40,988 nt of DNA from an uncultured Coriobacteriaceae bacterium (lineage in GTDB: Bacteria > Actinomycetota > Coriobacteriia > Coriobacteriales > Coriobacteriaceae): positions 1-40,988 of the forward strand of contig CALUIM010000015.1 of assembly GCA_944320725.1 (NCBI GenBank), written 5' to 3'. Below the pieces are notes generated by a model. It had not been told where the DNA came from. It worked only from the letters and a program-made list of their open reading frames with translations, and did no database searches. A program made the translations under genes and the position numbers. Below, in pieces: positions 1-40,988 of the stretch (its first letter is position 1; each line of letters begins with the position of its first letter).

Positions 1-194
1 CAAAGACCTCGACGATGACGACCATTGACCAAAAAAGCCTGCTGGATTGCGTCGTGAATTTGCCTCCAATTGAGAAGCAGGAGACTTTTCTCGTTTTTTT
101 GAATCAGATTAATAAACTGAGGTTTGACGTTCAACAGCAAATCGAAAAACTCGAAACGCTTAAAAAATCTTTGATGCAAGAATACTTTGGATAA
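1..194 (+). CDS. hsdS: Type I restriction-modification specificity subunit, C-terminal end (partial)
   Basis: Only the last 63 codons are in the window, reading from base 3 to the TAA at 192-194. The peptide contains a PPIEKQ motif followed by a helical stretch ending LETLKKSLMQEYFG. That is the signature of the conserved C-terminal helix of HsdS, which spaces the target-recognition domains and docks the HsdM subunits. HsdS chooses the DNA sequence that the type I enzyme methylates or cuts. The rest of the operon must lie to the left. The next gene starts four bases after the stop, so it is probably co-transcribed. A tyrosine recombinase 0.8 kb downstream is the usual partner of phase-variable hsdS genes. 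Whether this is a full gene or a silent cassette cannot be decided from this fragment. The family call is from recognised sequence pattern, not a search. Confidence 0.82.
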   Translation, partial: KTSTMTTIDQKSLLDCVVNLPPIEKQETFLVFLNQINKLRFDVQQQIEKLETLKKSLMQEYFG

Positions 195-197
195 AGC

Positions 198-908
198 ATG
201 ATTAAACAGCATGAAAACACTTCCGATTGCAACAGGGCTTCCCTGGATTCATGTAATCAAAATATCCCGGAAGAGCTTCTCCAGTTTTACTTGATAGGCT
301 GTCCGTATGCTAAGTCTGATGAATCTGCCTCTTCGGCAGCCCAAGACCTCAATCTCGCAGATTATGGCTGGGAAAAGAATGCTTTAGCCAAACTCATGAG
401 ATGGATTCAAAACAAATTCATTAGCGACGACGGCGAAATACGACTGGGCTATTTTGCTTCAGATGCCGTGAACGAAACAATCAAAGCACTAGGCCTAATC
501 GATTCCTCGCCATGCCTGTCCCACCCACGCGGCGCGCTTCAGATTAGAAACAGGGTGACAATCTCAGAAAACGGAAAGTGCACCGTAAAGCTTGGAGAGA
601 CCTATGCGACGTGCTTTTTCCGACACATTAGGAATTCCATCGCACATGGAAGCTTTTACATTAATGATATGGGTCATATCCTGCTAATTGATTCAAGTTC
701 AAAGCCAAACACCTCCGCCGACAAGAAAAAGTATTCAGCCGCTATTGTTTCCGATCTGTCTTTTTTGTCCGCTCTTAAGCAAATTGTAGAAGCAGGTGCC
801 GACGCATACGAGGAGCCGGAAAATAATTCGGAATATGTTAAGACCGATGCGTACCGAATCAACCTTCAGAAGGATGTCGCCTTATCAATCTCGGAGGAGG
901 ACCAGTAG
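198..908 (+). CDS. HEPN-domain protein (putative defence-associated ribonuclease) in an R-M locus
   Basis: A 236-residue protein starting 4 bp after the hsdS stop with no strong ribosome binding site, so translation is probably coupled to hsdS. The core is FFRHIRNSIAHGSF near residues 140-153. R145-N146-x3-H150 matches the R-N-x3-H motif of HEPN domains, many of which are RNases in toxin-antitoxin, abortive infection and R-M loci. It most resembles the pEK499_p136-type HEPN group by feel. The N-terminus (1-60) and the acidic C-terminus look variable. There is no signal peptide or membrane segment, so it should be cytoplasmic. Base composition is AT-richer than the core genes, which suits horizontal acquisition with hsdS. 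Nuclease activity is inferred only from the motif; it could also be a non-catalytic HEPN. Confidence 0.6.
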   Translation: MIKQHENTSDCNRASLDSCNQNIPEELLQFYLIGCPYAKSDESASSAAQDLNLADYGWEKNALAKLMRWIQNKFISDDGEIRLGYFASDAVNETIKALGLIDSSPCLSHPRGALQIRNRVTISENGKCTVKLGETYATCFFRHIRNSIAHGSFYINDMGHILLIDSSSKPNTSADKKKYSAAIVSDLSFLSALKQIVEAGADAYEEPENNSEYVKTDAYRINLQKDVALSISEEDQ

Positions 909-979
909 ACAATTTTGTCTTCTGTTTGCTCGGGTAATTTGGATTTACTGCATTTCATACAAGACTGCGAGAACCTAAC

Positions 980-1003
980 TCCAAGATTTATCCCAATCTT
1001 GGA
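980..1003. promoter_or_regulatory. Perfect 9-bp inverted repeat next to the recombinase ribosome binding site
   Basis: TCCAAGATT (980-988) and AATCTTGGA (995-1003) are exact reverse complements around a 6-base loop. The hairpin ends two bases before the AGGAGG ribosome binding site at 1005-1010 of the recombinase gene. In RNA it could tune translation; as DNA it could be a recombinase or repressor site. There is no U-run, so it is not a canonical terminator. Confidence 0.5.
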
Positions 1004-1017
1004 CAGGAGGTACGAGC

Positions 1018-2016
1018 ATGTATGAGACCGAAGTAATTGAGAAAATAAGAAATCTGATGTTGCCATATCTTGATAACGCGCAAATGAGACAACTATCTTG
1101 TGTACTCGATAGGGCGATAGGCGAATATGATGTACTGCCAAAGAGCTCTGGAACCGAAGCCACCCTCGGGCCGTCCAATCCCAAAATAATGGAATCCTTT
1201 CTCTCTGCAAAGCGACTTGAAGGCTGTAGCGAGAACACACTCAGATATTACAGAGCCGTACTCTCGCGCATGATCAATTCCACCAGCAAGCACGTAACCC
1301 ATATGCGGACTGAGGACCTGCGTCAGTACCTCTCAGATTACGAGCTACACTCTCACTGCAGCAAGGCTAATATCGACAACATTCGTCGCATTCTCTCAAG
1401 CTTCTTCTCGTGGCTTGAGGATGAGGACTATATTCTCAAGAGCCCCATCCGCCGCATCAAGAAAATCCGCTCAACCAGAACCGTCAAGGACACCTATTCC
1501 GACGAGTCGCTTGAAAAGATGCGCGACGGAGCAAAGACGCTTAGGGATCTCGCCGTCATTGACCTTCTCGCCTCCACTGGCATGCGTGTTGGAGAGCTAG
1601 TCAGGCTCAACATCGCCGACGTTGATTTCGAGCGCCGAGAATGCGTTGTTCTTGGAAAGGGCAATAAAGAACGACCTGTTTACTTCGATGCCCGAACGAA
1701 AATCCATCTTCGAAACTACCTCAAATCAAGAACCGATAACTCCCCCGCCTTGTTTGTCTCTCTGTGCAGCCCGCATCGAAGGCTCTGCGTCGGTGCTATA
1801 GAAAGCCGGCTGAGAAAGCTTGGCAAAGAGCTGGGTATAGACCGTGTACACCCGCACAAGTTCAGGCGCACCTTGGCGACTCGTGCAATAGACAAGGGGA
1901 TGCCCATCGAACAGGTGCAGCGATTGCTCGGGCATGCCAAGATTGACACCACGCTCACATATGCAATGGTTGACCAGAGCAACGTACGAGCTTCGCACAG
2001 AAAGTATATTGCGTAG
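1018..2016 (+). CDS. Tyrosine site-specific recombinase, probable hsdS-shuffling invertase
   Basis: A 332-residue lambda-integrase-family recombinase. Residues ~1-50 are an N-terminal extension, ~53-150 the SAM-like core-binding domain, and ~155-325 the catalytic domain. The expected active-site set is present: R190 (TGMRVGEL), a Lys in the beta-hairpin (K214 or K217, GKGNKER), H280-x2-R283 (HPHKFRR), H306 (LLGHAKI) and the nucleophile Y315 (TTLTYA). The start has AGGAGG at 1005-1010, 7 bp upstream. Location just downstream of hsdS is typical of recombinases that invert hsdS target-recognition segments, for example PsrA of bifidobacteria; this role is inferred from position. Alternatives are a mobile-element integrase or a XerC/D paralogue, but the context argues against a housekeeping Xer. 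The last 56 bp of the gene and 3' flank recur in degraded form at 3889-3944. Confidence 0.88.
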   Translation: MYETEVIEKIRNLMLPYLDNAQMRQLSCVLDRAIGEYDVLPKSSGTEATLGPSNPKIMESFLSAKRLEGCSENTLRYYRAVLSRMINSTSKHVTHMRTEDLRQYLSDYELHSHCSKANIDNIRRILSSFFSWLEDEDYILKSPIRRIKKIRSTRTVKDTYSDESLEKMRDGAKTLRDLAVIDLLASTGMRVGELVRLNIADVDFERRECVVLGKGNKERPVYFDARTKIHLRNYLKSRTDNSPALFVSLCSPHRRLCVGAIESRLRKLGKELGIDRVHPHKFRRTLATRAIDKGMPIEQVQRLLGHAKIDTTLTYAMVDQSNVRASHRKYIA

Positions 2017-2070
2017 CGCTAACTACCCATGGAACTGCAAGCCAAAGGAAGCAAGCCATACATGCAAAAC

Positions 2071-2235
2071 TTACGCCATCTCCCCGCCCTTCCCATATGC
2101 TTGATGTAAACGAGAAGCCATCTCCCGACTCTTGAGGAAGACTTCTCGCAGAAGGCGTTGGACACCATGCAGAATTGGCGCCGCCGTTCCGCACAGCCGA
2201 TACCGCCCCTTCGCTGAAACGGCAACGGCATTCAT
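2071..2235 (-). other. Short unrecognised reading frame downstream of the antitoxin-like gene
   Basis: On the minus strand an ORF of 54 codons begins at ATG 2235 and ends at TAA 2071-2073. Its frame stays open upstream almost to the end of the antitoxin-like gene, but no good start or ribosome binding site is visible there. If the neighbour is an antitoxin, this is where a toxin would be expected, yet the peptide matches no toxin family I know. It may be a decayed gene or chance. Confidence 0.15.
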
Positions 2236-2285
2236 GTACTGGGTGTTGGGCGTCCCCGTGAATGCATCGGCTGCACCGGCACCAA

Positions 2286-2558
2286 CTAGGTGCAGTACTC
2301 ACCTACGCCAAAGCGATCACGGATTTTCTGGGAGAGCTCGCGGGCCTCTATATACCTGCCCTCATCAAAATCGGCCATACCCCTACGAACCGACTCAACT
2401 TCGGCCCGCGTTGGCACGTCTTCCCTTGGCTCAAAGTCGCTGGAGCGCATGATAATGAAGTCATCCGCGCCAACGCTAGCCCCCGTAAAGGGGCCCCGTG
2501 CGCCAGCGTGTTCCGACTCCATACAGTCGCGAATCTCTTTTGCCACAACGGGAGACAT
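2286..2558 (-). CDS. Small protein with antitoxin-like C-terminus
   Basis: A 90-residue protein beginning MSPVVAKEIRD. The start at 2558 is preferred over an upstream ATG at 2603 because AGGAG lies 5-6 bases before it and a TACAAT -10-like box lies at 2591-2586. The C-terminal part (VRRGMADFDEGRYIEAREL, then a basic KIRDRFG) resembles the tail of small type II antitoxins, with an acidic linker and a charged final helix. The N-terminal part is not recognised. No confident toxin partner follows; the 3' flank to 2017 carries only weak frames. It is isolated between the recombinase and the lipoprotein, so it could be a solitary or orphaned antitoxin. Function is not established. Confidence 0.4.
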   Translation of the reverse strand: MSPVVAKEIRDCMESEHAGARGPFTGASVGADDFIIMRSSDFEPREDVPTRAEVESVRRGMADFDEGRYIEARELSQKIRDRFGVGEYCT

Positions 2559-2745
2559 GGCCGCTCCTATCTTGGTCGTGCCGCCATTGTACCCTGAAAC
2601 CATGCCGCATGGCCCATGCAGCGAAAAACAGGCGGCTAATCTCAGCCACGTTCCCCATATATCAGCAGAACAATTGAGATGTGCTCAGCATCCTAAGGCG
2701 TCGTTTTCTCGCGCATGAAGCGCTTTCGAATTGCTATCTGCTTAC

Positions 2746-2895
2746 TATCATATGAGGTTAGGCAATTTTAACGGTAGCTTGCTTCGACACCCAAATTCAC
2801 CGTTTACATTTCCGCAGGTAAACGGCATCGTGCAAACTAGGGATAGCACACTGCTGCCAGCAAGACGATTTACAATTGCCTAACCCCATATGATA
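2746..2895. repeat. 150-bp element with 26-bp terminal inverted repeats (MITE-like), element 1
   Basis: The left arm (2746-2771, beginning TATCATATG) and the right arm (2870-2895) are reverse complements at 24 of 26 positions around a 98-bp interior. The shared core includes GGTTAGGCAATT. Inside, CCGTTTAC (2800-2807) and GTAAACGG (2818-2825) form a nested perfect 8-bp inverted repeat. No coding sequence is present and I see no clear target-site duplication. It could be a MITE, the footprint of a deleted insertion sequence, or a structured RNA. Confidence 0.6.
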
Positions 2896-2942
2896 CTTGC
2901 GAGACAACATTTAAAACGCCGCGGAAAGCTCCGAACAACGGC

Positions 2943-2971
2943 GGGCCGGAAGGATGTTCTCCTTCCGGCCC
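2943..2971 (-). terminator. Hairpin terminator after the lipoprotein gene
   Basis: GGGCCGGAAGGA (2943-2954) pairs perfectly with TCCTTCCGGCCC (2960-2971) around a TGTTC loop, 53 bp past the lipoprotein stop. The flanking T-run is weak on both strands, so termination strength and direction are inferred. Confidence 0.55.
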
Positions 2972-3023
2972 ACGCTTTGCTCCCTTGCAGCACGCATCGA
3001 AGCGGCGTCAGAATCCAGCCGCC

Positions 3024-3785
3024 CTAGTACACCGTGATACCCGCGGTACTCGCCGCGTCCAGGTTGTAGCCCACGCAGCCGTCGGCATCGGTGATGCGGC
3101 GCTTAAACGTGGTGTAGCCCGCGAACTGCATGTCGTAAATCGGCTGAATCTCATAATCCGTCACCAGATCGGCCCAGATTGTTGCCCCATCCGTAAGGCC
3201 CTTGTCGTCGTTGATGTAGCCAATCTGCTCCTCCTCGGTGATATTGCCCGAATCGTCGGTGAATACCCGGAGGTTGATAGGCTGCGGCTGCGGCTCGCCA
3301 TCGATACCCAGCAGGCGGCGCGCCTCCATCTCGACCGATTTCACCACCTCGAGCACCTCTTCGTCGCTCATGCTGGCGTTGATCATCGAGAAATCGAACC
3401 GGTCAACATGGTTATAGACCGTCACATTGCCGTTGCCGTCGAACGCGAACACCGCCCACACATGCGAGTTCTTTGCGAACCTCTCGTCCACGCTAAACCA
3501 GATGCTCTTCGTGTTGAACGCCTCAAACGCGGGGATGGGCTCGACGTCCATGGGCCCTTGCACCTCAGTCGAGGTCACGGAATCAAGCTCGGTATATCCC
3601 AGCGAATCATCTTCGGTATCAAGCGCGCTCGTTGCGGAATCGGCATCCTCAACGGGAGCCTCGATGGCGACATCGGGCACACTCAGGTCATCCAAGGAGC
3701 TTGTCGTGGTACCCGCGCCTCCCGACGAGCACGCCGCCATCGAGAGCATCGCGGCCGCTGCCACCAAAACCATTGCCTTCTTCAT
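3024..3785 (-). CDS. Secreted lipoprotein of unknown function
   Basis: A 253-residue protein with a typical lipoprotein signal peptide: MKK, then a hydrophobic Ala-rich segment and a lipobox ending MAAC with C19 as the lipidated residue. Translation should start at ATG 3785, preceded by GGAAAGGA, not at an in-frame ATG at 3812 that would put nine residues before the signal. Residues ~20-75 are a low-complexity acidic Ser/Thr/Asp/Ala linker, as expected for a spacer from the membrane. Residues ~80-253 form a mixed globular domain with an FAFDGNGNVTVYNHVDRF segment. I do not recognise the family. It is monocistronic: a hairpin lies downstream at 2943-2971, and upstream is a gene-poor repeat-rich region. 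Confidence 0.8.
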   Translation of the reverse strand: MKKAMVLVAAAAMLSMAACSSGGAGTTTSSLDDLSVPDVAIEAPVEDADSATSALDTEDDSLGYTELDSVTSTEVQGPMDVEPIPAFEAFNTKSIWFSVDERFAKNSHVWAVFAFDGNGNVTVYNHVDRFDFSMINASMSDEEVLEVVKSVEMEARRLLGIDGEPQPQPINLRVFTDDSGNITEEEQIGYINDDKGLTDGATIWADLVTDYEIQPIYDMQFAGYTTFKRRITDADGCVGYNLDAASTAGITVY

Positions 3786-3845
3786 GATGCGTCCTTTCCT
3801 AAGGCCCGCCATATGCGGGTGTGCCTTCCTGACAATTCCCAGTCT

Positions 3846-3882
3846 ATGGACGCATCAAAAACCGCTTGCGCAATGGAGCGGC
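3846..3882 (+). repeat. 37-bp direct repeat, copy 1
   Basis: Begins ATGGACGCATC and matches 4100-4136 at 27 of 37 positions in the same orientation; ATGGACGC and AAACCGCTTG are conserved. It overlaps the region just before the decayed recombinase tail. Confidence 0.45.
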
Positions 3883-3888
3883 GCAGCA

Positions 3889-3944
3889 AGCAACGTGCGA
3901 GCTTCGCTCGGAAAGTGAAGTGCTTAGCGCTAGCCGCCCATGGA
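3889..3944 (+). pseudogene. Decayed copy of the tyrosine recombinase gene's 3' end
   Basis: Bases 3889-3944 align without gaps to 1978-2033, the last 13 codons of the recombinase gene plus its 3' flank, with 46 of 56 identities. A shared GCAATGG lies just upstream of both, offset by 4 bp. The encoded SNVRAS peptide is conserved, then the copy runs to an early stop (TGA). The rest of the gene is absent, so this is a tail remnant of a second, related recombinase. Confidence 0.6.
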
Positions 3945-4003
3945 TTTGTAGCAAGCTCCTGGGTAACCACACTCTCAATAGCCATCGTTTCCGATGCTTT
4001 GCC

Positions 4004-4046
4004 GATTTCCGCAGTTTTAATTTCCGCTGATTGGCGGATTTCCGCA
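4004..4046 (+). repeat. Three spaced GATTTCCGC-type direct repeats
   Basis: GATTTCCGCA at 4004-4013, AATTTCCGCT at 4019-4028 and GATTTCCGCA at 4037-4046, with start spacings of 15 and 18 bp. They lie between the two copies of the 37-bp repeat. They could be an iteron-like binding array or the degraded end of a repetitive coding sequence on the minus strand. Confidence 0.35.
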
Positions 4047-4099
4047 CTTTTTTGGACGATGCTGGCAGATTCTATGCCCCAGCACGCCGGCCTCAGCCC

Positions 4100-4136
4100 A
4101 TGGACGCGTCGGAAACCGCTTGTACAATAAGATGGC
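4100..4136 (+). repeat. 37-bp direct repeat, copy 2, with promoter-like content
   Basis: Matches 3846-3882 at 27 of 37 positions. This copy contains TGGACG (4101-4106) and TACAAT (4123-4128) separated by 16 bp, a plausible sigma-70-type promoter reading rightward. No gene follows within 500 bp except the amylase at 4637. Confidence 0.35.
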
Positions 4137-4217
4137 ACTAGAGTAAATGAGATCTTGGCCTTTTGCGCTCAAACATCTCGTACAAAGAGCAATCTATAAT
4201 TGCTGTCGCATGAGTAA

Positions 4218-4363
4218 CATATGCGAAGTGTGGATGATTGTACCGCGGTCGCGCTTTAGCAATGAGGACTGACGTTGTGACTATGGCATCTACCAGCGCT
4301 TTTAATGAAGCGCGTTACATGCGCCAGCGGCGTATCCGAAATAACATCCACACTTCGCATATG
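4218..4363. repeat. 146-bp element with perfect 19-bp terminal inverted repeats, element 2
   Basis: CATATGCGAAGTGTGGATG (4218-4236) is repeated as its exact reverse complement at 4345-4363. The 108-bp interior carries smaller palindromes, including ACCGCGGT at 4242-4249 and GCGCTT/AAGCGC at 4296-4313. No coding sequence and no obvious target-site duplication are seen. It sits 273 bp upstream of the amylase start, so a regulatory or transcribed structured role is possible besides a MITE. Confidence 0.6.
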
Positions 4364-4636
4364 ATTCTTGAGCAGTAACATTTTCTGCGCCCATCTTGTG
4401 GCACCTGACGTGAGAATATGGGTCCCCAGATGCACCCATGCCTCAACGTAACGTTCAGAACATCGCCGGCAAACGTGCGGATACCGTGCGGGCGGCATTG
4501 CTCGGGTATCATATGCCGGGCCGCATGCCGCCCAAAGACGGCGCGGCGCCTTTGACGCACATCAATCGCAGCACCATTGTGTGGGCACGCCGCCGCGCAC
4601 CGCGCTCTTGCGGCACGCCCGCCAGAAAGGAACTTC

Positions 4637-6157
4637 ATGAACGGAACGATTCTGCAGGGATTCTCCTGGTACCTGCCATCGGACGGCTCGCATTGGCGTC
4701 GTCTGGCAGAGCAGGCACCCACCTTTGCCTACGAGGGCATCACCGCGGTGTGGATGCCGCCCGCCTACAAGGGCGAGAAGGGTGTCGAGGACGTGGGCTA
4801 CGGTGTCTACGACACCTATGACCTGGGTGAATTCGATCAAAAGGGCACCGTGGGCACCAAGTACGGTACGCGCGCGGAGTACGAGGCGGCCATCGAAGCG
4901 CTGCACGCCAACGGCATCCAGGCGCTCGCCGACATCGTGCTTAACCAGCGCCTCGGCGCCGACGGCTGCGAGGATGTCGTAGCGCAGGAGGTCTCGGGCA
5001 CGAACCGCGGCGAGCTCACGGGCAACAAGCAAACCATCTCCGCCTGGACGCGCTTCACCTTCCCCGGCCGCGCCGGCACCCACTCAGATTTCACCTGGGA
5101 TTGGACCTGTTTCCACGGTGTGGACTGGGACGACAGGGCCAAGCGCAAGGCCGTCTTCCTCTTTGATGGCAAGCACTGGGACGACGCCGTCGACCGCACG
5201 GAAAACGGCAACTACGACTACCTCATGGGCGCCGACGTCGACGTGAACGATCCACGCGTCTTCGACGAGCTCGTGCGCTGGGGTCAGTGGTACGCCGACA
5301 CCTGCAAGCTTGACGGCTTCCGCCTCGATGCCCTCAAGCATATCGACCGCGGCTTCTACCTGCGTTGGCTCGACGCGCTGCGTAAGCACACGGGCAAGGA
5401 GCTTTTCTGCGTTGGTGAGTATTGGGGCCGCACGGTCGAGGAGCTCGACGGCTACTTGGGCCAGGAGCGCGCCATGTCTCTCTTCGACGTGCCGCTGCAC
5501 TACAACCTCTACCGCGCCAGCTGCTCCAACGGCGACGTGGACCTCTCGAAGATCTTCGCCGGCACGCTCGTGGAGCGCGATCCCGCTCATGCCGTGACCT
5601 TTGCCGAGAACCACGACACGCAGCCCGGCCAGGCGTTGCAATCGTTCGTGCATACGTGGTTCAAGCCGGCCGCCTACGCGCTCATCCTGTTGCGCGAGGC
5701 GGGCTATCCGTGCGTCTTCTACGGCGACCTCTACGGCATGCCCAACGATGGCAACATCCCCGCGGTGGCCGAGCTGCCGCTGCTCATGGAGATCCGCCGC
5801 CGCTTTGCCTATGGCTGCCAGCACGACTACCTCGATGCGCCGGACGTGATCGGCTGGACGCGCGAGGGCGATGCCGAGCATGCGGGCAGCGGCGTGGCCG
5901 TGGTCCTCACCGATCGCAACGGCGGCGAGAAGCGCATGTTCGTGGGCGCGGCTCACGCCGGCGAGACGTGGAGCTGCGTGATCGGCGAGCAGGACGACGT
6001 GGTGATCGATGACGAGGGTTGGGGCACGTTCCATACCCTAGGCGGACGCCTCTCGGTGTATCTGCCGGAGAAGACGGCCGACGCCCTAGAGCACGACCGC
6101 CAGCTGCATGCCATCGTGCGCGAGATGGCAGAGGATACCGAGGAGATGCGCGCGTAG
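4637..6157 (+). CDS. Cytoplasmic alpha-amylase, glycoside hydrolase family 13 (GH13_5-like)
   Basis: A 506-residue enzyme that hydrolyses internal alpha-1,4 bonds of starch, glycogen or maltodextrin. Start at ATG 4637 with AGAAAGGAAC upstream; an in-frame upstream extension lacks any signal. There is no signal peptide, so it should act in the cytoplasm on stored glycogen or imported dextrins. Family marks: QGFSWYLP near the N-terminus, WMPPAYKG (39-46), YDLGEFDQKGTVGTKYG (61-77), nucleophile D231 in GFRLDALKH, acid/base E261 in VGEYWG, and transition-state D327 in FAENHDT. Oddly, conserved region I reads DIVLNQRLGAD, with Gln104 where most members have His. Length is close to Bacillus liquefaciens-type enzymes. 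It is monocistronic, with a strong terminator at 6181-6217, and is flanked by inverted-repeat elements on both sides. Confidence 0.93.
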   Translation: MNGTILQGFSWYLPSDGSHWRRLAEQAPTFAYEGITAVWMPPAYKGEKGVEDVGYGVYDTYDLGEFDQKGTVGTKYGTRAEYEAAIEALHANGIQALADIVLNQRLGADGCEDVVAQEVSGTNRGELTGNKQTISAWTRFTFPGRAGTHSDFTWDWTCFHGVDWDDRAKRKAVFLFDGKHWDDAVDRTENGNYDYLMGADVDVNDPRVFDELVRWGQWYADTCKLDGFRLDALKHIDRGFYLRWLDALRKHTGKELFCVGEYWGRTVEELDGYLGQERAMSLFDVPLHYNLYRASCSNGDVDLSKIFAGTLVERDPAHAVTFAENHDTQPGQALQSFVHTWFKPAAYALILLREAGYPCVFYGDLYGMPNDGNIPAVAELPLLMEIRRRFAYGCQHDYLDAPDVIGWTREGDAEHAGSGVAVVLTDRNGGEKRMFVGAAHAGETWSCVIGEQDDVVIDDEGWGTFHTLGGRLSVYLPEKTADALEHDRQLHAIVREMAEDTEEMRA

Positions 6158-6180
6158 GGTCGCGTGTCCATGGAATGAAT

Positions 6181-6217
6181 GCGGGGGAGGCAGTTCAAAT
6201 CGCCTCCCCCGCTTTTT
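6181..6217 (+). terminator. Rho-independent terminator of the amylase gene
   Basis: GCGGGGGAGGC (6181-6191) pairs perfectly with GCCTCCCCCGC (6202-6212), followed by TTTTT. Confidence 0.92.
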
Positions 6218-6271
6218 AGTCTTAACCCATCGATGCCGCACTCAAGAAAATTCGGTTTTTCGCACCGAAAA

Positions 6272-6463
6272 TGTCATTTAGTTCAGATTCCGGAGCATAT
6301 TCGAAGCGAATGCCTTCCAAAGAAAGAGGGCGAATGGGAAAGATATTGTATATATCTATTAAATATAGATATATACAACTATTTCGTAAGAATGATTGCC
6401 ATGAAACGTGAGTAGCAGGCCAGCTTAGATCCCTCATTTCTCCGGAATCTGAACTAAATGACA
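6272..6463. repeat. 192-bp element with perfect 24-bp terminal inverted repeats, element 3
   Basis: The left arm 6272-6295 (starting TGTCATTTAGTTCAG) and the right arm 6440-6463 are exact reverse complements over 24 bp. The interior is AT-rich and its centre holds a perfect 14-bp palindrome (6346-6378). There is no coding sequence. No convincing target-site duplication is visible. The two-level symmetry suggests a MITE or protein-binding element, not a simple terminator. Confidence 0.65.
6346..6378. repeat. AT-rich 14-bp perfect palindrome at the centre of element 3
   Basis: TTGTATATATCTAT (6346-6359) and ATAGATATATACAA (6365-6378) are exact reverse complements around TAAAT. The purely AT stem is striking in this genome. 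It would be a good dyad operator, an att/dif-like core or a cruciform site; none of these is demonstrated. Confidence 0.6.
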
Positions 6464-6560
6464 CAAATGAAGGCAAATCTGGAAAAAACTGCTCCACTCG
6501 CCCACACGGCAGCTCCTTCACTTCGGACAGACGCCCGAGCGTCCGCTGGCCGTCTGGACA

Positions 6561-7613
6561 CTACTCGAAATAGTGGAACTTGTTCGTGGGGAATCTCAGT
6601 GCGACAACGAAGCCCTCGCCTTCATGCGAGCACGCCTCGATGCCCACGCCCATCTTGTCGCAGAGGCGCTTCACCAAATACAGCCCAATACCCGTTGCGC
6701 GCTTGTGCGTTCGTCCGTTTGAGCCGGTAAACCCTTTCTCAAACACGCGCGGAAGATCGGCGGCGCTCACGCCGCAGCCGTTGTCGGCAATCGTGAGCTC
6801 AACGCATTCGTTCGCACCACCTTGATCGACGAGCTCGCCGGTGAACGCAATGCGTGCATCGGTGGCTTTCGCATACTTCACACTGTTCTGGATGATCTGG
6901 CCCAAAACGAACTCGATCCACTTCTCGTCGGTGAACACCGTGAGGTCGAGCCCGTGACGAACGGGAGCTACATGCGCGGCAATCAGCGCCGATGCATTCG
7001 ACTTGATTGAGGCATTCACCAGGTCTGCAAGCGTATAGTTCCTAATCAGGTAGTCGCGATCGAGCGCTTCGGACCGCGCATAGAACAGTGCCTGATCGAT
7101 ATATCCCTCGATCCGCTTCAGCTCGTCGCCTACGCTCTGCAGCCGCTCATAGGTGGCGCCATCCTCTGCACGCTCCTCAAGGTTGGCGAGCATGAGATGC
7201 GCCGCGGCGAGTGGTGACTTCGCCTCGTGCACCCAGGTTTCGATGTATTCGCGGTAGTCCTCGACCTGCCGGCGGTATTCTGCGACATCGTCGTTGGCCG
7301 ATTTCGCAATAGCGCAGAGCGCATCATAGGTAAGCTCGCCTTCGGAAAACGCCGGGCGCTCGATCATCCCGGCAAGCCAGCGAGGGTGCTCGGAAGACGC
7401 GACGAGCGCATCGAGCTCCCGATAGAAACGCCTGCGACGCGCGTAATCAAGGGCAGCTGCCACGAGAGCGCCAGCGAGTGCGATGAAACCGGTAAGCACG
7501 ATGACATCGCGGCCCGCGCCGGCTACCGCAAGCACAAACATGCATAGCAAGTCGGCGCCTACGAGCAGCAACGCGCTCGGAGCGACGGACTTGAAGTAAT
7601 CTGCCGGGCTCAT
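6561..7613 (-). CDS. Membrane sensor histidine kinase, BceS/GraS-like intramembrane-sensing type
   Basis: A 350-residue kinase. Two hydrophobic segments (about 11-31 and 37-57) are joined by a very short loop, so there is no extracellular sensor domain, as in kinases that sense envelope stress through a partner transporter. The dimerisation/phosphoacceptor motif is ETWVHEAKSPLAA, with H129 phosphorylated. The ATPase part has the N box (LGQIIQNSVKYA), G1 (IADNGCGV) and a GIGLYLVK G2 box. Its ATG overlaps the stop of the upstream response regulator in an ATGA junction, so the pair is co-translated. BceS-type kinases usually control peptide-antibiotic ABC transporters, but none is encoded in the window, so the target is unknown. 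Confidence 0.9.
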   Translation of the reverse strand: MSPADYFKSVAPSALLLVGADLLCMFVLAVAGAGRDVIVLTGFIALAGALVAAALDYARRRRFYRELDALVASSEHPRWLAGMIERPAFSEGELTYDALCAIAKSANDDVAEYRRQVEDYREYIETWVHEAKSPLAAAHLMLANLEERAEDGATYERLQSVGDELKRIEGYIDQALFYARSEALDRDYLIRNYTLADLVNASIKSNASALIAAHVAPVRHGLDLTVFTDEKWIEFVLGQIIQNSVKYAKATDARIAFTGELVDQGGANECVELTIADNGCGVSAADLPRVFEKGFTGSNGRTHKRATGIGLYLVKRLCDKMGVGIEACSHEGEGFVVALRFPTNKFHYFE

Positions 7614-8281
7614 GGCTGCACCGAATAGCCCCGGCCGCGATGCGTCACCAAATACCCCGTCACGCCAATGCGCTCGAGCGTGGCACGCAGCCGGTTGATA
7701 TTGACCGTGAGCGTATTGTCGTCGATGAAGGAATCGGAGTCCCAAAGATCGCGCATGATTGCCTCGCGCGACACGATTGCCGGGGCGCGGCGCATAAGCA
7801 ATGCCAAGATACGCATCTCATTTTTGGTGAGCTCGACCTGCTTGCCGTGTGCGGCGGCAACGGAGCGCGCCAGATCGAGCGTAACGCCGCCATGTTCGAT
7901 GACGCTTCCTGCATCGGTGCCTGCTGTACGACGCAGCAGCGCTTGGATGCGCGCGATGAGCACACGGGCGCTGTAAGGCTTGGGCACGAAGTCGTCGGCG
8001 CCGATGGTCATGCTCATCACCTCGTCGATTTCGGTGGTACGCGAGGTAAGCACGATGATGGGCACGTCCGATGTGGCGCGAATATCGCGGCAAATGAGCT
8101 GCCCGTCGGTGCCGGGCAAGGTGAGGTCGAGCAGCACGAGGTCGGGATCGATGGCGCGCACGTCATCCGCTGCGTGTTCGAATGCAGAGCAGCAGGTTGC
8201 ATCGTATCCGTTGTGCTCGAGCAGCTGGAGCAACTCGTTACAGATCGCAGCATCGTCTTCGATAACGTATACGAGCGGCAT
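7610..8281 (-). CDS. OmpR/PhoB-family response regulator, partner of the adjacent kinase
   Basis: A 223-residue two-domain regulator. The receiver domain (1-~115) has the acidic pocket E8-D9-D10, phosphoacceptor D52 (LVLLDLTLPG), a switch Thr/Ser (LTSR) and the conserved Lys in VPKPYS. The C-terminal winged-helix DNA-binding domain (~130-223) contains LTKNEMRILALL and ends HRGRGYSVQP. The start at 8281 has AAGGAGG three bases upstream, preferred over ATG codons 60-100 bp earlier. It is first in a two-gene operon with the kinase (4-bp overlap). It should activate or repress genes when phosphorylated; targets are not visible here. Confidence 0.93.
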   Translation of the reverse strand: MPLVYVIEDDAAICNELLQLLEHNGYDATCCSAFEHAADDVRAIDPDLVLLDLTLPGTDGQLICRDIRATSDVPIIVLTSRTTEIDEVMSMTIGADDFVPKPYSARVLIARIQALLRRTAGTDAGSVIEHGGVTLDLARSVAAAHGKQVELTKNEMRILALLMRRAPAIVSREAIMRDLWDSDSFIDDNTLTVNINRLRATLERIGVTGYLVTHRGRGYSVQP

Positions 8282-8418
8282 GAACCCTCCTTGAGGCAAA
8301 GACCGCGTGGCATGTCTCGCACGCCGGACGCTATCCATTATGCCCCCAGCGCTCCTCGTCACAACGGCAATCGCCAAACCTTGCCGTATCGTAAGGCTGC
8401 GCGACCCGTGGCGAGGCG

Positions 8419-9123
8419 CTACTTTGTGGCGGCAAGCAGCTTCTGGTAGCTCTCGGCTAAAAATCCGGCAAGCGAGACGGCGGTGTCGTGTTGGTCGTCG
8501 TGCTCGGCATGCTCGCAGGGCGCCGCCACGATGACCCCGTGCTCATCGGATACGAGCAGCGGCACACCAGACGCCACCGGTGCCGTATCGGCCACGAAAT
8601 CTGGGTTGAAGACCACGCGCACGCCGCGCGTCTCGGCCAGCTGACGCACGAACGTCATCGCACCGCACAGCGCCTCATCCTCGTGCGCAGCAACCACCAG
8701 CTCATCGGTGCATGCACAGCAGAGCACCTCGGGTGCAACACCGGTTGCCGCAGCCTCGCGGCGCGCATCGGCATGGCGCGCGCACAAGGCGGATGCCGAG
8801 CAATCCGGCAGCGGCTCATAGGCGCCAACAGACATCGCCGCCCGCCCCTGCTCGTCAACGACCATCATGAGCACGCCATCTGGATCGACCGAGGCGTCTT
8901 CTGCCAGCGCCCACTCGATATGCTGCTTAGCCCATGAGATCAGATTCTTAGTGAGCGGCTCGCCTTGTATGCGCCGCTGCGACAACGCGCGGATATGCCG
9001 GTTGAGCATGGGCACGTGACGCGATGCCATGCGCCAGCGACACACCAGCACGGGCTCGCCAAGCTCGAATTCTTCCGCCGCCGTCTCGGCAGCGCGCTCA
9101 ACGCTATTCAGCTCGTCACGCAT
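8419..9123 (-). CDS. Conserved-looking protein of unknown function
   Basis: A 234-residue soluble protein starting at ATG 9123 with GGAGGG just upstream. There is no signal peptide or membrane segment. Sequence stretches include VLVCRWRMASRHVPMLNRH (~26-44), DGVLMMVVDEQGRAAMSVG (~81-99) and VPLLVSDEHGVIVAAPCEH near the C-terminus. It is rich in Cys and His in its central part (ALCARHADAR, VLCCACTDE), which could bind metal. The alternating beta-strand and GxV turns give a faint impression of a sensor or aminotransferase-class-IV fold, but no catalytic motif can be named. It lies between purH, which has its own terminator, and the two-component operon, all in the same direction. I do not assign a function. 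Confidence 0.7.
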   Translation of the reverse strand: MRDELNSVERAAETAAEEFELGEPVLVCRWRMASRHVPMLNRHIRALSQRRIQGEPLTKNLISWAKQHIEWALAEDASVDPDGVLMMVVDEQGRAAMSVGAYEPLPDCSASALCARHADARREAAATGVAPEVLCCACTDELVVAAHEDEALCGAMTFVRQLAETRGVRVVFNPDFVADTAPVASGVPLLVSDEHGVIVAAPCEHAEHDDQHDTAVSLAGFLAESYQKLLAATK

Positions 9124-9145
9124 CGAACCCTCCGCATTCGCTAGG

Positions 9146-9177
9146 AAAAATGCCCGGGGCGCCGCAGCACCCCGGGC
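9146..9177 (-). terminator. Terminator of purH
   Basis: On the minus strand GCCCGGGG (9177-9170) pairs with CCCCGGGC (9159-9152), followed by ATTTTT (9151-9146). It lies 54 bp past the purH stop. Confidence 0.88.
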
Positions 9178-9230
9178 AATTCTTGCACAATCTGCTTCCG
9201 TCCGGCAACCGCACACAGCGGCACAACAAC

Positions 9231-10862
9231 TTAGTGGCGGAAGTGGCGAGTCCCCGTGAAGATCATCGCGATGCCATGATCGTCGCACGCCTTGATTGAC
9301 TCGTCGTCGCGCACCGAGCCGCCCGGCTGGATGATCGCGGTAACGCCATGCTCGGCGAGCACATCCACGTTATCACGGAAGGGGAAGAACGCGTCGGACG
9401 CCGCCACGAAGCCAGACGCCTCGACGCCCATCTCCTGGCATGCCTTCTCGGCGCGCTCGCACGCCATGAGCGCCGAGTCCACGCGATTGGGCTGGCCCGG
9501 CCCCATGCCAATGCCCATCTGGTCCTTGGCAACCAAGATGGCGTTGGACTTGACCGTCTTCACAACCTTCCAGGCAAAAAGCAGGTCGGTCATCTCCTTG
9601 TCGGTGGGCTTGCGCGTGGTGGGGCAGGTGAACTCGGTGGGGTCCTCGTCGACCGTGTCGACGCCCTGCACGAGCACGCCGCCGTCGACCGAACGCAGCT
9701 CGAACGCTGCATGGCCCTCGGCGCCACCCGTGGCCAGTACGCGCAGGTTGGTGCGCTTGGCCAAGCGCTCGAGCGCCTCGGGCGTGTAGCTCGGCGCAAT
9801 GAGCACCTCGACGAACTGCTTGTTCTGGTCGGCAAAATGCTCGACCAGGCTTAGCGGCACCTCGCGATTGGCAGCAATGATACCGCCGAACGCGCTCTTG
9901 GGATCGCAGGCGAACGCGCGGTCATACGCGGTGGTTACATCGGCCGCAACGGCAGAGCCGCACGGGTTCTGGTGCTTCAAAATCACCACCGCAGGCTCTT
10001 CGAACTCGCGCACGGCGTTCCATGCCGCATCGGCATCGAGCAGGTTGTTGTACGAAAGCGGCTTGCCCTGGATCTGCTGGGCGCCCACGAGCGGGTTCGC
10101 CGAGCAGCCCATCTGGGCAAAGTCGGCACCAAACTGATAGACGGCCGCCATCTGGTGCGGGTTCTCGCCATAGCGAAGATCCTGCACCTTGGTGAGATGC
10201 AGCGTGAGCTCCTCGGGCGTCTGCTGAGCAACCGGCGCGGCGGTGTCTTCCTTGCGATCGAGATAATCGTTCAGCCACAGCGAGATCGCCGTGTCGTAGG
10301 CAGCGGTGCGCGTGTAGACCTTCGCGGCCAGACGCTTGCGCGTCGCGGGCGTGGTGCAGCCACTATGCAGACGCATCTCGTCGAGAATCTTGTCGTAGTC
10401 AGCAGGGTCGCACACCACGGTCACCGACGCGTTGTTCTTGGCGGCGGAGCGCAGCATGCTGGGGCCGCCGATGTCGATGTGCTCGATGGCGTCGGCAAAG
10501 GTGACGTCGGGGTTGGCAACGGTCTTCTCGAACTCGTAGAGGTTGACCACCACCATGTCGATGAGCTCGATGCCGTGCTCGGCAGCCTGCGCCATATGCT
10601 CCTCGGAGTCGCGACGAGCGAGCAGGGCGCCATGGACCTTGGGGTGCAGCGTCTTCACACGGCCATCCATCATCTCAGGGAATCCGGTGAAGTCCTCGAT
10701 GGCACGCACGGGAACACCCGCCTCTTCGATGGCCTTGGCGGTGCCTCCCGTCGAAACGATCTCGACACCAAAGTCCTCGACCAACGCACGGGCAAAAGCG
10801 ACCACACCCGTTTTATCGGTGACCGAAATCAGCGCGCGCCCAATCTTGCGTTCTGCTCCCAT
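9231..10862 (-). CDS. purH: Bifunctional AICAR transformylase / IMP cyclohydrolase
   Basis: A 543-residue enzyme catalysing the last two steps of de novo IMP synthesis: formylation of AICAR by 10-formyl-THF, then ring closure of FAICAR. The N-terminal MGS-like cyclohydrolase domain (~1-200) has [15 protein letters not shown], the [11 protein letters not shown] block and [14 protein letters not shown]. The C-terminal transformylase domain has RYGENPHQ, the catalytic KHQNPCG and AFGGIIA, ending with [11 protein letters not shown] 10862 is preceded by AAGGAGG; in-frame sequence upstream to 11078 is not coding. It is monocistronic here, with no other pur gene adjacent and a terminator downstream. 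The folate cofactor ties it to glyA (29743-31005), which makes one-carbon units. Confidence 0.97.
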
Positions 10863-11121
10863 GTGCCCCTCCTTGTGCAACACATCCGGCTCCCCTTTGG
10901 CCGGCAAGCATGTTCTATTACTGTAACGCAACTTGCGCATGAGCCGCGCGGGGAGAACGGCGCGCAGCGCCATTGCTGCGTGAACGGCGTCGAGCTGCGC
11001 AATTGCGGTGAAAACCTGTGCGAGACGTGGGTTATTTGTGGTGCCGTTCCAACGGGAGCGATTGGGTATATTCAACAACGACTCGGATACCTATTCGCAT
11101 CTCAAGGAGAAAGGTCGCCAC

Positions 11122-11640
11122 ATGGCACTCACAAACGAGGTCACCTCGGTTTTGAACGAGCAGATCAACAAGGAGCTGTATTCGGCGTATCTCTACCTCA
11201 CCTTCGCCGACTATTACGAGGACCGCGGCCTCAAGGGCTTTGCCAACTGGTATGAGATCCAGGCGAAAGAGGAGATGGACCACGCCATGGCCATCCGCCG
11301 CTACCTCCTTGATAACGACTTCACACCCACGATGGAGGCCATCGCCAAGCCCGACAAGGCCTTTGAGAACGACCTGGCCCCGCTTGAGGCCGGCCTTGCG
11401 CACGAGGAGTACGTGACGAGCCTCATCCACCACTGCTACGAGGTGGCGCACGAGAAGCACGACGTCCGCACCATGAAGTTCCTTGATTGGTTTGTCTCCG
11501 AGCAGGGCGAGGAGGAGACCAACGCGCGCGACATGATCACGAACATGAAGCTCTTCGGGTGCGATCCCAAGGGTCTCTACGACCTCGACCGTGAGTACCA
11601 GGCCCGCGTCTACACCCAGATGACGGCCCTTCCCCTGTAG
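11122..11640 (+). CDS. ftnA: Non-haem ferritin (iron storage)
   Basis: A 172-residue four-helix-bundle ferritin that oxidises Fe(II) and stores it in a 24-mer shell in the cytoplasm. Ferroxidase ligands are visible in order: Glu of INKELYSAYLY, EExxDH in AKEEMDHAMA, HEEY in helix C, and EQGEEE in helix D. The start at 11122 follows AAGGAGAAAGG; in-frame sequence upstream is noncoding. It lacks the haem-binding Met pattern of bacterioferritin. It is divergent from purH across a 259-bp gap where I could not identify a confident promoter. Downstream is a hairpin at 11649-11686. Confidence 0.95.
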   Translation: MALTNEVTSVLNEQINKELYSAYLYLTFADYYEDRGLKGFANWYEIQAKEEMDHAMAIRRYLLDNDFTPTMEAIAKPDKAFENDLAPLEAGLAHEEYVTSLIHHCYEVAHEKHDVRTMKFLDWFVSEQGEEETNARDMITNMKLFGCDPKGLYDLDREYQARVYTQMTALPL

Positions 11641-11648
11641 CCCTTTCC

Positions 11649-11686
11649 TGCTGGCGGGGACCTCCCCTCATCCCCTCACGCCAGCA
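11649..11686 (+). terminator. Possible terminator hairpin after ferritin
   Basis: TGCTGGCG (11649-11656) pairs with CGCCAGCA (11679-11686). The loop is long and there is no immediate U-run, so confidence is moderate. Confidence 0.45.
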
Positions 11687-11723
11687 TCTATCTGCCCCCC
11701 TTTTCCTTGGAGCCCCGTCGCCG

Positions 11724-11752
11724 TTGGCAGCGGGGCTCCTCGCATCTATACT
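11724..11752 (+). promoter_or_regulatory. gluQ promoter placing the transcript start at the start codon
   Basis: TTGGCA (11724-11729) and TATACT (11747-11752) are separated by an optimal 17 bp. The ATG begins 7 bp after the -10 box, so the mRNA would begin at or next to the start codon, giving a leaderless message. No ribosome binding site precedes the ATG. The -35 box lies in the loop of a GGAGCCCCG/CGGGGCTCC hairpin (11709-11739). Confidence 0.6.
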
Positions 11753-11759
11753 GAGCGGC

Positions 11760-12791
11760 ATGACAACCATGCATGACATAACCAGCGCACCGCGCGAGAC
11801 GCGTCCATCGACGCACGACGCCCCGCCTGCGGCGCGTTCTGTATCCACCGCGCCCGTGGGACGCCTTGCGCCCTCCCCTTCAGGCAGGATGCACCTTGGC
11901 AATGTCTTCGCCGCACTCGTAGCCTGGCTTTCGGCGCGCAGCGCCGGCGGCAAGCTCGTGTTGCGCGTTGAGGATCTTGACGGGCGCACGCAGAGCGGGC
12001 CCTGGACAGAGCTCATGCTCGACGATCTGCGCTGGCTGGGGCTGTATTGGGACGGCGATGTTGTCTATCAGCACGACCGCCTTGAACTCTACCAGGCAGC
12101 GCTCGGTACGCTCGAGGCGCGCGGACTCATCTATCCCTGCTTTTGCACGCGGGCGGAACTTCATGCCGCAAGCGCTCCGCACGCGAGCGACGGGACGCCC
12201 ATCTATCCCGGCACCTGCCGCGACCTTACAGCCGCCGAGATAGCCGAGCGCTCGCGTCAGCGGGTCCCTGCGCTGCGCCTCAAGGTGCCGCTCGCGACTG
12301 ACTCCTCAGGAATCGTCACCTATACCGACCGCGTTTTTGGCTGCCGCAGCGAAGTCCTTGCCCGCGATTGCGGCGATTTTCTGGTGCGGCGCAGCGATGG
12401 CGTCTTTGCCTACCAGCTTGCCGTGGTGGTAGACGACGCCGCCATGGGCGTCACCGAGGTTGTACGCGGACGCGATCTTCTTGGCTCGTGCGCACGGCAG
12501 ATGTATCTGCAAAGTCTCCTGGGCTACCCTCACCCCGCCTATGCCCATGTGCCGCTGCTCGTTGCCTCCGACGGCCGCCGGCTTGCCAAGCGTGACCGCG
12601 ATCTTGATATGGGCGAGCTGCGTGCTCGCTTCGATACGCCCGAGCAGCTGCTAGGATGGCTCGCCCATCGTAGCGGCCTCACCCCCGACAGCGCCCCGCG
12701 CAGCGCCGAGCAGCTCGCCGGCATATTCACGTGGGACGCCCTGCGCGCCCATCACAACGACATTGTCATGGCGCCACATAAGATTGGGTAA
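11760..12791 (+). CDS. gluQ: Glutamyl-Q tRNA(Asp) synthetase
   Basis: A 343-residue truncated GluRS-like enzyme that attaches glutamate to queuosine at the wobble base of tRNA(Asp), lacking an anticodon-binding domain. The Rossmann core has GRLAPSPSGRMHLGN (class I HIGH equivalent HLGN, ~45-48), RVEDLD, the Zn site CFC...YPGTC, and a KMSKS-like LAKRDRDLDM. Length fits GluQRS and not full GluRS (~480). The ~33 residues before GRLAPSP are longer than usual. Start at 11760 is supported by a promoter whose -10 box is 7 bp away; a second ATG at 11769 is possible. It is a single gene, convergent with tRNA-Ser. A complete queuosine pathway or salvage is implied elsewhere. Confidence 0.9.
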   Translation: MTTMHDITSAPRETRPSTHDAPPAARSVSTAPVGRLAPSPSGRMHLGNVFAALVAWLSARSAGGKLVLRVEDLDGRTQSGPWTELMLDDLRWLGLYWDGDVVYQHDRLELYQAALGTLEARGLIYPCFCTRAELHAASAPHASDGTPIYPGTCRDLTAAEIAERSRQRVPALRLKVPLATDSSGIVTYTDRVFGCRSEVLARDCGDFLVRRSDGVFAYQLAVVVDDAAMGVTEVVRGRDLLGSCARQMYLQSLLGYPHPAYAHVPLLVASDGRRLAKRDRDLDMGELRARFDTPEQLLGWLAHRSGLTPDSAPRSAEQLAGIFTWDALRAHHNDIVMAPHKIG

Positions 12792-12917
12792 GGTTCAGAC
12801 CCCACCTCGCAGGTAGCACGAACTTTAGTTGCAATGTTTGTGCAGCTCAGCGCGTTGCGCTACATGTGTCTACTTGCCACAGGGGGCCGCGAATAGAACA
12901 AATGTTGTTTCGCGAAG

Positions 12918-12953
12918 AAAAAACGCCGCCCGGATTGAAAAACCCGGGCGGCG
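12918..12953 (-). terminator. Terminator of the tRNA-Ser transcript
   Basis: On the minus strand CGCCGCCCGG (12953-12944) pairs with CCGGGCGGCG (12933-12924), followed by TTTTTT (12923-12918). Confidence 0.88.
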
Positions 12954-12965
12954 GCGTGTGTAGGC

Positions 12966-13056
12966 TGGCGGAGAGCTGGGGATTCGAACCCCAGATTCCC
13001 TTGTGGGGAATACTCGCTTAGCAGGCGAGCACCTTCGGCCTCTCGGTCAGCTCTCC
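12966..13056 (-). tRNA. tRNA-Ser (anticodon GCU), CCA encoded
   Basis: On the minus strand the gene begins GGAGAGCTGACCGAGAGGCC, with acceptor GGAGAGC/GCTCTCC, anticodon loop CTGCTAA giving GCU (codons AGC/AGU), a long variable arm typical of tRNA-Ser, and T-arm GGTTCGAATCC. Discriminator G is at 12969 and CCA at 12968-12966. Confidence 0.95.
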
Positions 13057-13099
13057 GTTAGCAGCAATACATATTAACCTACTTGCGCGGCGTGCTCAA

Positions 13100-15502
13100 C
13101 TATCCCTGCAACATCAATGAACGCTGCACGACACCAAGCTCATCGCGCCCGAGCATGCGCCACATGTGAAAGACGCAGCGGCTCGCAAGGTAGAAAAAGC
13201 CGTTGTCGGTGAGCAGCACCGCGGCATCGGCAATCTGGTTCGTCACCTCGCGCACCGGCGGCACGGGAATGTCGGCGGCATCGAGCATGCCGCGCGCCTC
13301 GGCGAGCGAAAGCTCCTCGGTCACGCCCATCTCCGTCTGCAGGGCGCGAAGCTCATCCGCCGCCATCTCGCTGACCTCCTCGCCCCGCGGGACAAGGCGG
13401 TAGCAGGCACGCGCGAGGTCCCTGGCACCGCGGTTCCAATACGCGAACGCCATGCGGTAGAAAAGGTAGGCGATGGCATCGCGGTCGTAGGTGATGCGCA
13501 GCCCGTGCTTGCAGACCTCGATGACTTCATCGAAGCGCTCGAGACGTGCGAGCACGTTCACGAGCATAAAATGCGCCTGCATTGAGGTCGACGCCATGTC
13601 GAGCAGTTTGCGCGCCTCGGGCAGCGCGGCCTCGTAGTTGCCCGCCTGTGCAAGCATATTGCATATATCACCCTGCGCGAAAAAGAGCGCATCTGGCACG
13701 CGCGCAAAACGCACGCGGTCATCTTCCTCAAACAAGGGCAGCAGGATGCGGCCGAGATGGTTGTCGCAGAAGCGGCTGCGCAGAGGCACATCGCTCATGA
13801 GCTCCTGGGCGGCACATGAGGCTTCGATCTCACCGATCAAGGCCGTCAGCCCCGCCATAGCGCCCTGTGGATCGGCCGAGGCACGCTGGCGCAGCTCGGA
13901 GAAACGCTTCATGAGCGCATCGCCGGGCTGCTCCATAACCTCGAGCTCGGATGCGGTATCTGCCAGCAGCAGCTCGCGCAGCGCAGGCGGCAACGGACGC
14001 GTATCGTGAGCCAGTGCGCACAGGACCTCGTCGCCGTGGATGGCGGGGACCGCAGCGACCTGGCAGCTGGCAAGACGCTCGGTTGCAATGCCGTCCCGCA
14101 GCCACGACGCATCGAGCTCGTGCGCGAGCGGCGCGAGCGTTGCCATAAACGCCGAGCGCTCGAAGCGCCAGCGCACCGGGCACGCGTCCTGCTCCAGATC
14201 ATGGCCCTCGACATAGCAGCACTCGATCGCAGGACTCGCCGCAAACGCCGCAGCACCAAGCACCAGCGCCATACGACCCGCGTACTCGCGCGCCACCGCA
14301 TCGCGTTCCGCATCATCGATGTCGCACCATCGCCGCAGCGATCGGTCGTAGCGCGAGCCCGGCATCATGGACGTCGCAGGAAGCGTGTAGCGTATAGCCA
14401 TCACGTGCTTGGCCGCATGACAGCGAAACTCATACTCCAGACGCACCACGCAGCCAAGCGATTCGCAAAGCGCGGCGAAGCGCGTTCTAATATCCCACTC
14501 TCCCCCAGGCTCGCACGTAACGCTGCCCAAGCAGGCCCACGGATTAGGAGCGGACATCTTGCTCAGCAGCGTCTCGACATAGCGCGTAACACCACACAGT
14601 GCGCGCTGGTCTATGATCGAGCAGGCGTGCTCGGTAGGCGAAGACGACGCCGGCTGCAAACCAAACCCCATGACATGCAGCACGCGACATATCCTGTTGA
14701 GCCCCGCCTCGGCACTCAGCACGCACAGCACATCCTTGCCGGAAAGCCCCGAGCGGTCGAAGTTGATATAGAAGCTCTCGATGCGCTCGATATACGCCAA
14801 GCTCAGCCCCACCTTCATCGAGATGGCACGCAGGCGCTCCAGGTCGATCTCGCGCAGCACGCGGCGTGCGAAGCGCTCGATGCCAGACGGGTTGACGTTG
14901 CCGTCGATGCGATAGAGCGCAGCGTCGATGGCATCGGGCAACGGAAGCGTTTGGAATCCCGCGAACAGCTCGACCGGCGCGTCAAGCGCATGCGACGCGA
15001 GGTCTTCCGATGGCACATCTGCGCACCCCGGCCCCTGGCTATCGTCAAACACGCAGTAGCGCAAAAACATCGATGCCATAAACAGCCGGTACGTGAGGCT
15101 GCGCTCGGTATTCCATGTCTTGGGCTCGCGCACCTCGCGCATGGTCCCCTCAATCGAGCCCCGATAGCGTCCGCGCGCTCGCATGGCAGAGCCGGCGCAC
15201 TTCACAAACACCGTGCCCTCACGATCGCCGTCATCGGGCACGATGGCAAAATCGGGCTCGCCATCGGGTTCATGGGAAATGGGGCGATTCACCTGGTAGG
15301 CGCCACCCGACTCGTTGACATACGCAATGATGGAAACCTGCGAGCCCCGTTCAAACTCAACGATGTAGCACGATCCCTTGTCCGGCATGCTGCAGGCATC
15401 CCAGATCACACCGTATGTTGTATCGGATCGCTGGCCGGGAAGGGCCGGCAGGTGCTTCCTCCGGGCGAGAAACGGCAATCGAAAAGATGCGGATCCGGAC
15501 AT
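13100..15502 (-). CDS. Large TPR-containing protein of unknown function
   Basis: An 800-residue protein with start ATG 15502 and AGGAGGG about 8 bases upstream. The N-terminal ~150 residues look beta-rich (SCYIVEFERGSQVSIIAYV). The middle is a mixed, Cys-containing region with no motif I can name. Residues ~630-740 look like tetratricopeptide helices (GNYEAALPEARKLLDMAS, ERFDEVIEVCKHGLRI, and the AYWNRGARDLARACYRLVP hairpin). The C-terminus continues helical. There is no signal peptide or membrane segment, so a cytoplasmic scaffold or regulatory role is plausible but unproven. It stands alone between tRNA-Arg and tRNA-Ser, both in the same direction. Codon use matches the core genome, so it seems native. 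Confidence 0.85.
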   Translation of the reverse strand: MSGSASFRLPFLARRKHLPALPGQRSDTTYGVIWDACSMPDKGSCYIVEFERGSQVSIIAYVNESGGAYQVNRPISHEPDGEPDFAIVPDDGDREGTVFVKCAGSAMRARGRYRGSIEGTMREVREPKTWNTERSLTYRLFMASMFLRYCVFDDSQGPGCADVPSEDLASHALDAPVELFAGFQTLPLPDAIDAALYRIDGNVNPSGIERFARRVLREIDLERLRAISMKVGLSLAYIERIESFYINFDRSGLSGKDVLCVLSAEAGLNRICRVLHVMGFGLQPASSSPTEHACSIIDQRALCGVTRYVETLLSKMSAPNPWACLGSVTCEPGGEWDIRTRFAALCESLGCVVRLEYEFRCHAAKHVMAIRYTLPATSMMPGSRYDRSLRRWCDIDDAERDAVAREYAGRMALVLGAAAFAASPAIECCYVEGHDLEQDACPVRWRFERSAFMATLAPLAHELDASWLRDGIATERLASCQVAAVPAIHGDEVLCALAHDTRPLPPALRELLLADTASELEVMEQPGDALMKRFSELRQRASADPQGAMAGLTALIGEIEASCAAQELMSDVPLRSRFCDNHLGRILLPLFEEDDRVRFARVPDALFFAQGDICNMLAQAGNYEAALPEARKLLDMASTSMQAHFMLVNVLARLERFDEVIEVCKHGLRITYDRDAIAYLFYRMAFAYWNRGARDLARACYRLVPRGEEVSEMAADELRALQTEMGVTEELSLAEARGMLDAADIPVPPVREVTNQIADAAVLLTDNGFFYLASRCVFHMWRMLGRDELGVVQRSLMLQG

Positions 15503-15695
15503 GAACGTGCCCTCCTAGCGGAACCGCACGCAGATGCCAAGCAACGACGACGGTAAGCGCGGTGATATACCCCTATTGTGCCCTGCCCGCACACGGCGCG
15601 CGGCGCGATTCTCGACGGACCCACAAACGGTCGATTCGCGGCATGAAAGGCAGGAATTCGCCGCTAAGCGGTGCGCTTGACCGTGGGCGCCAAAC

Positions 15696-15725
15696 AAAAA
15701 AAGAGCCCCTCGGTGAGGGGCTCTT
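15696..15725 (-). terminator. Terminator of the tRNA-Arg transcript
   Basis: AAGAGCCCCTC (15701-15711) and GAGGGGCTCTT (15715-15725) form an 11-bp perfect stem. On the minus strand it is followed by a T-run ending at 15696, just past the tRNA 3' end. Confidence 0.92.
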
Positions 15726-15737
15726 ACGCTGCGAAGA

Positions 15738-15814
15738 TGGTGCGGCATGTAGGATTCGAACCTACGACCTTTTGATTCGTAGTCAAACGCTCTATCCAGC
15801 TGAGCTAATGCCGC
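15738..15814 (-). tRNA. tRNA-Arg (anticodon ACG), CCA encoded
   Basis: On the minus strand it starts GCGGCATTAGCTCAGCTGG, has anticodon stem-loop TTTGA-CTACGAA-TCAAA with ACG, T-arm GGTTCGAATCC, and acceptor GCGGCAT/ATGCCGC with discriminator A at 15741. CCA is at 15740-15738. The ACG wobble A would need deamination to inosine by TadA. Confidence 0.96.
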
Positions 15815-15912
15815 AGCGCAAGGGATATAATCGCACCATCAACCGCACCCGTCAAGCACTTTTTTCAAAAATGACGAAACCGTGCCGAGCGGACGCGGAA
15901 CAGGCAAAGACG

Positions 15913-17199
15913 CTACGCGCCGATGACCTCCATGCCGCCCATGTAGGGACGCAGCACCTCCGGCACCGTAATGGTACCGTCGGCGTTCTGGTAGTTCTCC
16001 ATGATGGCAGCCATGGTGCGGCCGGTTGGCAGGCCCGAGCCGTTGAGCGTATGCAGAAGACGCACGCCCTTGAAATGCTCGGGGTCGCGGTACTTGATGT
16101 TCGCGCGACGTGCCTGGAAATCGCCGCAGTTCGAGCAGCTCGAAATCTCCTTGTACGCGTTGTAGCTGGGCAGCCACACCTCGATGTCGTAGGTCTGACG
16201 TGCCGAGAAGCCCAAATCGCCCGTGCACAGGCTAATCACGCGATACGGCAGACCCAGCTGCTGCAGGATGTACTCGGCCTCGTCAACCATGCTCTCGAGC
16301 TCGTCGTCGGACTGCTCGGGCGTGGCAAATTTCACCATCTCGACCTTGGTGAACTGATGCTGGCGAATGATGCCGCGCGTGTCGCGTCCAGCGCTGCCGG
16401 CCTCCTCGCGGAAGCACGGCGTACCGGCGGTATAGCGCAGCGGCAGCTCGGCGGCGTCGATGACCTCGCCGGCATGCAGGTTGGTGAGCGCGACCTCCGC
16501 CGTAGGAATGAGGAACTGGTCCTCGCCCGTGTGATAGGCATCATCCTCGAATTTGGGGAGCTGACCCGTGCCGTACATGATCTCGCGGTTCACGATCACC
16601 GGCGGGATGAACTCCTTGAAGCCACGGGAGATGTGCGTGTTCAGGAAGAAGTTCTGCAGAGCGCGGTCGAGCGCGGCACCGGCGCCGGCAAGCACGGTGA
16701 AGCGCGCGCCAGAGAGCTTGGCTCCGCGATCGAAGTCGAGGATGCCCAGGTCGGTGCCCAAATCCCAATGCGCCTTGGGCTCGAAGCCCTCGGCGGCGAA
16801 ATCGCGCGGCACACCCCAGCGACGACGCTCGGGGTTCTCGCTCTCATCCTTGCCAACGGGCGTCGCCTCGCAGGGAATGTTGGGCAGATGCGCCATGAAA
16901 TCGTTGAGCTCGGCCTCCAGGGCGCTGCGGCGCTCGGCGAGCGCGTCGATGTGCTCGTTGACCTCGCGCACCGCCTGCTTGGCCGCCTCGGCCTCATCAC
17001 GCTTGCCCTCGCGCATGAGCGCGCCGATCTTTTTCGATTCGGCGTTGCGCGTGGCCTGCAGCTCCTCGACCTTGGTGATGACGGCACGGCGCTCGCCATC
17101 GAGCTCGAAGAAGTGCTCTCGATCCCACGACGTCTGGCGGTTCGCCATCGCGGCATCGACCGCGTCGGGGTTTTCACGAACAAATTTGATGTCGAGCAT
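15913..17199 (-). CDS. serS: Seryl-tRNA synthetase
   Basis: A 428-residue class II synthetase that charges tRNA-Ser (and selenocysteine tRNA where present). The N-terminal ~100 residues form the long antiparallel coiled coil that grips the tRNA-Ser long variable arm ([20 protein letters not shown]...). The catalytic domain has motif 2 ([15 protein letters not shown]) and motif 3 near the end ([20 protein letters not shown]), with the usual C-terminal tail. ATG 17199 is preceded by GGAGGGATC. No T-box leader is seen upstream. It is divergent from the small membrane protein at 17321, and tRNA-Arg lies 99 bp past its stop. Confidence 0.97.
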
Positions 17200-17320
17200 G
17201 ATCCCTCCGGTTGTTATCTCGACGCATAGGTACCTCGCAAAGGCTTTACGGGAAAAGCCTGCTTCGCCAGTATATACTTATACCGATATTGGCACCCCCG
17301 AGAAGGCGAGAAGCCGTTCC

Positions 17321-17491
17321 ATGGAATCGATTTTTAGCTTTTTATTTGAAACCCGCGCCGGCCTTGCAGTCCTGTTCTTCGGCGGCATCATCATCGTGGC
17401 CATCGCCGCGTTCGTGCTCGAGAAGCGCACGCACAAGATCTACGTCGACCGCGGGCCTGCCTCGGACGATGAGGATGGCTGGACCCTGTAG
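17321..17491 (+). CDS. Small single-pass membrane protein, unknown function
   Basis: A 56-residue peptide: a short polar N-terminus, a transmembrane helix at about residues 14-32 (GLAVLFFGGIIIVAIAAFV), then a basic EKRTHK segment and an acidic tail ending DDEDGWTL. The positive charges after the helix predict a cytoplasmic C-terminus. An AAGGCGAG sequence lies about 11 bases before ATG 17321. The next gene begins 32 bp downstream in the same direction, so the two are likely an operon. Not recognised as a known family. Confidence 0.65.
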   Translation: MESIFSFLFETRAGLAVLFFGGIIIVAIAAFVLEKRTHKIYVDRGPASDDEDGWTL

Positions 17492-17523
17492 ACATGCACG
17501 CTCCTGCAAGGTAGGTGAGGCAC

Positions 17524-18636
17524 ATGAGCTCGAAGCGGCGCTTCAATACGAACGACTTCGACACCAACATCGATCCGTTCAACGCCCCCAATCCCATCAT
17601 GCCTGGCGGCGAGCCTGATTTCTTGCAGCAAGAAACGCGCGATGTCGACGGTATCGAACGCGTCGTCTTGCGCAACGAGCGCAAAGAGCCGGGGCACTTC
17701 GCGCACCGCGCGCGCCTGCCTTGGAAGCGCCAGCAGCGCAATGCCTCACCGGTGCGAAGCGAATCTGACGAGCCGTCCTCGCACGCCCGCACAGCACCCG
17801 ACGCCGCCCCCACCAGGCGGCGGCCCGCACCCCCGCGCCGCTCGAATGAAGCCGGCGACACGCGGGGTAGCAAGCGCAAGCGTGGCTGCGGCTGCCTTGC
17901 CTTTTTGTTGGCCATGATGATCATAAGCTCGCTCGGCGGTGTGATCGCCAGCTGCAGCGACTCACTCGAAGCGGGTTTTGAGGACAGCTGGTCGTCGGAT
18001 GACACGTGGTCCGAGAGCTCCGACGGCTTTGTGAACGATGAGGAATACTACGACTACGACGTTGCCTACCAGCTGGAAGAAGACTTCGAAGACCTCTGCC
18101 AAGATGAGACGCGCGATATCATCGACGCCATGGCAGCAGGCGATGCAACGTATGCCGACCTCGTGGTGAGCGGCTTTACCGAGAGCCTCGACGTCTACCT
18201 GGGCATCTCCCCCGCCGATGCCGGTATCGACACGGCAGCTATCGCCCAGCAGATACTTGCCTCGGTTGACTACGATCTTGAAAGCGCCTATGCCTACACA
18301 TACGCCTCGGAAGATGGCTACGACCTCACCTGCACCGTCTACCTCGACTTCTCGATGATTGATGTCCGCGATCTCGCCTACGGGCTCTCCACGTTCGTCA
18401 GCGAGCACGACGATCTCGACCAGGCCATCTACAACGGGACGCTCACCGAGGAGGACAAGCAGCTCCTGCGCGATGAGCTTGCGCGGCTCATGAACACCCC
18501 CGAAACATATGAGACGTTCACTTATATCGATTACGTGGGCGCCGCCGCACTCGATGGCACCGAGCTTACGATCACCGACGGCATTGATGGCTGGATCGAC
18601 GAGTTCTCGATCGTCGTGGGCAATTCGGCATCCTAA
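17524..18636 (+). CDS. Membrane-anchored extracytoplasmic protein of unknown function
   Basis: A 370-residue protein. Residues 1-~118 are hydrophilic, with many Arg, Ser and Pro, and should be cytoplasmic. A single hydrophobic helix at about 123-145 (CLAFLLAMMIISSLGGVIASC) follows a KRKRGCG basic patch. The remaining ~225 residues are very acidic (DDTWSESSDG...), helical, and probably outside. Start ATG 17524 follows AGGTGAGG; an upstream GTG at 17515 is in frame but less well placed. It is likely co-transcribed with the small membrane protein 32 bp upstream and ends convergently 6 bp from bioY. I do not recognise the domain. Confidence 0.78.
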   Translation: MSSKRRFNTNDFDTNIDPFNAPNPIMPGGEPDFLQQETRDVDGIERVVLRNERKEPGHFAHRARLPWKRQQRNASPVRSESDEPSSHARTAPDAAPTRRRPAPPRRSNEAGDTRGSKRKRGCGCLAFLLAMMIISSLGGVIASCSDSLEAGFEDSWSSDDTWSESSDGFVNDEEYYDYDVAYQLEEDFEDLCQDETRDIIDAMAAGDATYADLVVSGFTESLDVYLGISPADAGIDTAAIAQQILASVDYDLESAYAYTYASEDGYDLTCTVYLDFSMIDVRDLAYGLSTFVSEHDDLDQAIYNGTLTEEDKQLLRDELARLMNTPETYETFTYIDYVGAAALDGTELTITDGIDGWIDEFSIVVGNSAS

Positions 18637-18642
18637 GACGCG

Positions 18643-19182
18643 CTACGAGCGCGCCACGTTGCTCGCAGCAAGCGCATGGTTGACCGCACGCGCAAGCGCG
18701 CAGGCGGCAATGAGCTTGACGATGTCGGGCACCACGAAGGGCAGCACCGCGACGGCGAGCGCGGCGGGAAGCTCCATGCCGCCCATGAACATAATCTGCA
18801 GCGTGCCCAGCGCATACGAAATGAGCAGCAGCGCGGCGCAGCCAAGCCCCGCAGCAGCCGCGCGTGGCATGCGCGAGATGCCCATGATGGTCGCAGCGGG
18901 CACCATGCCTACGAGAAAGCCCCACAAAAACCCGCCCGTAGGGCCAGCGAGCACACCGATGCCGCCCTGAAAGCCCGAAAACACCGGAAGTCCAATCGCC
19001 CCCAGCACAAGATACGCCGCCACCGTGAAGACGGCCTCGCGACGCCCTAGTACCTGCGGCACGAGCGCCACGGCGGGCGTTTGTAGCGTGAACGGAACCG
19101 GACCGAAGGGAATGGTGACCCATGCGCTGCAGGCAAGCAACGCGCAACACAGGCCACATTGAGCAATAGAACGCGAGGTCAT
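18643..19182 (-). CDS. bioY: Biotin transporter substrate-binding (S) component of an ECF system
   Basis: A 179-residue polytopic membrane protein with about six hydrophobic helices and the BioY marks PFGPVPFTLQT, GAIGLPVFSGFQGGIGVLAGPTGGFLWGF (as split blocks) and VLPFVVPDIVKL near the C-terminus. BioY binds biotin and works alone or with EcfA/EcfT energising subunits, which are not in this window. ATG 19182 follows ACGGAG at a suitable distance. It is divergent from the fab-acc cluster, whose accB product needs biotin, so import and use are linked by position. BirA regulation would be usual for bioY, but I cannot point to a BirA box. Confidence 0.93.
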   Translation of the reverse strand: MTSRSIAQCGLCCALLACSAWVTIPFGPVPFTLQTPAVALVPQVLGRREAVFTVAAYLVLGAIGLPVFSGFQGGIGVLAGPTGGFLWGFLVGMVPAATIMGISRMPRAAAAGLGCAALLLISYALGTLQIMFMGGMELPAALAVAVLPFVVPDIVKLIAACALARAVNHALAASNVARS

Positions 19183-19298
19183 CGTAGGTATCTCCGTCCT
19201 TCTTTCGCCATTCGCTACTGTGGAGTCCCTATGACGATAGCAGGCTTTCGCCGTATTTCCGAGATACACGTCTGAGCAATTTGCTACCGTACCAGAAG

Positions 19299-19341
19299 TA
19301 TTGACGCTTATTGAAATATCGTCAATAATAAACGGTATCAT
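19299..19341 (+). promoter_or_regulatory. fabH promoter with overlapping palindromic operator
   Basis: TATTGACG (19299-19306) and CGTCAATA (19320-19327) are a perfect 8-bp inverted repeat with a 13-bp spacer. The left half contains a -35 box TTGACG (19301-19306), with AATAAT 17 bp later at 19324-19329; TATCAT at 19336-19341 is an alternative -10. The dyad thus spans the promoter and would suit a repressor. The fabH GTG is 19 bp beyond. Confidence 0.6.
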
Positions 19342-19360
19342 ATCTGAAGGGGGTGCGCTC

Positions 19361-20326
19361 GTGGCGTTCAGCATCACAGGAACCGCATCGGCGCTTCCGG
19401 AGCGCTCCGTCACCAACGACGAGCTTTCAACGTTTCTCGACACCTCGGACGAGTGGATCTTCCCGCGCACCGGCATCAAGTCGCGTCGCGTGGTGACCAG
19501 CGAATCGCTCGACGAGCTTGCTTCCCGCGCCGCACGCGCGGCGCTCGAGGACGCCGGCATCACGGCCGCCGATCTAAGCCTCATCATCTGCACCACCACC
19601 ACGGGCGATCATCTGGTCCCAGCAGAGGCCTGCGCCATCGCCGCCGCGATTGGCGCGACATGCCCGGCGTATGACATCTCCGCTGCCTGCGCGGGCTTTG
19701 TCTTTGCGCTCGATATCGCCGACGGCTGGTTTGCACGCGGGCGCGGCAAGCACGTGCTGATTGTCTCGGCAGAAGAGATGACCCGTCTGGTTGACTGGAC
19801 CGACCGTGCCACCTGCGTGCTGTTTGGCGACGGCGCCGCAGCGGCTGTACTCGAGGCCGGCGGCGCAAGCCCGCTGTACCTCAACCTTACCTGCGATCCG
19901 CAGGTTGACGTCCTTGAGGTCCCCGGCATTGCCGGCTCCTCCCCGTTCAAGCAGCGCGACGATGAAGCGCGCGCCAACGTCCTCAGCATGCAGGGCCGCC
20001 GCGTCTTCAAATTTGGCGTGAGCACGATTTGCGATTCTGTGCACGCCATGTGCGACGCCTGCAACATCACACCCGCCGATATCGATCACTTCGTATTCCA
20101 CCAGGCCAACGAGCGCATCCTTGCCGCTGCAACCACGCGGCTGGGCGTTGAGAACGATCGCGTGGTGCGCCTCATCGAGCACACCGGCAACATCTCGAGC
20201 GCCTGCATCCCGCTCGCGCTCGACGAACTCGCCCGCTCGGGCAAGCTCGCATCCGGCCAACTCGTAGCCCTTGTGGGCTTTGGCGCCGGCCTCGACACCG
20301 GCGCATGCCTGCTGCGCTGGGCCTAA
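19361..20326 (+). CDS. fabH: 3-oxoacyl-ACP synthase III (KAS III)
   Basis: A 321-residue condensing enzyme that starts type II fatty acid synthesis by joining an acyl-CoA primer to malonyl-ACP. The triad is Cys110 (YDISAACAGF), His247 (HFVFHQAN) and Asn277 (EHTGNISS). GTG at 19361 is chosen because GAAGGGGGTG lies just before it and the protein then begins FSITGTASALPERSVTN, the normal FabH N-terminus; an upstream ATG would add about 20 residues inside the promoter. It is the first gene of the fab-acc cluster, followed by acpP 55 bp later. Primer preference (acetyl or branched-chain) cannot be read from sequence. Confidence 0.96.
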   Translation: MAFSITGTASALPERSVTNDELSTFLDTSDEWIFPRTGIKSRRVVTSESLDELASRAARAALEDAGITAADLSLIICTTTTGDHLVPAEACAIAAAIGATCPAYDISAACAGFVFALDIADGWFARGRGKHVLIVSAEEMTRLVDWTDRATCVLFGDGAAAAVLEAGGASPLYLNLTCDPQVDVLEVPGIAGSSPFKQRDDEARANVLSMQGRRVFKFGVSTICDSVHAMCDACNITPADIDHFVFHQANERILAAATTRLGVENDRVVRLIEHTGNISSACIPLALDELARSGKLASGQLVALVGFGAGLDTGACLLRWA

Positions 20327-20381
20327 CACACGTCGATAAAGCGCATCCGGCGCTTTGTATATCGAGATAAAGGAGAACATC

Positions 20382-20615
20382 ATGGCAGAATCCACCTTCG
20401 ATCGCGTTTGCAACATCATCCGTGAGAACGGCGGCACCTCCGACGTCGAGCTGACGCCCGAGACCACGCTTGCCGACGCCGGTCTCGACAGCCTCGCTTC
20501 CGTTGAGGCCGTCATCGCCTGCGAGGACGAGTTCGACATCGAGATCGACACCGACGCCAACCCCACCACCGTGGGCGAGGTCGTTGAGCTCGTCGAGTCC
20601 CTCATGGAGAACTAA
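20382..20615 (+). CDS. acpP: Acyl carrier protein
   Basis: A 77-residue acidic four-helix protein carrying the growing acyl chain on 4'-phosphopantetheine attached to Ser37 in GLDSLASVE. ATG 20382 is preceded by AAAGGAGAACATC. An upstream in-frame ATG at 20355 overlaps the ribosome binding site and is unlikely. fabK follows after 2 bp. Position between fabH and fabK fits the fatty acid role. Confidence 0.97.
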   Translation: MAESTFDRVCNIIRENGGTSDVELTPETTLADAGLDSLASVEAVIACEDEFDIEIDTDANPTTVGEVVELVESLMEN

Positions 20616-20617
20616 TC

Positions 20618-21562
20618 ATGCTGCGTTCCGAGATTTGCGACATCTTGGGCATTGAGAAGCCCGTCTTCCAGGGCGGCATGGCATGGATCGCCGATGCCAG
20701 CCTTGCCTCGGCTGTGTCCGAGGCGGGCGGGCTTGGCATCATCGCCGCCATGAACGCCAACGCCGACTGGCTGCGCGACCAGATCCATGAACTCAGGAGC
20801 AAGACGGACAAGCCGTTCGGCGTCAACGTGATGCTCATGAGCCCGTTTGCCGACGAGGTTGCCCAGGTGGTCATCGAGGAGCAGGTTCCCGTTGTGGTAA
20901 CGGGCGCCGGTAACCCCTCGAAGTACATGAAGGCCTGGCGCGAGGCCGGCATCAAGGTCATCCCTGTGGTGGCCTCGGTGGGCCTTGCCCGCATCCTCGA
21001 GCGCGCCGGCGCTACCGCCGTCGTTGCCGAGGGTGGCGAATCCGGCGGACACGTGGGCGAGGCTTCGACCATGGCACTCGTCCCGCAGGTTGTCGATGCG
21101 TTGCACATCCCCGTTATCGCCGCCGGCGGCATTGCCGATGGTCGTGGTGTCGCCGCAGCATTCATGCTCGGCGCCCAAGGTGTCCAGGTGGGCACCCGCT
21201 TCCTCGTGGCCGAGGAGTGCACCGTCTCCGAGGAGTACAAGGAGCGCGTCCTCAAGGCCAAGGACATCTCGACCATCGTCACCGGTCGCCGTACCGGCCA
21301 CGCTGTCCGCTGCCTCAAGACCCCCTTCACCACCACGTTCGCCAAGAAGGAGAGCGCGGGTGCGCCGATCGAGGAACTCGAGCAGATGGGCGCCGGCGCG
21401 CTGCGCAAGGCCGCCAAAGACGGCAACTACGACGAGGGCTCGTTCATGTGCGGCCAGATTGCCGGCCTGGTCTCCAAGCGCCAGACGGCGCGCGAGATCG
21501 TCGACGATTTGGTGAGCGGCGCGCAGAAGCTGCTTTCGGAGGCGAGCTCATGGGTCGCGTAG
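20618..21562 (+). CDS. fabK: Enoyl-ACP reductase II (FMN-dependent, FabK type)
   Basis: A 314-residue flavoprotein of the nitronate monooxygenase/FabK family that reduces trans-2-enoyl-ACP, the last step of each elongation cycle. Marks are PVFQGGMAWIADASLA at the N-terminus, the FMN/active-site block GGESGGHVGE, and AAGGIADGRGVAAA with the phosphate-binding loop. No FabI-type SDR reductase is encoded in the cluster, so FabK is probably the sole enoyl reductase here. FabK enzymes are not inhibited by triclosan. It overlaps fabD by 13 bp and follows acpP by 2 bp. Confidence 0.95.
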   Translation: MLRSEICDILGIEKPVFQGGMAWIADASLASAVSEAGGLGIIAAMNANADWLRDQIHELRSKTDKPFGVNVMLMSPFADEVAQVVIEEQVPVVVTGAGNPSKYMKAWREAGIKVIPVVASVGLARILERAGATAVVAEGGESGGHVGEASTMALVPQVVDALHIPVIAAGGIADGRGVAAAFMLGAQGVQVGTRFLVAEECTVSEEYKERVLKAKDISTIVTGRRTGHAVRCLKTPFTTTFAKKESAGAPIEELEQMGAGALRKAAKDGNYDEGSFMCGQIAGLVSKRQTAREIVDDLVSGAQKLLSEASSWVA

Positions 21563-22509
21563 CGCTGCTGTTTGCCGGCCAGGGTGCCCAGCACCCTGGC
21601 ATGGGCGTCGACATGATGGAGCGCGAAGACGCCGCCCGCGCCGTCTTCGAGATGGCCGATACCGTGCGCCCCGGCGTGAGCGAGCTTGTGCGTTCGGCCA
21701 CCGCCGAAGAGCTTGCCCAGACGAGCGTAACGCAGCCCACGGTCTTTGCCGTGGACCTGGCGTGCGCCCGCGCCCTTGCAGCGCACGGCGTTGCGCCCGC
21801 GGCTGTTGCCGGCTTCTCGCTTGGCGAGGTTGCCGCGCTCACCTTTGCCGGTGCTCTCACCGACGAGGAGGGCATGAAGCTCGTGTGCCATCGCGCCGAG
21901 CTCATGGCAGATGCTGCCGCGAAGCACCCCGGTGAGATGCGCGCCGTCATGAAGCTCGCGCCTGAAGAGGTCGAGCAGCTTGCCGCGCAGGCAGGCGACG
22001 CATGGCCGGTGAACTACAACAGTCCCAAGCAGACTGTTGTGGCCGGCACGCCCGAGGCCCTCTCCAAGCTCGATGGCCTCGTCAAGGCCGCGCGCGGCCG
22101 CTCGATGCGCGTCGCGGTGTCCGGCGCCTTCCATAGCCCCTTCATGGCCGAGGCCACCGAGGGCCTTACCGCCTACCTCACGCAGACAGGCGGCCTCAAC
22201 GAACCGGAGATCCCGGTGTACGCCAACCTCAACGCTGCGCCCTATCCCGCGGGTAGCAGCAATGAGGCGCGCACGGCGCGCGCCGACATCCTTGCCGCCC
22301 AGGCATCGCATCCGGTGCGCTGGGTCGATACGCTGCAGGCGCTCGCCGATGCCGGCATCGACACCTTCATCGAGGTTGGCCCCGGAAAAACGCTGACGGG
22401 TTTGGTGAAGCGCACGCTCGAGGGCGCCCATGCGCTCTCGTGTGAGACCGTCGAAGATCTCGACGCGGTGCTCGCCGCCCTCGCCGAGACGCCCGCCGAG
22501 GAGGCCTAA
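21550..22509 (+). CDS. fabD: Malonyl-CoA:ACP transacylase
   Basis: A 319-residue acyltransferase that moves malonyl from CoA to ACP, supplying the extender unit. Catalytic Ser90 sits in GFSLGE and His195 in SGAFHSPFM; the N-terminal LLFAGQGAQHPGMG is diagnostic. ATG 21550 lies inside the end of fabK (13-bp overlap), preceded by GGAGGCGAG-like bases, so translation is coupled. An extension of the same frame upstream runs through fabK and is not real coding. fabG starts 4 bp after the stop. Confidence 0.96.
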   Translation: MGRVALLFAGQGAQHPGMGVDMMEREDAARAVFEMADTVRPGVSELVRSATAEELAQTSVTQPTVFAVDLACARALAAHGVAPAAVAGFSLGEVAALTFAGALTDEEGMKLVCHRAELMADAAAKHPGEMRAVMKLAPEEVEQLAAQAGDAWPVNYNSPKQTVVAGTPEALSKLDGLVKAARGRSMRVAVSGAFHSPFMAEATEGLTAYLTQTGGLNEPEIPVYANLNAAPYPAGSSNEARTARADILAAQASHPVRWVDTLQALADAGIDTFIEVGPGKTLTGLVKRTLEGAHALSCETVEDLDAVLAALAETPAEEA

Positions 22510-22513
22510 GTTT

Positions 22514-23269
22514 ATGGCAGATCAACCTACGCAGGAACGCCGCTGCGCGCTGGTAACCGGCGGATCGCGCGGCATTGGCCGTGCCATCTCGATTGCGCTC
22601 GCACGCGCGGGCTTCGACATCGCCATCGTGTATGCCGGCAACGACGAGGCGGCGAACGAGACTGCCGAGGCTGTGCGCGCACAAGGCGCCACAGCACGCA
22701 CCTATCGCTGCGACGTGAGCTCCGCTGAAGAGGCCACCGCCATCGTTAACCAGGTGCTCGCCGATTTTGGCAGCGTATGGGCACTCGTGAACAACGCGGG
22801 CATCACCCGCGACGGCCTCGTTGCACGCATGAAGGAAGACGACTTCGACCGCGTGATCGACGTCAACCTCAAGGGCACCTACAACATGGTCCGCGCGCTC
22901 ACGCGCACCTTCATGCGCCAGCGCGGCGGCCGCATCATCAACATGAGCTCGATTGTGGGCGTGCACGGCAATGCCGGCCAGGTGAACTACGCCGCCTCCA
23001 AGGCAGGCATCATCGGCCTCACGAAGTCGATCGCCCAGGAGCTGGCAAGCCGCAACGTAACGGCTAACGTCGTTGCACCCGGTTTTGTTGAAACCGACAT
23101 GACCGCCGCGCTGTCCGACGAGGTCCGCGCGAGCTATGCGCGCGAGATCCCGCTCGGCCGCATGGCAACGGCAGATGAGATCGCAAGCGCCGTCGCCTTC
23201 TTGGCAAGCGACGATGCCGCCTATATCACCGGTATCGTGCTTGGCGTCGACGGCGGCATGGGCATGTAG
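22514..23269 (+). CDS. fabG: 3-oxoacyl-ACP reductase
   Basis: A 251-residue short-chain dehydrogenase/reductase that reduces beta-ketoacyl-ACP with NADPH. The cofactor loop TGGSRGIG is at 15-22, NNAG at 93-96, and the catalytic Ser145/146, Tyr159 and Lys163 (NYAASK). An Arg-containing TGGSRG motif and no acidic residue after beta-2 fit NADPH use. The C-terminal GIVLGVDGGMGM is typical. It follows fabD by 4 bp and precedes fabF by 27 bp, which carries fabF's GAGGAGG site. Confidence 0.96.
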   Translation: MADQPTQERRCALVTGGSRGIGRAISIALARAGFDIAIVYAGNDEAANETAEAVRAQGATARTYRCDVSSAEEATAIVNQVLADFGSVWALVNNAGITRDGLVARMKEDDFDRVIDVNLKGTYNMVRALTRTFMRQRGGRIINMSSIVGVHGNAGQVNYAASKAGIIGLTKSIAQELASRNVTANVVAPGFVETDMTAALSDEVRASYAREIPLGRMATADEIASAVAFLASDDAAYITGIVLGVDGGMGM

Positions 23270-23296
23270 CCCCACATCGGGCAGAGGAGGATCACT

Positions 23297-24541
23297 ATGG
23301 AGCACAGGGTCGTTATCACCGGCATGGGTGCGGTAACGCCCGTGGGCACGACAGCCCCAGAAACCTGGAATAACCTGGTTGCCGGCGTCAACGGTATTGG
23401 CACCATCACCCGTTTTGACACCTCGGACCTCAAGGTCACCGTGGCAGGCGAGGTCAAAGACCTCGACGCTGCCGAACGCCTGGGCTGCGATACGCGCCAC
23501 ATGGACCTCAACGTCCAGTACGCGCTCATTGCCTCCGACGAGGCCATGGCAGATGCCGGGCTCACCGCCGAGGACGAGTTTGACCGTGATCGCGTGGGCG
23601 TGTACGTTGGCTCGGGCATTGGCGGCATGATCTCCTACACCGCCAATATCGACACCATCCGCGCCAAGGGCATGCGTCGCGCAAGCCCCTTCATGATTCC
23701 CATGATGATCGCGAACATGGCGGCGGGCGAGGTCTCCATCCGCCACAAGCTCTATGGTCCTACCCTGCCCGTGGTCACGGCCTGCGCCACCTCCGCGCAC
23801 ACCGTAGGCGAGGCGTTCCGCGCCATTCGTCACGGCTACGCCGACGCCATTCTCGCTGGCGGCACCGAGGGCGCACTCTGTCCCGAGGCCATCGCCGGCT
23901 TCACCAACTGCAAGGCGCTCACGCGCAACCCCGATCCTGAGACCGCGTGCCGCCCCTTCGACGCAAATCGCGACGGCTTCGTGATGGGCGAGGGCGCGTG
24001 CATCCTCGTGCTCGAGGAGCTTGAGCACGCCCGTACCCGCGGCGCGCACATCTACTGCGAGGTTGTGGGCTACGGCAACACCGCCGACGGCTACCACATC
24101 ACAAGCCCCGATCCCGAGGCACGCGGCATCACCCGCGCAATCGCCGAGGCGATCGCCGACACCGGGATCGATGCTGCCGAGGGCCTCTACATCAACGCCC
24201 ACGGCACCTCAACCAAGCTGAACGACAAGACCGAGACCATGGGCATCAAGTTCGCACTGGGCGAGGACGCCGCACGTGCCGCCCATATCTCGTCGACGAA
24301 GTCCATGACGGGCCACATGCTCGGTGCCACCGGTGCGGTCGAGGCCCTTGCCTGCGCCCGCGCCATCGGCGAGGGCATCGTCCCGCCAACGATCCACTAC
24401 ACCACGCCCGACGCCGACTGCGACCTGGACTATACGCCCAACGCCGCCGTGAAAACGCCCATCCGCTGGGCGCTCTCGACCAATCTGGGCTTCGGCGGCC
24501 ATAACGCCGCGCTGGCATTCAAGAGTTATGAGGGTGAGTAA
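23297..24541 (+). CDS. fabF: 3-oxoacyl-ACP synthase II (KAS II)
   Basis: A 414-residue condensing enzyme for chain elongation. Active-site Cys163 (VVTACATSAHT), His302 (NAHGTSTKLND), Lys335 and His340 (SSTKSMTGHMLGATG) are in the expected order. No FabB or FabA is in the cluster, so unsaturated-chain synthesis, if any, uses another route. ATG 23297 follows a strong GAGGAGGATCACT. accB begins 3 bp after its stop. Confidence 0.97.
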   Translation: MEHRVVITGMGAVTPVGTTAPETWNNLVAGVNGIGTITRFDTSDLKVTVAGEVKDLDAAERLGCDTRHMDLNVQYALIASDEAMADAGLTAEDEFDRDRVGVYVGSGIGGMISYTANIDTIRAKGMRRASPFMIPMMIANMAAGEVSIRHKLYGPTLPVVTACATSAHTVGEAFRAIRHGYADAILAGGTEGALCPEAIAGFTNCKALTRNPDPETACRPFDANRDGFVMGEGACILVLEELEHARTRGAHIYCEVVGYGNTADGYHITSPDPEARGITRAIAEAIADTGIDAAEGLYINAHGTSTKLNDKTETMGIKFALGEDAARAAHISSTKSMTGHMLGATGAVEALACARAIGEGIVPPTIHYTTPDADCDLDYTPNAAVKTPIRWALSTNLGFGGHNAALAFKSYEGE

Positions 24542-24544
24542 CGT

Positions 24545-25021
24545 ATGAAATTCGATGCAAAGCAACTCAACGAGGTGGCCGCGCTCATGGAGCAGCACGG
24601 TCTCACGCGCGTGCGCATCTCCGAGGAGGACGGCCGCAAGGTTGAACTCGAGCGCACCACCACCGTAGCTGCACCCGCGCCTGTTGCCACTGCCGCGCCC
24701 GTCGCCGTGATGGAGCCCGCGGGCGCCGCAACACCCGCGCCTGCTGCCCCGGCGGCGGAGGCCGCTGCCCCGGCCGCCGACGACGGCGTCACCGAGGTCA
24801 CCGCCCCCATGGTGGGCGTGTTCTACGCCGCACCTGCACCCGGTGCCGAGCCCTTCGTGCACGTTGGCTCCCACGTTCACGAGGGCGATACGCTCTGCGT
24901 GATCGAGGCCATGAAGCTCATGAACGAGGTCACGGCCGAGCGCGACGGCGAGATTGTCGAGATTTGCGTGGAAGATGGCGGCCTGGTCGAATTCGGCGGC
25001 TGCATCATGAAGATCAAATAG
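24545..25021 (+). CDS. accB: Biotin carboxyl carrier protein of acetyl-CoA carboxylase
   Basis: A 158-residue protein with an N-terminal helical domain (1-~38) that contacts biotin carboxylase, a long Ala/Pro-rich flexible linker (~40-80), and a C-terminal biotinyl domain with the biotinylated Lys124 in EAMKLMNEV. BirA-type ligase attaches biotin here. Spacing to fabF is 3 bp and to fabZ 10 bp. The product links the bioY importer to fatty acid synthesis. Confidence 0.97.
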   Translation: MKFDAKQLNEVAALMEQHGLTRVRISEEDGRKVELERTTTVAAPAPVATAAPVAVMEPAGAATPAPAAPAAEAAAPAADDGVTEVTAPMVGVFYAAPAPGAEPFVHVGSHVHEGDTLCVIEAMKLMNEVTAERDGEIVEICVEDGGLVEFGGCIMKIK

Positions 25022-25031
25022 GGAGGCACGT

Positions 25032-25454
25032 ATGAACCGCGAAGCGCTGAAGCGTATCCTTCCCCACCGCGAGCCCATGCTCTTGCTCGACGAGGCCGAG
25101 GTCATCGACGGCGAGGCGCACGGCAAGATTACCATCACCGGCGACGAGTTCTTCGTGCAGGGCCACTTCCCCGGCAACCCCGTGGTACCGGGCGTGATCC
25201 TCTGCGAGATGCTCGCCCAGAACTGCTGCGTGCTGCTCGCCGATGCCGGCCTCGATGCCAACGTGACCCCGTTTTACACGAGCATCGACAAGGTGCGCTT
25301 CAAGCATCCGGTGCGCCCCGGCGACACCGTCGAGCTCGTCTGCCGTATCACCAAATCGCGCGGGCCGTTCCACTTCGCTTCCGGCACCGCCTCGGTGGGG
25401 GGCACGCTGTGCGCCAGCGCCGACATGTCGTTCGCGCTCATGCCCAACGAATAG
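25032..25454 (+). CDS. fabZ: 3-hydroxyacyl-ACP dehydratase
   Basis: A 140-residue hot-dog-fold dehydratase that turns 3-hydroxyacyl-ACP into trans-2-enoyl-ACP. Marks: ILPHREPMLLLDEAEV at the N-terminus, catalytic His45 in GHFPGNPVVPGV and Glu59 in LCEMLAQ. GGGAGGCACGT precedes ATG 25032. It is the only dehydratase in the cluster, and no FabM isomerase is encoded nearby, unlike the streptococcal arrangement. Confidence 0.96.
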   Translation: MNREALKRILPHREPMLLLDEAEVIDGEAHGKITITGDEFFVQGHFPGNPVVPGVILCEMLAQNCCVLLADAGLDANVTPFYTSIDKVRFKHPVRPGDTVELVCRITKSRGPFHFASGTASVGGTLCASADMSFALMPNE

Positions 25455-25462
25455 AGGCGCGC

Positions 25463-26803
25463 ATGTTCGAGAAGATTCTTGTTGCCAACCGCGGCGAGAT
25501 TGCCGTACGCGTGATTCGCGCCTGCAAGGAGATGGGCGTGCAGACCGTGGCGGTATATTCCACGGCCGACAAAGATGCCCTGCACGTGATGCTTGCCGAT
25601 GAGGCCTATTGCATCGGCGGCCCCATGCCGCGCGAAAGCTATCTCAACCAGGATGCGCTTATCACCGTGGCGCTGGCGAGCCATGCCACCGCCATCCACC
25701 CCGGATACGGTTTTCTTTCCGAGAACCCCGAGTTTGCGCGTCGCTGCGAGGAGTGCGGCTTGGTCTTCATCGGCCCCTCGGCCGATGTGATCGAGCGCAT
25801 GGGCGACAAGGATGCCGCCCGCCGCTGCGCACGCGATGCCGGCGTTCCCATTGTGCCCGGCTGCGATTTGCTCAAAAGCCCCGAGGAGGCGACAGCCGAG
25901 GCCGAGCGCATTGGTTGTCCCGTGCTCATCAAGGCCCGTTCGGGCGGCGGCGGTCGCGGCATCCGGCGCGTGGAGACGCCTGCCGAGGCAGGCCCCGCGT
26001 TCACCGAAGCCCGTCGCGAGGCGGAATCGGCCTTTGGCGACGGCGAGTGCTACATGGAGAAGCTCGTAGCGCCCGCCCACCACGTTGAGGTGCAGATTCT
26101 TGCCGATGCACACGGCAACGTGGTAACGCTCGGCGAGCGCGAGTGCTCGGTGCAACGCCGCAACCAGAAGCTGCTCGAAGAGAGCCCCGCACCCTGCCTC
26201 GAGGGACGCGACGACATCCGCGAGCACATGTACACCTGCGCCCGCGACCTTGCGCGCGCCGTGGGCTATGTGGGCGCCGGCACCATCGAGTTCCTCTACA
26301 CCGATGACGGGCACTTCTACTTCATGGAGATGAATACCCGCCTGCAGGTTGAGCATCCCGTCACAGAGTTCGTGACCGAGATCGACCTCGTCAAGTGGCA
26401 GCTTCGCGTGGCCGCAGGGCAAGCAATTCGCTTCACGAAGGACACGATCGACATTCATCTGCATGCCGTCGAGTGCCGCATCAACGCCGAGGGGCCGGAT
26501 ATGCTCCCCTCCTGCGGCACAGTCACCATGCTGCATGCTCCCGGCGGTCCGTCGGTACGCTTCGACTCCGCGCTCTATCCGGGCGCCGAGGTGCCGCCGT
26601 ACTACGACTCCATGCTCGGCAAGCTCATCGTATGCTCGGGCACGCGCGAAGAAGCGATTCGCAAGATGCGCGCCGCGCTTTCCGAGCTCGTAATCGAGGG
26701 CGTTCAGGAAAACACCGAGCTGCAGCTCACGATTCTCTCCTCGCCCGAATTCATCTCGGGCAACTACCACACCAATCTGATGGAGCACATCGATGAAGGT
26801 TAG
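25463..26803 (+). CDS. accC: Biotin carboxylase subunit of acetyl-CoA carboxylase
   Basis: A 446-residue ATP-grasp enzyme that carboxylates the biotin on AccB with ATP and bicarbonate. Marks: KILVANRGEIAVRVIRA at the N-terminus, HPGYGFLSENPEF, the glycine-rich ATP loop (SGGGGRGIRR), the EMNTRLQVEHPVTE block that positions catalytic residues, and a C-terminal RINAE region. Start ATG 25463 is 8 bp after fabZ's stop; an in-frame upstream ATG inside fabZ is less likely. Its last 11 bp overlap the accDA start. Confidence 0.97.
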   Translation: MFEKILVANRGEIAVRVIRACKEMGVQTVAVYSTADKDALHVMLADEAYCIGGPMPRESYLNQDALITVALASHATAIHPGYGFLSENPEFARRCEECGLVFIGPSADVIERMGDKDAARRCARDAGVPIVPGCDLLKSPEEATAEAERIGCPVLIKARSGGGGRGIRRVETPAEAGPAFTEARREAESAFGDGECYMEKLVAPAHHVEVQILADAHGNVVTLGERECSVQRRNQKLLEESPAPCLEGRDDIREHMYTCARDLARAVGYVGAGTIEFLYTDDGHFYFMEMNTRLQVEHPVTEFVTEIDLVKWQLRVAAGQAIRFTKDTIDIHLHAVECRINAEGPDMLPSCGTVTMLHAPGGPSVRFDSALYPGAEVPPYYDSMLGKLIVCSGTREEAIRKMRAALSELVIEGVQENTELQLTILSSPEFISGNYHTNLMEHIDEG

Positions 26804-28520
26804 GAAGAACGTCAACCAGCTCGAGGGGCCCGTCACCGACGTCGCCCTCGAGCTGCCGCAGCGCCATCTCTTGGTCAAGTGCCCGGGATGCCGCCGCGTC
26901 ATCAACCAAATCGAGCTCGAAGACAACCTCGACGTCTGCCCCCGCTGCGGCCATCACTTGCGCCTCGGTGCGCGCCGTCGCATCGAGCTTACCGTCGATG
27001 CGGGCAGCTTCGAGGAATGGGATGCCGAACTTGCCGCGACCGACTTCCTCAACTTCCCAGGCTATGCCGAGAAGCTCAAGCGCACGCGTGCTGCAACCGG
27101 CGAGCACGATGCCGTAATCACAGGTTACGCCACGATTGGCGAACGCCCCTGCGCGCTGTTCGTTATGAACGCCGACTTCATGATGGGCTCGATGGGCGCT
27201 GTGGTGGGCGAAAAGATCTGTCGCGCGTTCGAGCGTGCCACGAAGCTGCACCTGCCGGTGGTTGGTTTCACCGTATCCGGCGGCGCGCGCATGCAGGAGG
27301 GCACCACCTCGCTCATGCAGATGGCCAAGATCTCGGCAGCCGTTCAGCGCCATGCCGCGGCACAGCTGCCCTATATCTGCGTGCTCACCGATCCCACCAC
27401 TGGTGGCGTCACGGCGAGCTTCGCTATGGAGGGCGACGTGACCATCGCGGAGCGCGGAGCGCTTGTTGCTTTCGCCGGCCCGCGCGTGGTCGAGCAGACC
27501 ACGCATAAGCGCCTGCCCGCAGGATTCCAGCGCGCCGAGTTCTTGCTCGACCACGGCTTCGTTGACCTCGTGGCAGATCGCGCTGAGCTGCGCGGAACCT
27601 TGTCTGAGCTCCTCGCACTGCTCGCAGGCGAGGCACCGGGTGCTGGCGCACCGCACGCCTGCGCCCACAAGAGCGAGGCACCTGCGCTGTTCAAAAAGCT
27701 CAAGCGCCCGAAGCGCGCCAAGCATCCCCAGGGCGCATATGAGATTGTCCAGGCAGCCCGTTCGGGCACGCGTCCCACCTGCCTCGAGCTCATCGAGCAG
27801 GGGCTGGACGGTTTCATCGAGCTGCACGGCGACCGCCGCTTCTCCGATGACCGCGCCGTTGTAGCGGGCATCGGCTGGGTTGGCAGCCGCGTCATGACGA
27901 TTATCGCCACCGAGCGCGGCCGCTCCACCAAGGAGCGCGTGATGCGCAACTTTGGCTCGGCCCATCCCGAGGGCTATCGCAAGGGCAAGCGCCTCATGGA
28001 ACTCTCCGAGCATCTTGGCCTTCCTGTCTTCTGCCTCATCGACACCGCTGGCGCCTATTGCGGCATCGGTGCCGAGGAGCGCGGTCAGGGCGAGGCGATC
28101 GCTGCCAACCTTGTGACCATGGCGGGCCTGCGCACGCCGCTTGTAAGCCTCGTGGCGGGCGAGGGCGGCAGCGGTGGCGCGCTTGCACTTGCCGCCGGCG
28201 ACCGCGTCTTCATGCTCTCCGGCGCCGCCTATTCGGTGGTGAGTCCCGAGGGCTGCGCCTCGATTCTCTGGAAGACCACCGACCGCGCGGCGGATGCCGC
28301 AGATGCGCTGCACCTCACCGCGCACGACCTGAGCCGCCTTGGTCTCATCGACGGCGTAATCGACGATGCGGGCCTGGGTGCCCGCGAGCTTGCGCAGCGC
28401 GTGCTCGAGCGCGTCACATCGGAATTTGACGAGCTCGATCGCCTGAGCGCCGACGAGCTCCTTGACGCCCGCTATGCGAAGTTCCGCGCCATGGGTACCA
28501 ACACCATCAGCGGCCTGTAG
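26793..28520 (+). CDS. accDA: Fused carboxyltransferase beta-alpha subunits of acetyl-CoA carboxylase
   Basis: A 575-residue single ORF containing both halves of the carboxyltransferase. Residues ~1-285 are AccD: a four-Cys zinc ribbon (C30, C33, C49, C52), then VSGGARMQEG and DPTTGGVTASFAM of the crotonase-like fold. A linker (~281-310, APGAGAPHAC...KKLKRPKRAKHPQ) leads into AccA (~313-575): AARSGTRPTCLELIEQ, FIELHGDRRFSDD, IDTAGAYCGIGAEERGQ and GEGGSGGALAL. The sequence runs through without a stop or frameshift. In E. coli these are two genes; the fused alpha half also lacks most of the usual N-terminal helical region. It overlaps accC by 11 bp and ends the cluster before a strong terminator. 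Confidence 0.95.
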   Translation: MKVRKNVNQLEGPVTDVALELPQRHLLVKCPGCRRVINQIELEDNLDVCPRCGHHLRLGARRRIELTVDAGSFEEWDAELAATDFLNFPGYAEKLKRTRAATGEHDAVITGYATIGERPCALFVMNADFMMGSMGAVVGEKICRAFERATKLHLPVVGFTVSGGARMQEGTTSLMQMAKISAAVQRHAAAQLPYICVLTDPTTGGVTASFAMEGDVTIAERGALVAFAGPRVVEQTTHKRLPAGFQRAEFLLDHGFVDLVADRAELRGTLSELLALLAGEAPGAGAPHACAHKSEAPALFKKLKRPKRAKHPQGAYEIVQAARSGTRPTCLELIEQGLDGFIELHGDRRFSDDRAVVAGIGWVGSRVMTIIATERGRSTKERVMRNFGSAHPEGYRKGKRLMELSEHLGLPVFCLIDTAGAYCGIGAEERGQGEAIAANLVTMAGLRTPLVSLVAGEGGSGGALALAAGDRVFMLSGAAYSVVSPEGCASILWKTTDRAADAADALHLTAHDLSRLGLIDGVIDDAGLGARELAQRVLERVTSEFDELDRLSADELLDARYAKFRAMGTNTISGL

Positions 28521-28558
28521 CGCATCTTGCGTACCAACAGAGCCGTTTCTTGCAATTT

Positions 28559-28602
28559 GGCCCTCTAAACAGGTATATATGACCTGCTTAGAGGGCCGTT
28601 TT
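28559..28602 (+). terminator. Terminator of the fab-acc cluster, possibly bidirectional
   Basis: GGCCCTCTAA (28559-28568) pairs with TTAGAGGGCC (28588-28597) and continues as CAGGT/ACCTG after one mismatch, followed by GTTTT. On the minus strand it could also end the SPFH gene. Confidence 0.9.
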
Positions 28603-28668
28603 GCACAAAAGGCAGCTTGAGCGGCCACGCGACTCAGATGCACTGAGCCAAAGCGGCGTGTTGCAGTA

Positions 28669-29631
28669 TTACTGCTGCGGCGGCACGGGCGGCACGTTGC
28701 CCTGCTCGCCCGCCTCGCCAGCGGCGAGCATCTGCTCGAACATCGAGGCGCTCTCTTTGAAGTCGGCCGGGAGCACCACGGTAGAGCTCTTGCCGGTCTT
28801 GGCGAACTCCGTCATCATCTCGGTCCACTGCGTATACATGAACAGCTGGTTCGCCTCGTTGTTGGTAACACCGGTCGCTTGGATCGTCTCGAGCGAGTCC
28901 TTGATGCCCACGGCGATGGCCTTGCGCTGGTTGGCGATACCCTCGCCCGCCTTCTCCATGGCCTCGGCCTCCGCCTTCGCCTCGGTAACGCGGCGGATAC
29001 GATCGGCTTCGGCGAGATCCTGCGCGGCCGCCTTGGTGCGCTGCGCCGCGTTGATCTGGTTCATGGAATCCTCGACCTCGGCCGGCAGTGCAATGCGCGT
29101 GATGAGCGTCGAAACGAGCGTGAAGCCGTAGGCGGCCATCTGCTCGGACACGGTGGCGTTCACGTCTTGCGCGATGTCATCCTTCTTGGCGAAGACCTCG
29201 TCGAGCGTGTACACAGGAATCGAGGAACGCAGCGCGTCGGTGATGAAGTCGCGCATCTGGGCGACCGGCTGCTGCAGCATGTAGTAGCTCTTGTAAACGC
29301 CGGAGTCCGCCGGACCTGCGCCCATATCGTAGGAGACATGGTACTGGGCCGAGACCTCGAGGCCGATGGTCACGTTGTCCTCGGTCTTGGCATCGATGTC
29401 GAAGCCGTTCTTCATGGTGCGCAGACTCACCGTCGCGGCCTTACGGTCGATGATGGGAATCTTGGCGTGGAAGCCCGCGCCCACAATGCGGTTGAACTTG
29501 CCCAGGCGCTCGATGATAACCGCATGCTGCTGCTTCACGACGAACAGCGCGTTGCTCAGCACGACCACAAGGATCACGATAAGCACGATGAGGCCGAAGA
29601 AGCTGCCGATGATGTTGCCGATGATATACAT
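28669..29631 (-). CDS. SPFH/band 7 membrane protein (stomatin/QmcA-like)
   Basis: A 320-residue protein: one N-terminal membrane helix (about residues 3-27, IIGNIIGSFFGLIVLIVILVV as split), then an SPFH domain with VVKQQHAVIIERLGKFNRI and an LTR/IALPAEVEDSMN region, followed by a charged coiled coil (~180-235, AQDLAEADRIRRVTEAKAEAEAM) and a Pro/Gln tail. Such proteins form large oligomeric rings associated with membrane microdomains and proteases. ATG 29631 is chosen over GTG 29640 because AGGGGG spacing suits it better. Usually an NfeD partner is adjacent, but none is seen. It is convergent with accDA. Confidence 0.88.
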   Translation of the reverse strand: MYIIGNIIGSFFGLIVLIVILVVVLSNALFVVKQQHAVIIERLGKFNRIVGAGFHAKIPIIDRKAATVSLRTMKNGFDIDAKTEDNVTIGLEVSAQYHVSYDMGAGPADSGVYKSYYMLQQPVAQMRDFITDALRSSIPVYTLDEVFAKKDDIAQDVNATVSEQMAAYGFTLVSTLITRIALPAEVEDSMNQINAAQRTKAAAQDLAEADRIRRVTEAKAEAEAMEKAGEGIANQRKAIAVGIKDSLETIQATGVTNNEANQLFMYTQWTEMMTEFAKTGKSSTVVLPADFKESASMFEQMLAAGEAGEQGNVPPVPPQQ

Positions 29632-29742
29632 GGTGAGCACTGCCCCCTATCGGTTGCTTTGCAGGTGGTAACAGCATACCAGCTTTTATACCGCCGCTCT
29701 GTGAGGGCGCGGTAAAGGTATGCGGGTATCGGCAAACGACGC

Positions 29743-31005
29743 CTAGCGCTCCGGGTAGAGCGGGTGCGCGGTGAGCAGCTCATCGACGCGGGCGCGTACA
29801 CCGCGCAGCACGACATCGTCGCCCGCGGCGAACACGCACCGTGCGATGAGCTGGCCGATCTCGAAAAACTCGTCGGGGGTAAAGCCGCGCGTTGTCGCGG
29901 CGGCGGATCCAACCCGGATGCCGCTCGTCACCGCCACCGGCTTGGGATCGTTGGGGATGGCGTTCTTGTTCACCGTGAACCCTGCCGCCTCGAGCAGCTT
30001 CTCGGCATCTTTGCCGCTCACACCCGCCGAGGTGAGATCGACAAGGCAGAGATGGTTGTCCGTGCCACCCGAGACAAGCCTAAGCCCGCCCGAGACGAGC
30101 CCCTCGCCCAGGCGCCGGGCACCCAGCACGACGCGCTCGATATACGCGCGAAACGCTGGCTGCGCCGCTTCGCCAAACGCCACGGCCTTGGCCGCAATCA
30201 CATGCATGAGCGGGCCGCCCTGCGTACCCGGGAACACCGCGCGATCGATTGCCTTCGCGATTGCCGGATCGTTTGAGAGGATGAAGCCGCCGCGCGGACC
30301 GCGCAGCGTCTTGTGGCTCGTTGAGGTCACGACATCGGCAAACGGTACGGGCGATGGGTGCGCGCCGGCCGCAACAAGACCGGCGATATGCGCCATGTCG
30401 ACCATGAGGTAGGCGCCCACACCGCGCGCAATCGCCGCCAGGCGCTCGAAATCGATGATGCGCGGATACGCCGAGGCACCGCCCACGATGAGCCTGGGGC
30501 GCTCGCGCTGCGCTAGCTCCTCGAGGGCATCGTAGCTGATGGTCTCGGTCGCAGGATCGATGCCATAGGGCACAAAGCGGTACAGCTTGCCCGATGCATT
30601 GACCGGCGAGCCATGCGTGAGGTGCCCGCCGTGATCGAGGCTCATGCCCAGCACGGTGTCGCCGGGCTCGAGCAGCGCCGCATAGGCCGCGAGGTTCGCG
30701 TTTGCCCCCGAGTGCGGCTGGACGTTAGCGAACGAACAGTCAAACAGCGCACAGGCACGCTCGCGCGCGATGGTCTCGACCTCATCGACCGCCTCGCATC
30801 CGCCGTAATAGCGCTTCCCTGGATACCCCTCGGCATACTTGTTGGTAAGCACGCTGCCCTGCGCCTCCATCACCGAAGACGAGGTGAAGTTCTCGGAAGC
30901 GATGAGCTCGATTGTCTCGCGTTCGCGGGCAAGCTCGTGGCGAATCGCCGCGGCAATGGCGGGATCGGTCTTGAGAAGGTGATCGAGGGCCATGGCATCA
31001 TCCAA
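29743..31005 (-). CDS. glyA: Serine hydroxymethyltransferase
   Basis: A 420-residue PLP enzyme interconverting serine and glycine while making 5,10-methylene-THF. PLP Lys232 lies in [22 protein letters not shown], the [11 protein letters not shown] block and [13 protein letters not shown] are present. An ATG at 31005 and another at 30993 (MALDHLL) are both possible; the second has GGATGAT upstream, the first a weak site. No glycine riboswitch is visible upstream. It feeds one-carbon units to purH. Confidence 0.96.
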
Positions 31006-31119
31006 TCGCTCGAAGGTGCGATAGCGTCAACGATACCCTCTTGTGCGCCGCATGGCGAGACGGCTATCTCTAAGCGGTAGGCCCGCGACCCCGCGCGCAA
31101 CCGGCGCAGGCGGGCACTC

Positions 31120-31314
31120 CTACTCGTTATCGCGACGTTTGCCGTGCGTAAACGATATCTTCACCTTGCCCAGCAGCACCGCCGCAATGAGCACGATAAA
31201 TACGATGGGCAGCAGCCGAAGCGCGCCAACCACCAAGATGCCCAGGAAGGACAGCACAAGCGAAATGATGGCCGCGACCACCAGCACAACGATGAGAAGG
31301 TAGATATAGGGCAT
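31120..31314 (-). CDS. Small hydrophobic membrane protein
   Basis: A 64-residue protein with two hydrophobic stretches separated by a short Gly-containing turn (about 5-28 and 32-50), ending in a basic KISFTHGKRRDNE tail. ATG 31314 is preceded by AAAAGGAGCTTC, a good site. It lies between glyA and tRNA-Leu, all in one direction. No family is recognised; a membrane-stress or modulatory small protein is only a guess. Confidence 0.65.
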   Translation of the reverse strand: MPYIYLLIVVLVVAAIISLVLSFLGILVVGALRLLPIVFIVLIAAVLLGKVKISFTHGKRRDNE

Positions 31315-31404
31315 GAAGCTCCTTTTCCCGCAACGTGCTCCTAGCATACCCAAAATGCCCGCACATGAAAAAGGGCTCCGACACCGGAACCCATAGTCGC
31401 GATA

Positions 31405-31489
31405 TGGTAGGGGCGGTGGGACTCGAACCCACAATCCTTGCGGCCGAAGATTTTAAGTCTCCTGCGTATGCCAATTCCGCCACGCCCCC
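31405..31489 (-). tRNA. tRNA-Leu (anticodon UAA), CCA encoded
   Basis: On the minus strand it starts GGGGGCGTGGCGGAATTGGC, has the anticodon loop CTTAAAA (UAA) in stem GAGA/TCTTC context, a long variable arm and T-arm GGTTCGAGTCC. Acceptor GGGGGCG/CGCCCCT has a G-U pair at position 1-72. Discriminator A is at 31408 and CCA at 31407-31405. Confidence 0.95.
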
Positions 31490-31504
31490 GCAGATGACAG
31501 TCTA

Positions 31505-32140
31505 TCAGACGCGGCCGCTCACCTGACGCTCGACCTCGCTGGAAGCCAGTTTCATATACTCATCGCGCTTCGCAAGGTCACCCTTGTTCTCGTACTGAAG
31601 CCCCAGCAAATACGCAAGCTGACCGCGCTTCATGCCCTGCGTCGACTCGAACGCCTCTTCCATCTCGTCGATATAATCCGTCTTCTTGCAAATCACGATA
31701 TCGTACATAAGACGGCACTCGCTTTTGATGCCGGCGCTCTTCTCGTCCCAGCCCTCAATCTCGTCGAGCAGCGCCTTCGCTTGCTTGGCGGCACCGCGCT
31801 CAATGTAAAACGAGAATGCCTTGAGCACCAGATCGGTGCGCTGGCGTTTAGGCAGCCGACGGCGCAGCAAATCGTCGAAAATCTCGAGCGCATGCTTGTC
31901 GTCGCCTTTGGCAATATACGCGTTGAGACGGAGATAGGCGAGGTTGTAGCTCGCAAACAGCCACTGGGCGAGCCGGCTCTCGGTCATCTCGATGAGCTCG
32001 TCATACTCGCCGGTAATGAACAGGCGCTCCATCTTGCTATACATCTGGCGCCGCAAAATAGCGCTCGCAACCCACAGCGCCGCCATGATGACAACCAAAC
32101 CAACGGTGATAAAACGCATATCCACGAGCAGCTCCTTCAT
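31505..32140 (-). CDS. Membrane-anchored protein with TPR-like helices, unknown function
   Basis: A 211-residue protein with one N-terminal membrane helix (about residues 11-28, ITVGLVVIMAALWVASAIL as the core) then a series of helical pairs resembling tetratricopeptide repeats (LIEMTESRLAQWLFASYNLAYLRL, KHALEIFDDLLRR, AKQAKALLDEIEGW as split). The helical domain should be cytoplasmic. ATG 32140 has no clear site upstream, whereas ATG 32119 (MRFITVG) has AAGGAG 12 bases before it, so the protein may start seven residues later. tRNA-Leu lies 15 bp past its stop. No family name is given. Confidence 0.8.
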   Translation of the reverse strand: MKELLVDMRFITVGLVVIMAALWVASAILRRQMYSKMERLFITGEYDELIEMTESRLAQWLFASYNLAYLRLNAYIAKGDDKHALEIFDDLLRRRLPKRQRTDLVLKAFSFYIERGAAKQAKALLDEIEGWDEKSAGIKSECRLMYDIVICKKTDYIDEMEEAFESTQGMKRGQLAYLLGLQYENKGDLAKRDEYMKLASSEVERQVSGRV

Positions 32141-32276
32141 AGCGGCGTGCGTCTTGCTTCCCTGACATGATACCTGTTCGAACGATTTGCTAACTTTACA
32201 CTTCCGCCTTTGGCATTTTCGCCATCCAGAAGTAAACTATGGTTACTTTCATTCGTCCTGAAGGGAGCACCCTGCT

Positions 32277-32561
32277 ATGAAGAAGATCGTCTTGGCATGC
32301 GGTGCCGGTGTTGCCACATCGGCCGCAGTTGCCCAGAAGGTATCCCAGCTGCTCGACAGCAACGGATACGAGGGCAAATACGAGATCGTCCAGTGCACCA
32401 TCCCCGAGGCAAAGAGCGCGTGCGACGACGCCGACCTCCTCATTGCGACCGCTGTGCCGCCTGAGGGCCTCAAGTGCCCCTATGTGAACGGCGTTCCGTT
32501 CCTCACCGGCATTGGTCGTCCCGCTGCCGAGAAAGAGGTTCTCGACGCCATGGCGCAGTAG
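32277..32561 (+). CDS. PTS system IIB component, galactitol type (orphan)
   Basis: A 94-residue IIB domain. The phosphorylated Cys8 lies in the loop LACGAGVATS, typical of the galactitol/ascorbate-type IIB fold (GatB/UlaB). GAAGGGAGC precedes ATG 32277 by about 6 bases. In phosphotransfer it would receive phosphate from IIA and pass it to a sugar held by IIC. No IIA or IIC gene is adjacent: upstream is the TPR gene in the opposite direction and downstream is tRNA-Leu. It therefore works with a distant IIC or as a regulatory phosphoprotein. Confidence 0.88.
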   Translation: MKKIVLACGAGVATSAAVAQKVSQLLDSNGYEGKYEIVQCTIPEAKSACDDADLLIATAVPPEGLKCPYVNGVPFLTGIGRPAAEKEVLDAMAQ

Positions 32562-32705
32562 AGCCGCTCCCTACCATAGCTCAGGTATGACATGAGGAGG
32601 TCTTCGCGGCCTCCTCATTGCTCTTGCGCCGCACCGCGAAGAAATGCCTTGCATCCTGAGAAGCGCTGGGGTAAGATGAACCTCGCTTTGCAAGCGCAGA
32701 GCTAC

Positions 32706-32792
32706 GCGGGCGTGGCGGAATTGGCAGACGCGTATGGTTCAGGTCCATATGAGCTTAGGCTCGTGAAGGTTCAAGTCCTTTCGCCCGCACCA
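32706..32792 (+). tRNA. tRNA-Leu (anticodon CAG), CCA encoded
   Basis: Starts GCGGGCGTGGCGGAATTGGC with acceptor GCGGGCG/CGCCCGC, anticodon stem-loop TATGG-TTCAGGT-CCATA (CAG), a variable arm, T-arm GGTTCAAGTCC, discriminator A at 32789, CCA at 32790-32792. Confidence 0.95.
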
Positions 32793-32803
32793 TATGAACT
32801 TCG

Positions 32804-32827
32804 AGACCCCTTCATGGGGTCTTTTTT
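32804..32827 (+). terminator. Terminator of tRNA-Leu(CAG)
   Basis: AGACCCC (32804-32810) pairs with GGGGTCT (32816-32822) around TTCAT, followed by TTTTT. Confidence 0.9.
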
Positions 32828-32862
32828 GTTGCCGCAGTGCTCAGGATGCGATGCGCCGCGCG

Positions 32863-33879
32863 CTACAGGCCTCTTCCCAGCTCGGGCTGCCAGCCAATCG
32901 CGGTACGCCCGCTATCGAGAAACTCCCCTACCGTAGACACCATACCTGCAAGCAGGCTGTTCTCGCTCACTGTGAGATGCTCATAGCCGCCCGTGCGCAT
33001 AAGCTCGCAAATGATGAGGGCACCGGCGCGAATCACATGCGCGCGCTTGGGTTGAATGCCCTTGATCTGGGCAATTTCTGCCACCGATGCCCCGTGCATC
33101 CGCTCCAAGCACGCCTCGATCTCGGCGAGGCTCAAGTCGTGGAGATGAACGAACGACGCATCGTACGGCTCGAGCTCGTGCGCCAGGGCCACGAGCGTCG
33201 TCACCGTTCCGCCCACCGCCACCAAACGATCGGGCAGGCTCGCAAGCGAGCGCCAGTAGGGCGCGAACTCGCCGGCAGACCACGCGGCAGCGCGCTCGAC
33301 ATCACGCTCGCGGGGCGGGTCGCCCGGCAGGAAGCGATCGGTCACCCGGCGGCACCCGATGTTGAGCGATTCCGCCTGCTCGAGCCGCAGCGCACCAGCT
33401 GCTGCGTCGTAGGTCCCCACCACCAGCTCGGTTGAACCGCCGCCCGAATCGGCCACCACGATCCGCTCGCCGGGGAAATCGTGCGCGACGCCGTAAAACG
33501 TGAGACGCGCCTCAATCTCGCCAGGGATAACCTGCGGCGTGAGACCCGTGTTCCGCAAACGCACCAACAGGGTTTCTGCATTCTCGGCATCGCGTGCTGC
33601 GCTCGTAAGCGTGGTTACCGTGCACGCCGCCCCAAATGCATGCGCCTCACGCACGAACTGCTCGCACGCCGCCACAACACGCTCAACCGCAGCGTCGCAA
33701 AAGCGATGCGTGGCATCGACGCCCTCGCCCAGGTCGGTGATCACTGTATGCTTCTCGAGCGACACGATGGTGCCTTCGCGCACCTCGGCGAGCGCCAAGC
33801 GCGACGAAACGGTTCCCAAATCGATTGCCGCCACGCGGTGCACGGGGGCCTGCTCCTTACACGGACTATCCTGCTTCAT
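32863..33879 (-). CDS. ppx: Ppx/GppA family exopolyphosphatase/pppGpp phosphatase
   Basis: A 338-residue ASKHA-fold phosphohydrolase that degrades polyphosphate or pppGpp. The two phosphate-binding motifs are AAIDLGTVSSRLAL near the N-terminus and ADSGGGSTELVVG in the second lobe. It lacks the C-terminal HD-like domain of full E. coli PPX, so it is the short actinobacterial type. ATG 33879 follows CAGGAG and lies 1 bp past the divIC stop, so the genes are translationally coupled. It ends the eno-divIC-ppx group; in many actinobacteria a DUF501 gene sits between divIC and ppx but is missing here. Confidence 0.92.
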   Translation of the reverse strand: MKQDSPCKEQAPVHRVAAIDLGTVSSRLALAEVREGTIVSLEKHTVITDLGEGVDATHRFCDAAVERVVAACEQFVREAHAFGAACTVTTLTSAARDAENAETLLVRLRNTGLTPQVIPGEIEARLTFYGVAHDFPGERIVVADSGGGSTELVVGTYDAAAGALRLEQAESLNIGCRRVTDRFLPGDPPRERDVERAAAWSAGEFAPYWRSLASLPDRLVAVGGTVTTLVALAHELEPYDASFVHLHDLSLAEIEACLERMHGASVAEIAQIKGIQPKRAHVIRAGALIICELMRTGGYEHLTVSENSLLAGMVSTVGEFLDSGRTAIGWQPELGRGL

Positions 33880-33880
33880 A

Positions 33881-34789
33881 TCATGCTCCTGTCGAAGCGA
33901 CGCGCTGGCCATCGACCCCATCAAAGAAGAACAGCGCGTCGAGCATCTGGATGTACCACGGGGAATCCTGGGTCACCGCCCGCTCAGCCGCTTCTGCTTC
34001 CGTGGAATTCGAGGGCGCGTCATCTTCGGGCGTAGCGTCACTGGACGCGCTATCGTCATCCGCGGTATCCGCGGTATCCGTATCGCTGTCCTTGTCTGGC
34101 GCGCTTGCATCATCCGCGTCCGAGGGGTCCTTGTCACTAGCGTCCGCATCCGTGGCATCGTCATTAGTGTCCGACGAGGAGCTTCCCTGCTTCGCCTCGT
34201 CGAGGCCCGTCACCTCGAGCCGCTTCTCATCGGGCATCACAAGACCCAAACTCGAACGAGCCTCGTCTTCAATACCCTCGGTTGAGAGCAGCTTGTCGAC
34301 ATCTTTTTGCAGCCCGTCGTTGTAGGTTTCCCGAATCTCGAGCTGCCGCTGCAAAATCTCGTTCGTTCGATGCGCTATGTAGAGATCGCGCACGGGAAAA
34401 TACAGGCTGAGCAGCACCGCAAGCGCCACCACGCCGTAGAACAAAAACCGATACGGGCCCGTCGTGATGCCGTAGACGGTCTGCACCACGCGGTTGTCGC
34501 TCGCATAGCGCATGAAATTGCCGCGTTTTGAGGTGCGTGGCGATCGTGCCGCGCCGCCGGCGGTACGCGAACGACCACGCGCTGCCGCTGCATCGCGCGA
34601 CGAGGCCCTGGTGCGCGATGCGGCAGGGCGCGCGCCGCTCGTGCGCGCGGCACTTCCCCGCCCGCGGTTGCTGCGAGACCGGGCTCCGGAAAGGTCCCCG
34701 GTTGTGCTCGCGGCAGAACGCGCGCGCGATGCGGAACGGCGACGCGGCGTGCCGGCGGAAGAAGACATGTTGTTCCAAAATTCGTTCAT
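33881..34789 (-). CDS. divIC: Septum formation initiator (DivIC/FtsB family) with long charged tails
   Basis: A 302-residue bitopic protein. Residues 1-90 are a basic, Arg/Ser/Ala-rich disordered cytoplasmic tail. One membrane helix is at about 114-132. Residues ~135-195 are the extracytoplasmic DivIC-type coiled coil ending EARSSLGLVMPDEKRLEV. Residues ~203-270 are an extremely acidic, low-complexity Asp/Ser/Thr/Ala tract, followed by a short hydrophobic C-terminal patch (WYIQMLDALFFF). It should help recruit septal peptidoglycan synthases. Many family members are only 100-200 residues, so both tails are unusual. Position just after eno is the conserved actinobacterial order. AAGG lies close before ATG 34789. 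Confidence 0.88.
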   Translation of the reverse strand: MNEFWNNMSSSAGTPRRRSASRARSAASTTGDLSGARSRSNRGRGSAARTSGARPAASRTRASSRDAAAARGRSRTAGGAARSPRTSKRGNFMRYASDNRVVQTVYGITTGPYRFLFYGVVALAVLLSLYFPVRDLYIAHRTNEILQRQLEIRETYNDGLQKDVDKLLSTEGIEDEARSSLGLVMPDEKRLEVTGLDEAKQGSSSSDTNDDATDADASDKDPSDADDASAPDKDSDTDTADTADDDSASSDATPEDDAPSNSTEAEAAERAVTQDSPWYIQMLDALFFFDGVDGQRVASTGA

Positions 34790-34913
34790 GGGCGCCTTGT
34801 GCGTTTGAGGTGTCGGTGCGCTTCTCGACTATTATGCCACGCCCGCCGCGCGTCCACCGTGCTCGTTCGCGGTATGCACAATCGCCCCACCGCGCCACCA
34901 TGGCGCCCCGCAC

Positions 34914-34952
34914 GCCGCCGAGCCCGCACGACACGCGCCCGGGCTCGGCGGC
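34914..34952 (-). terminator. Strong hairpin after eno
   Basis: GCCGCCGAGCCCG (34914-34926) and CGGGCTCGGCGGC (34940-34952) form a perfect 13-bp stem 6 bp past the eno stop on the minus strand. No U-run follows, so partial read-through into divIC is possible. Confidence 0.6.
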
Positions 34953-34958
34953 CACACA

Positions 34959-36290
<1,332 letters not shown>

Positions 36291-36391
36291 TTATTAGTTT
36301 GCCCGCTTTGGAGTGGAATATACGGGAGCACACCACAACCAGTGACACGGAATCGGGATGCCAAGGAGGAGCGCCAGGGGCCTCGCGCGGG

Positions 36392-37258
36392 CTACTCCGC
36401 CTGCTTGACCTGGCCCCACAGCACGTTGAGCTCTTCGGTCGAATAATCCTCGATCGCCCTGCCCGCAGCGAACGCAGCCGCTTCCATGGCGGCCCACCGC
36501 CGGCGGAACTTCGCCGTGCTGGCGCGCAGCGCGCCCTCGGCGTCGATGCCCTCTTTGCGCGCCACGTTCACGAGCGCGAACAGCATGTCGCCAAACTCGA
36601 CCTCACGCGCCTCGCTGCCCGGCTCCTCTGCCTCATATTCCGCCCGCTCAGACGCAACCTGCGCCCACACGTCCTCGACGGTATCCCACTCGAACCCCGC
36701 TTTCGCGGCACGCTTGGAGACCTTTTGCGCCTGCATGAGCGCCGGAAACGCCTTCGGCACGCTGTCGAGCAGCCCTTCCGGCTGCGCCGTCGCGCCAGAC
36801 GCGCCCGCATCCGCCTCATCGGCGGCGCCGGCGCTTCCCGCGCGCTCCGCCTGCTTGACCTGGTCCCAGATGTCGAGCACCTCGTCTGCGTCCTGCGCCC
36901 CCGCCTGCTCGCCGAAGACATGGGGGTGGCGACGAATGAGCTTCTCATTGAGCTCGCGCACCACATCGTCGATGGTGAACGCGCCAGCATCGGCGGCAAT
37001 CTGCGCATGGAGCAGCACCTGCATGAGGACATCGCCCAGCTCTTCACGCAGATGCGCAACGTCTCCCTCCTCGATGCAATCGACCGCCTCGTATGCCTCC
37101 TCAATCATGTTGCGAGCAATCGAGGCGTGCGTCTGCTCGCGATCCCACGGGCATCCGTCGGGCTGGCGCAGGCGCCAAATGGTCTCGACGAGGGCATCGA
37201 ACGATTCGCGCGCATCGACGCGCGTGGCCTCGTTGCGCATGTCTAACATGGCATTCAT
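36392..37258 (-). CDS. mazG: MazG nucleoside triphosphate pyrophosphohydrolase
   Basis: A 288-residue all-alpha house-cleaning enzyme that removes pyrophosphate from noncanonical or regulatory NTPs. The N-terminal MazG domain has DGCPWDREQTH (35-44) and the Mg-binding EExxE..ELGD pattern (E53, E54, E57, E73, D76). A second, less perfect MazG module lies in ~185-270 (VEFGDMLFALVNVAR). Between them is a low-complexity Ala/Gly/Asp linker. ATG 37258 follows GGGGAGCACCT. Neighbourhood with eno, divIC and ppx is the classic actinobacterial order. Confidence 0.93.
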   Translation of the reverse strand: MNAMLDMRNEATRVDARESFDALVETIWRLRQPDGCPWDREQTHASIARNMIEEAYEAVDCIEEGDVAHLREELGDVLMQVLLHAQIAADAGAFTIDDVVRELNEKLIRRHPHVFGEQAGAQDADEVLDIWDQVKQAERAGSAGAADEADAGASGATAQPEGLLDSVPKAFPALMQAQKVSKRAAKAGFEWDTVEDVWAQVASERAEYEAEEPGSEAREVEFGDMLFALVNVARKEGIDAEGALRASTAKFRRRWAAMEAAAFAAGRAIEDYSTEELNVLWGQVKQAE

Positions 37259-37367
37259 AGGTGCTCCCCTCATATGCGATCGTGCAGCCGAGCGCATATC
37301 GCATGCGGCGCGGCTGCTGCATATCCCATCCTAGCCCAAGCGCACATGCTGCCGCCAGCCGTACAAA

Positions 37368-37406
37368 CCGGTGGCGGGCGGAGTTGCAGCCTCCACCCGC
37401 TACCGG
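37368..37406 (-). terminator. Terminator of the mannitol-type PTS gene
   Basis: A 16-bp stem is formed by 37368-37383 and 37391-37406, with G-U tolerance at two positions, around a 7-base loop. On the minus strand TTTG follows. It lies 33 bp past the mtlA stop. Confidence 0.65.
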
Positions 37407-37438
37407 CGTGATTGGAATTGATGGTGTTTAGACGATGC

Positions 37439-39310
37439 CTATGCCTGCGAGAGCGTGCGCGCAATCCACGCAACGTCGTCGGTGGTCTTCATCTTCTCAA
37501 GCACCGCTTCGTCTTCGAGCACCTGACAGATGGCGGCAAGCACCTCGAGATGCTCGTTGCCCTTGCCGGCAATGCCGAAGAGCAGGTAGGCCTTCTCGCC
37601 ATCGAAATCGATGCCCTCGGGATACTGCTGCAGCACAACGCCCGTCTTGACAACCTTGTCCTTGGCGTCGCCGGTGCCGTGCGGAATCGCCACGCCCATG
37701 CCCATGTAGACGCTCGTAAGGCGATCGCGCTCGACCATGGCGTCGATGTAGCCCTCGTCGGCGCAGCCCTTCTCCACGAGCAGCTTGCCGGATGCGCGGA
37801 TGGCGTCCTCGCGAGGAACCGTTGCAAGCCCCACACGGATGTCGTCGGCCGAGATGGCGAGCGCGGACTTCTTCTCGGGCTCCTTCGGGGCTTCCATAGC
37901 GGGCGCGGCAACCTCGTCGCCCTTGAGTTCGTGCGCCTTCGAGATGGTGGTCAGCGAGGTATAGAGCGCGTCGAGCGCGGGATCATCCAGGAAGTTGTCG
38001 ATCGTCACGATCTGCGCCTGAGGCGCGCTCTTGCGAGCACGTTCGGAGAGCACACGCTGGCAGACCACGATGACTGCATCGCCGGGCACGGTGTCGACGC
38101 TCGAATGCTCGACAGTGAGATCGGGACGTGCCGCCTTGACGCGGTTGCGGAAGCGCGTGGCGCCCATGGCGGAGGAGCCCATGCCGGCGTCGCAGGCAAA
38201 CACGATCTTGCCGCCCTCGGTGTTGGAGATAACTGCAGCCTCGGAAGTGCCCTTCATCTCGCGCATCTGCTCGCTCGCCTGGTCGAGGTCGGCCGTGGCC
38301 ATGGAGCGCACGAGCGGCACGGCAATTACGAAGGAGACGGCAGCGGCAAGTACGACGCCAATGATATTGGTCACCATGAACTCGGGCGGGGTCATCGACA
38401 AAAAGGCGATGATCGAGCCGGGCGACGCGGCGGAGGTGAGGCCGGTGCCGGTGAAGCTGAACCATGCGATGGCGCACATGTTGCCCACGATAGGCGCGAT
38501 GATGACCTTGGGGTTCATGAGCACGTAGGGGAAATAGATCTCGTGGATGCCACCGAAGAAGTGGATGATCACGGCGCCGGGAGCAGACTGACGGGTCTTG
38601 GCGTCACGGCAGAAGAAGCAATAGGCCAAGAGCACGCCCACGCCAGGGCCGGGGTTAGCCTCGAGCATGTACATGATGGAGCGCCCGGTCTCCTCGGCCT
38701 GCGCGATGCCGATGGGCGTAAAGATACCGTGGTTGATTGCGTTGTTGAGGAACAGCACCTTGGCCGGCTCGATAAAGATGGCCAACAACGGCATGAGGCT
38801 GTACTGCATGAGGATCTGCACGCCGCCCATGAGCACAGCGAGAATGGTCGTCATGATGGGACCGATTGCGATGTAGCCAAGCATCGACAGCAGCATGCCG
38901 ATGATGCCCACCGAGAAGTTATCGACCAGCATCTCGAAGCCGGCGGGCGTCTTGCCATCCATGAACTTGTCGAACATCTTGATGACCCAGCCCGCAAACG
39001 GACCCATGACCATGGCGCCCATGAGCATGGTGGTGTCGGGCGCGCCGGCGATGCAGCCAATGACGGCGATGGCGCCGGTAATGCGGCCGCGATCGCCTCC
39101 CGTGAGGTAGCCACCCTGCGCTGCGATGAGCACCGGGATGAGGCAGCTCAGCATTGGGCTTGCGATGCTTGCAAACTGCTCGTTGGGCAACCAACCCGTC
39201 TCGATGAACAGCGCCGTCATGAAGCCCCACGCGATAAATGCGCCGATATTCGGCATCACCATACCGCTCAGGAACTTACCGAATGACGACACCTTGTCTT
39301 TAATCGCCAT
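37439..39310 (-). CDS. mtlA: Mannitol-type PTS permease EIICBA
   Basis: A 623-residue fused sugar permease in C-B-A order. IIC (~1-340) has about eight membrane segments and the GGIHEIYFPY substrate motif (Glu257). IIB (~365-455) has the phosphorylated Cys373 in FACDAGMGSSAMGA, the mannitol-type signature. IIA (~485-620) has its phospho-His544 in GVAIPHGT. It imports and phosphorylates a hexitol, or a related sugar, using PEP. AGGGGAG precedes ATG 39310. It is divergent from a 1-phosphofructokinase, and no mannitol-1-phosphate dehydrogenase (mtlD) or mtlR is next to it, so the natural substrate is uncertain. Confidence 0.92.
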   Translation of the reverse strand: MAIKDKVSSFGKFLSGMVMPNIGAFIAWGFMTALFIETGWLPNEQFASIASPMLSCLIPVLIAAQGGYLTGGDRGRITGAIAVIGCIAGAPDTTMLMGAMVMGPFAGWVIKMFDKFMDGKTPAGFEMLVDNFSVGIIGMLLSMLGYIAIGPIMTTILAVLMGGVQILMQYSLMPLLAIFIEPAKVLFLNNAINHGIFTPIGIAQAEETGRSIMYMLEANPGPGVGVLLAYCFFCRDAKTRQSAPGAVIIHFFGGIHEIYFPYVLMNPKVIIAPIVGNMCAIAWFSFTGTGLTSAASPGSIIAFLSMTPPEFMVTNIIGVVLAAAVSFVIAVPLVRSMATADLDQASEQMREMKGTSEAAVISNTEGGKIVFACDAGMGSSAMGATRFRNRVKAARPDLTVEHSSVDTVPGDAVIVVCQRVLSERARKSAPQAQIVTIDNFLDDPALDALYTSLTTISKAHELKGDEVAAPAMEAPKEPEKKSALAISADDIRVGLATVPREDAIRASGKLLVEKGCADEGYIDAMVERDRLTSVYMGMGVAIPHGTGDAKDKVVKTGVVLQQYPEGIDFDGEKAYLLFGIAGKGNEHLEVLAAICQVLEDEAVLEKMKTTDDVAWIARTLSQA

Positions 39311-39402
39311 CGTATCTCCCCTTTCGTTTCTGTTATCGAATCGACATCTGTCATCCTATTGTTTGTTGTTTCAACAATGGGCTAGATACCGCTATTTGCA
39401 CT

Positions 39403-39434
39403 GTAAACGGTAGTTTTAGCTCGGTAAACGGTAG
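39403..39434 (+). promoter_or_regulatory. Two GTAAACGGTAG direct repeats, 21 bp apart
   Basis: GTAAACGGTAG occurs exactly at 39403-39413 and 39424-39434. The 21-bp start spacing is two helical turns, so bound proteins would sit on the same face. They lie 37 bp upstream of the fruK -35 box and in the mtlA leader, so they may serve both genes. Confidence 0.55.
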
Positions 39435-39470
39435 AAAATGCTTTTGTTTCTATATTTCTAGACTGTTATC

Positions 39471-39498
39471 TTGACAACAAATATTGCCGATTTACTAT
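39471..39498 (+). promoter_or_regulatory. Promoter of the 1-phosphofructokinase gene
   Basis: TTGACA (39471-39476) and TACTAT (39493-39498) are separated by 16 bp, a strong sigma-70-type match. The GTG start is 37 bp beyond. TTGTTTC is repeated around it at 39366-39372, 39444-39450 and 39510-39516. Confidence 0.65.
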
Positions 39499-39535
39499 GG
39501 TCTCAGCTTTTGTTTCAAAAGGTTTGGAGGCAGAT

Positions 39536-40465
39536 GTGATCTATACCGTTACGCTGAACCCCGCAGTTGATAAGACGGTCTATGTGGATAACTTCACCGT
39601 CGATGCCGTCAACCGCGCAACATCCGTACGCCAGGACGCAGGCGGCAAGGGCATCAACGTGTCCAAGACCATCCAGCAGCTGGGCGGATCGAGCACCGCG
39701 GTCGCGTTTTTGGGCGGCCCGTCCGGCTCGTTCATCGCCTCCGCACTGGGCGAGATGGGCATCACCGTGCGCGCCTTTGCCGTAGACGGCAGCACGCGCA
39801 CCAATACCAAGATCGTCGACCTGGCATCGAAGACCTATACCGACATCAATGAGCCCGGCGCCGCCGTAAGCGAGGAGCTGCTTTCAGACGCGCTCGCCAT
39901 TCTCGCCCTCGAGGTCAACCCCGGCGACATCGTGGTGCTCTCGGGGAGCCTGCCGGCAGGCGCTCCGGTTGATACCTACGCCACCTGGACGCGCGCCTGT
40001 CGCGATGCCGGCGCGCGCGTGTTTCTCGATGCCGATGGCGAGGCGCTGACCCGCGGCATTGCCGCCAAGCCGTACCTCGTCAAGCCCAACGAGGTCGAGC
40101 TCGGCCGCATGCTGGGCCGCGAGCTGCATGAAACCGACGAAATCCTCGACGCGGCACGCGAGCTCGTTGAGCGGGGTGTCGAGCACGTCATGGTCTCCAT
40201 GGGCGGCGAGGGCGCGGTCTTTGCCTCGGCAAAAGGATCGTGGCGTCTGCGCCAGCCTACGGTCGACGTGGTCTCAACCGTAGGCGCCGGTGACTCCGTG
40301 GTGGCAGCGCTTGCCTACGCCACCAGCGAAATGATGCCGCTCGACGAGGCGGTTCGCCTCTCTATGGCGGTTGGCGCCGCCACCGTGATACGCCCCGGCA
40401 CCGAGCCCGCCCGTCGCGAGGATGTCGATCGCCTGCTCGACCAAGTGTCGGTCGAAGTGCTCTAG
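39536..40465 (+). CDS. fruK: 1-phosphofructokinase (PfkB family)
   Basis: A 309-residue ribokinase-fold kinase that phosphorylates fructose-1-phosphate (or tagatose-6-phosphate) to the bisphosphate. MIYTVTLNPAVDKTV and GGKGINVSKTIQQLG (36-50) are typical of FruK/LacC; the catalytic Asp253 lies in VGAGDSVVAAL. GTG 39536 is the start: GGAGG lies 5 bases before it and the protein then begins exactly as the family does; an ATG at 39497 would put 13 extra residues over the promoter. It is followed by a zinc reductase gene 68 bp downstream, likely the same operon. Confidence 0.93.
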   Translation: MIYTVTLNPAVDKTVYVDNFTVDAVNRATSVRQDAGGKGINVSKTIQQLGGSSTAVAFLGGPSGSFIASALGEMGITVRAFAVDGSTRTNTKIVDLASKTYTDINEPGAAVSEELLSDALAILALEVNPGDIVVLSGSLPAGAPVDTYATWTRACRDAGARVFLDADGEALTRGIAAKPYLVKPNEVELGRMLGRELHETDEILDAARELVERGVEHVMVSMGGEGAVFASAKGSWRLRQPTVDVVSTVGAGDSVVAALAYATSEMMPLDEAVRLSMAVGAATVIRPGTEPARREDVDRLLDQVSVEVL

Positions 40466-40533
40466 CGCGCGGCGCGCCGCACATCACCCTAGGAACCCTG
40501 CGCGCAACCATGCGCGCCAAGAAAGGAGTAATC

Positions 40534-40988
40534 ATGAAAGCCAAAGCCGTACGTCTCCATGCCGCCAACGACCTGCGTCTCGACGAGTTCGAGCTGCCGC
40601 AGATCAAGGATGACGAGGTGCTCGTCAAGGTCATCTCCGACAGTATCTGCATGTCCACCTATAAGTGCGCCACCCTGGGTGTGGAGCACAAGCGCGTCCA
40701 CGAGGACGTGGCCGAGCATCCCGCGATCATGGGACACGAGTTTGCCGGCGACATCGTGGAGGTGGGTGCCAAGTGGGCCGACCGCTTCAAGCCGGGCATG
40801 AAGTTCACCATCCAGCCCGCCCTCAACTACAAGGGCACCATGTGGAGCCCCGGCTACTCCTATGAGTTCTGCGGCGGCGACGCCACCTACTGCATCCTGC
40901 CTGCCGAGGTCATGGAGTGCGACTGCCTGCTCGAGTACACGGGCGAGGCCTACTACCAGGCGTCGCTTGCCGAGCCCATGAGCTGCTC
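40534..40988 (+). CDS. Zinc-dependent medium-chain reductase, L-sorbose-1-phosphate reductase (SorE)-like (5' part)
   Basis: The first 151 codons of a medium-chain alcohol dehydrogenase, cut by the window edge. Catalytic-zinc residues Cys39 (SDSICMSTYK) and His68-Glu69 (MGHEFAGDIVEVG) are visible. QPALNYKGTMWSPGYSYEF and CGGDATYCILP are stretches shared with SorE-type L-sorbose-1-phosphate reductases, which form sorbitol-6-phosphate. AAAGGAG precedes ATG 40534. It follows fruK in the same direction, so it likely shares the promoter. A related sugar-alcohol dehydrogenase function cannot be excluded from the fragment. Confidence 0.82.
   Translation, partial: MKAKAVRLHAANDLRLDEFELPQIKDDEVLVKVISDSICMSTYKCATLGVEHKRVHEDVAEHPAIMGHEFAGDIVEVGAKWADRFKPGMKFTIQPALNYKGTMWSPGYSYEFCGGDATYCILPAEVMECDCLLEYTGEAYYQASLAEPMSC

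Follow-up and report, generated by a model that had tools for sequence, protein, structure and literature searches.

Dispersed DNA elements with invariant paired ends and helically quantised lengths in Coriobacteriaceae: candidate protein-bridged microloops

Hin-type invertasomes are assembled from two inverted sites and a phased enhancer, and the copies of the Correia repeat enclosed elements of Neisseria share their interiors and sit upstream of genes. Correia elements are bacterial MITEs that contain an internal site for the DNA-bending protein IHF, and their inversion has been reported (PMC10969869). In Paramecium, the approximately 10-bp periodicity in the lengths of internal eliminated sequences (IESs) has been taken as evidence of a looped excision complex (PMC3464196). 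In loop-forming operators (lac, ara, and gal), for which the same article cites helical-twist experiments, two helically phased sites 100-200 bp apart are bridged.

The elements described here resemble each of these systems in part. Like Correia elements, they are intergenic, approximately 0.1-0.2 kb long, bounded by inverted ends, present in many copies, and inverted at one locus; however, their interiors are unrelated, their lengths are helically quantised, and their ends show no decay. Correia elements are their nearest bacterial relatives in kind. With Paramecium IESs they have in common a short, noncoding body, conserved ends, otherwise free sequence, and lengths periodic at approximately 10 bp. 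Nonetheless, IESs are eukaryotic, number in the thousands, have very short ends, and are excised during development, whereas the Coriobacteriaceae elements are bacterial, comprise approximately 10 copies per family, and have ends of 17-27 bp, with no excision known. Phased pairs of bridged sites are the point of likeness to the lac, ara, and gal operators, which, however, flank the promoters they regulate, whereas the ends described here are long, non-palindromic, and located at ten unlinked loci. Finally, a putative three-site phased complex and one inversion recall the Hin-type invertasome, but the ends are not palindromic and the sister genome lacks a serine recombinase. We found no description of such elements in the literature.

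Anatomy of the element and its family

The element occupies positions 6272-6463 of the window (i.e., the whole 40,988-nucleotide stretch of DNA that was analysed) and lies between the convergent 3' ends of an alpha-amylase gene (ending at 6157) and a histidine kinase gene (ending at 6561). Gene contexts, here and below, rest on open reading frames together with a restricted number of Pfam searches. The features are as follows:

4577-6157, forward strand: alpha-amylase gene (PF00128), 3' end toward the element (context)
6178-6216, forward strand: terminator-like hairpin belonging to the alpha-amylase gene upstream (context, outside the element)
6247-6252: outer A/T-tract on the left, AAAATT (in the half-site alignment, 26-31 bp beyond the invariant 18-mer)
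6272-6295, forward strand: left end site, TGTCATTTAGTTCAGATTCCGGAG, with the family's invariant inner 18-mer at 6278-6295
6346-6378: central palindrome, TTGTATATATCTAT-TAAAT-ATAGATATATACAA, with 66.5 bp and 77.5 bp separating its centre from the two 18-mers
6440-6463, reverse strand: right end site, an exact inverted copy of the left end
6483-6488: outer A-tract on the right, AAAAAA, mirroring the left tract in position
6561-7745, reverse strand: sensor histidine kinase gene (HATPase_c), 3' end toward the element (context)

Both symmetries named in the original prediction, 24-bp perfect ends and a 14-bp central palindrome with a single G and C per arm, are confirmed. The outer arms (6272-6295 and 6440-6463) are complementary at 24 of 24 positions, with 144 nt between them, and the inner arms (6346-6359 and 6365-6378), each containing one G and one C, at 14 of 14 positions around a 5-nt loop. 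By a simple estimate, the chance of a perfect 24-bp inverted repeat within 300 bp is approximately 3e-8 in 41 kb; in 400-kb samples of two congeners, the longest perfect arms are usually 13-14 bp when repeats of this or other recognisable kinds are set aside. The analysis also brought out features beyond those first described, namely the genome-wide repetition of the ends, a symmetry that reaches outward to the A/T-tracts at 6247-6252 and 6483-6488, the phasing of the palindrome with the ends, and a second element at 4218-4363.

A search for further copies of the 24-mer, which the original prediction had proposed, revealed nine pairs in this genome (whole genome, 2.07 Mb, 99.5% complete) and ten in a sister species (Coriobacteriaceae MAG, CALUFC01), all inward-facing and with the symmetry conserved at orthologous loci; we refer to these as family 1. 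The outcome that would have counted against the original prediction, a lack of any further copy and of conserved symmetry, was not observed. Neither genome contains a solo end at up to one mismatch. Within one mismatch, the ends are absent from 58 other relatives, including seven congeners, and at two mismatches no further pair was found among 65 family genomes. The exact 18-mer also turns up in a Synechococcales MAG and in a Lachnospiraceae genome, as single, unpaired sites consistent with chance. A phage or viral origin was rejected, as viral contigs gave no match for three end patterns.

When the half-sites of both species are aligned, the inner 18-mer, TTAGTTCAGATTCCGGAG, is identical in 38 of 38. 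The outer hexamer, TGTCAT, varies slightly, and the two hexamers of one element often change together. An A/T-tract lies 26-31 bp outside the end at essentially every half-site, on either strand (position -31 is A or T in all 38, and positions -30 to -28 in 37-38), and AT-rich steps recur about every 10 bp along the alignment. The interiors of different loci, in turn, have no common sequence, either when compared directly or in a whole-genome DNA search with the 192-bp element, which matched the ends only. A central palindrome is nevertheless present in most copies, with a core consensus of approximately GTATnnATCTAT-N5-ATAGATnnATAC and remaining positions that change on both sides together; it is weak or missing in L029/L043, L034/L042, L030/L044, and L036. 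A contiguous guide RNA matching the ends was considered and discarded, as the genome offers no further match to the 18-mer within two mismatches.

Helical spacing and evolution at orthologous loci

The end-to-end spacings of family 1 fall at 140-142, 150-151, 162-163, and 172-173 bp, i.e., in steps of one helical turn. The best resultant length is 0.93 for periods of 10-11.2 bp, a value reached in none of 20000 simulations, and 0.96 for the sister's ten loci alone; orthologous loci of the two species are not independent, and tests with one element per locus still hold. Periods of 10.5 and 11 bp are inseparable over these spacing ranges. For clear palindromes, the distance from the centre to the 18-mers is 55.5-57.5, 65.5-67.5, 75.5-77.5, or 87.5-88.5 bp, and these classes too are separated by one turn. 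The AT content inside the ends is likewise periodic, at 10.5-10.8 bp in each species, and the far flanks show a weaker 10.5-bp periodicity too; thus, part of this AT signal may be genome background.

Orthology between the two species is clear for eight family-1 loci and probable for a ninth, L039/L038. At the eight, the spacing differs by 0 or 1 bp, and the interiors differ at 19-43% of sites. The ends are perfect at every orthologous locus despite neutral-like interiors, and the 18-mer shows no change in 38 sites vs. an interior divergence of 0.19-0.43. Gap events are scarcer, relative to mismatches, in the interiors (4/362) than in the flanks (26/514; Fisher p 0.002). Between the window locus and its counterpart L033, two 10-bp indels cancel, so that the 144-bp length is kept and the palindrome is shifted by one turn. 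Hypermutation of the interiors, which had seemed likely from one pair, was then ruled out; the interiors diverge approximately like nearby intergenic DNA.

Further families in the Coriobacteriaceae

Similar elements with other end sequences occur in every related genus sampled. Other Coriobacteriaceae contain at least nine further families, with different ends and the same quantised lengths, and each of the four additional genomes that were sampled in depth, representing three genera, contains families. The second family (F2), found in congeners, has a half-site of approximately TCGAnnCGrAArTGGGCATCAAATT, with 12-mers spaced 97-100 or 109 bp start to start; it is orthologous across species, occupies loci other than those of family 1, and has a variant, GTGCATCAAATG, in G005 and G006. 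A third family (F3), from another genus (G010), has ends TATGAAGCCCGTTTTCAGCGAATC, lengths of 127 or 136-138 bp, and was found in one of 65 family genomes. In a 460-kb stretch from a third genus (G012), at least seven families have quantised lengths, and a 100-kb sample from a fourth genus (G017) contains one similar pair. Length classes include the following:

Family 4a: 109-110 and 121 bp
Family 4b: 143-144 and 154 bp
Family 4c: 143, 164-165, and 175 bp
Family 4f: 121 and 132 bp

Pooled, the seven families that fall into two or more length classes give a resultant of 0.947 at 10.7 bp, with none of 5000 simulations as high; it should be noted that the congener samples are partial and that the families were defined after inspection of the data, and the length classes of small, three-member families are therefore illustrative rather than independent proof. 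Many further families have inner motifs in common, namely an inverted GAGTAG...CTACTC and a central CTACCTGCGGTTTT. This does not apply to family 1, from which the universal inner core is missing (8.05 vs. 8.42 for shuffles).

Several other structures were observed alongside these families. The second inverted-pair element of the window (4218-4363) is 146 bp long, has 19-bp perfect ends (CATATGCGAAGTGTGGATG), and carries a central CTACCAGCGCTTTT motif, as in families of other genera. In G010, an element at L210:18665-18862 has ends AAGTTAGTTCAGATATGCGT, with 11 bp (TTAGTTCAGAT) in common with the family-1 ends; a second end type, TATGAAGCCGGTTTTCGGTGTATC (L227, L234, and L237), forms 127/137-bp pairs adjoining the TATGAAGCCCGTTTTCAGCGAATC pairs; and L201-L210 contain intergenic hairpins of another type, namely several very long inverted repeats with arms of 50-88 bp around TCTCTGGGGACGTAGCC. 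In G003, ATTGTGTATACCGAAAC sites are clustered in both orientations (L141:5307-5481 and 16248-16384) and resemble multi-site operators. Downstream of pta, G005 has an element with ends CAGGGGGTTATTCATTCTAGTGCCT (L161:16564-16718), compared with a family-1 element at that place in this genome (L041:2965-3134).

A candidate DNA microloop and its alternatives

Site identity, pairing, phasing, conserved length, a phased palindrome, and many parallel families are all observed in these elements. As their lengths are fixed to whole helical turns, they look like sites of small loops tied by a protein. The combination of conserved ends, conserved phase, and free sequence suggests that what is selected is the shape of the DNA, from which we infer bridging of the ends by a protein. 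On the strength of the sequence comparisons, we assign a probability of roughly 0.62 to the reading that these are noncoding DNA-loop elements whose ends are bridged into a microloop by a putative protein, with selection acting on geometry and not on content. A putative sequence-specific protein would bind the 24-bp site at each end; because the ends are a whole number of turns apart, the bound ends would share one face of the helix and could be bridged to each other, and the approximately 145 bp between them would bend into a small loop. In family 1, this bending may be aided by the AT-rich steps every approximately 10.5 bp, the phased palindromic site would be placed near the apex of the loop, and the A/T-tracts just outside the ends would belong to the complex. 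Selection would then act to preserve the length (phase) and the sequence of the ends but not that of the loop. As to its role, a complex serving a transposase- or recombinase-like machine that keeps the elements as non-autonomous units is slightly favoured over chromosome architecture or gene control because the families are lineage specific and the occupied loci differ. A broader proposal, which we put forward tentatively and would not at present back, is that many families per genome form an undescribed class of dispersed DNA microloops, each family having an invariant paired end sequence of its own and most having a common inner code (GAGTAG...CTACTC and a central CTACCTGCGGTTTT) or, like family 1, a palindromic centre; the geometry would be maintained, and the ends would turn over by lineage together with a putative family of bridging proteins. 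Such elements could be chromosome-structuring or genome-defence devices and not transposon relics.

The original prediction had suggested a MITE, a recombination site, or an operator. The notion of a dispersed element with inverted ends holds; however, an ordinary MITE, an invertible promoter, and a structured RNA each fail a tested feature. An ordinary MITE family would consist of non-autonomous insertion-sequence remnants spread by a transposase acting on their ends. Short, noncoding, intergenic elements with terminal inverted repeats, dispersed and restricted to a sub-clade, are what such a family would look like, and the presence/absence patterns agree with it: the congeners examined have no element at carA-carB, and this genome has none at the L036 site. 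Moreover, transposon ends less than approximately 200 bp apart are known to need helical phase, from helical-twist experiments cited in one article (PMC3464196). However, shared descent is not visible in the interiors, which are unrelated between copies, and no autonomous partner with these ends was found, since all matches (up to three mismatches to the 24-mer or one to the 18-mer) are short pairs; such a partner may have been lost from the genome. Furthermore, orthologous loci show no decay of the ends, conserved features extend outside them, and no target-site duplication is visible beside the 24-bp ends, the empty sites at carA-carB and L036 being without clean boundaries. A plain MITE is therefore unlikely.

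In a loop-forming operator, a repressor or activator would bridge the two sites and regulate either the adjacent genes or a promoter within the AT-rich centre. Phased paired sites with integral helical spacing are indeed the mark of looping regulators, and the centre is AT-rich. Nonetheless, the positions of the elements do not track promoters: convergent 3' ends flank the copies at the window, pta/HK, C13, and L036, others lie between carA and carB or in codirectional gaps, and one lies in a divergent gap. The neighbours are unrelated housekeeping genes and do not make up a regulon. The position of the window copy, with converging 3' ends on both sides, offers no support for a classical operator or promoter, and we consider this explanation quite unlikely.

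A single inversion is the only sign of a recombination site. In an invertible switch, a site-specific recombinase would flip the segment between the ends, and a comparison of the two species at the pta locus does show the interior in the opposite orientation with respect to the flanks (matches in the flanks, 810 in reverse vs. 100; interior 167 forward vs. 72, with a null of 29 +/- 5). The joint changes of the outer hexamers also agree with this. However, that is one of eight orthologous family-1 loci, the other seven being colinear, as are all 15 family-2 comparisons (7 loci), and small inversions between short inverted repeats are possible without a dedicated enzyme. Neither directional cargo nor a promoter logic is seen, as the window copy lies between convergent 3' ends and the others are in mixed settings. 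Furthermore, the sister genome has only two PF00589 proteins, both apparently common to this genome and presumably XerC/XerD, and no PF00239 protein, which rules out a dedicated tyrosine or serine recombinase there. An invertible switch thus appears improbable. The window itself encodes a tyrosine recombinase (1018-2016; PF00589, SAM-like N-terminal domain) adjoining a 236-aa protein without a Pfam match; this integrase cannot serve both species because the sister lacks a third PF00589 protein.

A structured RNA, with the inverted ends as a long stem around an inner hairpin, is scarcely credible: the ends of one element covary in their outer bases and changes in the central palindrome are compensatory, but the elements contain no Rfam family, and pairing would leave unexplained the helical quantisation, the outer A/T-tracts on either strand, and the identical 18-mer at unlinked loci. 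A below-threshold match to the Collinsella-1 RNA (RF01700; 29.1 bits vs. a cut-off of 35) was observed at L223:1329-1475, where it adjoins a G010 element and lies outside it.

Families of intergenic repeats in bacteria are normally read as decaying mobile DNA. In the elements described here, the ends and the length are kept to within a base pair while the content drifts freely, which amounts to a natural helical-twist experiment suggesting that selection acts on a three-dimensional DNA loop. Given that families occur across three genera, the putative bridging protein could be sought directly, and it becomes possible to test for a further layer of genome organisation or for a novel type of synaptic complex.
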